The position numbers were made by a program, and so were the translations under genes. Shown one piece after another: positions 1 through 64,000 of a stretch of DNA of 64,000 nucleotides; positions within the stretch are counted from its first letter, which is position 1; every line of letters begins with the position of its first letter. A model generated the notes under the pieces. It ran no database searches, had not been told where the DNA came from, and saw nothing but the letters and a program-made list of their open reading frames with translations. The DNA comes from Pezicula radicicola (taxonomy: Eukaryota > Ascomycota > Leotiomycetes > Helotiales > Dermateaceae), in NCBI GenBank assembly GCA_003008705.1, contig PDUO01000006.1, positions 381,295 to 445,294 on the forward strand, written 5' to 3'.

Positions 1-2700
1 ACGACAAGACTCTTGCTGAGGGCAACCAAACCAAAAGCAGCCAGAAAAATGATAACCGTTTCTAAACCCATCGTGCGTTGCTGGACTGTACTCGACTGTT
101 GACAGAGTTGTAAAATGGGATCCCTCTCATGAGATATAGGATTGGGGACGGCGGAAACGACGGCAACATAGCTGCGGAGGGATTGACTGAGACCCAGAAT
201 ATTGGGTTGCAAAAAGGAAGAAGAATAGTGTGTGATGATACCCATATTGGACTGCTTGCATGCATGTATTTTTCCAATTGGTGTTGAGGAAGGTTGAGAT
301 GCAGTGATATGTGACACAAGAGAAATACCCTGGCCCGTATATGTACTTTCGAGGTACTTCTCTCGCCGTTAGTATCTCAAGAGGAGTTGCCACTAGTGAG
401 CCCATCTTTTCATGCCGGACCAGCTCCCCGGTACCTTGCACTCAGAGCCAGGTCTCCCCACAATGAAAGCTACGAGGGGGCCTGTTCCGAGTGGTAGTTG
501 TGGGTGGGTGGTTCAAACAAACGTTGAGTTTGTGAAGTTGACAGAGATTCCAAACTTTTCCAAGCCGCCGAGAGCGCCATCTATGAAAGCCATGCTTGCC
601 TTGCTGCTAGATGCTCATTGCTCAGCCCATGGTGCGACGGGGGGGCAAGAAGAGCCTAAATTGGGTGAATGTTCTAAGAACGGTTGGCTGCTAGGCCAGC
701 TGTCAAGGCTGCAGCCTGCAGGTTGCGCTCATACTGTGCTCCATCTCAAAGCCACCAAGCGTTGCCAGGCCTTGTCGCCGCTGCGATGCAAGAAGCTTAG
801 GCCAATGGTTCCTGTGGCCCCGGTATCCATGACCTCTGGGTTACCACTGGGTCTACCGTAGATGGGATTTTGGGGTCTCAGGGACAAGAGTCAATGGGGG
901 GCGTTGGGAATGGGCAGAGGGAGAAACAGCCCCCTCCTAAGGTGGTCCCTTCGTACACGGTGTGTAGGCGATGTGGAGATCGAGACTCGTGTTTCTCTAG
1001 TCCATTCGATGGACTCATGATAGCTCGACGGATAAGGTTTGGTGTGTTTGGTGGTGGCAAAGAATCATGAGTGTTGCCGCGAATAATGAATATTCGCGGT
1101 TATCGCGGTGTTTCGAGAAAGGCTGAGCAGAAAGAGGTTGCGGCTGATGGAAGTCTTGGACGAGTTGGGATTTCTTGGGGGATCCTAGAGAAGCTTGGGG
1201 GGGAACCTTGTGCCCTGAAGCGACACCCTAAGCATTCCCTGGGTTTAGCGGTCGATCCGGCCTACGATTGAGCGCGGTCCGCTGAAGAAAAGCCCACCAG
1301 TCATTGGTGTAACGCCATCAAGTACCGACGCAGCCTCCAGGCCAGATCCCAATCAACCGGGTTTGTGAGAGGTTATCGACGCTTCATGCGCGCATCCAGC
1401 GCTTCTTCTTCTCGCATATGTTCATGCACGGTAGCTTTGGGGGCTAGGCGTTGACAACCACAACAAGGACAACGCTGGTACAGAAAGGGGACGACACGAA
1501 TAGGCGGCGAATGGGCACCCATCAATGCCCAGTGCCAGCCAAAATGGGAGGCCTCGATCGGGACCTTTGTGACCAGTAGTCTCCGATCGTTTTCAAATAT
1601 GTGACAATCTACAGGCGGAATCGGTTGATGCTCGTGTCAATATCAGACAGAGATTTGATAACTCACATATCAAGAACACAACCGTCGTGACCATGTTTAC
1701 TTCTTGAAATAACGTTATCATCATCTCATGCAGGTACTTGCTGTAATCAAAATGTCTTAGAAAAAGAAGTCCCTGGTTGACCCCAAAAAAAAAGAACTGT
1801 ACCCTTCCTACGAAAAATGACGAAATCCATCGCATACGAGTGCCAAAACGAGCTTAGGATCATGTCACCTGTTCTCCATCATCACGAGAATGACAAGAAT
1901 TTTGCCCCGTTTTGCCTCAGACATGTCCAAACCCGGAAACATGTCGAGTGACAACCTTTCATCGAAAACTCTCAACAACATTCATTGAAACTGAACAACT
2001 CAGAGACATGGCACTTGTGGACTTTCCTTCCCTGACTTTCTCATACATATTCACCACATTAATTCTGTATTGACTGAGACTGAGGCGGCTGTGTTGATGC
2101 GTCGCCACCATGGCCAAAGTCACTTCACTGGATGTGAAACTTTCCTCATTGGCGCAGAGTGCCCGCTCGATAACATTGTCTTTTCACGAGACCAAAGTGT
2201 TCTCGGTGTGGGACAATCCCGTGAGAAACAGATGTAGCAGCTTCATCTCATCGGAATCTATTCTAGGTGCACAATAAGCATCATTCCATAGCTGTTAAGC
2301 AAGTTCTCAAGATGCAAAGAAGCTTGGCCCATGAAGGTCAAGGGAAGCTGCTAGTTGTACGCTCTGACAATCTGGGGCGTTGCACCACACAACGCCGCCA
2401 CCATCTGGCAACTCCCGATTCGTTTAATATTCCGCCGTGTTGGCCGTGGTAGCTTTTAAGTCTCGTGTACTGCCGTATCACGGTCCATAAGGCTGCTCAA
2501 CCGCTTCCTGCGTACAAGGAAACACCATACATAGTTCTTGTGCCGGTAAAACCCGCAGTTAAAGACGGAGCAGATCTCTGTACTCCGTAACCATAACTAC
2601 AGGCTAAGCAAATCAATCTAGATCTTCAAGTTTCATACCAAGATATATTTTACTTAATATTCCGAGCGATGAGCTATAAAAGGCGCTTGCTCTTTGGCCT
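1..2700. other. Intergenic, no convincing gene
   Basis: Moderate GC in the first 1.6 kb, falling afterwards. The longest open frame (412-861, plus strand) has no recognisable domain, no splice signals that extend it and Pro/Gly/Cys-rich composition typical of chance frames in GC-richer DNA. I see no RNA gene or mobile-element ends here. It could be the upstream region of a gene lying off the left edge. Confidence 0.5.
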
Positions 2701-5700
2701 CTTGCAACAACGTTAGATGGAAGTTGAATTGGACGTACTCGTGAGTGTACTAAAAAAGAACAAAGTTTAAAAGGACTTACGACTCAGGAAAAAAAATGCA
2801 ACAATGCTTCGTAATCAACACGAAATTTAAGAGTCTTTAACTTACCCAAGTGTAACCTGAAATAAAAATGAACAACTAATCACAGCATCAGAGGGGAGCT
2901 GAAGAGGAAAAAAATATCTTATTGGGATCTACAACTCTATGGCCATGTCCCTTTACGCTACTATGCTAATGCAACCGTCTTTATATTTGCTTTCGATTTC
3001 AGAGCTCCATCAAACATCAAGGCAGTTAAGAGTCTGTGCACCTCCTACATAACTTTCCGTAATTCTTGGGTAAAACCTATTAGGGTCGACTTGGGCTTCG
3101 CGCTAATGTTTTCTTGGTGTAGTCCTTTGTTTGCTAATTTTATAGTTAGTTTGGCACAACCGGGAACGAGTGGTCCCTTTTCAAGAGTCACTGTTTTCTA
3201 TTTCTATTTGGGCATAGAGAATTATGTTTATAAGTTTCTGACTTGAATAGCAGCGGGCTGCTGTATAGCCGCGTTTGAAGGAGACTTCTAAAACATGGAC
3301 AACAGATATGGGACATCTCGCGCTGCCCAGGCTTTCACATGTACAACATCACTAAAAGTTTTTCATAGCTCAAGAGTCTTACTATAAGCGCCTTTGCATA
3401 TATGCGCACGATAAGGGATAATAACCCGTTGAACATAACGTAAATTCCGGTCTACGCGGAAGATGAGAGCTCGCCTGCTGTAAGATAGGTAAAGCCAGAA
3501 ATGCATGCGGTGTTGCACTAGTTGCTGATAGAGTGATGATTCAGCATTACTAAACTTACTTGGCAGCTGAATGATTCCATAAACATGCTCTTCTGGCGCA
3601 CGCCATTGAGGAAGATTCAGGACCTAGTTGGGAAGATTTCGAGAGAAAAAAAGCTGGCTATTTTATTACAATAGCCTTCTATACGTAAGGCCATTTCTAA
3701 TAAGTCACACAATTGGATGGAAGAGCAGCTGCCATATCTGCTACAAATAATCTCAAAGAGGGATTAACTTTGTCATATTCTTCGCAGATTTTTCTAATTA
3801 TTAGCTATTGATTATAGGTTGTTAGTATTTGTCTAGAGTTTCTTGCCTTGTATTAGGTAAAAGTCTTGAGTATTTAGTACGATGCAAACAATATATTAAC
3901 AACAGTTTAGATGAAAACATAATTCCTGTATCAGTTTTGACTTGAGATTCGAAGACGTGAATAGATTTATATATATATTAGGGTTGTTGCGTAGGAGTTG
4001 GATTAGCGAGGGATGGTAATTAATATTCTTTCTTTTAATCTTCTTAGACACGCTCAGTTCCTTGAGTAAGAAGAGTGTTCAGTCTCCCAGTATCCGCATT
4101 GTAGGGGAAATTCATTTATGCTGTGGTCAAGAGTTTTGTAGTGAATGTCCACACGATTAGCTAAGCGAGCTGAAAAGGGGGACCGCGGACATCCCAAACA
4201 CTTCAATCTACAACATCCAACATCTCCAAATTAAAACATTCCCAACACTCCACCTCATCTTCAGTGCAACTCACGACCATGGATCAAATCGAAGCCTCGC
4301 GTTCCAGCGCATAAAGTTCTCCTGTCACCATCGCCGACGACAAGTAGTCGATCGATTCCAAAACAAGATCTACCCTAGCATCTGTCTCTAAGAAGCTGGC
4401 ACGACAAAACGTTATCATTACCATCGTTAACTCTGACGACCTCAAAAGGGACGCGTCATTGTTGATGGTTATTTGCCACACTGTTACGGAAGTCTCGCCC
4501 ACATATTCACCGTATTCTTCGGGCCCATAATTAAAAGGCTTCTTAGGTATTATTTAAGAACACTGCATTCATAAATTTCATTCTAGTTTGCAGCGCGTGG
4601 TTATGTAGCTTTAACACATGAGGAGTATTACAATGGGGACTTTGGGCCGCTCGAGCCTGGGTGATGGTAATGAGTGCTAATGATTGTTCTGTTTTCGACA
4701 GCTCTTTGACAGAGATACTCGGCGCCAGCCCTGAATATCAAGTTATAGCTTCTCACGGCTCGGATCTCCATGTAAGTTCCACCTTTACCGATTAAAAACC
4801 AGAAGTTCTCTAACATTGTTTACTTCTAGGCACGTATGTGAGTGGTTATCAACATTTAGTCTATTGTCGACGCCGATACCGAATGGTACAACAACGAAGA
4901 ACTTGACGCTATTGTGTTCTTCGCGCGGATACTTGGAATTGGATGGAATAGGATGTGGCCAGAGATTGTTCTGGATACTTTGCTTTGTTGTTGACTTTGG
5001 GTTTCTTGATTCACCTGCACGCATTAACTTGGAGGAAAGGTATACAAGCTCCAACAGACTCGGGCTCTATTCTAGTGATATCTCTTTGCATTCAAAAGCA
5101 ATCATGCTGCAGCAATTAGTTCTCTTTCTCGCGAAGTCTTGTTAAGGCCATTGAAAGCATCGTGAGCACCTCAGGCATAAACATTCAATTATGAACACTG
5201 AGTAGAGTATTCTCAGCAGGTTCTAACTCATGAAAGTTACTGTTGATGAATAGCATATAATCGTACTATAGAGATTAGAATATATCATGTGGAATGAAGA
5301 CACTGGCGCGTGAGTACACTAGTAATTGGCTTCGTTGCATTGAGTAACTTGATAACTTGACTTGGATAAATGACTTGATTTGGATAATTCACTTCTAGAG
5401 TTTTTTTTGGCGTTCCTCGATAGTCACTTGATTCAAGGAACTCAGTTAATTTAGATCCGAGTGACTAACTTGATTCAAACAACTACTTTGAAAAGTAAAC
5501 CGTAAAGTAGCTGCTGTTTTTGAGAGGGTTAAGCCGCTGCTTTCTGTAGCCGAGTCGCTAGAATCTCGCGCTGGCCTGACTGAGGCAGAACAGATGCTTT
5601 GTACAACAAGGCGATCGGCTCCACGGTTACCTAAGCCTCAGCCTTATCAGCTAAAGAACGTATATCTATCTTGCCTTGGCTGCCTTCCATCCTCAAACAC

Positions 5701-7120
5701 TCTGCTTCAATCGAAAGAACACCATCATTACACAGGAGCCTCTCGTTTTTGCGATTGTGCATGCGGCAGTGATAAATGGAAGGCGATAGTTTAGCATCTG
5801 TCAGCCATTGTGGCCCATTTTGTCACGTGTCGGAGTATATCCTCATTCTGGCCATAATTGCTTCTTCTTTTTCGGGCCTTTGGCTCAGGCCTCTAGCAAC
5901 CCTGTTTTCTATTGTAGCGCTCTACGCGCAATGCCGTCGCATCCGGAATGCCTTATTTTGTATGGAAACCAAGCTCCAATTGATGCTCAGCTTTTACCGC
6001 TGAGGCTGAACTCGATCCAACTCGCCGACAAGATGTAAACACAATGAGCAGAGTGAACTGGGTGCTGCAAAATGGGCAAAAAGCACTCCGCGACCTGACC
6101 ATTTTCTTTGCCGGCATAAATGTCAATCTCTACTCAGGAGAGTCCATGGCGGATTATATATGGATTTCATGCATCTTCAAAGATGGGGATTCTGGTAACT
6201 CCAAACGACTCCGCTTTTTCTTCTTCTTATTAGTAGTGACAATGTGGCCGTAGTGAACACTAGATGCTCCCAAATAGAGAATCTGGAGGAGTTCTGGCTG
6301 GCAAAGGACATTATCCACGTATGTTTGCCGCTCTCTCAGCGATCGCGTCGGAGCAAACTAACCCAGTCGTTCCTCAGTGAGATAATAGGCCTGAGAACAT
6401 ATTTTGGTATTTTTTAGACCCCTTCTAACCTACCCGAGTCCTGTTTCTGAAACTTTCCTGTAGTATGTACGCTAAGTCAGACCGGGTATCTCCCCGAGTA
6501 GAAGGCTGAAAAGATGCAAGAAGATTTCTAAACCCGGAGCTCGCTCGGCTGAAGCAATCTGTCAATCAGCTGTTGTAGCATTGGTCTTCCTGCTTAAAAG
6601 CCACCTCCATCTGACTGTACCGGGCTTGTACTATCTGATGGCCGAAAGTCTTAGTCAGAAAGAGTGGTGTTATCGTCCTCAACGCCTTTGCGGACTATCC
6701 GAAGGTATGTTGGGAGTAGAACTTGGTAGATTACGTAGCTCAACTATCCAAAGAAGATTTACGTCTCGATATCGACTCAGATACTCCGTGGCATTCCATC
6801 ACCTCAGCCACTATCTTACCGACGGCCGTCCCAACATCTAGCACTAAAGTTCTCACCTTTCCAAGCAAGCTACCCGAGTACCAAACTGCTTACAACTATA
6901 TGGATATCTACCAGCCGCATGGCTCTCAACCAGCAGCCAAGTCTAGTTGTGCTATCTAGGGGGCTCGGAAGGATCAGAGAACTTGGCGTAGCGTCGCATC
7001 GTTTTCGAATCTCCGAGTAGCTGAGCTCTATCGGAAATGTCTTCAAAGGGGCAACACCTCACCTCCTGAACTGTCTTCGCTGCTATAATCTCACTGGATT
7101 AATCTACTGCGCTGCGTCTA
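2700..7120. other. AT-rich gene-poor tract
   Basis: Long AT-rich sequence with only short frames. Several pieces are hydrophobic (for example 5776-6003 plus) or look like worn coding sequence (6581-6959 plus), but none carries a motif that I recognise. It contains the 18-bp repeat array at 5333-5490, listed separately. The composition and scattered stops fit decayed or RIP-mutated DNA; that is inference. Confidence 0.5.
5333..5490. repeat. Degenerate 18-bp tandem repeat, copy A
   Basis: The motif ACTTGRTTTGGATAA recurs about every 18 bp (for example the blocks ending in GATAAATGACTT and GATAATTCACTT). The same unit, on either strand, recurs near 22.9 kb, 23.5 kb and 31.7 kb. Units are imperfect, with one to four mismatches and small indels. 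There is no coding potential. Confidence 0.6.
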
Positions 7121-7129
7121 CAGAATTTG

Positions 7130-7400
7130 CACCAATGTAGCAGCTAAAGTACTATTTCATAGCCGCCATTCCACTCGCGGTCCTCGTCGTTCTCCTCCCG
7201 CTCATTATTCTGCCCACCTTCAACTTCATCTTGCGGCACCTTGCCGCGTACAATGTGCTCCAGGGTTTCCTCCACTAGAGCTTGGTCATCACGACCCTAG
7301 TGCTCAATCTGTATTTAGATATCATAGTGTCCACCGACCCCAGCGCCAGTGGGCCGTTTTGGACGACCCAATGCATTTCGATCATACTAGTAAGCTTTTG
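7130..7400 (+). pseudogene. Relic of a multi-pass membrane protein gene
   Basis: One reading frame encodes a strongly hydrophobic segment (starting KYYFIAAIPLAVLVVLLPLI) ending near GFLH, then an in-frame TAG, then in the same frame a second hydrophobic segment (SLVITTLVLNLYLD) followed by WTTQCISIIL and a good 5' splice site (GTAAGC). Another TAG follows the ATG just upstream. Both stops would be CAG codons before a C-to-T change in a CpA context. I cannot name the family; two membrane spans joined by a short loop are all that can be seen. Confidence 0.45.
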
Positions 7401-9980
7401 TTATTTGAATTTATTTACGGCATTACGTCAAGGCATTGCAAGCGCTTCTGCCGGAGGTCGAAAGACACCTTTGATCTTTTCTCCTTCTTTCTTTGCTGAG
7501 GGAAGAAGGGTGGTGGCTGTTGTTTTTATTTCTAGCCGCCGGATGCTACGTTGTGAATGTGGCAAAATACTCTTTCGTCGAGCTTCCTCCATGTTTCATC
7601 TACTTCTTCGTCATCTGGTATAGGAGCCGGAATCTGAAGGGAAAGAGTTGTAATGTATATAGTTGAGTCAAATGTAATTGCTAGGCACTAGCCACCAGAG
7701 CTAAGGATGATGAAGATTTACCGGTATTCCCTTCAGCTCCCAAGTAGCATCTCACTTTCGCCACTTCGAAAAGTCAACATCGTTTTCTTTCTTATTGATT
7801 TTTTTCTCTTCTCTCAAAAATGTTGACTTCAACAATTCAGTAGCGTTTGATTATCTTTATTCAGTAATAAGCACCAAGCACCAAGCGTACATAGTAGAGG
7901 TTGGGTTGATAGGAAGGAAGATACCCTTCACCCTCTCTAAATTCATCCCTAAACTAATTATTCTAGCCAAAGCTGTATCGAATGAAGCCTAGGTTTTTGG
8001 AAGTGGTGTCGCCAAACTTGGAAAGGTGTAAAGTGGGGCGTGTCGATAAATTGTAGAATAACGACATAGTAGGCGTGTCGCATAACAAAGAAGCGCAGCA
8101 AAATTCTCCAACATCAAGGACCTGAATTTGGGAGGTATCTACATCGATTTGAGTAAGCGGACTTTGTCTGAAACAGCAGAGGGCTTTGCATCAACTGATC
8201 TCTTTCCATCTAATGTGCAAACACCACATTGTATCATTTTCCGACTTAACTGATCAAAGGGCCAAAACCTAATTCCGGTCGATTTTAAGTGACCGGATGA
8301 AAAAATCTCGAATACTTGGGGTCGGATCGGTGGGCAGCACTAATCATTGATATCATCATGGTTCTCATAGCAACGATATACAAGTAACTGGAAAGCTATT
8401 AGTTCCAAAGCCGCAAGGTATTAGTCCCAAAGCCGCAAGCTATTGCGGTTCTCTTGTTCGAGATTCTAAACTTGTGGGGCTGCCAGCTGAGGGTGGGGCT
8501 CAAGAAGAATTTTAATATCGAGTTATTTGAAGGGGATAAGTTACATAAGTATTTCGTTTGGCATGGAATCTTGTGCGGACTTGCTCGCTTAAAATTACTA
8601 TATACTTATGTCGCTGCCTTCCTAAAAGCATGATAAAATAACATAATTTTAGCCGATTAATCCGCCTTTGAGATTATAAATAAAGAAAAGGAATGGACAG
8701 ATCCAAGGAAAGTATTGCTTCATAGACGCTCAAAGAATAATAGAACTTCGCCTTCTACATAGCTAAGTCCAAGTAAAATAACAATAACCATATATCCAAA
8801 AAATAATACGAAGTAGCTCCTTACACACTGCTTTATTAAAGCAACATATTATAGCTTATATTGAGCGAAGCAAGTGGGGAGCTATAATTATGGACATTGC
8901 TGCCTATATCCTGCTCTTCTGATTTAATTTCTATTTAAAACTTTGATTACGACATATCTCATTACTATATCAGAGATTTCGTCCCTCAAAATTAACTAAA
9001 ACCTAGACCGAAATGCGATGCTTGTCGTCTATGCCTATTTCATCCTTTTTATGCAAAGATTTCTTGTACCTCTTACCTATCTCTATTACCTACAGACTAA
9101 GTTATAGAACTTGAACATTCACACTTGAACAGCAGTGGTGCCCAACACACCATTGGCTATAGAGTCTTTAGAATCACTAAACTCAGCCATAATCAAATCA
9201 AAGATGGGATTGCATAACAGTATCTAGAGGCATCCTTTTGAACTTTTTAACCTAATAATCTAAAAATTAACAACAAGTATCGCATTGGCAAGCGACGACT
9301 ATATTCGCCGCTATCTAATAAACCGCCTTGAAAAAGCAAAAAGTGAGATTCTGTTTCTTGTCTGCTTCCTCTAAAAGGCATTTTACAGTGAACTGTGCGT
9401 CATTCTTGAACTTTCCTCTAAATGGAAATGCAGTCATGGAGGTTCTAAAGGTTGCGTTAATTAAAAGTTCTACCATATTAATGATATTGCAAGTGGTAGA
9501 AGAGTTAAAATCAGTTTCCAAAGATTTCGTCGAGCTTGGTTGATGTTAAGATTTCCTATTAGAGGTTGGCACTTCGGACAGACGCTTATTTTTCTTAAAT
9601 TTTAAAGGAATTTTTCTTTCCCAAAATATCATGATTAAATACTATTGTTCACCAAAAGAAAGTGGTTTTCCCCTATTCTTACTAAATGGCTGTGAGTTTT
9701 AGGAAAAGAGTGGCAAAATGGGCTTATTTGTAGTAAGGGCGACGCTACATGAAATTCGCTAGTTAGACTTCAGTGTTCAACACGCCTTTGAAGACGCATA
9801 TGAGTTGCCCAAGCTATAGCATCTTCATGATGATCAAAACGCTCAAAAATCCCTGTTTTGTGGCTCCGGTTACATTTCCACAATACCACATACCTTGCAG
9901 TAGCACCCCTACCTAGTGCTTAAATAACTTCCCCCGCAATGACAAAATGAGTTTGGAAGACTGGATTCAAAGACTCTTTT
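7401..9980. other. AT-rich intergenic, nothing recognised
   Basis: Low-complexity AT-rich DNA with many stops in all frames. A short frame at 9328-9543 overlaps a frame on the other strand and neither has a motif. There is no tRNA-like or LTR-like element that I can delimit. Confidence 0.5.
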
Positions 9981-10828
9981 TCAGAGGGGGTCGACGTGGC
10001 TAAGGCGAGCCTCATTTTTATCCCGCTTTCGTTGAAGAAACTCCTGAAATTTCTCTAGGGGCTTTACGAAGCAGTGTTTTTCCAAGTGGCCAACCGAGTT
10101 GGGATTATTTTTCTCGCAGTATCCACATCTCTTATACTTTGGCTTTCCCTTGCCGTTGTTCTTGCCTCCGTACGAAGCATCTTTGTGGTTGTCTCTAATT
10201 GAAGATTGTTTTGTTCGAGCCTCCTTGTGATATATGTCTGCAATAAGGGCATCCAATACTGGCTCGGTCGTGGTATCTAATTGTCGCTTAGCCCATATTG
10301 GATACGCATTTTTGAGTCCATTGATGAATACAATTGGCTCAAATACGGCACCAAAATGGAGTTCGAGATGACGGAGCTTGTCAATTACGGCTTTAGAGGC
10401 AGCTACATAAGCTCTCAAATCGTTGTGTCTTCGAACTTCATTTTAACAAAGCTGAGAACTGCGTCTTCCCTTACGCCGTAAGTTTCGTAGATTTGTTTGA
10501 TAGCCTCCCACATTTCAAGAGCAGTCCCGTTGGGACGAATCGTAACTTCAGCCAGTGGGTTGTCGTTGACAGTTAAGAGAATTCCTAGAGAGGCTCTGAC
10601 ATCCATCATTTCCCAGGCCTCCCAACTTTGAAGTTCGTTAGCGTTGTCATGATTCCATTCAACGCGCTTGGGGCGATGCTCAAGACAACTAGGGTCAATG
10701 AACTCGTATAATCCCTCCCTTTTCATCATTTCAACCATAGCTCCCTTCCAGACGAAGTAATTGGCCTCGCCCTTGAGCCGTTTTCTCTTGGGCAACATCA
10801 AATCGGGTATTGAAAATGGCTTGGTCAT
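9981..10828 (-). mobile_element. Truncated Ty1/copia-type retrotransposon gag, frameshifted
   Basis: Two adjacent minus-strand frames together read as one gag polyprotein of the copia/UBN2 type. The first (from the ATG at 10828) has the N-terminal region containing the YFVWKGAMVEMMKREGL segment and stops at 10415. The second continues in another frame with DLRAYVAASKAVIDKLRHLE, which is the normal continuation of such gag proteins. It ends with a zinc-knuckle-like motif (C-x2-C-x9-H-x4-C; the spacing is longer than the canonical CCHC). A one-base change at the junction is the simplest explanation. No protease, integrase or reverse transcriptase follows on the downstream side and no LTRs were found, so this is a relic. 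Confidence 0.7.
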
Positions 10829-12460
10829 GACAACCTGCTTGGATGGTTCGGTTTCTGACTGGAATCTGGGATCACTGAGTGTTCGACTCGGTGTCTGATT
10901 CTTTGGAGTTTAAGTAAGAGCGTTCGGATGGAGGGGAAGAGCTGGTATGTTCGAGGGCGTCTGATATCGCTCAGATTTAGTATGCGGAATCGGCTTGGGG
11001 AGTTGTACGATGTTCTGCGGGATCTTGGAGTTGGGATTCTTCCGCCACTTCGACGGAAAATGGGATGATAAAGGAAATACTCGTGTGTTGGCAAGCAGCA
11101 CTTTTAGATGTGCCTCGCACCAAATTGGGCTGCAGTGAAGCACAACTCCACTCCTTCATAAAGCATTCACTTTGGAAGTGGATGATGATGTGGATGGTAT
11201 TTCTCCGCAATCAGGACGTGTGCCTAAACGTGAGCAGGCTGTACTTGATTTCAATTTTGTTGTTGATTTTGTTGTTGTTGAAGGACTGAATTTGGCAAGG
11301 AAGCTTGATGCGCTACAACAGCACTGGACTTAGTGAATAAGTGAAGTTTTATTGGCTAGTGGTTTCCTTGGTTGGAATTTCTTGATTCTGTAGAAGGTCA
11401 CGGCTTGGAGAAGCCCGTCTGTTGAAAAGAACGTAACATGCAGAGTTAAGGACAGGAGACAGTCCCTATTATCGCCCTCAGGCTTTTTTGATCTCTATTT
11501 CCTATTTGCATCTGAGGTGCTGCAGATCCCCATTTCAGTGATATCTGGATATATTTTCGAACGCTATTTCATTGGCTCAATAGGTAGATTCTTTTGTAGG
11601 TACTTCTTCAATTCGTAGTTGACTCTCTTGATTCTCTTGGGTTTCTCTTGTTAATTTACTTGTAGTAGGTGGCGTAGTGGAAGATGAATGAATACTTAAT
11701 TGTGCTTCATAGGCAATTCATATGTAATTTTTAGGGAGAAACAAAACATGTGTCTTGTATTCTCAGAACAAGAGTGCCAAAATAGATATTTTTGTATCAA
11801 GGAGAAAGAATTAAATAACGAATTACCTTCTAGATACTTCGACATTCAATACTAATAGCCAGATCACCCCTCCTCTAAAAGTAGTCCAAGTACCAACAAA
11901 TAAATCTCATCAACTAGTAAGCGTCTCTTTTCCCAATTAAGTCAAGTGTAAGCAACGTACGCAGTAAAACAAAGTAGAAACCAATAGGATCTAAATAACG
12001 ATCTTCAAATTAATAATCACCAAGTTCTCAGACCTTCTCGGCTACTTTGAGAATAGACTCAACTGTCCAGAAAGGAAAGAGAATACGACACTTCGTATAA
12101 CGAAAGGGGAACTAGGACAAAAACACCGTCGCACAATACATTTCCAGATCAATAAAGCGGTAACTTGAACTCTTACTTAAGCTAAATTCGGGGTATCTAA
12201 TCTAATAACCGTACACTAAACCAAACCCACGGTTTCAAATGAACCTCCTCCCCATGCTATGTGAATGGTGACACTGAGACTTGAGCCAGCGAAACGAAGC
12301 TAACTCATACAAAAACAAAAAAAAACCTAAAAACCAAAAATTATACACCTCCCATAAATACAGATTTCGTTGTTATCATCAAGATAAAAAATACCTATGA
12401 AGTACTCTATACTTCGTACTCCTACGCTGACAAAACAATCTAACCACGAGAGATTGCTGC
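10829..12460. other. Intergenic, nothing recognised
   Basis: Several overlapping short frames between 10.83 and 11.29 kb lie directly upstream of the gag relic and may be its worn leader or flank. The remainder is AT-rich without motifs. The last 100 bases probably hold the 3' end of the membrane-protein gene that follows. Confidence 0.45.
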
Positions 12461-13923
12461 CTATTTAACATACTCCGGGAAAATCAATCTCCGCTCACTA
12501 CTTCCATCACCCCTCTCAATATCCTGTGCAATAGTAGTTTTCATAACAATACCACCATTAGCACTATTCTTATTCATACCATCATCACTAGAATTTGCAT
12601 ACGCAGATAGAGTTTGCGGTCGTCCATCATGTGAGGCATCGATAATAGTAACTGTTCCACCGGGTACTTGTGTTGTTCTTCTGGATGCCGTTCCGGTTCC
12701 ACCGCCGTTCTTGGTGTCTTTTAACATGTAGCCGGGTCCGGAACGTGAGTAGGGGTCAGTGTAGCTGCCGAATACGCGTGGGAAGATCTTGTTGGCTAGG
12801 GCTTTGAGCATAGGCATTGAGGCGCAGATTATGGCTGTATTCACTTCGACGCTGGAGAGAATTGCTGCGTTGGTGAGGTCGTCTGGGGAAGGTTAGTGGT
12901 GATGTTTTTGATGAGCGAAATGAGTTCTCTAAATGTACTACTTACAAGTTGGATCGAGAGTTTTGACTCCTACGTCAATTGACCAGATTCGAAGGATGCT
13001 TACTATGCAAACACTACTTCTGCGTTAGGTTCTGGTACAATGTAACAGGGTTGGGGTTCATACAATCCACCGAGACCGAAGATGAACATAAGCACCAGCT
13101 TTTGTCCTCTCTTCATGTGAAGTGCATATAAAGTTGGCATAGGCAAGAACCAGATAGCCAGATCGGTTGCGATCTGCAAGATGTCAATCGGAAGCTACAA
13201 ATTTGCAGGACAAATTAGACTCACGTTGACTGCTGCATGCAAGAACCACATTGTAGATTCCTTTAAGCATGTACCAGGAAGATTTGGTTCCCAAAATTTG
13301 GCGACAGGAACACAGAGGAAAACATTGCTGAATATACCGAAAATGCCATAGGCAACGACAAAAGCAATTATCATCCATGTCGCCTGCCGGATCTTTTTCT
13401 CAACGAATAGACGCAAGTACTGAAACAAGATGGACAGCTTGATTGTGCTAAGGCCCACGGTGTAGAAAACGATACTGAAGAAGAGCGCCTGGAGGAGGTT
13501 TAGGTTAGTAAGGATGCTTGTATCAGTTGATAGAACGGATTAACCTTGTTTACTAGAAATCCATCTGTTTCTGAGAGTTCGGAGATATGTTTGCCAAGTC
13601 CAAAATGTACCTCTGAAAGGAAGTCAGTCAAAAAAGTATCGTAGCAAAGATCATTGAAAGTGTACGAACGTCGATATACACAAACTGTCTGACCAACCGA
13701 GAGGATCTATTACACGGCCACAATTAGCAATGAGGTCTTGTACGTACAGAGCTTTAATGAGGAAACGCCATACCAAAGCAAGCAGAATAAGCCAGTCCTC
13801 TTTTCCAACACTATGAACAATCAACCACCGCGTATAAAATCTCGCTCCTACAAATCCTGCAGCCAGGCCTAGAAAGATGGTATCGGTGATGATAGGCTCA
13901 TAGCCTCGAGATGTTACAGTCAT
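12461..13923 (-). CDS. SAT4/rhodopsin-domain (Pth11-like) integral membrane protein
   Basis: Seven exons join cleanly: 13923-13774, 13706-13670, 13612-13545, 13488-13225, 13173-13064, 13013-12946 and 12882-12461, giving 372 residues with every phase consistent. The N-terminus has a membrane span followed by an ARFYTRWL motif and KEDWLILLAL. The family-typical stretch QVHFGLGKHI lies in the second/third exon, then several membrane spans (VGLSTIKLSILFQYLRLF; MIIAFVVAYGIFGIF; LPMPTLYALHMKRGQKLVL) and a hydrophilic C-terminal tail. This is the fungal rhodopsin/SAT4 fold (PF20684 type), a seven-span family related to Pth11-like receptors. The ligand and role cannot be told from sequence. There is no CFEM domain. 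It stands alone, next to the AT-rich tract. Confidence 0.85.
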
Positions 13924-16900
13924 GTTGAAGTTTTGTTTAAACGCATGTCATTAGAGATCGGCAAGATGAGCGAAGTTGAGTTAAGATGTAAGTCGTCTTA
14001 CAAAAGAATCCGCAACGGACTATCATATACCCACATTACAGGATTTGTTACCCAACCCCGCGACTCTTGTTTTCACTGCTCTCCCGTTCCCCTGATCAGG
14101 GACTTCTCTCTTCATGGATGATGATCAGGGCCAAGGGCTGAACGGGGAATACGGAGCCTGTTCATACTTGTTATCGCCTGCGGGTCGAAGGAAGATAGGG
14201 AAAACCAATAATCAGCTTCAAGTGACGAGGCATGCTAGGTTCTGCCATTACGTCGCCATAGCAAGCATAAGTAGCTAAGTCGAAGCTTTGCGGTCGTGCG
14301 CGGAGCAGCTGAGAGCTAAAAATGGGGATGCTCTGGGATGCTTGGTTGACGGATCCATTGAAATGGTTGTAAGCGACGAACCTAGTAAACTCTATTTCTA
14401 AGTCGAGTAAAGTCGCCAGCCGAACACCACGACTCATTACGCCAGAACTCCGGCTGATTTATATATCTATCGCACCTCCGGACGAAACTGATTGAATGAG
14501 ATGAATATGAACGGGACGCTAGGATGAATCAAGCCACCTGGGGCTAGACGTTGCGAAACTCGACACAGTTGATGTCTGGTTGTTTGGTCGCCGACATGAT
14601 GCCAAAGCCTCAACATAGTAAGCATTGTTTGAGATGACCTTGAAAGCATCCCTACAAACCCACTACTGAACTGCAGATGCAGCTATATCGTAACATCAGT
14701 GCTCACAGTAAGCAGTGGGCTGTGGTGGATTGCAGTGGATAATAATTGAAAGTTTAAAACCCTCTTTCCATCGTCTTGGACATTGGTACCGTAAAGTATT
14801 GGTTCTCGACAATACCCTCCGTGATGCTTCTTGGCCATGGTCTGTAAGGCGTTCAACCACTGTGCAAAGCCAGGGAGAGGGAACAACATCGACCATTGTA
14901 CTGCATCTCAGCACTGTATTATAGCCATGCCACGTTCCTAGTGTACCTCTCGTACAATCGTATCAGTTCTATATCACTCCAGCAGTTCGTGATGAAGAAC
15001 AGCAAACTTTTCGCTTGTTCAATTCTAGCGAAACTCAATGCACGAAATGGCCATGATAAGATATACTTCGCGGCCTTGGTTGCCTGCCTTGTATAGAAGA
15101 TTGCCCAAAAGTCGAGATGGAAAGATGGAAAGTGCGCGATTCGCGAAAGTAAAACTATGACTTCTCCGGAGCCCTGGCTCTTGGCATAATTTCTGCACTG
15201 TAGAAAGGTCAATGCTTCGAAACCACGGACAACCCATTAGAGTTTCGTCGTCCCTTGTGAATGAAGTTTATGCACCCTTCAAAAGCAGTTGGAAGCGGGG
15301 TACGAGACGATAATCAACGAGATGATTAATACACCAAACCATGAGCAGTCGAGAAGGGGGCATTGCTACTCAGGGCTTCATTTCCGAGGTCAACAGTTGA
15401 CTTTGGATTCCAAAGTTTGTAAAAGGAATATGAATGTCAGATATCATCAATATCACCCACGTGTCGTGGTCCTGAATAAAACCCTAATCAACTCCGAGAC
15501 CCGATCTGAGATCTTTGAAGGAAATTTGAAAGAAAGCCGGAATCACCTCCGGGCTCCGCTGTTGATGCTTGGTTGTTACTTAGCCATGTGGGAGCTTCAT
15601 GTCTGAGAGTACTTCAAGCCCACTCCGTCTCGGAGAAATCCGTTTTAAATGGAACATCCAGACTTTGTTGTCTCGCATTTTCTTGCAGAACATGTTCTTC
15701 ACGGAGTTGACAGCACTGAAGTCTGGAAAGGGATCTTAGCCCCACGGCCCAACTGTTTGACCAGTGCATTATTTTAAACATCGTACTACAACGGGCCGTC
15801 CCTATCTTTGGTGGACGGCAAACGTTGTTCAACGACTGCTTCGTACCTTTGTAACGGTCTTTGAAGGAGCGTGCTCTGGAAAGCTCACTAAGCACTGTAA
15901 ATACAATACCGAACTCGGACTGATCCTACGGCCTCTCCTTCTCTAGCATATAGACAACGTGCATCGTGACGCCTTTCGAAAAAGTGCAGTAGTGCGCTAC
16001 TGTGCATGATAAGACCTCTTGCGTTTGTATTGCTGTGGCAAAGGGAGCCGTTGGTGATAAGCAACATCCATATACAGCGCCTCTGAAAGATTGTGACTCG
16101 TTATTCTGTGAGTTAGAAGGATTTATTCGAAGGATTTAAAGTCCGCCGAGAGATCACAAAAATCGCGTGTCCCCAGCAGCGACTTGGCTCCATTCCCCAT
16201 AGTCATCATTTTTAAGTTGCGTGATCCGCTGCCATTGCGCAGAACAAAGTATGTCCTTTATACCTGCCTAAATTACTCTTAAGACTTCAAGCCGTTTGAG
16301 TTTGTGTAGCTGGTCAGATCTCCTGCTGTACTTCGTCTACTCCATTTGCATCTTGAATCTTTGGCTTTGGCAGCTTGCTCAATCTTCTCGTAACCTGCGC
16401 CCCAATCCTGTGACAGTTCCATGTGTGTGTTGAATCGTTGATGCTTCCTACACGATTTTTGGTGATTGTGCTCGGGCCTTGTACGCTGGGCTGCTGCGCC
16501 TTCTGAAGCTGCGTCCTAGGACATGTGGGTGCTGCTGGATCCCATTCAAAAAGATGGACGGCGTGTATTGTTCTTGCATTGAGCATGTAGTATATGTAAG
16601 TGTCGTCGCCTTGAATGGTGCTTCCCTTCCTGCTTCAATAATAATAATACTATGATTCTCGTCCATCACGGCCGTAAGATGTTCGAGGCACGAAGAATGG
16701 ACCATGGGATTACCGTCGCGACCATGATGTGACATATCCAATGTCCGAAGATCCGGACAGCTGTCTCCCTTCCAGAGGAGCAAATGCTTACAGTGCACAG
16801 ACAACGACTTTGCCTTTTGTGAGAGTGGCTGCAGGTGGGACAGTAAAATGGATTTTAGAGTTTGAAGATTATTACAGGAGTCAATTAGAAGTTAAAGACT

Positions 16901-17553
16901 CAAGAGTGACAGGTAAAAGTGATACGCCAGCCGGACTCCATCACGTCTCTGGCTTAGCGTGTTGTTTACTAATGATGCGAGTCGGGCAAATTACTGTGAT
17001 GGCCAGAGTAGTGTACACATTGGCTTTACAAAATAGTTCAATATTGTACACAGTAGGATACCTATTCTAAATTGATGTTTCTCTACGACCCTCTCGACGT
17101 CAAATATACCGATATCAAATATCCTCAAAGCCATCCTTTACCCAGCCAAGCCACTTAGTTCAATCCTGGACTTCCCCGCGGGAATACCGTTCGGAAAAAC
17201 CGCTGTCAAACCCAGAACACTAGAGCCTGCAACATGGCGACACTGGACTGAATTGATTCGAGGAACCAAATTATTGGAGACCTTCTGCCAACAAGGAAGG
17301 TGGACACAGCCGGGACATACTTTCGAAAATTATCCTCAATGGAGTGATTGAGTCCTTGTGGACAGGCTTGTTAGTGTTGTATACGGCACATCGGTCTGGC
17401 AGAAGCATGGTTTACAGCTGCGAGTGTCTGCTACCATTGAACGGTACATGATGGAACCGGCCTTCCATCAAGGAACTTGCACTTTTTAACAGATTAAGAT
17501 TCAATTTACTTGAGTTTCAGGCTTCAGCATAGTTGCTGTGAGTGAAGCCTACT
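13924..17553. other. Long intergenic region, no supported gene
   Basis: Overlapping short frames on both strands, none with a recognisable domain or a splice pattern that joins them. A minus-strand frame at 16448-16804 has a leucine-rich-repeat-like phrase (CPDLRTLDM) but no family support. A plus-strand frame at about 17150-17350 is open without an obvious start. Either could be a relic. Confidence 0.4.
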
Positions 17554-18217
17554 CTATGTTTTGGAAATGCCGGCGCCTGTGCCATTCTCCCTCTTATAAT
17601 CGGCCCAATCATCAGATCTAGGAAATGGCAGATCTGGGACTTTTTGTCCAAGGAAAGCACAGAGTGGCTTCCAACCATCCTTTACCTCGTACTCGAGAAG
17701 ATTTTCCTTTGGTGTGATCATCCTTACATGCTCATTATTCTCGCGGAACCGAGCACGTCCATTCTTGGGAAAGTCATTACCCCAGAGATGTGTGTGGTAA
17801 ATATTGGCTAGTTTTGACATTGGCGATCTTTCCTGATAATTCGGCTTGTTGTACGCGTGAATGATGGTTGCCATCATGGATTCATGCCATTTGTCTTCGT
17901 CACGAACCGTCAAAATAACCTTCGCTTCAGGGTATGCCTTGCTCAATTCATCGGCAAATATACAAACTCTTTACGTCCATATTCATCTCCTTTCCCTTCA
18001 AACTTTGCTTCCAGGGCTGCAATCCAATACTTTTGGTGCTGGTTCTTGCCTACTTCTCGCATGTGATAGATTTTCCCGTAGCCTAGCAAGGTCAATGCAT
18101 CTGCTAGAGCTGCTCATCGCACTACTGCATTAGCTCTTGGGTTGATCCTCTTGGTTCGGAAAGGTACGACGTACATTGCGTTCCGGTTCGAGGCATACCT
18201 AATACAAGTATTTCCAT
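17554..18217 (-). pseudogene. Sulfotransferase-like (Sulfotransfer_4 type) gene with internal deletion
   Basis: Exon 1 (18217-18175) encodes MEILVLGMPRTGTQ, and a phase-1 join to exon 2 (from 18109) gives SLADALTLLGYGKIYHM. The P-loop-like GMPRTGTQS motif is the PAPS-binding signature of this fungal family, often annotated as NAD-dependent epimerase or P-loop protein. Downstream, EYGRKEF is followed directly by a different frame starting near IFADELSKAYPEAKVILTVR, which then runs to a normal C-terminus (FPRSDDWADYKRENGT) at 17554. Around 17965 the family's intervening stretch of about fifteen residues (estimated from memory) is missing and the frame shifts. The only GT-AG pair there would be a 22-nt intron in the wrong phase, so I call it a pseudogene. 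It is convergent with nothing and lies just downstream of the monooxygenase. Confidence 0.75.
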
Positions 18218-18477
18218 GGCTCTTTCTACGATGCTGGAAAATGTCTGTGAACTGAAGCATAGACACAAAACTATGGAGTGGACGATGATTTTATTACGAT
18301 TTCAACTATCAACATTTTCATGGCCTAGATTGGAAGGTCGGAATGCAATGCGGTTGAAGTCGGAAACCCCGATTGTTCATGGTCATATGTTTTATGGACT
18401 GCGGCGTAGCAACACGATGGATCTTCCCACAACACGAATGGGAAAAGATATGGAACAAATCTAATTACAAGTCTTGT

Positions 18478-20663
18478 CTAAACTCTTGCGAAAGGATCGT
18501 CGAAATACCAAACGGCATCGCCATTAGGATCGAGCTCGCAATGAGTATAACCATTGCCCATGAATTGGTACCTATTATCACTCCGGTACGTGATTTCATA
18601 ATCCTCATATCTTACATCCCTCATCATCTCAAAGTAGTGCAGTCGACTTCCAGGGTATATAGCAGTCACAGGTCCATGAGTCTTGCCCAACTTGAACCAG
18701 GATCGGCAAGCTGAGGACCAGACAAGACGCTTCATCAGCTCGTGGGTGTGAGTCGCCAATTCTCGAACACACTCTTCCTTTGGCTCCAAACACTTGATGT
18801 TTTCTTTCTGGAGTTTCTCGATCATCTGGAACATGTATCGAGTATGCCATTCGTGGATTGGGAGGATAGATCCGTGGCTTGCTGGTCCATTGGGTCCAAT
18901 CATTACTGAAGCACGTATCAGCTTGTTAATTAGTTCGGTCACGGCCACTTACAAAAGAGATTTGGGAACTTTGGAACAGTGACAGCCAAATACGCTTTCG
19001 GAAAGTCGCCAAACTGCTCTTTTAGATTCACACCATCCCGTCCAATAACATCGAAATGTGGAGTAAAGGAGACGTCGAATCCAGTCGCACAAACTATCAC
19101 GTCTACCTTATGCTCATTTCCAGATTCATCAATAACACCCTCTTCTGTTATTCTCGTGGCTGATTCTGTCACAACCTGGACATTGTCCTTTCTCAGCGAC
19201 TGGAGATAGCCAGAACCAGGTGTCATCCGACGACATCCGACTCCAAAGGAAGGGGTCATCTTTTCGGTGAGTCTTGGATCATGACCTAACTGGTCTGCCA
19301 TCAGATTTGAAACAAAGTTACGAGCGTTCTTTTGATCTTCGCTCTTTACATGCATCTAAGCTGGGTCAGTCCATTCACTTCTATATTGGCAACATCAACG
19401 TACTAGTGTGAATCGTTTATTCAACTCCCCTTCGAGATCACGACAGTATGTATTGTAAGTTTCTGCGTCTTTTATGAAGTCTTCCTTTTGTCTCTCTGTG
19501 TCTTCAGTTCGTTAGTTACCCGAACCCCTTCAACAAGTAACTGCTTACTCACATTCAAAATTCGTTCCTCCAGGGCCAGCAAATTTAGCACCAAAGCCTG
19601 TTGTGATCCAAACGGATGATCTTAGAAACGGAATTAATTTTCCAACAACTTCCAAGCGGTTAGCGGCATAAACTTGTCAATCAGAAGAATGTTCTTACTC
19701 GGTTGAATACTGGGAATTATTTGAACAGCAGAAGAACCGCCACCAAGGACAGCCACAGTCTTTCCAGTCAAGTCATATTCCGAATCCCATGTAGCACTGT
19801 GCATCAATTTTCCTTTGAATTCCTTGATTCCTGGAATATCGGGGTACTTCCATGAACTGCCCTTGATTATTAGCTCACATCTAACAGGACGTATTTGGAT
19901 CACCCACTTCAGAATTCCTGAACCATTGACCAAAATTTCACAAGAATCCTCAAAGCGAATCCCATCTGGACCAAGAATAGAGAGTTTCCAGACACCTGCG
20001 TCTTCATCCCAGGTAGCGGACTGAACGCGGCTGTTGAACTTCACGTACTTTTCCAAGTCGTATGTTGTCGCGGCGTCTTTCATATACTCCCAGATTTCTT
20101 TCGCTGGCGAATAGAATTGGCTCCATTTAGGATTACGATGCCATGAAAACTGGCTACGCTACATTAGCATCAACGGAAACGTAAGTAGACGTAGATTCAG
20201 CGTCACTTACTAGCTATGACTGGGAATATCACACGTCTATACAACCAAACACTCAGGGTTAGTTTACTCGTTTCTGGATGTCCCGGAAGCAGCTCAAACA
20301 TGATTGTTCAGAAGGAATGAGTAATCAACTTGAAATGGGTAATTATGCTCTGACAAATTGGATACGTACACAACCTGGATACGAATTCTCAAGCCAAGTC
20401 CCACCAATATCACCATTCTTCTCATAAATCTGAAGCTGGACATCTTTCAACACTCGTTCCGCTTTATAAGCAATCACAAGCCCAGCAGCACCAGCTCCAA
20501 CACACACCATCCGGATAGGACGCTTCTTGAACAGTGGCTGCTCTGTGATTCGATAGCCGTCGAAGTCTTGGTTGTACCATTCATTCTCATGGTGTTCATT
20601 ACTATCCGGAATGGCGTTTGGATCTAGGCCTTTTGAGATCAGCATTACGGGGGGCGACGCCAT
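18478..20663 (-). CDS. Flavin-containing Baeyer-Villiger-type monooxygenase
   Basis: Eight exons (20663-20370, 20236-20211, 20153-19908, 19856-19699, 19648-19553, 19501-19404, 19355-18953, 18905-18478) give 582 residues in consistent phase. The N-terminal FAD Rossmann motif is GAGAAG (residues 56-61), followed by GDIGGTW and the YPGC phrase. The type I Baeyer-Villiger fingerprint F-x-G-x3-H-x3-W is present as FKGKLMHSATW (about 202-212). A second, NADP-binding motif GGGSSA follows. Then come VGCRRMTPGSGYL, the ATGFDVSF motif and IGPNGPASHGS. Family chemistry: NADPH- and O2-dependent insertion of oxygen next to a ketone, giving an ester or lactone. The substrate is unknown. The esterase gene starts about 600 bp away on the other strand and is a plausible partner. 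The gene appears intact. Confidence 0.9.
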
Positions 20664-21258
20664 GGTTTGAGTTGTTGGGAGGGATAGGATAATTGAAAGA
20701 CGATGGAAGATGAAAGAGGGTTATCCGAATTATTCTACAATTCAGGGTAAAGGACAAACGTTTGCGGAGGAATTTGTGATGATACTGTGTGGTGTTTAAA
20801 GCCACTCAGGAATTACAAAGCGACTCTCGGGCTCTTATACCCATGAGCGCATATCGTACTGATATGGTACCCCAATTAGAATGCTGTAAAGCATCTTGAG
20901 GAAAGGTCCTGTGATCGATAATAGACAACCACGTCAAGGTTGCCATCTTCCAATCTGAAATAGCCAACACCTTCAGTTCAACGCCAAAAACTCCAGAAGA
21001 GAACGAATTTTTCTTCATGAGAAAACAACAGCTTCACAAAGTTAATCAGTCCAGTACACTACTATAACAAAAAAACAATTCAAAGCCTCAATAGAACAGT
21101 TGGAAGTAAGCTCGGCTATTCTCAATTCCACCTAACTAAAGTTACCCCGCAGATCACACCTCAACCTTCCATGAACATGCAGGGGAGTTGAGAGTTGCGT
21201 TTCTTGTATACCTTACACTCATCGCTGGTTCTGGCTGTTGAAGGCACAAAGTTTCACG
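20664..21258. promoter_or_regulatory. Shared divergent promoter region (monooxygenase / esterase)
   Basis: About 0.6 kb between the monooxygenase start codon (minus strand) and the first plausible esterase start (plus strand). It has no coding frame of note. Its position between two diverging genes of linked chemistry suggests co-regulation, but I could not identify a specific operator. Confidence 0.4.
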
Positions 21259-22608
21259 ATGAAATGTCCCGAAGAACTTCGCGCTCTGTTGACCATCAAT
21301 CCAGAGCTTGACCGTGTAAGTATCCCTCAAGCATATCATATTATCTCAAACTATTGTAGATAGAAAGAAGTACCCCTAGTTGGATTCGATGATTTTGAGG
21401 TATTCGGGAACTCGGCTGGCATCTCGATGCTTTCTCGGCTACATCCAAGTTGAAAACCTTGTGTCCCATGCCTTCGGTTGCTTGGTTCAACTTTTACCTC
21501 AGCGCTCATGCCGCCAGTTTGATATTAGTGAACAACAGCTAAACATATACTACTATAGATAATAAAAACCGGCCCACCCCCTCGCCAGTATTGACACAAA
21601 CTCCAACATCCACACTCTACGAGCTCATCTAGCATCATTAAAGAAAACACTTACCGACTCAGCACCCGCCAAAGTCGAAGTCTCCTACGAAGAGAAAGAC
21701 ATTCAAATCCATGTGCGTGATGGATCTTCAATTGGGATACATATTTATCGACCAAAGTATGTACCAAAGGAGGGATGTCCGGGTTTAGTGTTGTATCATG
21801 GCGAAGGTTGGTGTTTAGGTGGCTTGGATAAAGAGTTGATGTTGTGTAGACGCTGGACCGAAATTGGTGGGGTAGCTATTAACGTTGATTATCGACTTGC
21901 ACCCGAGCATCCGTTTCCTATCACTATCAATGATGCGTTCGATGCATTGAAATGGGTAAGTGTTTGGACCCTTCACTTGCTACTCAATACATTAACTTCT
22001 CTTACTAACTATACATGCGAAGACAGCATCTCACACAGAAGAACTAAACGTCAATTCCAAGAAAGGCTTCATAATCGGCGGTATCAGCGCAGGAGCCAAC
22101 CTCGCAGCCGTAATCTCACACCTCTACGGCGATGAATCTCTCTCTCCACCTCTAACAAGAATCTACCTTGCCGTTCCACCACTCCTAGAACTAGAAACCT
22201 GTCCCGAGAAATACAAGAATGTATATCTAAGTCGCGAGCATAACAAAACTGCACCTATTATAAGTTCTAGTACTGTTGATTTCTTCAACCGTAAGTTTTC
22301 CTTTCCCTTCCCTCCTTCGCCCATCCCAAACAAAACACAAAACTTTCAAAACCCCCATAACTAAAGTTAATAACGAAACAGAACTCTACAAAGCAAATCC
22401 CCTCTATCCCCTTCGATCACCCATCCTCTTCTCCTCACACACCAACCTCCCACCAACATACTTCCAAATTTGTGGACTCGATCCTTTACGCGATGAAGGG
22501 TTTATCTATGAGGATATTTTGAGGGAAAGTGGGGTTAGGACGAGGACTGATGCATATGAGGGTCTTCCTCATGGGGTTTGGTCTTGGTTTCCAGAGTGTG
22601 GGGTTTAG
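21259..22608 (+). CDS. HSL-type alpha/beta hydrolase (esterase), possibly decaying
   Basis: The core is clear. A segment from about 21592 to 21955 encodes VRDGSSIGIHIYRP, the oxyanion-hole region YHGEGWCLGG and the family phrase NVDYRLAPEHPFP. Exon 22023-22290 carries the nucleophile motif G-I-S-A-G (GGISAGANLAAV). Exon 22382-22608 carries the catalytic Asp (CGLDPLRDEG) and His (GLPHGVWSWFPE). Two oddities stand out. The oxyanion motif is HGEG where HGGG is usual. The frame stops at 22608, while the next frame continues for about 20 family-like residues (SKGFWRDFESGLRWLLEG), implying a one-base frameshift that removes the C-terminal helix. A start at 21259 (MKCPEELRALLTINPELD) looks right for the family, but I could not join it in phase to the core, so the 5' part is uncertain. 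It likely hydrolyses esters, perhaps those made by the neighbouring monooxygenase. Confidence 0.7.
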
Positions 22609-22804
22609 TAAGGGGTTTTGGAGGGATTTTGAAAGCGGGTTGAGGTGGTTGTTGGAGGGGTAGGAAGTGGGGCTTGGATGGGGATATGGGATTTAGTTAA
22701 AGAAGGGAAGTCTGTTGTTGGTAGATTTGAGTAGCTTGGGTAATAGGCTTGATAGAAGTTAGTAGTTGACAGGAACAAGTATTACTTAGATATAGAGCGT
22801 TACT

Positions 22805-23035
22805 ACGTAATTGTGAAGTAAGTTACCCAAACCAAGTGAGTTATTCGAACCAAGTAACTATCCAAATCATTTTCAAGTCGGCTACAGAACACAAGTGAAG
22901 TAAGATATTTCAAAGAGCTTTTAGCACGAAGTTTAATCTTGTAGAAGCTAAGTACGCTACCCAAGCAGAGTCAGGGTTAAGACTCAAGTCGAGGAACTTT
23001 TCCAAATTACTCAAGTAAACTAAATCCCCTAAATA
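22805..23035. repeat. Degenerate 18-bp tandem repeat, copy B
   Basis: Units of the form AAGTNAGTTAYYCRAACC (for example AAGTGAGTTATTCGAACC) repeat about every 18 bp, becoming more degenerate to the right. This is the reverse complement of the unit seen at 5.4 kb. Confidence 0.6.
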
Positions 23036-23454
23036 TCATCGTCTACATCCATTGAGTTTTCCCCCTTCCTCTTCCCCCTTCCTTCCCCATTCACCTTTCC
23101 ACATACCCCTCTTGCTCATAGCATATATGGGAGAAAAAAGTCAAACCAGAAAAGGATATTCCTTCTTCTTCTTTTCCTCAGGCTAAATAGTCTTCATCTT
23201 TATATACTCATTCCAACTATTTACAAAATTTCCGGATTTTCTTTATACATAAAAATCGCGTAAACGTTAGATCCAAAAAGTTATATGGAAATCAGGTAAC
23301 GAGTGAGGTCTACGTACGGAATACCTTGAGGGCTGTAGTAGGCTTGCCTTTTATCAATGTATTTATGCTTCGCTTAACTAACTTGTGGATTCGTTTGCAA
23401 TACTCCGTATCATAATGTCGACACCCAAATATGGGAGAATCTGGAACTTTCCTT

Positions 23455-23545
23455 ATTAACTTGAATAGCTTAATTAATTGACTTAGGTAACTCACTCGAC
23501 TTGAACACTTTACTTGACTCGAGTAAATTCGCTTCAACACAAGTC
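23455..23545. repeat. Degenerate 18-bp tandem repeat, copy C
   Basis: Three to four units of the GACTTRRGTAACTCACTC type occur in the same orientation as the 5.4-kb array, adjacent to copy B but in the opposite orientation to it. Confidence 0.55.
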
Positions 23546-23873
23546 CAGATAACCAACCCTCGTCCCTTTGTTAAAAAACTTGCACAATCCAGATACCACA
23601 CCAACCTCCACACCAACAAACCACCCTAAATATTCCACAACTTCAAAATTACCATAACAACCTCAGTCAAGTTCAAGGAAACAGCAACTTGAGTCCCAAA
23701 TCATCCACCGCATGGATAAACCCCCCACATCCGACTAGCCCGACAATAACCGAAACCTTGCACCAACAATATTCGCCAAAAAAAGAAAGAACACCCTCGC
23801 TCAACCCACAACCAAAATGTAAACACCACTTATGGTCAGAAAAAACAAAAAAATTGTATTGTACCGAGTCACG

Positions 23874-23945
23874 TGCCCTCAGACGGAATCGAACCGGCAA
23901 CCTCGTCATTACTAGTGACGCGCTCTACCATTGAGCTATGAGGGC
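23874..23945 (-). tRNA. tRNA-Thr (anticodon AGU)
   Basis: On the minus strand the 72-nt sequence folds as a cloverleaf. The acceptor GCCCTCA pairs with TGAGGGC. A D-arm with GCTC/GAGC follows, then an anticodon stem CGTCA/TGACG with a seven-base loop CTAGTAA (anticodon AGT), and a T-arm with GGTTCGATTCC. The discriminator base is A. There is no intron. An AGU anticodon reads threonine ACU (ACC through inosine). Confidence 0.95.
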
Positions 23946-24351
23946 GAAACGAGCGCTGTTTGCAATGTTTGTTGAGGCTCTGTTCTGTTTTTGGGGTTGT
24001 ATTGAGCATCAAAGGGTGTTGGCGCTAATGTTTGAGTTGGTTTCTCTAGGGGGGTTAAGCGAGTGGATGGGGGACTAACCGATTGCACCTTCCGTACTGA
24101 GTCCTTGCGTACTTGGAGGGTACAGAGGGTAGGTCGAGTATTTTGGTATTTGCGAGTTAGCCAGATTATTGTCGTCTTAAAATTTTGGTGTCTGAAGGCT
24201 GAAAGCCTGTCTTACACAACTCGATAAGTCCTAACGTTCTTGCAAGCTGTGACAAATGCTGGGCCCAAGGAAACAAGAATATGTCTACATATACACTCTA
24301 TCATGCGCTACGAAGACAGCAGCATAATAACCGCTCATGTCTATTATTACA
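23946..24351. other. Intergenic, nothing recognised
   Basis: About 400 bp between the tRNA gene and the 3' end of the tafazzin gene. No motifs; its right end probably holds the tafazzin 3' UTR. Confidence 0.5.
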
Positions 24352-25687
24352 TCACGTCTTGCCCACCCAACTCCCATCCTGCATTTTCCCTTTTTCTTTC
24401 CCACCCTCTTCAATCCAAGTCTCTACCAGGCCTTGCTTCGGGTCCTCATCTGGATAACCCAGACTCTTCCTGACCTTCAACACCTCCATCCTCACCCTCT
24501 TCGTAACCTCTTCTCTTAACTCCACCGCCTCCCTACCATATTTTAACCCATCCGTAAGATCACCCATTGCCAACTCCGCATCCAGTCCCTTTTTAATCAA
24601 AGCCTCTTTTTGCAACTTCACGAGTCGTTGCCACCGTTGTCTCAAGTCGCCAAATATTTTATCCCCATCCACAGCTTCCCCAAAAGCAATCTTGACTTTC
24701 TTGCCAGCCCGTGGAACGAAACGAGGCCATTCCCGTGCCTCCGCCATTATTTCCTGGTTCCCGTCGATGAAAATTGGTACTATTTCTGGCAATGGTTCAC
24801 TCTCGAGTATTAACCGCGATACACCCCATTTGAAATATCGAAGTGTTTTCTTAGGATGCTGGTGTACGCGTCCTTCTGGGAAGATATGCACCCAGCTATG
24901 TTTTCGATTCTCGTAGGCGGATGGTGCAGGAAAGACATCGGTACCTGTGGTACTGTACGTGAGCTCACCGGTTGTAAACGGGTCAATGATGTCAGGGCTT
25001 TTCAGTTTTATCGAGACTGAGCTAGTCGGTGTAGGTTGGGCCGATTTTGAAAACGGCTGAGTGGAAAGAAGTCGGATTGCTTGGGTCGTGGTAGGTTGGA
25101 AGAGGCCGCCATGAAGGGGGGAATATGCGCCGCGATGACAGGGAAGAACCTGGCCGAATGTGAAAAAGGAGGAAAGAAATCTACACGCAACCAAAAGTCA
25201 GCGCGCGTATAATTTAGAGCAAGTGCCTCCAACAGATATTTGCGCACTTATTCTGAAAACATATATCGTAGCTCCCCAAGCTCCATCTATGGTTGCTTGG
25301 ATTGAAGGAATAACGGATCGGTAGAACGCCCCAAATAAAGGGATCATCAATCCTGTTTGCGTGAGCAATTTTCTATGAATTGAAAACTCTTAATGCGTAC
25401 ATACACGCTAACATGATTTGATACTATACAACTCAACCGTCAGCGCTTCTCTCTTCAGCCACGAGTCCAGTCTCATGATATATACCAGTAATGAGACCTC
25501 TCTGCCTGCCCTCTACGTCCCTCCTCTCATCCAAGATCCGCAGAAACCTGTCCAGTCCAGTCACCTCCATATTATTCAGCCCGTAAAGAAAACCCCTTGT
25601 CAAGCCGCCTGTCAAGCCCATAATGAGGGAGGAACTGAACCGCCATGGCAGACTTGGACTAGAAGGAGGGACATTGGAAATAGACAT
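24352..25687 (-). CDS. taz1: Tafazzin (monolysocardiolipin transacylase)
   Basis: Four exons (25687-25486, 25423-25405, 25352-25248, 25180-24352) give 384 residues in phase. Tafazzin remodels cardiolipin acyl chains at mitochondrial membranes. The acyltransferase motif I is seen as SNHVSVIDDP (N-H-x4-D), encoded mostly by exon 2, which is only 19 nt long. Motif III follows as HIFPEGRVHQHPKKTLRYFK. The region between includes FFTFGQVLPCHRGAYSPLHG, typical of the family. A Gly-rich hydrophobic stretch near residues 20-40 fits membrane association. Length agrees with fungal tafazzins (about 380 residues). The C-terminal part is charged and helical. The start at 25687 is the first ATG in frame. 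The gene symbol follows the yeast name. Confidence 0.9.
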
Positions 25688-26286
25688 GGCGCCCTTGTGG
25701 TTTGCTAGGGAATATAGAACATGAAAGCAAGAGAAGAGAAGCAGCGCGCCAACGCCATCAATGGAACGAGTGTTAGCATTTGGCAGGCCGAAAGGTAATC
25801 AGTGACGTACGAGTACGAGAAGACAAATTGTAGGACAGGGATATAATGAGCTAGGCAAATCATTACTCCGAATCTCCGAGCCTCTGGACCTCGTCCCAAA
25901 TAATATATCCTCGTGATTTTCACAGGCGTATCACACATTTTGACCTTCACTTAGCAAAGATCTCATCCCACCGATAACCGTATGTCAATCAGAGGTGCTA
26001 CAGAAAAGGACTAATGCTCCTACTAGGTATCAACTTCGTCGCTCTTTCTCGGCCACATATTCATCCTGCGACAACGCAATTAGTTATCTGGCTTTGATAT
26101 CTCACGCAGCGCAACACATTAGCGACAGTAAAAAGCAAGCTCAGCGCTTTCCTGAAAGTGTTCGCGTTTGAATAGGTCGACAGAACTCCATCTTGAAGTG
26201 TAGTTAGATCACGTGCTAGACTATAGCCCTTCAGGATCGTTCTTGATATCTACATACCTACCTTTGTACATATTTAAGCATTCAAG
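25688..26286. other. Divergent promoter region (tafazzin / NOSIP-like)
   Basis: About 600 bp between two diverging housekeeping genes. The short minus-strand frame at 25705-25950 lacks any motif. ACCTACCT-like sequence lies about 25 bp upstream of the NOSIP-like start codon. Confidence 0.4.
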
Positions 26287-27502
26287 ATGGCTCACAGTAA
26301 GTCAAGTCACCATTAAATTTAACTCCAAATAAGCTAAAATGAAAATGAAAGGCAAACGCAACACCTCCCGCTCCGTCTTCACATCCTATGAAAGAGATCT
26401 CGCAAAATCGGCCTGGAACTCTACAAGCGCGCGTCTCTCCAGAGATTCATTCCTACCCTTCGCATCCTGCCGACTATGTCTTCAACCCGCGCAAGAACCA
26501 GTCTCCTGTTTGCATGGTGATATTTTCTGTCGTGAATGTGCACTAAGCAACATTCTATCTCAAAAGAAAGAGATTAAGCGTTTAGAGAAGACGAGGGAGA
26601 AAGAAGCGAGGGAAGCTGAAGGGGATAGGAATCGTGAGGAAGACGAGGCTAGGGAGAGGGCTGTGAAGGAGTTTGAGAGAATTCAGATGGGATTGGAGGT
26701 TAAGAGCGGTGGTACTAAAGGACAGAAGATTGTAGGGAGGGAAGATGGGAAAATTGTTGTTGAGGAGGATGTCGACGGAGGGAAGAGAGGAGAAAAGAGG
26801 AAGTTTGAGTTGGATGAGGATGAGTTGCTTCGAATCGCCAGGGAAGACCGAACTAAAGCAAGAAAAGCAATTGACGAGGAAAAAGTAAGACTCTATTCCC
26901 ATCTCTACATACCCAACATTCAAACTAACAAACACAATCAGGCCTCGAAAACAACCCTCCCATCCTTCTGGGTCCCCTCCATAACGCCTTCCTCAAACAC
27001 CCACAACACCCTCCACACCATCACTAAAAAAGCCAAACAATCACCCATTTGTCCAGCATCTCAATCCGACAAACCACACAACTACTCCCTACACACCTTA
27101 ATAACCGTCTCTTTTACCGAAGAAAAAGATACCACCACCAAAAAAACCCAAAGAATCTGTCCATCCTGCAAAAAAGCACTAAGCAACACCTCAAAAGCAA
27201 TGCTAGCAAAACCCTGCGGTCACGTCCTCTGCAAGTCATGCGTAACAAAATTCATGACTCCATCAGGAATACATGATCCACACGCACCAGACATAGATCA
27301 AAACATCCTGACTTGTTATGTATGTGATGAAAATCTAACTGAGAAGAAAGATGGGAAGGGAGATAAGGAAAAAGAAAAGGAGAAGGAGAAGGAGAAGGAG
27401 AAGATTAAGCCAGGCTTAGTTGAAATTAAATGTGAGGGAACTGGATTTGCAAGTGGCGGACCTAATAAGGTTGAGAGATCGGGAGTTGCTTTTCAATGTT
27501 AA
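26287..27502 (+). CDS. NOSIP-like RING/U-box E3 ubiquitin ligase
   Basis: Exons 26287-26296 (10 nt), 26352-26884 and 26942-27502 give 367 residues. The splice of the tiny first exon restores the family N-terminus [18 protein letters not shown]. This is followed by the NOSIP zinc-finger region with [21 protein letters not shown] (read as a split RING) and a Lys/Glu-rich helix. The C-terminal half-RING has [15 protein letters not shown] and CYVCDENL. The second intron (57 nt) is a multiple of three without a stop, so unspliced RNA would also be open. A Lys-Glu repeat lies near 27367-27402. Animal and plant homologues are nuclear or cytoplasmic ubiquitin ligases associated with spliceosomes; the fungal role is not established by sequence. 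Longer than animal NOSIP (about 300 residues). Confidence 0.88.
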
Positions 27503-28105
27503 GACGAGAGCCATAGGGTGTATACATACATTTTAAATACTGGCTTTTCTTAAGCCTAGATTAGAGGGTAGAGCAATCAAGAGCTATGCCGGCAACCGGT
27601 CTATTTTCCAATTGAGTCAGGCTAAGTAAATATATCTGGAAATGCTACCATGTAGAACTCGGTAGAAAGAAGCAGTACATGTAACTGAAACTTTGGGTGT
27701 GGTGCTATCTCCGATAAACATCACTGATTCGTTTCGCGTCAATCTCATACTACAGTAGTGTTGGTTTTTCTCCGTTAAAATTTTAATGAAGTGAGTCGAT
27801 ACTTTCCATTGCTATACTGTAGTAGGTAGTAGACAATAATTTGTTGTGCATCTTTGATGCCTCTGTTCCACACTATATCATACACCTCACAAACTACCAG
27901 CAGTATATGCAATTTTGTCCACACCACCTTCGATGCATTGTCAAATACACTTCCAAGAAATACAAATTTGCCTTCCAACCATCGCCCACCCATTGATCAT
28001 TATCAGTACAGTTTCAAGACCAAACTTAACGCCTTTGCAAGCTCCCATCCATACCTATGTACAGACTGTCATTAAGGCCATATTTCTCATTCTTCGACAA
28101 TTTAA
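27503..28105. other. 3' intergenic between convergent genes
   Basis: About 600 bp between the ends of two converging genes. AT-rich, with no supported frame. Confidence 0.45.
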
Positions 28106-29592
28106 TCACTCCTCGTCCTTAGGCTCAGAGATTTTTTCACCAAGCATCTCCTGTGCATTTCCCAACAAATGACCTGCCTCCTGAGAAGCACGCTCGTTTG
28201 CGCTCTTCGCGCTCTCAGTCGCATTATTGGTTACAGCACCTGTTTTCTCCCCGATATCAGACACAGTAGCGCTGATATTCCTACCCACGACCACATATCC
28301 CTCCTTAATCTTGTCACTGGCACCGGAGACAGCATTTCCAGCACGGCCAGATACATCACTAGCGGATGGTACCTTGTTTGTAAGCTTCAATAGGAGGAAG
28401 TACAGCTGGATGATGACTTTGTGGACGGCCTCCTTGACAAGCATTGTGATGCCATGGCTGAAGAATCCTTTGCATATCTCGCCCCCAACGCCCTCATACA
28501 GAGCCGCAATGCCCTCTTCTCTATAGATCTTAAGAATGGCAGCGAAGACCGTAGTACGTTTCGCAACGCGACCGGCATGTTTACCCACTTTTTTGGCATC
28601 TGATTTAGTCTCTGCTGCCTGGGCCTCATCTTTGAGTTCTTGGGCGGTTGAGGTAGGGAGAGGCGATGATGATGAGGCTTGAGCTCGTGCTTTGGCGAGT
28701 GCGAAGGGGTAGGTGACAGTTGAAGCGATTGCTTTTGAAATTGCCGCAATTAAGAATGTAGTTCTGGCACCTGGATCCTCCCTTTGGCTTCTCGGTATCA
28801 TCGTCCTCTTGAAGAACTCATATAGGAAGAATGTCAAGCTTGGATTCAGAGTCAGTACCAAGCTAGCAGAATATCCAGACCAGAACCCTTGTATTCCCTT
28901 CTCTTCCCGGATCTGCTTATAGATCTCTGAAACTGAAACGGATTTGTTTGTGTTTGGGAACCGTGAGGCGAGGAGCGATGCCGTCTGTTTCCGCGTAACA
29001 ATATTGGATATTGGCGTTGTGAAGAACTTCGAGAAAGCACCAGCCAAAGTCCCAACAGCCAATTCGTCAGATACTGGTAACTTTCTACCATTCCCATTCC
29101 CGTTGATCCTCATCTCCCGCATGTAATTATAGAACAGGAAGAATAAGAACGAATCCGCGATGTTTTTTCTAGTGTCTTGGAGGACGCCAGTATAGAAACC
29201 TTGGATTCCTTCTTGGGTGTAGATCTTACGAAAAGCATCAATGACGCCATCGTATTCAGCTGGGTCTTTGACGGTCGATTCCTTTCGAAGGGAACGTTGA
29301 ACTTGAAGGCGCGTAATTATGAGGTCGAGTGGGTAGATACAGAGGTTGGAGATTGCAGTCCCGGTCGAACCTGCGAGAGCATGGCCAAGTGCTGGGAGGG
29401 CAGGTCCAATAGTAGACGGTGGTTGCTCATGCTCCTGTATCTGATGATACAGCGAAAATGCATCCTTTGAAATCCCCACGTTACGTTAGCTCAGTCATCT
29501 TTCCATTTACACAGTCACACCAGGAGGAAGGATTATATTACAGCATAAGAAAAGAGGTAACGTACAAGTTGACTATTGTAGATGTTCGCCAT
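28106..29592 (-). CDS. Peroxisomal adenine-nucleotide carrier (PMP47/ANT1 type) with extended C-terminal tail
   Basis: A 9-codon first exon (29592-29566, MANIYNSQL) joins exon 2 (29464-28106), giving 461 residues. It is a mitochondrial carrier family protein with three tandem repeats. The first signature is PLDLIITRLQ, the second is a diverged P-x-[ST] repeat after GAFSKFFTTPISNIVTRKQ, and the third is TYPFALAKARAQ followed by EGIAALYEGVGGEICKGF. The N-terminal ALGHALAGSTGTAISNL matches the peroxisomal PMP47/Ant1 branch, which exchanges ATP for AMP to support fatty-acid activation. Carriers of this family are normally about 300-340 residues. This one has an additional tail of roughly 90 residues rich in Ala, Ser, Asn and Glu (VSGRAGNAVSGASDKIKEG and onward), resembling LEA-type amphipathic helices. 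The start is chosen because the longer exon-2 frame has no ATG of its own. Confidence 0.85.
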
Positions 29593-30791
29593 CTTGTCGA
29601 CAATTGCTGAATACAAGAGGGAGACGACAATGGAGGGTTGCGAGGAATGAGGAGAACATCGTGGAAAGAGGGGTGTTGATATGGCTTTGTATGGCTTTCC
29701 GCTGTGCCGCTAGCAATTACTCCAAGTTACCTCCCCACGAGTGTCGTCATTGTCATCCAACACAGTGGTGATCCTTGTCCTTCCCCGGATTTGCACGAAG
29801 TTGGTCCGTGCCAACCCCCAAGCCAAGCAGAGGGGGGCATGTGTCAGTCAACTCAGATGAACTTACACATACTGTAATATAATAGGCTGAAATTCAACCT
29901 ATACTGCCTCCTCTGTATAATTACTTAGCATGTTGCGTTATTGAACTCGGTTCTTCATCTTGTGCCCTTGTCTATATCCTTGCCGCACTTTACTTTTTAA
30001 GGAGACAGGCAGTATTGTTCTCTGTTTTGAGTTACGAAGATGCATGGAATGTAAGAGAAATTTTAGGGTAGATTAGCAGGGGCTCGCAAGCTAATATAAT
30101 TTTGTGAAGGGAAGCGATGAGCACTACCGAAGCCAATAGCTACTATGTTTAGCGACTAGCCCTGACTAGAATGCGCCTCCCCTCCTCCCAGACTTAGGAA
30201 TTTAGGAGGTAAAATCATAATCAAAATTTGTTAGAGAATTCGGTGTTAGAGCTAATTTGAGCAATGCTGTCACTGTCAGGCTTATTAGCAATGACTCTAT
30301 GTCAGAAGACTACAAGAGTTCTGATATCGATGGGAATATTCACGGCTATCGACTGGATAATTGATGGGAAGTTTGATCTGAAAATGATAATCAAGGCGGT
30401 ATACAAGACCAGACCGATACACTTAGTGTACCGAGGCTTTAGAGATATTGTATATAGAAAGGTGTGGCCACAAGAGACAGATACTTGATGAGTGAAGATA
30501 CGGTGCAATAAAATCATTTAATAAGTAAGAATGTTAGTAATTATACTTCTAATGGAAGTTCGCAAAAGGATAGACCTGAAATCTCTGTTAAACTTAAGAG
30601 TCTCTTAAAAGTTATATTTTTATTAAACTAAATAAGAATAGTTATATAATCATCCTCCTCTAGCTACTACATGTATTCCTATTTCCATACACAAGTTCCC
30701 TTACTTAATACAACAACACCTTTACCTACCCGTATACTGCTCCCCAAATAACCATTCCATTCAACAAAATTTTAAAGTCAAACCCCTAACC
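29593..30791. other. Intergenic, no supported gene
   Basis: 1.2 kb. It carries the promoter of the carrier gene at the left. A 74-codon plus-strand frame at 30264-30488 has one hydrophobic stretch and a basic end, but no family resemblance; I do not call it. Confidence 0.45.
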
Positions 30792-31374
30792 TCACCATGA
30801 CCTAACAAGGAGATGTGCAAACTGATTGAATAGCTCAATCGCACTCTGCTCGTCTCCATTTGAAATTTCCCGAGTCAACATATCCAGCTCTGAACGCAAC
30901 TGTTCCCGTCTAGTAACTCTAACGTTGCGGCGATAATCCTCAAGTGAACCCCGACACAATGGACATGTACGTCTGTGATTCATTTCTTCATCTAGACATC
31001 CTCTACAAAAAGTGTGATTACAGCGAGTAGTAACTGGATATACGATCTTTGATAAGCAGATCGCACATGTCTCCGCTTCGCTCTTAGGCTTTTTAACTTT
31101 GACTTTTAGAGTAAGGATTTTGGATTCTTTGATAGTGCGGAGACAACCAGTTGGTATCCATCCTTGAAATGAGATTGCACTCTTATAAATCTTAACTAGT
31201 GTCCATCCTGTTCTAAAGTTAGCTCTTGTTTGTTTTAGGAAGAAACTATGTCAAATACTTACTCTGAGTTCTGCTCTTCCGAACAATGGATACAAGCTCG
31301 TTCTTTTTTACAGAAATCTGTGTCGTTCTGTTTCGAGCCGCAGTAAAGTCGCATAGTACACGGTATTTCGGCAT
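30792..31374 (-). CDS. Small SH3-RING finger protein
   Basis: Exons 31374-31263 and 31207-30792 join in phase 1 to give 175 residues. Residues 1-65 resemble an SH3 domain of the myosin-I type: KYRVLCDFTA at the start, ISVKKNELVSIV in the middle, GWIPTGCL at the end. A C3HC4 RING follows at about 90-128: CAIC, CNHTFC, RGC, CPLC. The C-terminus is a charged helix rich in Arg and Glu. A RING suggests ubiquitin-ligase activity and an SH3 suggests recruitment to proline-rich partners; both are inference from the folds. The protein is very short for a two-domain ligase. It is separate from the carrier gene and from the convergent region on its right. Confidence 0.75.
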
Positions 31375-32079
31375 TGTTGCTTTTTGTGGACCCATATTTG
31401 CTTGTCGCGAAGGTATTTGTGGATTAGAGAGGTTTGTGGAGATGGAAGTTTGTAGAAAAGAGAGTTTCGAAGATGGTTCTAAAATGGAGAAAGATAGACA
31501 AGTGGAGGAATCTTTATAAACTGTTTTTATTTCTAGATGGACTGAATGTGCTTGTCCTAATGTTATTCTTGACTAAGTTAAGTTTTGAGCCCGAACCCTA
31601 TTAGCGTATTTTCCCTCAGACCGTTACAAGTAGTAGATGGGTAAGGAGATAATCAGTTCCTACTGAAATCAAGTTACTTACCAAATCAGGTTAGTTATCT
31701 AGGTAGGTTGAGCCAGTGTTATCTAAATCAAGTCGGTTACTAAACTCAAGTTAATTACGTAAAAATATCGAACTCCACAGAGGATGTCCTAGTTTATATA
31801 GACGCTAATCAATCATCGCTGTTTTTAAACATAGCGAGCATTTTAGAGGGATTCTGTTGGAATCACTAGGGTGAGTATACTCGTAAGAATATAGGTAAGA
31901 TTGGTTTGTATTGTAATAATTGATTGATGATCTTGGAATAGAAACGAATGCTACGATATAAGTAGTCCTCGGCTACTTAGCTCGCCTATGGAACTATAAC
32001 AGTTCCGTACTATATTCCCAGCAGATTCTTATTATTACGAATTAAAGCACATCTTTTGCAACACCCATCCAAACGTCTA
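31375..32079. other. Intergenic with repeat array
   Basis: Upstream of the SH3-RING gene and downstream of the 5'-nucleotidase gene. It contains copy D of the 18-bp repeat (31655-31765) and otherwise AT-rich DNA without coding signal. Confidence 0.5.
31655..31765. repeat. Degenerate 17-18-bp tandem repeat, copy D
   Basis: Units such as AAATCAAGTTACTTACC, AAATCAGGTTAGTTATC and AAACTCAAGTTAATTACG follow one another. They match the unit of copy B in orientation and sequence. Confidence 0.55.
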
Positions 32080-34224
32080 CTAGTTCAATCTAACCGCCCT
32101 ATGACGCCCAGATCTCCTGGTAATAGCTGTCTCATTAACAACAGAAATCCGGCCATCTAGCGCAATATCCACGGGCGTCATCTGCTGAATATAAGCAGTA
32201 AGAACTTCATCCTGAGTATCAAGAACAGCAAAGTCGCTAGTCTTCTGAAAAATATTATCACCACCTAAATTTCATCAGCCAATTAGTTCAGCAAAAACCC
32301 GAAAAAGAAAAAGGCCAATAAAAAGAAAATATAAAGACCTACCACCAGCCAGAAAATCCAACGTAACAACATTATAACTCCCCCCAAGATCAATCGGCTC
32401 CAAACCAACACCAATATCCACACTAACAAGCTTACTCCCAACCTCCCTATTAGAATCATAAACAACACTCAATTGCCTACTAACCTGAACAGAAGAAGTA
32501 ACAACAGCCCCATTAACAGAATTAACCTTAGAAATAGAACCTTCAATAGCATCCCAAATCTCTTGACCAGTAAGACTTATCTCAACAATAGAATTACCAA
32601 ATGGAAAACTCGTAAGGACTTCACCTCGGGTAATTGGTCCTATATCTATTGTTGATCGTATACCACCTGCGTTTATGATAGCGCAAGAAGCTGTATTTGA
32701 TTGGTTTAATCGATAGGATAACATTGCGTCTGCCATGAAATCTCCTAGTAGACCTAAAATTATGGTCAATGAATTCTCCTCCTTTCAGAGCTAAAATTTA
32801 GCACTTAAGCATTAGACCTACATTCTTGAACTTGACAAGTACTTTGATCCAATTCGACCAAAGATTCCCCAATAACCTCAGCCGAGAATTCTTCAAAGGG
32901 AATCCTCCACTCTTCAATTTGAGCTTGTAAGTCTGGATCTTGAGCTGTGGTATTGGTTAAATGAATCGGTGCTCCATGATAGGAGAGGATTTTGCCGTTT
33001 GGGTCATATGTTACGTCGATGTATCCGAGGTATTCTCCCCATCCTGTTGTGTTGTAAAATTTAGTTGAGTTAGAAGATGGCGAATAGTTGGATTGGGACT
33101 TACTATATGCTGTTACGATGAAAACTTCATCACCGTCTAGATTGGTTTTGATGGTTGGATAAGGTCCCGCGGCCCCGCTGAAGTTTCCAAGTGGGGTATG
33201 ACTATGGCCACCCATGATAAGTTGTAAACCGGTAGTTGATTCTGCTAATCTTTGGTCTTCATCATAGCCAACTATCCAAAACCTTAGTATTAGCATAGTC
33301 TCTTATACAACGATTTAGAAACGTCGGTATTAGTTCCGAGAGTATCCAAGAATGTCTCCAGAGTGAAAAACACCTAGAAATAGTGTGCAATGAGAACAAT
33401 TGAAAGGGGAATACGTACTATGAGTAATAGCAGCAATCCTAGTAACATTAGTATTCCCCCTAATAAAATCAACAGTCCTCTGCACCGCCTCAACAACATC
33501 AGTAAAAACAGTGCCATCACCAGGTTTAGAAATAGTAGGTGTAGTCTCCGTAGTAATACCAATAACCGCCAATCCATATTCCTCATAAATATGAAACGGC
33601 TTTATCGTAGCATTCAAAACCGGATGATCAGAAACAATATTTGCAGAAATAATTGGAAATGTTAGATTTTGGAGAAAATCGCCGAGTTTATCATCTCCAC
33701 CATCGAACTCGTGGTTTCCAAGTGTCATTCCATCGAATCCTAGTTGGTTTATTGTCTGGGCTATTTTTTCACCGCCATAGTAGGTGTAGAATAATGTTCC
33801 CTGGAAGTGTGTTTAGATTATGTTCGGTATTCATGATGAGGATATTCTTACTTGGAATTCATCTCCTACGTTTAGAAATAGAGTGTCCTTATGGCCGGGT
33901 CTTGTGTTGTCAATGACGGTTTTTACTCTTGCGTAGCCGCCGTAGCATCCAACGGATGTATCTGTGCAATCGGTTCCAGAAGATCGGAATTCATCCAAAT
34001 GGGCGTGGACATCATTGATATGATAGAAAGCTGATTTTGTTAGATGGGAAAGGAAATTTAAGCTAATCAGATAGTCTGGAAGAAAGCTCACATATATTAT
34101 AATTTCCACTCTCATCAATGAATCGTTTCCTCATATGTTGCTTACTGAAAAGTCGATCCTCCTTAGCCGAAGCACAACACAACAATGCAGCTGTTGCGCA
34201 GAGAAATTGACCGGTGAACTTCAT
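32080..34224 (-). CDS. Secreted 5'-nucleotidase / metallophosphoesterase (UshA family)
   Basis: Six exons (34224-34092, 34030-33852, 33800-33419, 33271-32822, 32753-32343, 32264-32080) give 579 residues in phase. An N-terminal signal peptide is visible (MKFTGQFLCATAALLCCASA). The metallophosphoesterase motifs run in order: HINDVHAHLDEF (D-x-H), GDEF (G-D), GNHEFDGG (G-N-H-E), ITH near residue 230, and GGHSHTPLG (G-H-x-H). The C-terminal 5'-nucleotidase domain follows, with NAGGIRSTIDIG, SFPFGNSIVEISLTG and DFLAGGGDN. It has several N-glycosylation sites (N-x-S/T). Likely role: extracellular dephosphorylation of nucleoside 5'-monophosphates for phosphate or purine scavenging. No GPI-anchor signal is evident. 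The third intron is 147 nt, longer than its neighbours. Confidence 0.92.
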
Positions 34225-34732
34225 ACTTATATCTGGCGATAGAAGTCTTCAGACAAAACAGCAGGAAAGCTAAAGAATCGCAAATCAGGAGAAATATACC
34301 TTTATAAACACATTCTTATTTAATAACCGGAGCTACGGGTATTCCGATAACTCAAAAATGCCCAGCTTTGTCGTTCGCCAAGCACATATCACTGAAGGTA
34401 ATTCCAGCACGTTGCCAAGTCTCCCAAGAGATTTTCATAAAGAGCAAGGGAGTTCAGCTTGGGGACATGCTTGGCGCCCAGTCGTCTGTAGAACCTAAAG
34501 AAGAAGGTAATACTACTCGGAAATTACTATTATTCCGTAGAAATTTTAAGCTCTCATAAACCTTTTGCTATATATACACGTACCGAACCTCTGGATCTGA
34601 CTTTTCTCAGTTACTGAAACTAAGTCAGTTGCTCAATATGTAAGACGGCGGTTGATAGGATTTGCATTTGTACTCGAGTCATCTGAGCGAAGCTCAAAGA
34701 CGTCAAAGGGGATTTTCCAGGGGCAGTCAAGC
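34225..34732. other. Intergenic, nothing recognised
   Basis: About 500 bp between the 5'-nucleotidase start and the 3' end of the glycosyltransferase gene. It presumably contains the nucleotidase promoter; no specific motif was identified. Confidence 0.45.
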
Positions 34733-36432
34733 CTACAAAGCCTCCAGAATCCTTTTAGCAGCATTTCCCCTCCCAGAACCTTTACTCTTACAAACCACAG
34801 CTAATTCCATGGCCTTCTCCCTCATATCCTCATCACTAACAACCTTCAACAAAGCACAACTCAACTCCTCAACATCCCAACCCGGCGCCATCCTTCGATT
34901 TCCCCAAACACCAATACCAAGGAATTCAACTCTAACTGCAAAATCATAAAGATCATACCACATAGCAAGAATAACCTGTGGTTTCCCTGCACTGACAGCT
35001 TCATGATAACTACTTGCTCCGCCATGATGTACAGAAGCCACGATGTTTTTATGTCGTAATATTGTACCTGGTTGTGAAGCTAGCCAGTCAATGATTCTTA
35101 TCTGGTCGTTGCGGATATACATATCTAGGAGCTGTATTGCACTTGATGGAGATGGTAATTTAGCTTTCCAGAGTACCTGTATATCTTTAGCAGTTTCTAA
35201 AAATACTCGAAGAGCTCCAGCCATTGCTATAGCACTCTCATCATCCCATTCAAAGAGAGAACCTAGATTGATCAATACGGTGGGTCTTTTATTTAACCAA
35301 GAATCTAGCGCGGCGTCTTGGTCTGCTACACCTCCAAAGTCTATGATAATAGGGCCACAACAGACTACATTATCAGGTACAAAAGTGACTGGAAAGTCGC
35401 TTTTTGAAATGGATGGGACTAGCCAAGGTGCTGTCGGATTTGTAGCCGCGTCATGTATAGCAGATGCAGATATATGGTTTGCGTTTTTGAGTCCGGCGTT
35501 TTTGGCTTTGAGTTTTTTGGATGTAAGGACACAGCAGATAAGATATCCAAGGAAGAATAGGTTGAGAGGGACTAGACATAGCGGGAGCGGGAACGGGAGC
35601 CCGGATGCGAACCTTTCCTGGATTTAGCGGATGTATATGGTAACAAACGTAAAAAATTAAGGGATGCTGTCATTACTCATTGTACCTTTAGTTTGAGGTA
35701 TTGGTATGGACTTGATACTTTAGATGATCCCGTCCAGAATATAAGCTACTTAGCTTGTACTGATACTGAGTTAACATAAATAAAGGTTATATATAAGGTT
35801 CCTCATCTCATGACGAGTAATGACCCAATTCTTAATGTAGAGAAGAATAAGAAATTATAAACTAACATAGGATATTTCCAAAATCCAGCCAAATTAGGTT
35901 GAAGTGAACCAACTCCATCTTTAAGCGTATTCGGAGACAGTACAACATAACGTCTTTTGCTATCCCGAACAGCTTCGACAGCCGGTTGAAAAGCAGGATC
36001 AAGCACAATAACCGAAGGATCAATCTCCTCTATTAGTGAAGCAATTTTCGAATATAATCCCAGATGCTCCTCGACAGTCCAACCCGCAGCAAATTTAGGT
36101 AAGAAGCGGTACCCCTGAAGAGCTCCACGGATTGCCGGGCCATGAATTACGATTTTAGAGAAAGATTCTCCGGCCTGCTGAGCTATAGATTCGGTGAGAT
36201 ATGGTCCTGGAAGTTCGTGGTAAGAAATATTTGTATTGGCTTTGTTTGTTGTGGATTTTGAAGCTTGTTCTGATATTGATAATACATGTTTCTTTAGTGG
36301 TGCAAATGTCGCGATGTGTAATGAGGGACTTCTAGTGGTATCTTGAGCAAGCTCGTAAATTACGGCCAGGTGAACGTTGGCAGCACCATGCTCCCGATTG
36401 GTGATGAAGAGGATAGCGTTTGTGGAGGCCAT
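34733..36432 (-). CDS. GT1-family UDP-glycosyltransferase
   Basis: Exons 36432-35867 and 35612-34733 join (phase 2) across a 254-nt AT-rich intron, giving 481 residues. The N-terminal half begins AILFITNREHGAANVHLAV, a family start with the conserved histidine region. The join restores WKYPMFASGLPFPLP, a phrase usual in fungal members. The C-terminal donor-binding region has VLINLGSLFEWD, then SQPGTILRHKNIVASVHHGG, then SSYHEAVSAGKPQVILAMWYDLYDFA, which replaces the plant-type PSPG box. A hydrophobic stretch follows the join (PLNLFFLGYLICCVL), perhaps a membrane association. Such enzymes glucosylate sterols, lipids or secondary metabolites; the acceptor is unknown. Confidence 0.85.
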
Positions 36433-37329
36433 TGCTTTGTAGAAGTGAGCTAGTAGGAAAGTGAGTATTTGCTGTAAGAGAATGATGTGGTGAGAAGTGG
36501 CACAAAGTATGCCCGTCTATCATAACATAAGGTTTTCCTTTTTAGCGAGGCTTATGGTAAATTTATCCGTTCTCTTGTTTCAGCTCTCCCCCTATTGGAC
36601 TAGGATCTTGATAGGTGTACGGCGATAATTCTCTATTGTACACCGCCACCTTCTCATTTAATTCTGAGTTTGTCTCTTTTCTTCCCTTGTTTTCTGTATA
36701 TTCTTTGGAAGCGTGTTGTTACTGGTAGTTCATGCGTCCATACCCATATTTCGCTGGCTTAGTTACATCATTGGTAGCCGACATGATTTCTAGACGAAAG
36801 TGTTGTAATGAATGGATATATCAAGCAATCTCATATTGCTACCAACAGTAGGTGCTGGCAGTATTTACCTCGCCTGAGCTTGAAGTAGGAAAAGGCACCT
36901 TGACTTTAAAAGGGAAGTAAGCGAGCAACTTCGATGGAATAGAAGATTCAAGGTGACAAAAGATGAATCTTTGAATCTGGAATTTGAACTTGGACAAAGG
37001 TCCTTTGAAATTGCAAATGCGCTGGCCTGGTGTACCTTATGCTGTACAATACAGACATAATACGCATGCGTTAAAACTCCGCCAGAGCAAAGCTAAGTAT
37101 ACACAGAATAAAAACTCCATAAAATAGATGTAAAATTACACTTCAGAACGGGGAAGAAGTGAAGAAACGGGGTATCAAAATGGCCCCACGCTAAGAAGTT
37201 GTGCACCATAAAAACCCAGTCTATACATTTTCGTATCATTTCATCATGGCTTTCCCAGGCATAATGTTTTGTCCTGTTAGTCGCTAGCCTCCCAAAACTC
37301 CAAAATAAAATGCAATGAAAATGCACATT
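36433..37329. other. Intergenic, nothing recognised
   Basis: About 900 bp with the glycosyltransferase promoter on the left and the 3' UTR of the copper-fist gene on the right. No supported frame. Confidence 0.45.
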
Positions 37330-39331
37330 TCAAACGTTGCCCCCGTTGTGTATTGTGCAACCAATACAGTCACAGTCATCCCCACAAGGACATATCTGTT
37401 CATCGCCCGGACAAGGAATAGTAGGACCCCTGTGAATGGTGCAGCCTAAGCACTCACAGTCATCTCCGCAGGGACAACTCTGTGTCTCACCGCCACATCC
37501 ATCTGAATTAAAGGGATAGTTGACGAAGAAGAAGTCCGAAGCCGAGAAAGTCTGTTCGTCGCCGTTTTGGGAGTTTGTGCTTGAAGGAGTGTGGGCGGCA
37601 ACGGGTGATGAGACGCTCTCAATATTGTTCATATTGGTGTGGCCGTTGGTATAAACTTCCGACGATCCTGACTGAGGTTCCCGACCCATGGCTTCCCAAG
37701 CAGACCGTACATAGCTTTGTGTTGCGTCGTTGTAAGGATGTGCAGCGCAGCCGATACATTGACAAGTATCTCCACAACCACAAGTATGAACCGTATCGAG
37801 TGTCTCGGGTATAAGTGGTGCACCAAAAGCCAACGCGTTAGGAGGCGGCACCGGGTGCGTATAACTGTGGGCCTGTATACTCTGCCTCCATTCTGATGGT
37901 TGGAGAGGATTCTGGTAGGAACCATAGGTCGGAGGGTATGTGAAGACTGTTGGCTGAGGCATGTAGGGAAATACGGGTATGCCATCATGCGGGGATACCA
38001 CTTGTGACATCGGGGGACTACCTCCCTTCGACGTGGGCTCAATTTTCAATGGCGGGGCCTTTCTCGAGCAGCATCCTCCGGCGGCCGTTGGTTCGGGAGG
38101 TTCTGAGATTGAGCTAGCTGTTGAAGAAGTGTGGCTATGAGTGAGCTTTGGCGCGCAGCATGACGATCCATTCGACGTCCCATTCGTGGAGCCATTTGAA
38201 GCAGGCTTGGGTGCACAACATGATCCTCCATTCGATACCCCATTCGATGCTCCGTTAGAAGGCAGCTCTTGCTTAGGTGCGCAGCACGAACCGCCGGTAG
38301 ACATAGCATTGGAGAAATTTGTTGGTGTACCTAGAGGACTCTCAATCACATGTTCGAGGCTACTATAACCACTAAATCCACTTTTCATGTCACTCCCCCA
38401 ACCATTCTGAACGGGGCCCCCAAGAGAGTGTATTGGAACAGGTTGCATGGGAACGTAACCATATTGTGTTTGGACATGAGCGTATTGGGGACTGGGATAG
38501 CCGTTTTGCATTGGGGGACCTGAATTTTGGTATCCAATAGGTATTGAAGGTGACATGCCATTTGGCTGTTGTTCGAATGGGAGTATGTTGATGCTAGCCA
38601 TATCCATTCGGGAAAAGTTTGATGGGTCAAAAGATTGCTTCCTGCTTGACGGCTTTGACGCTGGTTTCTGAACTCGAAATGTGACTTTTGTAGGAGATGG
38701 CGCATCTACGGCTGATGAGTTTAGATGCTGTGGGACAACTGATGATATGGCCGGCGCAGGTTCAGCATCTGTCCCGCAACCGCACTGTTGTTTTCGAGGT
38801 ATAGCAGCGGTGACACTGCCACAGGCACATTGTTGATTTGCAGGATGAGGGCAAGCGCTTAGAGGTCTTCCTGGTTTCCTGACGGGAACCATCAACCTCT
38901 CGTTCGCATGTGTACATTTCGTTGATCGATGTCCTCGGATACATGGCTCACTGCGGGCAGATGTTAATAAATGCTCTGACTAGTCTACTTGTGTAGGTTG
39001 AGGGGAAAACTTTGCGAAGACTTGGACTTGGATTTGGATCGGCTGTATGACCAACAGAGAATGCGATCCGCTAATCAGAGGCCTGTCTGTGAAGACAATC
39101 ATATCAATGATAACTTCAATGGGTAGGAAGTTCCATGGTTAGGCACGAAGGCTTCTTCGCGATAGACCTAGGCCATTCTAGAGACTGAGGTCTAATTTTC
39201 CTCCAACGTTATGTCCCCCGCCCTATACGATCTGATCGTGCGACTTGAGGCTCAAGCACAACCCCAGCGCCAATGTCTCAAAAAAAGAAAAACACATACC
39301 AGGCCATCTTCTGCCCATTAATCAAAGGCAT
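37330..39331 (-). CDS. Copper-fist transcription factor with cysteine-rich metal-sensing clusters
   Basis: A short exon 39331-39300 (MPLINGQKMA and two bases) joins exon 38950-37330 across a 349-nt intron, giving 550 residues. The N-terminal copper-fist has C-x2-C-x8-C-x-H (C11, C14, C23, H25), the RGHRSTKC core and the minor-groove element KPGRP. A second Cys-rich patch follows (HPANQQCACGSV, KQQCGCG). Residues 230-280 hold three spaced SCCAPK motifs separated by Ser-Asn-Gly repeats, then a CC pair in GGCCSRK. Three C-x-C-x3-C-x-C-x2-C clusters lie at about 400-412, 503-514 and 531-542. In the Mac1/Cuf1/GRISEA group such clusters bind Cu(I) and gate activity, controlling copper uptake genes; Ace1-type factors control metallothionein. 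I infer a copper-responsive regulator, direction of response unknown. Confidence 0.88.
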
Positions 39332-41146
39332 GGTGGGCTTTTGCCGTGGTTGGCACACTGCTGGACAAGTCGGGTGGTTGCAGACTCAATATTCCTTGTG
39401 TATGAAGTCGTCCAGATAACCTCACCGCCTCTGGATGACCTCCTTGTGCTTCCTGCGATACGCGCGCAGCCGCTGCGGATCGATGAGGGAGTGGAGGATT
39501 TGCGTATCAGGTAAGCTTCTGGATCTGGTAAAGGCTTTCTAGGGTCTGATCGATCTACAGTCTCATAGGGTATGGTGGACGGGACGGGCGATTGGAATGC
39601 AAAGCAGAGCCGTTGGATGAATTATTGGTACAATATGGTTATGGTGTTCGTGGTGCGTACGAGTGAGTGGGATTGAGCTGATTGTCTAGCTCGTCAGCAA
39701 AGTCGGGCATAAAAGAGAGCTTAGGTGAGGCTCGAAGCTAATGGGACTGTGCAGTGGAATGATCAGATCGGGGGAGAGGGGGCTTTCCCACCTACCAGCT
39801 TCAAGGCATTTCCGTTCGCAGAAACGTGAATAGGTTCTGCGCTAGATGCTCTCGAAGACCTGGAGCTGGAATCAATCTCGTCAATGCAATGGGGTGCCGC
39901 TTGGGAAGCCTTGGGCATCAGATGGTTCGGAATTCTGTGATCGGGGACCGAGCAGAACCAGGGCGACCATTTTACTACTGTATCAGAAGTTCTAAGGACT
40001 GTGGTGGGGGTGAGTGAGGTAGGAGTGTGCGGGCTGAAGGTGGTGGTCAGTGTGAGCAAGTTTTGATTGGCAACGCTTGGTGAAGAATGCCTGTCTAGCA
40101 TGAGATCCCAGCCTAGCGTGACAAGTATGCACAGAATGCCGCCGACAACGCGCAGCAAATAGCAGAGAGACTCGTTGCGATAACTGACTTTCTGGTGTTG
40201 ATATAGGAGGTCGCAAGAGCCAATGTACAAGTGACAATGCTTAGAGGAAAGAGCTGGATGCGTTGTTGGGGTCTATGGCTGAATAGCCGTCTGCGCAACT
40301 TTAGCCTGCTGCAGGGTCTTAAAGTGTTTTTCAGGTACAGATCCTTCGTTATCTTATCTGGCGCCCGACAGATCTCCGGCGGTAGTTTGGCGATTCTGGG
40401 GAAGAGCGAAGAGGGAAGAGGGGAGAGAGCAAAGAGAAAAGCATATAAAAAAAAGAAAAAGGCTGTCGTTGGATCATCATCTATGTTTACAGTAGTAAGT
40501 ACATACTCTCGTCACTCGACTCTACGACAACATAGGCGACTGACTCTTGTGGATTCTGATCCAAGCAAAGCAGCTCAGCATATTCCTTTTTCTAAGCGAC
40601 CAGAACAATGCACCGGCCTACGAAGTATTACCTACCTATACCCGGCACGTTACTGAACTCACAACTTGAATTCAAGACGACTCAATAGCATCCTGAAATC
40701 AATGCTGAATATTGATTTATATTGATTTATATTTAGATAAGCTCGCAACGCTTCCCACCTCGAAAATCCTTACAAGTGGTTAATTCTGTCCACATACGAA
40801 GCAGTTGAAACACTTCTTTATCACGTGATCACAACTTCATCAAGAACACTCTGTGGTGCTTGCAGGAATAAGACTGTGTCCAAACAACTCGAGAAACATG
40901 ACGCGCACCTCTTCAAGCCCAATTTGTGTTAGAACTTAAGTACATTGTAGTCTCACGACTGGCATTGTGGAAAGATTAAGCGAGAAGTAGTCAAGAAGGT
41001 TTTTTTTGTTTTGTCTTCTGTTTCAAACGCACAAAAGGACTTTGGTGAGGATTTTGTTTGGAACTTCATATCCCTACTTGGAACGTGCCCAATCTATCCC
41101 ATATTCAGATCGCTCCGATCTGCGAGCCGCACGTGACAAGAGAAAG
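39332..41146. other. Long divergent intergenic region
   Basis: 1.8 kb between the copper-fist start codon and the methyltransferase start. GC is higher than in the intergenic DNA to the left. Overlapping frames at 39763-40298 (minus) and 40231-40656 (plus) are mutual shadows with no motif. It may include a long 5' UTR for the copper regulator. Confidence 0.4.
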
Positions 41147-41968
41147 ATGTCAACACACAACTCATCAGACCATGACTCTGACGGAGAAGGAGTGGACATA
41201 TTCGCAGACCCGGAAGACTACTATCCACCGTCACCAACACCAACGACTGAAACTCACACTCTCTTGTCTGGCCAAACTCTATCCCTCCGGCTTGTCGGAC
41301 ACAACCCATTATGGGGTCACCATCTTTGGCAAGCTGGTCGGGTTGTGGCTACATACCTTGAGAACAATACGGGTCTTGTCAAAGGCAAAGCTGTCTTGGA
41401 ACTTGGAGCCGGAGCTGGCCTCCCAAGTATGGTGTGCGGGGTCTTGCGGGCTGCGAAGGTCGTGGTGACAGATTATCCCGACCCAGATCTAGTAGCCAAC
41501 CTATGGGTCAACATCGAGATGGCTGAAAAGGTCAGAACTCAGATGGGAGAGGTCGTGGATGAGAAGAAGAGGACTGTCGTCGCCGAGGGATATTGCTGGG
41601 GTGCTGATGTCGAGCCTCTCTTTTCACTGCTTAAGAACAAGGGAGACTCGGAAGATCAGAGAGGAGGCTTCGATGTCCTGATTTTAGCGGACCTTCTGTT
41701 CAACCACTCCGAGCATGCGAAACTAGTGTCGACGATACAAAAGACCTTGTTGAAGAGCCCACAATCGAAAGCCCTTGTCTTTTTCACACCTTATCGGCCT
41801 TGGTTGTATGAAAAGGACATGGCATTTTTTGAGTTGGTCAGAGAAGCAGGGTTTACGGTAGACAAAATCCTGGAGTACAAGATGGAGAAGGTTATGTTCG
41901 AAAAGGATCCTGGTGATGAGGAATTACGGAGGACAGTCTTCGGCTACGAGGTGAAATGGGCACTCTGA
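41147..41968 (+). CDS. nnt1: EFM7/NNT1-type protein methyltransferase
   Basis: A single-exon gene of 273 residues from the ATG at 41147. The frame is open further upstream, but MSTHNSSDHDSDGE matches where family members begin. It is a seven-beta-strand SAM methyltransferase of the methyltransferase-16 group. After an acidic N-terminus and FADPEDYYPPSPTPTTETH, the fold shows GHNPLWGHHLWQAGR, motif I VLELGAGAGLPSM, VVVTDYPDPDLVANLWVNI, and the post-motif DVLILADLLFNHSEH. In yeast, Efm7 (formerly Nnt1) trimethylates the N-terminal glycine and dimethylates the adjacent lysine of eEF1A. The same role is likely here. Length is close to yeast Efm7 (about 260). Confidence 0.88.
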   Translation: MSTHNSSDHDSDGEGVDIFADPEDYYPPSPTPTTETHTLLSGQTLSLRLVGHNPLWGHHLWQAGRVVATYLENNTGLVKGKAVLELGAGAGLPSMVCGVLRAAKVVVTDYPDPDLVANLWVNIEMAEKVRTQMGEVVDEKKRTVVAEGYCWGADVEPLFSLLKNKGDSEDQRGGFDVLILADLLFNHSEHAKLVSTIQKTLLKSPQSKALVFFTPYRPWLYEKDMAFFELVREAGFTVDKILEYKMEKVMFEKDPGDEELRRTVFGYEVKWAL

Positions 41969-43042
41969 AGAATGAATAAATACATGAAGGGCCCAAGAGC
42001 AAGAAGAGTTGGCAGAATGGTCAGAATCATCATCTCCTGAGTAAGTTGGTGGGTATCTATGAGAGAAGCAAGGCCTGCAATAGCAGAGTAGGAGAAAACA
42101 AAAACAAACAAAAACAAAAGACCTCGACTTGCACTTGTACTTTGCACGTGACAGGACCGGCAGTGAGAGGTGGTATGGACTTGGCTGAGTCAATGAATGA
42201 GTGGCTGCGGGGTAAAAAGCGCCCGGTGCCCGAAGGGAAATTAAGAAGTTAAGACATCAGAAGTCAATTTCTTCTTCTCTTCATCTCCTCCAGTTCCTGA
42301 CTCCTTGCCACCCTCAACATCTGATCATTTTATGCCTTTTGTTAGGATTGGATACCCAAATATTGGACTAATCGCGTGCCTCTCCAGCTTGTAACGTTCC
42401 AGAACTACACATTCATTCATTGTTCACATTGTCCGCATTATTCGCATTATTTACTACTTCGACTTCCTAAATCTGCATCCTGTCCTGGTCATAATCCTGG
42501 TTGAAGATGCCTGTTTAAGACACATCAGGAAGCTCAGCCAGATGATCAGCGAGTATACAAGGAAGTCGGCTATGACCCCGCGAACATCGGATGCTTTCCA
42601 CCCAATAGCGACCATGCTTTGCTGCTAAGCTTCTTAACGTGGCCTATCAATACAACGGCTGCAGGGGAAGCAGCCAATCTGTTGATCGGATTGTGATGGG
42701 ATCATGAGTTCCTAGGATATGACTTTGTCGCCCTGACAAGATCACCAGCAATCTTGCGCGGTCCGAATGCTGCATTGCTGCACCTACATGGTGTTCAGTC
42801 TTTGTTGAACCCAAGTCCGTATGATAAGTCTTGCGTAGTCTTGTGCTGCAGAAGTATATGGATGGCCTCTTCCCCTCCCCTTCTCCTCACTCACTCCCTC
42901 CTGACCACCTCCCGTCACTTCCCCACATCCTCAAGTGAGGATCCTCCAGTTCTCTCCAGTTCTCGCGCATTTGGAGCCGAGACTTGAGCTTGGGAAGCAC
43001 TCTTTATCCTTTCCGACCTCCCATTCTCTATCATCCCCCAAA
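41969..43042. other. Intergenic, nothing recognised
   Basis: About 1.1 kb between the methyltransferase stop and the mannosidase start. The frame at 42754-42987 has no domain. A pyrimidine-rich stretch at 42870-42930 lies close to the mannosidase start and may be its promoter. Confidence 0.45.
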
Positions 43043-45025
43043 ATGCGTTCACAATCGTTTATCTTGCCCATCGTGGCCTTATTTGGAACCCCGGCACTCG
43101 CTATTCCCAATTCTCCTTCCATTCACGACCTTGTCGAGAGACAAAGTACAGCAGACAATAATACCTTGAACAGTGAGAGGGCCGACGCTGTGAAAGCGGC
43201 ATTTACGTACGCCTGGGACGGTACGTTGGGTGCTTGGACTTGGAGTTGGCATTCTCGTTACTGATATCAAGGCAGGATACTACAAATATGCTTTTCCTCA
43301 TGATGAGCTGCATCCTATCAGCAACTCGTACAGCAACTCTAGGTAATCCTCTCATTTCATTGGAATCAATAAAGTTTGACCCTGGCTCCCGAATGTATAT
43401 GTAGGCTGGTTAAAAGCCTTCAACCAAGTGGTGATGTGCTGCCAATAAACAAGAACAATTTTCTAGACATTTAGCCGAGGATAGAAGTAAAGCATATATC
43501 CTGCTGTGGAGGCTAATAGGGTTATAGAAACGGATGGGGAGCAAGCGCAGTAGATGCTCTTAGTACTGCTATTGTCATGCAGATCCCAGATATTACCAAC
43601 GTGAGTCAAAAGACTGGATTAATTCAGTATTTCAATTTATTAACGCGTCTAGACTATCTTGGACTACATCCCTACAATCGACTTTGACCATACGACCACT
43701 GAGGTATCTCTGTTTGAGACTACCATTCGCTACCTTGGTGGCATGCTCGCAGGTATATTTTGTCCTCTATATTTTTATTGCCATCAGCTCATCGTCCGCA
43801 GGCTATGATCTCTTGAAAGGCCCATTAGCGAACCTCACTTCGAATGCAACCGCGGTCGATGCGCTTCTCACCCAGGCTGAACGTCTTGCTAGTAATCTCG
43901 CATTTGCCTTTGATACCCCAACAGGCATTCCTAGCAATAATCTCTATTTCAATCCTCGAGGAACGGACAATTCTACGGACAATGGAATAGCTACGATTGG
44001 TACCCTTGTACTAGAATGGACGCATCTGTCAGATCTGACTGGAAACTCGACTTATGCCGACCTTTCGCAGAAAGGAGAGTCATATCTCCTAAATCCACAA
44101 CCTGCTTCAGCCGAACCATGGCCCGGACTCGTAGGTACTAATGTAAACCTAAATACGGGTCTTTTCGAAGACGCAGCAGGAGGTTGGGTTGGAGGTGATG
44201 ATTCTTTCTACGAGTACCTCATTAAGATGTACGTCTATGATTCGACTCGCTTTGCAACCTATAAAGATCGCTGGGTTCTAGCCGCCGACTCCAGTATCGC
44301 TCACCTAGCAAGTCATCCATCAACTCGGCCAGACCTGACCTTTTTAGCCCAATTCGACAGCACAGAACTCATTTACACCTCAGAGCATCTTGCTTGTTTT
44401 GACGGTGGTAGTTTTATTCTCGGTGGACTTGTCCTCAAGGAACAGAAGTACGTTGACTTTGGTCTGGAACTCGTAAACGGATGCGAGAATACCTACACCT
44501 CTACCCTTACCGGCATCGGACCTGAAATCTTTGCCTGGGTCACTAATACCACCGCCGCAAATGACACCACCAATCCTGGACCACCAGCAAACCAGGCAGC
44601 ATTTTATGAAAAAGCGGGATTTTACATCACCGACGCAGTTTACGTTCTAAGACCAGAAGTCATGGAGAGTTTCTACTATGCTTACCGTGCAACCGGTGAT
44701 CCAAAATACCAGGAATGGGCCTGGAATGCTTTCCTGGCAATCAACTCTAGCTGTGCTGTCGGAAGTGGATTCGCAGAATTGGTTGACGTTAATGCTGAAC
44801 CGCCGGGATTTACGGACTTTCAAGATTCTTTCCTCTTTGCTGAGGTCATGAAATATTCCTACTTGATTCATGCTCCTGTAAGTTTCATATCTATTATCAT
44901 ATCGTCGATAACCTTTGCTAATATTTTGATAGGACGATGTTTGGCAAGTCGAACACAATGGCGTCAATGAGTACGTTTTCAACACCGAGGCTCATCCTTT
45001 CAAAGTCTCTGGACCACCCATCTGA
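43043..45025 (+). CDS. Secreted class I alpha-1,2-mannosidase (GH47)
   Basis: Six exons (43043-43220, 43276-43342, 43528-43600, 43653-43752, 43802-44877, 44933-45025) give 528 residues, all in phase. A signal peptide is visible ([19 protein letters not shown]). The GH47 fold then starts at [20 protein letters not shown], with [16 protein letters not shown] restored by two splices. [18 protein letters not shown] is also split by an intron. Later conserved pieces are [15 protein letters not shown], the [17 protein letters not shown] region and, at the end, the calcium-binding NTEAHPF. Many N-x-S/T sites are present. The enzyme removes alpha-1,2-linked mannose from N-glycans. The lack of a membrane anchor and the cleavable signal point to a secreted or vesicular form, as with the extracellular Aspergillus and Penicillium enzymes. 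Confidence 0.92.
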
Positions 45026-45631
45026 GCCTTAAATGCACCCTTCAGGGTATCTAAAGTAAAGATATATAACAGGCCGTGAATCTTCCGTAAATAATAATAT
45101 TCTTTGTCAATTATTTTAATATACTGAAAGCTAGCGACATTGGTGCTAGACTAGTTATATAGCCCATTGACTTACTCACTTAGAGTATATACGTACTGTA
45201 AATCACGCATGCATTTAGGTAGTAAAATAAGATATTTTCTGGACAACTCTGATTCCCCTATTCATTCATTAAATTCTTTCACACATGAACATATACTTTT
45301 AGCATCCCAAAACTAGGTACTGTACCACTAGTTCTCCTCTTAGAATTCTATGTTCTTATGCCGCTAACTTTCATGTATTTTATTGGAGGCAACATAGTAA
45401 TTTAATTCTGAGGGCATAAGAGTCAATTTTTCGAAATTTAACTTTATGTTAGAGGTAGATAAGCACAATTCAAGTAAGCAGTGACCATAAAGCACCAAGT
45501 TTACAGCACTTAGATGTCAAGCAGAGTAAAGTTTCTCCGAAATAATGTATCATTTTTTCATCCAATACAAGACATATCCCATACCAATACAACTCCATCA
45601 TCAATTTTTGGAAATCCCCGACCACCATTAA
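45026..45631. other. 3' intergenic between convergent genes
   Basis: About 600 bp, AT-rich, between the converging mannosidase and homogentisate dioxygenase genes. No supported frame. Confidence 0.45.
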
Positions 45632-47160
45632 TCAAGTATAATGCGGCAAATCCTCCTTATTCGTCTCCTGTCCATTCTTACCCCCGCCATTAACACTACT
45701 ACCCATATCAATCACATCCCTCTACGTATCCCTATCACTCAACCAAATTACTTACCTTTCTCATACCACCATCCATCTTAAAATGTCTTTTCAAAGGTAC
45801 CCAACTCTCTGCATTGTAATCTTCTTGTACCTTTTTACATTTCCTGAGACCCCATTCTGTTACTCCTACCATTAGGCAACTTTCGAACATGAATGCCATG
45901 CTACCTTCTCCGACTTTCATGGGTTTGAGCTCTGCATTACTAGCTTTGTCGTGTGTACCGGCATCCGGGCCATGAGCGGACATGATGTTATGTAGTGAAG
46001 CGCCGGCTGGTTGGAAACCTCCACCTGTTTTGGCATCATAGTCACCGTGGATGAGACCCATGAATTCGGACATGGTGTTTCGATGATACCAAGGTGGACG
46101 GAAAGTATCCTCGCCTACGAGCCATCGTGGTGGGAAGATTACAAAGTCAGCAATGGCAGTGCCGACTGTTGGGGACGGAGCTGAAAGCACAGTGAAGATA
46201 GAAGGATCTGGGTGATCATGTGAGATACTGCCGATGACGCTGAAGCGGCCGAGGTCGTATTTATAGGGATAGTAAAGACCGTGCCAGGCCACTACATCGA
46301 AGGGCGTATGTGTTTGTGTTGCAGCAAAGAGATGACCGTTAAATTTCGAAAGTAGAGTGTACTCCTTGTCTTCTTCGACAGTTTCTTCAAATGCTGCTAC
46401 TGGTGCTTGAAAATCACGGGCATTCGCCAGACAGTTGCTTCCGATGGGTCCTAATTCAGGAAGCTGGAAATGTCCTTGGTAGAGTTCGAGAATATAGCCT
46501 CGTACTGGTCCAGCTGGTAACTCTACTCGATATCGGATTCCACGGGGGATAACGCAGATTTCGTTTGGGCGGAGAAGAATCCAGCCAAATTCAGTTTGGA
46601 TATCCATAACGCCGTGTTGCAGCACAATAAGCATATCTCCATCTGCACTATAGAAAGTCTCCTCTTTCTTCATGCTCTTTCCCGCTGCAAAGATCAAGAT
46701 GCCGAGTCCGCTCTTCATTGTAGGATCCCCGGCACCTGCTACCAATCGCAGACTGTGTACCCAATCATTTTCCATATCGAGGTCAAAAGGATCCCAACGC
46801 AACTGGTTCGGAATTTGATGCATCTTCTCGCCTTCAGGGTTTGTATCGTACGTTGATGCTTCACGAGCTATGAAGGAACTGTGCGAGGCAGAGGGAAGGA
46901 CTCGGTACAGCCATGATTGCTGATTCTCGTGTCGTGGAGCTGTGAAGGCTGTCCCAGAGAGCTTTTCGGCATAGAGGCCATAAGGAGGTTTCTGCGGAGA
47001 GTTGGCACCGACAGGAAGGGCACCTGTTATAGCTTCAGATCTGCAAGATGGTGGTTAGTTAAGGTTGTGAGGACAAGAATAGGGCAACTTACTCGTGGTA
47101 GGATGAGAAGCCATTCTGGTACTTGTACTTCTCTGGTGTGGTGAACTTGGTGACTGGCAT
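45632..47160 (-). CDS. hmgA: Homogentisate 1,2-dioxygenase
   Basis: Exon 1 (47160-47093, [18 protein letters not shown]) joins exon 2 from 47040 ([21 protein letters not shown]). The enzyme opens the ring of homogentisate to maleylacetoacetate in phenylalanine/tyrosine catabolism. The Fe(II) ligands are visible: His in PPWYHRN, Glu in SEFMGL and His in MSAHGPDAG. The family phrase [18 protein letters not shown] is also present. For the C-terminus, exon 2 can be read to a stop at 45735 (457 residues). However, a GTAAGT donor at 45755 with an acceptor before 45667 would instead splice to a short exon (45667-45632) ending in NKEDLPHYT, giving 462 residues in phase. I prefer the spliced form. The usual cluster partners (fumarylacetoacetase, maleylacetoacetate isomerase) are not in this window. 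Confidence 0.93.
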
Positions 47161-50100
47161 TGTCGTGAGAGGGTTCAATGGAGGCGTACTAGAGCTTGTC
47201 CTATGCGCTGTTGCCCGTGTTGCTCGAGGAGAGTTGTATGCTGTATGGGGTAGCTGATTTTCAGTTAAGTTACCTCTTGTTGATTCCCGAGAAACAAACT
47301 AGATCAGATAGAAGAAGTAGGAGGGATTGTTAGTTGTGAGGTAGAGTTGTTGAAGTTACCTAGTCTTGTAGTAAATTCGTAATATTCCTCCTGCCTCACC
47401 TTTTACCTCTTGAGCTCCTGCTGTACCTACCTAGCTAGGTAATCTTACCTCTCAAGCATCACCAGTCAACCTTCTTTTACCTTTGTTGATGTTCCGGATT
47501 CCGCTCACCCCGCAAACTCCTCCCCGCCATCCACGAGATCCAAATTCCGCCCCGGCCGGCTAGTTTCGGAACACTTTCCGTGCTTATGTCAGCCGCCTTC
47601 AGATGCTAAGATTCGGCATTACTCTCCTCTAATCGGCCTCGGCATTGGCATCGGCTTAATCATTCATCACCAGAAGACAGAATTCATACTTTCTTTTTTG
47701 GTAAAATTTCGAGTGCAGCTTTAGATGGATGATGTAATGCTAGGGTAAATTCCAGAGCAAAATTTCAGGCACTCTTTCCTTGTCTTTTCTGGAAGTCTTA
47801 CATATTTGTCCAAATAGACTAAGTAGTAGCTTTTGCTCCGATGGTAGCAATGATTTCACATGCAAGCAAAAAGGGACAGAGCAGAGCATAACTTTACACA
47901 GAAAATAAAATTTCCTTAAGTCTGTTGAAACGATACAATAGAAGTATGCTTGAAAGTATTGTAAGGTTACATAATCATTGATGACTTTACCTTGTTGCTA
48001 ATGCAAATCAACGGCAGTCTGTTGCCCACCAGACTGAGACTGAGGCATGCATGCTTGGCTTCAGGGTGCTGCTACCTTATGGATGACTTTACTTTGGAAA
48101 GATTAGTGCCAACTAAACCAGATTTTCGAAAGTAGTGTTTAGCGTTATACTTAGCATGCAGTCTCTTCAAGTTAACTGACTTAGTATAACCACATTTCAC
48201 AATGACTGATATTCAACAAGTCAATCGCTAAAATTGAGGAAATTATAACTTCAGAACATAAGAGTAAGTCACACTATCTTCAGAGTAAAAGTAGTAAGAG
48301 AATCTTAAAGCTAACTTGAATAAAGACTACAAAAAGTCTTGGAAATCCAAGCGCAAGGAAAGATGATTCCTCTAGACTTAGTTTAAGTCTGAGAAAAATT
48401 GATGGAAAACGAAATCGTGAAGAAATGTGCAGAAACTCGAGTCCTTATCCTCGAATGCAAATCGCTCTCAGAAACGATATCCGACAATACTTGTTCTGCT
48501 TGGTCATTAGGAGCTCACATTCAGCTCTGTGTCTATATGGACCAAGTCCTGTCTTAATATTTTGGAGACAACATGTCAGAAATTTCATGTCCAGGCGTTC
48601 AAGTAAGAGGCAGTGCACTATTTCAGAAAACTGATAAGTATCGAGGGTCATGCTCTGCAAATATAGTGTGGAAAAGGATATGGTAGGGACAAAATATGAG
48701 AACGGTTGCGAATCGAATAGAAATATAATACAACATGCAAAAATCCACACTGCGGGATATGAAAGGCCTCATGAAGATCTGTGACTTCAGAGGCAAGAGA
48801 TTCGAACATAAATATCTCCTATCCATTGCAAAACTATCGTAGATACAAGGAGACATGAGGACGTACTATACAGCATGATGCATGCTGTACCCTGCAGTAC
48901 TTTGCGAATGAAGCAGCTTCATAAAGAGGAAGAAGAAGAAGAATATGTAGAACAAGATGAAGAGAGAGAAGAATGAGCAGAATAAGAACGAATGAAATAA
49001 GAGCACCCAGGAGATAATACGCGAAGAAGCAGAACAAGATGAAGAGAGAAGACAAGTCAAGCAGATCCTCAGATCTTTTATCCTCTTCTCGCTCTGGATA
49101 TGATTTTACTAGATCATGTCTTTCTTGCTTGATCCTATTCTCTGCAGCTTTCTTGCTCTCTCTCTCTTCATACTGTACTGTTTCTTTTGCTTCTGGCAAG
49201 AAACATACAACTCTGCCCCTCAACATAACAAGATTCGAAACCCACACTCCCGCCATCCCATACCAAAGGGCTTCCTTTCATATTAAAAATATACAACAGA
49301 AAAATAGGAACCTAGAAGGAACAACTGGACCCTGGTAGGCTCGTTAAGAAGGGATACCTTAAAGCTGAGCGTCAGCTTCCGAAACTCCGAATATTGCCGG
49401 CAAGAATAGGCAGTCGCTCATTGCTGCGATGCTGCAGATACTTCTGAGCAGCACTTGCCTAATACCTGAAGATGTTGTGTTGGGGTTAGCTATGACTGGG
49501 AGGAAAGCTGATGTTGTCTCTATACGAATACGAACCCAGGGTCGGGATCACAAGAATGCCTGAGGGCTAAAGATGACATGCATTGAAATTTTCAACGTTC
49601 TCCATGCAACGTCCACACAACAGGTCAAACTTGACGTCGTTAAGCATCAGACCATTCACCGGTATCCATTCAGCTCGAGATATGAATTCGTGTAATGGAA
49701 AAGATAGCATTCATATGTTGGGTACAACATCCAGTAACCCAACGGTCCCAAACCCACTATCTACAAAGGAATCAAAAGAAATCTGTAATGCTCAAACCTC
49801 AAGTTGGTCTAGATAGGCCAACGAGATGAGCGTCCACGTCAATGTATTTGACGCACCAAGCGAGAACAACATCGCCACTATCTGTATCCGCCCAACCTTA
49901 ACCTTCAGTCCTTCCCAACTTCCGCATGCCAAAAGTGCCTGGTATAAACATCCAACCATGAGGTCAATCCGATCTTTCTCCCCTTCCGTTGTAAATAACG
50001 ACATATCTGAGATAAAGGAAGGATAACTTTAAAGAGCACTGGGAAGGTCTAATAAAACCAATCGCCGCCGATACCGAGTCGATGATTCATCAAGTAACGT

Positions 50101-50169
50101 CCGCTCCATTCAATCACACCACGTAAGATCCCACTTAACATGCCGCATGATAAACAAAGAGCAGGACAA
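47161..50169. other. Long intergenic region, no supported gene
   Basis: 3 kb. The left part carries the hmgA promoter, with a perfect palindrome ACCTAGCTAGGT (47429-47440) and CCGGCCGG (47552-47559). The middle is AT-rich. A 140-codon minus-strand frame (48834-49256) joins a charged segment to a hydrophobic one over a GAA microsatellite (about 48915-48965) and has no family resemblance, so I leave it uncalled. Confidence 0.45.
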
Positions 50170-52316
50170 CTATGTTGGCTTACATGTCCTTTTTTGTTTC
50201 AAGCAGTTGTTGCACCTAGTAGTGTTCTTGGGATCTAAATATACCCGGCAAGTTTGGCCTTTATCGCGGCAAGGCTTGCACCCACCACTAGGATGAGGCT
50301 TTCCCTCATGCCCTTCGATACGCTCAGCATGTGCATGATCTCTCATAGTGCTCGCAGCAGGAGCCCGGTTCTTAATAGGAGCCGGTGTGAAGAGCGAGCT
50401 AGAAGGATTTGCAAGCGATGTAGCAGGAGAATGGGATGGGGTTTGTGAAGTAACCCTGCTAAGCTCCCTAGTTGGTGGTATATTTCCACGATTGTCCTTA
50501 CCAAATTTAGTGCTGAAATTGTGCAACTTCGGACTGACGGAGGGTTGCTGCGGTGGTGTGCTTTCTTCATTGTTGTCATCGCCTGGCTTTGAGCTCAACT
50601 TGATCTTGATTTTGGGCCCTGACGGTGATGTGGAAGGTACGCTAACTTTAGTAGAGCCGAAAGACGCCGCCTTCGATTTCTTTGCCTGGAACTCTTCTGC
50701 TGAATCCACGGCCTTTCCCTTATTCGTTGTTGACGGGGTGGAGGGCTCATTTTCACGACCAATAGCCGTCTTCGATTTCTTTGTTGAGAGCTCTTCTATT
50801 GATCCAACTGCTTTTCTCTTGTTCATTTGCGGCGGGGTGGAAGGCTCATTTCCGCGGCCGATAGTTACCTCCGTGGTACTATCCGCAAATCTCGTAGATT
50901 CTGTCTTCGTTGGCCGTGGTTCTCTTGGGTTCTCGCAGCTCTGGCATAGGTTTCTTGCGGGTAAAGGTCCATTCATCCATTCTCTACTTGCCACGATACC
51001 GCAATTGGAACATGTTGCCCGCGCCCTTGACAAGGTCTTTCCAGTTTCTGCTCTTGTCTCTGCCTTGGGTGAAACTTTCTTGATACGGCCCGACACTCTT
51101 GTGCCAGGTACGACGGCATTTTCGAGCACAACTGTAGGCGCAGGTGGAGGGTCAAATCTTGAAATGTACTCATTACCATTACCGTCGACTCTGGTGTAAT
51201 GGTACTTTCCACCCCTTCCCCTCTTTCGTTTTACAGTCCAAATTATCTTCACACGTTTGCCATCCTGTTCTTCGTCATCCTGTTGTTCGTCTTGCTTTTG
51301 TTTTCTTGGTACTGGTATAGGTGGAGGCATAGGCGGAAGCGTCGCCTCTCTCTCGCTGGCTTCTCTCTCTGTGGCCTCTTTCTCTTCAGGTGGCTCTTCA
51401 AGCTTCTTATTACGTTTTTCCGGTTCCTATTCAAGAGTGGTTAGCAAACCTTTTCCAAATCACAACCGACCAGTGGGTTTGGTGACTAGGTCTATGCCAA
51501 GTGACACTCTCACTGAGAATAAGGAGAAAGAGAAGATAGTTTGGGAGGGAATACGGACCGGCAAGTTGCTCATTGGGATATACTTGGGGCAGCCACACGC
51601 TAGGAGAGTTATACGATGTAATCGAAGGTTAGGAGTTGATGGCCAGTAATACAGGTTTCTTGATTGTTTGTGGCTATTGGCCGATGACGATCCTGCTGGG
51701 TCCTGGCCCTCTGGTGATTGTGTCGAGCCGTTGGAAATTGTGCAACTGCGGGCTGGAGATGCTGTTGGCGATTGCTGGTGTTGAATGCGTATCCCGTTTT
51801 CGCGCCTCCAGTTTTCTGTTTCTGTGAGAGTTAGGTTAATGAAGGTAAGCGCGCAATAAGAGAAGATTGATGGGGATTTTGCATCTGGTTAAGACAGGAC
51901 TTACCGATCCATCTGTTTATGACCTCGTTTATAAGATTATCATTCCCATCGGCTCTCATGCCTCCAGGGCCGGACGCCGGATTGTGGTTCTCCCATTCAT
52001 CCGAATCATCATAGGCTTCAAGCCTAGAACAGGCTGGACGCGGTTGCGCTCCATGATCCGTTAGGATGCTATAGGTAGCTTTGCAGTGACTGCAAAGGTT
52101 CCAAAGGTTCTTTTTGTCTCCTTTCGCCGTCTTGAGTTTCTTGCAGGGCCCAGGAGAAGTACATACCCCCTTGAGTATGTTAATGGCTGGAGATGAGGGC
52201 CAATAATGCGGAACAGAGTTAAGAGCCATCTCGGGCTGAGCGGGCTGAGCGGGCTGGTTCGGATTCTTGGTAGACAGCTCGGTGGGTGTTCGATTATTTC
52301 TTCCGTTGGTTGTCAT
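50170..52316 (-). CDS. Nuclear protein with three cysteine modules (GATA-like and Zn2Cys6-like)
   Basis: Three exons (52316-51905, 51821-51559, 51426-50170) give 643 residues in phase. Module 1, residues 52-78, is C-x5-C-x16-C-x2-C with NLWNLCSHC. Module 2, about 364-389, is C-x2-C-x18-C-x2-C with CSNCGIVASREWMNGPLPAR and then NLCQSC, close to a GATA zinc finger. Module 3, about 608-640, is C-x2-C-x6-C-x11-C-x2-C-x6-C, the Zn(II)2Cys6 pattern with a long central loop and a basic end. Between them lie low-complexity Ser/Pro/Lys-rich segments, including a near-perfect tandem duplication of about 33 residues (around 412-478) built on IGRxNEPSTP and KKSK, the latter looking like repeated nuclear-localisation signals. 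I infer DNA binding; the regulatory target is unknown. Confidence 0.75.
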
Positions 52317-53151
52317 TGGTTTTCTCAGTAACTTCAGTAGTGGTCTGAGTGCAAGCTGTGGTCGATGTTGCGTTGGATGTCGAGAAGTAGGGAGAGAAGT
52401 TTAGTGGTGGTGGTGGTGTTGGTGGTGGGATGAAGGCTCACGGTTTTGTGATAGAGGATGCTAAGGGACAGGCTGGGAAAATCGACTGGAGGTAGCTCAG
52501 TCAATTACCACATCCCCGACCAACCATTGACTTACCTTATTCTACTAGCCCGTACAATAGCAGAGACTTGTTTCAATACAACCCTCTATTGTCTTCTTAC
52601 GGTCCACCATGAACATCTATTGTCTATCCAGCATTGATATTGTTCTTTGCTCTCGGGCTAGGGTTGTTCTCCGTCAAGTCGTGGTCATTGTCTAAATCTT
52701 CCATGTAGTGGGCATGGACAAATTTCTTTTCCTGGACTAGAGATGCTTAATAAGTATAGGCTGTGTTAAACGGTCAGGTAGATGATAGCAAATGCATAGC
52801 TAGCATAATAAGCTTTCCGCTGCTTCCCTCGTTCACCAGCAGTCATGCCAGTTGCAATGTATGAGAAGGTGGAACTCTATTTAGAAATTAATATGGTAAA
52901 TTTAAGGGAGCTACAAAATACTCTTGTCGGCCCCTCCTTTGCTACTGAAGTGAATATCACCGTGCGGTGTGTGCTAAATGCGCCTTCCCAAACCACACTT
53001 AAAAGTTGATCGACTACTACACAACCACATCACTTCGCCATATCGACTTCACAGTATCCCCACACCACACACAACGTTCCAAAGTAAACTCCATACATCG
53101 TCCACCAATCTACTTCACAGGCAACGGTAGCTGCACGAAACAAAAGCCAAA
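52317..53151. other. Divergent promoter region
   Basis: About 830 bp between two diverging genes. There are GT-rich repeats near 52400-52430 and an AC-rich leader just upstream of the next start codon. No supported frame. Confidence 0.45.
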
Positions 53152-53616
53152 ATGCCTGCCGTGTCATTGCGCAGTATCTCCACGACCGCTTCTCATTGGG
53201 GTGTAGCTCCTCACGAACCCAAGCCTGTAAGAGCTACCCCCAAGTCCAGAGCAAAGACAAGGGCATTGCAGCGCAAGATCTTCGCAGAAGAGGCTATTGC
53301 TATGTACGGCGAACGATCGCTCATCGAGGCCTGGCGACATGACCGCCAAAATCATCCTCCTGCATACGAGCCAGCAGACCTGCCCAAGGCTCGTCCCCAG
53401 GACTTGCCAAAGAAGATGAATAGAAAGAAGGTTAAGAATATGCGGGCTCAGAAGCAAGCTGCGAGGGCAGAACTAGGTCTTAAGAAGATCTTCATCAGGA
53501 TCCAAGAGCTCCCTGAGCGCTTTCTCAAGATCAAGTTTCGAGGTGTCGTGAGGAGCGTGATGAAGCTCCCAGCCACATTCAAGTTCAGCTCACGTGTGGT
53601 TGAGACCCAGCAATGA
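53152..53616 (+). CDS. Small basic protein with mitochondrial targeting signal, family not recognised
   Basis: A single-exon frame of 154 residues. The first 15 residues (MPAVSLRSISTTASH) look like a cleavable mitochondrial presequence: basic, hydroxylated, with an R-x-[IV]-S pattern. The rest is strongly basic and helical (SRAKTRALQRKIFAEEAIAM; KKMNRKKVKNMRAQKQAARA), with no Cys and no membrane span. That composition is typical of mitochondrial ribosomal or assembly proteins, but I cannot assign a family. A clean leader rich in A and C precedes the ATG, and codon use looks like that of neighbouring real genes. Confidence 0.65.
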   Translation: MPAVSLRSISTTASHWGVAPHEPKPVRATPKSRAKTRALQRKIFAEEAIAMYGERSLIEAWRHDRQNHPPAYEPADLPKARPQDLPKKMNRKKVKNMRAQKQAARAELGLKKIFIRIQELPERFLKIKFRGVVRSVMKLPATFKFSSRVVETQQ

Positions 53617-55644
53617 AGTATCAATATGAGCATCTTGTGTTCTCTATTGCGCTACGATGCTTAAATGCTAATCTCTGTACAGTACAAAACAGCGCATTTG
53701 ACGATGTCACCAGCTGACTCCAACTTTGCAAAACACTTCACACTTTCTCTTCAACGGCGATGCCAACAACACGTTCTCTTTTACTCGAAACTCGTAATAA
53801 AATCCTTGTCTACTTATGGCACTCTTATTTAAAGGGGTAATATTTGCACGAACCACGACACAATTGTTGTTCATGGTTCCGCTTTGCAGCTCGCCCTTTT
53901 CGTCTTCCGTTAGTCTTGAAGGATACACCAGCAGGTTAGCGGCATGAAATATCACATTATCTCATTCAACTATGCCATTCTATGAGCTATTGGGTATCAA
54001 ACGATAGAGTAAATTAGCATGGCTTGGAATATGCAACGGGTCTACGGTTATTTTGACAACAACAAAAGTCTCCTTCAAACCTCGGCGTCTAAATCACAAA
54101 ACTTTCTCAGCAGGGTTCTTTGCTCCAAGAATTCCCTCGACGCCGACTCCTCTTTTCCCGTAGCTTTCAACTCGATGTCAATTTTACGTTATGGGATCTT
54201 TACGGTTGAAACTTTAGGGTTGTACGCGACTGGAGGGCGACTTATTTTTGCAATTGGTGTAGTTTCAGGGTATTCGGGGTCACTTACTTTCTTTTATCAA
54301 GCGGGCGTCATACTGGGGAAGACAGCTCCAGCGGAGCTTCCTTTTCTTACATTTGTAAATTTGCGCATTTTACGTTGAACAACATGTTTCACAAGTCACT
54401 CGTTCAGTCTGGGAGGAACATAGGCAGAATCCAATCTTTTCTTAATTACAATCTTTCTAAGTGGAATTTAAGACCTTGTTGAAATACGCATTAGAATGGT
54501 TGCTTGAGCTGCAACTCACCAAGTTATGGTAGGACATATTCTTTACAAACCTCACGACGTCTTTCAATGAGAAAATGCTTCTAGACAGTGGGCTCTACTA
54601 GGGCTTCTAAAGCTCTACGGGCTCTATATACAACTATTAATAGATTGAACCTGAAGAGCGAGAAGTTTTTCTACGCTCCGAAGTGCTCGCTTTCCACGAC
54701 TACGAACCATCAAAACCGAGTCATCAAAAGCCCAGTTCAAAGAGAGATCCCAACCAAATTTGAAGGGACAGCACATTATACTAAGCTGAGCAATTACCTT
54801 CTATCGTTCCTAGTAGGGAGTGAAGGATTAGTCGGGAGGAGATACGGAGTCGATGTTGGATTAGAGTAGTGTGGGGGCGGCCAAGACCGGTTCCCGAATT
54901 AGTTATTTAAGCGAGGATCAGGGGAGAGCGCCAAGAGATTCAAAAGCTGTGGGTCCTGATTGGAAGGTGCTTTTTGGCGTTGGAGTGATGGTGTGGATAG
55001 TGGAAAGGTTAAGGAAGGGCTAGAGAATATTCGAGAAGGGTTCATGGATATGAGGTGTGGGGTGGAATTATTTGTTAGATTTTAATGTATGTGGATAGAC
55101 TGGTGCTCGCTTAAGTGACGGACTTTTTTTTGGAGGGGAACCTTGAAGAACTAAGCGTAGTAGCTTGGTTAAAAAGATTTTTAGTATTGTGGCTGGCTGA
55201 GTTTTGTGGGAAAAATTGAAGTTTTGAAATTCATTGTGGGAGGGTTTAGACCTAGTGCAAAGTTTTGCGCTCACTTAGTACTGCATATTGGACCACTAAT
55301 GAAGAAGAAGAAGAAAAAATCAAATTGAGAATGACTCTAGCCCGACTTCTGACATCAGGCTAGAATTTTGGACATTGAGTTCGACGATCTAGTCAAAGAA
55401 GGAGACTCCTAACTACAAAGAGTGACTAAGAGCTACTAAGACAACATTCAAGGTATCAATTTTGAACCGTATGTAGGATTAGATTTACTTGGAAAAGTTA
55501 CGGTTGTATTTATTACGAGAAGTCAAGCTTCTAAAATGGAAATTCAAGTATAATTCTCGTATTTCAGACACTTCCAATCACCTCCTTTTTATCCCACTAA
55601 AACTTGCCAGCAAGTATTTCTCCAAAGTCACCGAGAGATTCAAG
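53617..55644. other. Intergenic, no supported gene
   Basis: 2 kb. Frames at 53707-53955 (minus), 54019-54378 (plus) and 54588-54869 (plus) have no motif, no joining splice signals and no family resemblance. One of them might be an orphan gene. Confidence 0.4.
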
Positions 55645-56200
55645 TTAGTAACCCCTCCTGCGACATAATGGGCAGGTGTTGTCATGATGCAACCACTCTT
55701 GGATACAAGGCTCATCGAAAACATGACCGCAAAGAAGATTTGCAATTTCCGGCGCAGGTTGTACGATTGTTCGTGACCCGCCCATAGTTTCAAGACAGAT
55801 ACCACATGTAAGTTGTATTCGTCGTTCTTCATCTTCGCGTTCACGTCGCTGTCTCTCTTCATCGACCGCATCTCTTGCTCCAAACGTTCTTTTAATTCTT
55901 CGATGTTGTTTTTCTGGCTGGCTATTTGAAGCATATAAGACTCTCTCTCTTGTTCCTGAGCTCCTTTTTTTTTTTTTTTTGCAATCTAGTTGCATCAAAG
56001 CCTACATTCTCGCTTCTTCAACCTGATGTTTCTGTTCTTCTCGTTCTTGTTCTGCATAGTTTGCTGGTTCTTGTAGTTGACGTATCTCCTCCTCGGAATT
56101 GGCTAGATTTCTGTCTTTCTCGACTGCCGTTTCTTTCAGTTATCGTATCTCCTTTCCGGCAAGGATAATCTCGTACGTAATATCTTCTATATTTATTTTT
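55645..56200 (-). pseudogene. Coiled-coil RING-finger gene, broken
   Basis: The 3' part encodes a RING: CGICLE, then LLCGHVFDEPCIQEWL, then TCPLCRRR, ending at 55645. Upstream the sequence reads as a long charged coiled coil, but in pieces. From about 56150 one frame gives LKETAVEKDRNLANSEEEIR and QKHQVEEARM and then a stop. After a run of 16 T on the plus strand (55965-55980; A on the coding strand) the coil continues in a second frame (QEQERESYMLQIASQKNNIE). Near 55870 it must return to the first frame to reach the RING. A further stop precedes the first piece. Slippage in the homopolymer plus a compensating indel explains this. The fifth RING ligand is Asp (CGHVFDEPC). It could instead be a multi-intron gene, but I found no splice pair that removes the stops. 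Confidence 0.55.
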
Positions 56201-57192
56201 TGACATTATCCTTGTAGATATACCTGGATACTTCTCTCTGTATTTCTGCACTGCTTACTTCACTTTGTAGGTGGACGACAACGATACATTGCTGCTGGTG
56301 ATGGCGAATCTCGATTTCGACCACCACGGCTCTGGTCACCTCCTTCATAGGCCAGTCTTCTTTTCTCTTCTTCTTTATTCTGTTTCGTCTGTTCGATATT
56401 GCTGTTCTTATGATCCGACTACAGTTTTTGAAGAGCTCAGTAACGAAAATCATTCCCTCTTCGATAGGGGTAACCAGGCCCATCCTGAAAGGGCTTTTTA
56501 GACCGTGGAAAAGTATGTTCTAATACAGATAATTCAGGTGTAAAAGCCCGGTCATGTTGGTTGTTGTTGTGTTGGTTTCGGTTCGGTGTTTTGTTAGTGA
56601 AGTTGTACAGAAACGTATTTCTTTTTGGTCAAATGGACGTTGAGAAATTGAATAGTTAGTAGAGAGAAGAGTCGTGATGTAAATTGTGAGGCATATATGG
56701 CTCTTGAGAAAGTCCTCGAGAATTAATGTGTGATCTCGAGATAGATCTACTACAAGTGTGTCTTGATAGCCCTATTGTCGAGTCCTAGCTGTCTTTGTTA
56801 CCTAATTATATGTTCAGTGAACGAATGTTCGCCCAAGTTCTCAGACAAAAATTTTACTTTATTTGATGTATCAAGTCACTCTGTCATGATGCTTCTATCT
56901 TAAATCAAGACATTATACCGGAGGTCGAGAATCTTCTTTGTCTCTTTCAAGTGATATGGTTTCGCTAGAACTTTCGTTTTTTATCATAAGAGCATTCATT
57001 GTGTTTCACACAAGGAAAATGAGTCACATATTATGCATGAACTAGAATTTGGGGGAATAACTGGATTTATTACTTACGCTCTTAATGGAAATTCAGAGAA
57101 GAGATTTTAAAAACACTTACCTTTCCGCGCGTTGAGGATTTGCTACCGAACAACTCTTACCTTTTTGGATGGAGGGTTTGGAGGTTTTCTAC
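56201..57192. other. Intergenic, probable upstream part of the broken RING gene
   Basis: The 56193-56483 frame is highly charged and overlaps the expected upstream end of the broken RING gene; it may be its worn N-terminus. From 56500 on I see nothing. Confidence 0.35.
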
Positions 57193-58164
57193 TTAGCCTT
57201 CGTTTCTGAAGTCGTCTTCGTCACTGTCGTCGTTCTCTTCGAGGTCTTGACCTCTATTGATTCCAAGGTCGAGGAAGGGACCACCATTGTTCTGATTGTT
57301 CTGGTTATTGTTGTTTTGAGGCTGTGCGGCATTGATTCCTGTGAACCAGCCGTATGGAGAACTAAGGTCGATGATTGGTGCTCGGCAACAGGGACATGTC
57401 CCATTGTCGGGGTTGTAACGAGTTCGATTTCTCTCTGCTATTTCTTGAAGCCAGGTGATGATGCACTGGGCACCGAGGACATGTCTCGCTGGGCATGGGA
57501 TGTGGACTGGGAAGTGCTCTTCTGTGTAGATGTCGTAGCAGATTGGGCATCTGTCATCTTCGGGTTGCTCTGGTGCTCTCTCTAGGAGTGACACCATTGC
57601 TCTTACACCTGTGAGTATTAGCTTTCGGGTGTCTTGTGCAATTCTTGCTTCTTGGTCGGTTTCGACCCTGGCTGCTAAAACTGCTTCACTCAGTCTATGA
57701 AGTCTCTGAATCTCTCTCTGTTCGACAGTTGGACGTCTGGGCCCAAAGAATTGTGGTTCAGTGTTGTGTCTCATGATCTGGTTATAGGCATTGTCGAGGA
57801 GTTCTGCGAGTCGATGAGCCTCTTCCCGTGATAGTGCCGTATCGCTATTTGCGATGGCGACTAGTCGATTTTCTTCTAGGATAGTTTCGCGTCGTCGTTG
57901 TTCATCCCAGCTTGCATAGTCCTCAATAATAAGCACCTCGTCTAGAAACGTTGTCTGGCGTGATGGGACGTGTTGTGTCACTCTGGCCATCTCCGAAGAT
58001 CCTCCTTGGATGTTATATTGACGTCTTAGGCAATTCAAGCATTTGCCTCGCATGTCTGTCCTATCTGCTGGTGAAATGTCGGTGCAAGGAGCGCGTCCGC
58101 ATATTAACCGCTCAATAGTGATATGTCGGCATTCAGCCCAATAGTACGGGAATACTCGGCACAT
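57193..58164 (-). CDS. RING-finger protein with cysteine-rich N-terminus
   Basis: 323 residues from the ATG at 58164; the frame upstream has no earlier ATG. The N-terminus is Cys/His-rich (MCRVFPYYWAECRH, LICGRAPC, KCLNCLRRQ), a probable second zinc site. A long Arg/Glu-rich helix follows. The RING is CPICYDIY, IPCPARHVLGAQC, then a long loop to GTCPCCRAP. The position of the fifth ligand is Gly in HVLG, a variant common in fungal RING proteins. The C-terminus is Asn/Gln-rich and then acidic (EENDDSDEDDF). Likely an E3 ubiquitin ligase; the substrate is unknown. It lies on the same strand as the broken RING gene about 1 kb downstream and could be its paralogue. Confidence 0.75.
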   Translation of the reverse strand: MCRVFPYYWAECRHITIERLICGRAPCTDISPADRTDMRGKCLNCLRRQYNIQGGSSEMARVTQHVPSRQTTFLDEVLIIEDYASWDEQRRRETILEENRLVAIANSDTALSREEAHRLAELLDNAYNQIMRHNTEPQFFGPRRPTVEQREIQRLHRLSEAVLAARVETDQEARIAQDTRKLILTGVRAMVSLLERAPEQPEDDRCPICYDIYTEEHFPVHIPCPARHVLGAQCIITWLQEIAERNRTRYNPDNGTCPCCRAPIIDLSSPYGWFTGINAAQPQNNNNQNNQNNGGPFLDLGINRGQDLEENDDSDEDDFRNEG

Positions 58165-59172
58165 CGTTTGCGTCTTGGAGTGTGAGTTGTGATGTTTTGA
58201 CTGGGCTCTAAAGCAAGTATTTCCAACCCAAGATATACTAATTCTCAAGCTATTGTTCAAGTTAGATATATAAAGACCTTAACAATATCATTCTTTTCTC
58301 TGAAAGAGATCTTTGAAAGCTATTGTCACTCAATTCTATTGTAGTCGTTCCATGAAAACCTATCTTTGTCTTGACATTAGACAAAGAAACTATTTGAAGG
58401 TTATTGTTCGAATTCACTAAAGACTTTCATCTGCTTGGACGAGGGATAAAGCCTTTTTGGTAGCAACTTTTGAGTAGTTTGGAGTGAACAACTCATTCTT
58501 TTGACGATTAGTAACTCTTTCTGTTTACTTTGTTTTGTTGAGAAAGAAGGATGGCGGAGAATCAAGCGCCAAATGAAATATCGAAGAGAAGCTTAGAAGT
58601 TTTAACATACCTTGCAGTTGCTGAGTTAGTCTAACTCAAATTTTCGAGTTTACTGGAAACCACATGAAGACTAAAGCAAACATCGCAATAAAGGCAAAGA
58701 AGTCAGAGCATACCGATAACACAGTATCGGCAAATCTAAGCAACGAGTCAAGGGTGAAGGCAGCTTATAATAGGGAGAACAAGCTTGGTGATAAGTGAAA
58801 ACAGAGATGACAATGTTCTTTTGCAGGATTACAAGCCGTTTTCAGATAAATGGACATGTAGACCTAAACAAAAATCTAAATATTTGCTTGGTTCCTAGAG
58901 AATACATTAGGTCAGTAATAATACGTTTGGCAAACATGAATCCAGAAATTCTCGTATATTGATAACCAAACTAATCCAACTAATCTCACAAACCAGATTC
59001 TATGCCAAGAGTGGCCAAAATATGACCACCAGTAGGCAAGCAATGATGCGTATGCCTCGTAACACTCAGCCATGAAAATCGCCTAATGGAGCCTACACAA
59101 AGACCGAAACTCGCATTCCAAAGTCCAACATAATTAAACCCAAAAAAAACCTAACTGTCCTATCCTAGCCAC
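58165..59172. other. Intergenic, nothing recognised
   Basis: 1 kb of AT-rich DNA holding the promoter of the RING gene and the 3' UTR of the Stc1-like gene. Confidence 0.45.
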
Positions 59173-59943
59173 CTAATAATCATCATCATCGTCATCCGAA
59201 TAAGACCAACTCTCGGGCTCCGTGGACACCTAAACAAATTTATCAGTAAAAGCTACTACCGAGAAAAAGAAAGCAACGATGAACCAAAGAAAACTTACCG
59301 TAATATCCTCAAGCAAGCTCTGATCCCACTGACCAGCTTCCATCTCATCAAACTCCGTACCTCCTGGTTCTGGTCTTGGTCCCAATTCAGCGGGAGCAAC
59401 TCCTTGGTCACGACGGGTTTCCCATTCTATCAGAGCATTCTTATAAGCAACACATTGGTGGCACTCCTGAAGAAACATGATGTATTAGTATGTGAGAAAA
59501 AAATATTTACTGAAAAGAATATGGGTAACTGACTGATTGTCCTAGCGATTTCAGGGCCCGCTGAGCAACGGAGTAATGTACATATCTATGTTTGAATTGG
59601 TTGCATGAAACACACTCAATAGCGTAGGTACAATCATTACAAATCTATTATATTCCATCAGTTTGAGTTTTTGAGCCAGAGCATGGAGCGCATAAAACTT
59701 ACGCCATTCTCTTTGTTACGGTGATGTTTTTGAAAGCCGCTCTTGATTTCTCGGTACTCTTTGCAGTTAGAGCATTGTTGGCTATAAAAAGGCTAGGACA
59801 CATATTACGGGCGTGTTTGAGTTTGTAAGAACGTACTGGATGGGGCGTTGTGGATTCTTCTCTCCGGACGTGGGAGTGACATCGTGTTTTACTTTGAAGT
59901 AGCGGACAACACCTGTTGGTGGTTGTACCGCGTTATTAGCCAT
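59173..59943 (-). CDS. Small Stc1-domain-like zinc protein
   Basis: Five exons (59943-59837, 59781-59703, 59644-59534, 59466-59299, 59229-59173) give 173 residues with every phase correct. The body has four C-x2-C pairs: CSNC, CNDC, CVSC, CHQC. They are separated by family-like phrases (QQCSNCKEYREIKSGF; ENGICNDCT; IECVSCNQFK; YSVAQRALKSLGQSECHQC). The order and spacing match the Stc1 domain (PF12898 type). In fission yeast Stc1 links RNAi to the Clr4 methyltransferase complex for heterochromatin. The C-terminus is acidic and ends in six Asp and a Tyr. A role in heterochromatin here is inference from the domain only; Stc1-domain proteins in filamentous fungi are diverse and mostly untested. 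Confidence 0.72.
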
Positions 59944-60544
59944 GTTGTAAATATTCCGAGAAGATGCTCGAGACCTTGTGGCTATCAAGACTTGAGACTT
60001 TGAAAGGTTGATAGAAATATGATTGTTCGTAGAGATATGATTGAATAGAATGAGAGAAAGACATGCATTTATTTTGTAGTGTGGAAATTGGCTAGTTTAG
60101 TGTAGTTGATAGATAGACTGAGGTAATGAGACGGCGAGATAATGATGATGCGTATTGTTTTTATAGACTAAACTTAACTAAATTTCGATGGAAATTAATC
60201 TCGCGCTTGTGCTTTCGGACATATATTTGAAAGAAATGGGATATAACTGAAAATATTTCCTCGAAGGCACTACAGGGCGTTTTATACCTATTAGGTTCTT
60301 TTGGACGCAAAGCATAAACACTTGCTGCAATGTTCGACGAATAACCACAAAGAAATTCCCAAATCATCAAGACCGCTTGGTGTTTGCACAACCAAATAGC
60401 TAACACGTTGAAGGTTCACTAGCCTTTACGATCATCTTCAAGCAAATGCCACCAGATTAACATTAGATAACTTATATAATGATTACAAGCACAACATATA
60501 CGTAACAGTTCCTCAAAATTCGAGGGTGTGGGTATTACCCTGAA
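59944..60544. other. Intergenic, nothing recognised
   Basis: 600 bp of AT-rich DNA with the Stc1-like promoter on the left and the 3' UTR of the fusion regulator on the right. Confidence 0.45.
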
Positions 60545-63134
60545 CTAGGATGCTGTATTTTTCATCTTTCCAATGCGGTGCCATGATGAACGTGACTTCA
60601 GATAGATCGGCCTTCCCACAAACTCATCATCTGAACCATCAATCCCCCAGTAGCTTCCCTTCCCAGGATCCTCGCCGGGTCTCCACTGTCGCACAAATTT
60701 CTTGTTCGTAGAGAGCGTAGATCTGATCGCATTTTTCCAATCTTTCCTCATCGGTACATCATCACTGTAGAAAGAATACGTATCAGAAATCCACCTGTAT
60801 ATTTCTGCGAGTCGTAGCTGGCGATCGGAGGACTCCACAATAGCCATGCCTGTATGCCCAAAAGCTCTGAGTCAGTATAATTATTCTAGAAGTTGAGGTA
60901 TAGTTTTGAACAAAGTTTTATGAGTAAAGGGCAACATTAATTGCTAAATGGGGAGAGTCTCCTTCAATAGCTGACTTACCTATAAGTTGTGTATAAGAGT
61001 GTGCAGGCTTGGACCCATCATCATATTGTATCACGGATAATTCTTCTTCTTCTTGATCCCTCCTCTCGCGATCTTGAACTCTTTTCGTTTTCAGACCTGA
61101 AGATGCCCGTCTTGGAGACCTTCCGTCGCTTTTCTTGCTTTCACTCCGGTGTCGCCCACGCGTTTGCATCGGCTGGCGAAAATCGTACGTGGCATCCAAC
61201 AGAGAATCTTCGTCGGGTTGGAAAGAATCTTCCTTGCTTTGCGGGTTCTCTGTAGTGGCTATCTGGTTGTTCGGACCTTGAGAGTGACTGCGACTTCTGG
61301 AACCTCCATTGGCTGGGCCTGCGGAGCTGACTCGAAGCAAAGATGTAGTCTGATCATGAGGAGGTCTTGGAGAGGTCGAAGCCATTGTGGTAGATGATCG
61401 TAATAAGCCCGAAGTACTCACAACGATTTCATCATCGGAATGGGAGGGAGGCGCGAGACTAGCCGACGACACATTCTCGGCCGATGCATTACCAGAGCCA
61501 TTTGTACCAGGCTCCTCCTTGTATGATACCGCCTTGGATCGTCCATCCTCGACATAGATTTCCTGGACCTGCTTATGGACGGCTAGTTGAAGTCTCAGCG
61601 ACTCTATTTCAAGTTTGTTTCTCCTGATCGTTTCTTCTTGCACACTTAGAGTGTCGTCTTTACTCTTAATAGTCACCTCACTTGAAGTAATCAAGGCTTC
61701 TAAGGTCTTCATCAACTCTTCTCGAGACGCAGAGTGTGCCTCTGCCGCAGCAAGCGCCTCGCTCTTCAAGGCCACTAACTTATCCAAGTCCACAATATGC
61801 TGATGCTTTTGTCCAATTTCTTCGTCCCTCTGTTTCAGCATGTTCACTAAACTCAGCGCATGCTGGTCTCTCGCCGCTAGCAAGGTGGCTTTATGAGAAT
61901 TATGTGATTTATGAATCTCTTCCTCCCTCTGCTGCTGTTCAGCCTTGAGCTGCTCTGTCTCCTTTGCAGCTTTCCCCATCTCAGCTGTTAATTTAGCCAT
62001 ACTCTGCAGAAGCTGCTGTCGTTCTACATGCCAAGTTACAGGCTCGGATGTTCCTTCCGGACTTGGGATCTGCTTGTTTACTTCGACCTCTTTCCTCTTC
62101 AACTGGACTTCCTCTGCAAATTGCAATCTTTCACGCTCAAACATTTCATTCCGTTTGCTTAGTTCCTGCCACTGTGCTGCTAGCTGATCGCGCTCTTCTT
62201 GAGATGCTTCGTAGGAATTCTCATCTTGACCTTGGGCACCAGGCTCTTTTCTTTGTTTTAATCTGAGTCTATCGTTGTCCTCCATAACTACACGTAAATG
62301 TTCTTCAAGAGTAGTTAAGCGCTTTGCAATGTCCCAATTCGTTTCCTCGAGTTGCTGCTTCTCGGCTTTCAAGGCCTCAATTTCTTGCCTCTTGCGTTCC
62401 CGCGACTTCTCAGCAGCCAGACGATTACTAAGAAGCCTCTCAACACGTCGTTGTTCCCTTTCATCCTCAGTCTTCGCACGCTTTCTTCTGTGCGGACTAG
62501 GGTCCTCAGCCGATAGCGACCGCGGAACAGTGGAGGTAGATTGCCCATGTTGCTGCGTAGAGAATGTCCGCTTGTGATTCTGCCCCTCCACGTTGTGTTT
62601 GCTTCGGTCATCGTCCTCGCTAGCCATCCCCGAAACCTCTCTGTCTCTATGGTCCAGGCCACCATTGTGTTCAATTTCATTCTCGTTTGCATTCTCATTC
62701 TCGCTTTCGACTTCTAGAATCTCGAAGTCCTCCTTGCCAGCCATAGTTGAATTTGACTCTTGGTTGCTCGATTCGTAATTGGCGGCCGTAGAGCTAGCGT
62801 ACCCAGGAGTGAGGAAATTAATGAATTCAGTACTCGTAATAGGAGGGTATCCACAAGCGTCCCCTCGTTTCGCACAACGTGCACATGGTTTTCCCTCGTC
62901 GCATTTGACCTTGCTAGCCCTAGGAATTCGACTCAGTGAATAATCTAGCCTACGCGGGGGAAGCGGAACTCACCTGCAGCTGTAGCAGATGACTTTTCTG
63001 CTCCGCCTATGTACGGCAGTGTTGACAGCGTTTGATATGCTATCAGTTGTGCTTACAACTTTATGTGCTGGCTCGTCGTGTTGATATGATGGCGTGCTAT
63101 CTCGGATTGTAGCAGCATTCTCTTCTCCGGGCAT
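60545..63134 (-). CDS. Zn2Cys6-bZIP-coiled coil-forkhead fusion transcription factor
   Basis: Three exons (63134-62974, 62919-60980, 60849-60545) give 801 residues; both joins keep phase. A TAA lies directly before the ATG at 63134. Residues 50-76 are a perfect Zn(II)2Cys6 cluster (C-x2-C-x6-C-x5-C-x2-C-x6-C), with the first intron after CYSCR. Residues about 200-270 are a bZIP: HRRKRAKTEDEREQRR, then NRLAAEKSRERKR (N219-x7-R227), very like HacA/Hac1, followed by a zipper. A long Glu/Gln/Lys coiled coil runs to about 480, then Ser-rich sequence. From about 691 a forkhead domain begins in exon 2 (KPAHSYTQLI) and continues in exon 3 (GMAIVESSDRQLRLAEIYRW; DWKNAIRSTLSTNKKFV; PGKGSYWGID). Each domain is well formed, so I infer a nuclear DNA-binding regulator; targets are unknown. 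An internal ATG at 62744 could give a form without the zinc cluster. Confidence 0.85.
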
Positions 63135-64000
63135 TTAATCCGCAGCCTTGTTCACCGTGCAGAGAAGTTCCTGCGAAAGTTGTTGGCAGACAGTTTGATC
63201 TGCTGTTGCGATCGATCATCGAGGACGATCAACGTGTCTCGAGTCCACATTCCCATGTGCACGGGCCTCTGGTCATGTGGGATCACCCCTACATAAGCAT
63301 TTCACACCATTCCAGGTTGATTTTATATCTATCTATCTCTGCATTCCAAGTGAACATCTTACTACAACCTGGTGCAGTCATCAAAACAACCTACCTACCG
63401 TAGTACTGGTCAAACCTTACCTAGGTAGACAACTCTGGCACCTCAGGAACCCACAGCTTTAGGCTGAACAAACTTCTAGGCTTCCCTTTCCCTAAATGCC
63501 CTTGAAAAGCTCATCTTTCTGCCCCGCATCAACTTTCGAAGTACAAAACGAGGGTCGTGGAAAAATACTGTGGGAGGAGGGCGGCGCAGGGGGTTTATTG
63601 AAGAAGAAAAAAAAAGGCATTCCCACTCCACGTTGCGATCTCGAACTCCGTGATCGTCTGGTCAAACGAAACTAATTCTCCAGAATGCTCAGGTGGCAGC
63701 TAGTTTAATTTTGCCTGAAGCTGGACCTACGGTAAAAGCCGTGGTGGCATTGTTATTAGGCTGTCTCTTCTTCCAAGCCAGATTATCTCGCACCATACCG
63801 GGGGTGGGAGGTACAAAGTGCATAAAGAATCTTTGTTTATCTTAAATTTACATGCCACGTCTCCCCCGGAGACACCCTGAGTTTTGCCCTGGTATTTCCC
63901 CTCAAAAAGAACCTCTCATATATCTTAGAGCTTAGGTGCGTTTGATTTTCTCCCAGTATTCAAGGTGTTAGCCCACTAGTCTCCCTCTTGAGTTACCCAA
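63135..64000. promoter_or_regulatory. Upstream region of the fusion regulator
   Basis: About 870 bp to the window edge. It contains CTACCTACC and a perfect ACCTAGGT palindrome (63419-63426) about 290 bp upstream of the start codon, and a purine run near 63600. Short plus-strand frames here have no motif. Confidence 0.4.

Follow-up and report, generated by a model that had tools for sequence, protein, structure and literature searches.

A predicted three-domain transcription factor of Pezicula radicicola: Zn2Cys6 cluster, HacA-type bZIP and HCM1-derived forkhead in one gene

The gene and its closest relatives

The window, i.e. the whole stretch of 64,000 nucleotides that was analysed, carries on its minus strand a predicted gene of three exons that sits within a 1.66-Mb contig. 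Exon 1 (62974..63134) runs from the ATG through the second Cys codon of a Zn2Cys6 cluster, exon 2 (60980..62919), which lies within a 683-codon open frame, holds the cluster remainder, a bZIP, a long coil and the start of a forkhead, and exon 3 (60545..60849) provides most of the forkhead, the C-terminus and the stop. They are separated by intron 1 (62920..62973; 54 nt, phase 2, GTGAGT...CCTAG) and intron 2 (60850..60979; 130 nt, GTAAGT...CATACAG, with a branch-point-like CTGAC site recognized by eye), both GT-AG and in phase, and the predicted product has 801 residues (a frame of 802 codons counting the stop). Splicing the exons proposed in an earlier, sequence-only reading of this DNA reproduces all of its coordinates, both introns, their phase and the length of the product.

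Pfam profiles, the domain check suggested by that reading, place Zn_clus (PF00172, residues 50-81, 35.8 bits against a cut-off of 21), bZIP_1 (PF00170, 34.6 against 27.6) and Forkhead (PF00250, 86.8 against 27) on the product, all above the curated cut-offs; bZIP_2 also matches (24.6 against 22.3). By a codon score trained on 13 long frames from this genome, the proposed frame is positive and ranks first in every segment of the gene: exon 1 leads slightly (0.091 vs -0.011 in the next frame), the cluster remainder and linker (exon 2 to residue 194) reach 0.21 vs -0.094, and the bZIP, coil, second linker and forkhead score 0.263, 0.232, 0.268 and 0.075, respectively. In the 5' region the score is negative in all three frames.

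A word-based search with the whole product against 5.8 billion proteins, where the 7994 candidates sharing most words were scored, yielded 12 matches. Two align over 76% of the product and belong to other Dermateaceae (Helotiales), namely Phlyctema vagabunda (P0001, annotated as fork head domain-containing protein, 745 aa, 43% identity) and Coleophoma crateriformis (P0002, hypothetical protein BP5796_07859, 699 aa, 45% identity); the remaining ten, which cover 6-15% of the product, are either bZIPs or forkheads, some of the latter named HCM1. A second search starting from the Coleophoma protein (7991 candidates sharing most words scored) returned 100 proteins. A pattern check over 111 returned proteins found the forkhead helix in 77, the HacA-type basic region in 35 and the zinc cluster in 1; P0001 and P0002 alone combine two of these patterns, and none of the 111 combines all three. 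No other protein with the three domains was found in three word-based protein searches (7994, 7991 and 5 candidates scored).

Both relatives share with the window protein the order bZIP, long coil, forkhead, and an identical rewritten recognition helix, while they differ in having no Zn2Cys6 cluster (none was found in either model, with one Cys apiece in total) and in their N-termini, which read MTMFKP and MFKP, neither of them found in the window protein. The bZIP of P0001 passes its cut-off (28.1 bits) and that of P0002 falls just under it (26.7 vs 27.6), yet the database lists a bZIP for the latter. The forkhead is by far the best-conserved part across the three species, with 88 and 89% identity between the window protein and the two relatives; the corresponding values are 66 and 72% for the bZIP and 37 and 40% for the coil, and the two linkers fall to 17-27%. 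The two relatives resemble each other more than either resembles the window protein (97% in the forkhead, 79% in the bZIP), and the bZIP tree pairs them (99/85); the forkhead tree pairs the window protein with P0001, a grouping without support (84/0). The junction made by removing intron 2, LIG|MAI, is uninterrupted in both relatives, which supports this splice.

The zinc cluster and intron 1

The Zn2Cys6 cluster (residues 50-76; 62853..62987, minus strand, intron 1 inside) comprises Cys 50, 53, 60, 66, 69 and 76, which are all the cysteines of the product, and the spliced product follows the spacing CX2CX6CX5-12CX2CX6-8C. At the gene this pattern appears only after splicing; elsewhere in the six unspliced frames of the window it occurs once (50182-50280). 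None of 30 random 64-kb sequences from a first-order Markov model contains it, and a chance origin was rejected. The sequence-only reading had zinc cluster and bZIP in one frame with no intron needed, which holds for four of the six cysteines; the first two lie in exon 1, hence the complete cluster depends on removal of intron 1.

Regarding this intron, 150 Zn_clus matches from 564 candidates were scored, and at least six of them start directly behind the second Cys, at profile position 7. Ten loci of the same genome were compared, six with matches starting at position 7 and four at position 5. For 4 of these a script found a splice that completes the cluster; the introns, 54-70 nt long and in phase 2, each lie directly after the second Cys codon, as intron 1 does. 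Visual inspection reveals the same donor at a fifth locus (L074) and none after the second Cys at L077; the remaining four, L080 to L083, are counted neither way. A search of the open-licence literature found nothing on introns within zinc clusters.

These observations bear on an alternative in which a bZIP-forkhead protein of two domains does the work and the zinc cluster would be an optional, cryptic or decaying element. The main form would then either start from Met113 (62742..62744, minus strand, coordinate derived by hand), which is the next in-frame ATG after Met1 and might initiate a form lacking the cluster, or retain intron 1. Both relatives' models are without the cluster, the coding score of exon 1 is weak, and a retained intron 1 brings the frame to a TGA directly after CYSCR. 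This alternative nevertheless appears unlikely, given that the six cysteines and their spacing are intact and are the sole cysteines of the protein, that the exon-2 part up to residue 194 scores as coding, and that the site and phase of intron 1 are those of other Zn2Cys6 genes of the genome. Structure prediction with AlphaFold2 assigns the cluster low confidence (block pLDDT 42-54 with a 3-row alignment, 56-70 with 37 rows).

As for its origin, the three sequences compared are consistent either with a gain of the cluster in the Pezicula lineage or with a loss in the relatives. A protein search found no protein sharing the N-terminus of the fusion product, which is a weak test since only 5 candidates were scored. 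No recent donor was seen within the genome, where the best other match has 43% identity (E 4.9e-6), and the search outside it gave one match, a zinc-cluster protein of Tuber magnatum (E 0.038, among only 5 candidates). A missing upstream exon carrying the MFKP start of the relatives was rejected: neither FKP nor MFK occurs in any of the three frames on the minus strand across the final 4 kb of the window and the adjoining upstream stretch.

A further frame with the Zn2Cys6 spacing lies at 50170-51426 of the window (minus strand, 418 codons): it has the pattern at 50182-50280, towards its C-terminus, where Pfam calls no zinc cluster, and a GATA-like CX2C...CX2C stretch (GATA 16.5 bits, under the cut-off of 26.8).

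Parentage of the bZIP and the forkhead

The bZIP (residues 207-262; 62295..62462, minus strand) has the NxxAAxxSR basic region and, after it, leucine heptads whose d positions are L237, L244, I251 and L258 in the window protein; the relatives have L, I, L, L or L, V, L, I there, and an Asn occupies a zipper 'a' position (N248) in all three fusions. In a tree of 40 bZIP rows, whose bootstrap had not settled, the three fusions group together (97/80) beside the HacA rows (92/89), and have as nearest rows, measured along the tree, P0074 (Lachnellula) and the HacA-like row from the genome itself; this placement upholds the earlier description of this bZIP as HacA-like. The names HacA and HCM1 as used here come from the source annotations of the matched proteins. 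The genome keeps a separate HacA-like frame of 520 codons.

The kinship with HacA/Hac1 comprises the basic region and zipper, closest to HacA and in a clade adjoining it, whereas the fusion is joined to a coil and a forkhead and differs in what follows the bZIP: HacA matches span only 6-7% of the query, are confined to the bZIP and leave the coil outside, with the HacA C-terminal region not found. Also absent from all three fusions is the peptide LC[DE]..QC, which we take to be that at the Ire1 splice site of HacA; by itself this is a weak test, as just 21 of 33 HacA-like proteins carry it. Lacking the HacA C-terminal region, the fusion factor is unlikely to be activated through the unfolded protein response as HacA is.

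The forkhead (residues 690-774; 60629..61013, minus strand, intron 2 inside) was placed in a tree of 45 rows, out of 81, after removal of near-duplicates, in which the long-branch rows own_C76 and own_C109 are unsurely placed. The three fusions group together (100/100) inside a 26-row HCM1-type group (99/99; many rows unnamed) that includes the genome's own HCM1-like gene, a separate frame of 842 codons, and their common stem is long (2.26 changes per column). No second copy of the fusion was seen in the genome, the next forkhead match being the HCM1-like gene. A weak forkhead-like match (25.2 bits, below the cut-off) lies in another frame of the genome, which contains a CX2C-rich stretch as well (L008 1225-1947, minus strand; G000:C98:213498).

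Although nested among HCM1-type rows, the fusion forkhead differs from them in the absence of the HCM1 C-terminal half, in extra residues immediately ahead of the recognition helix and in the helix itself (WKNAIRSTLSTNKKF, residues 738-752; 60695..60739, minus strand), where NSIRHNLS has become NAIRSTLS, identically in all three species. The Asn, Ser, Arg and His of this helix are base-contacting residues (PMC7062188), and two of the four are replaced in the fusions: Asn740 and Arg743 are kept in 37/37 aligned rows, while Ala741 and Ser744 occur in the 3 fusions vs Ser and His in the other 34. That paper, on FOXN1, describes the changed positions as strictly conserved even among forkheads of differing specificity.

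The up to six DNA-binding units that the sequence-only reading ascribed to a coiled-coil dimer are a prediction; with a non-canonical recognition helix, DNA binding by the fusion forkhead cannot be assumed, and the altered residues could mean lost rather than changed binding. The domain might then serve as a protein-interaction or dimer module with no sequence-specific DNA binding, as the Ser to Ala and His to Ser replacements and the extra pre-helix residues would allow. We regard this as rather improbable, considering that the base-contacting Asn and Arg are kept, that no other part is so conserved among the three species, and that the winged-helix fold is predicted to be intact (AlphaFold2 block pLDDT about 50 with 3 rows, higher with 37).

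Predicted dimer and comparison with known factors

Between bZIP and forkhead lies a coil (residues 263-511; 61548-62292, minus strand) that aligns to nothing in the HCM1 rows. With 37 rows, AlphaFold2 predicts helices at 205-278, 288-334 and 350-509, with pLDDT of 77-94 in most blocks and lower values at helix ends; the long helices past the bZIP, taken over both alignments as residues 288-334 and 351-511 (pLDDT 76-96 in most ten-residue blocks, lower at the ends), correspond to 61548..62219 (minus strand). Heptads and predicted helices, the basis for both dimerization and bridging, suggest that zipper and coil form a parallel dimer. As a parallel coil, the last helix would be ~24 nm long at 0.15 nm per residue, and since this helix alone would span such a length, bridging of two sites is favoured over binding to a single compact site.

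Taken together, the reading we prefer, with a probability of roughly 60%, is that of one three-exon gene whose 801-residue product, a HacA bZIP, coil and HCM1 forkhead preceded by a Zn2Cys6 cluster, dimerizes and ties two DNA sites. A lineage-specific HacA-HCM1 fusion acting as a coiled-coil dimer with altered forkhead specificity is likely from sequence and model. Zipper and coil would align the two chains in parallel, separating the bZIP and forkhead ends; the pair of basic regions would hold a HacA-like site, the zinc cluster would add an extra contact near it, and the forkhead pair at the far end of the rod would, owing to the two replaced base-contacting residues, recognize an altered sequence. 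One such molecule could likely engage DNA sites of several kinds simultaneously. A more elaborate version, in which the fusion dimer bridges two sites with a new forkhead specificity and splicing of intron 1 toggles the zinc cluster, giving three- and two-domain forms, is speculative and, in our estimate, quite unlikely.

That the combination of three folds is undescribed, as the sequence-only reading had it, stands insofar as no other three-domain protein was found in the three protein searches, and has to be qualified in that bZIP and forkhead are already joined in P0001 and P0002. Judged by sequence, the architecture is hence not wholly new: bZIP-coil-forkhead is already present in two other Dermateaceae, and the zinc cluster joined to it was found only here. 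No description of a bZIP-forkhead fusion was found, by title or abstract opening, in the open-licence literature. The same reading took the families to be normally separate; a survey of fungal factors that covered 191 fungal genomes catalogues Zn cluster plus bZIP in 10 of them and the three-way combination of Zn cluster, C2H2 and homeodomain in 64 (Shelest 2017, PMC5415576). These dual-specificity factors resemble the fusion in having several different DNA-binding domains per protein, and differ in that Table 3 of that survey has no type with a forkhead. Combinations occurring in fewer than 5 genomes were folded into other groups by that survey, and a rare one with a forkhead would therefore be invisible in the table.

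A single gene with three DNA-binding domains is well supported by sequence. That two or three adjacent genes, or a misassembly, have been read as one is highly improbable: the gene model is a prediction from sequence, but the cluster remainder and bZIP share the 683-codon frame, bZIP, coil and forkhead form a single protein in two other species, and the gene lies inside its 1.66-Mb contig.

Since members of both parent families persist in the genome, the relatives have a two-domain form and the helix changes are shared by three species, the fusion provides a natural test case for the stepwise acquisition of DNA-binding domains by transcription factors. Should the altered helix recognize a new site, this would amount to a further forkhead recognition mode beside FKH and FHL.

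Other features were noted in the vicinity. Upstream of the fusion gene, on the opposite strand and read divergently, a short Cys-rich, metallothionein-like start (CCGKSDKGCVCGKR; L026, about 780-1202) was recognized by eye. Two frames at 9981-10909 of the window (minus strand) resemble by eye retrotransposon gag remains, with no Pfam match in 9984-10442, and a copper-fist domain (PF00649, 41.4 bits, cut-off 25) with Cys-rich C-terminal repeats is encoded at 37330-38979 (minus strand).
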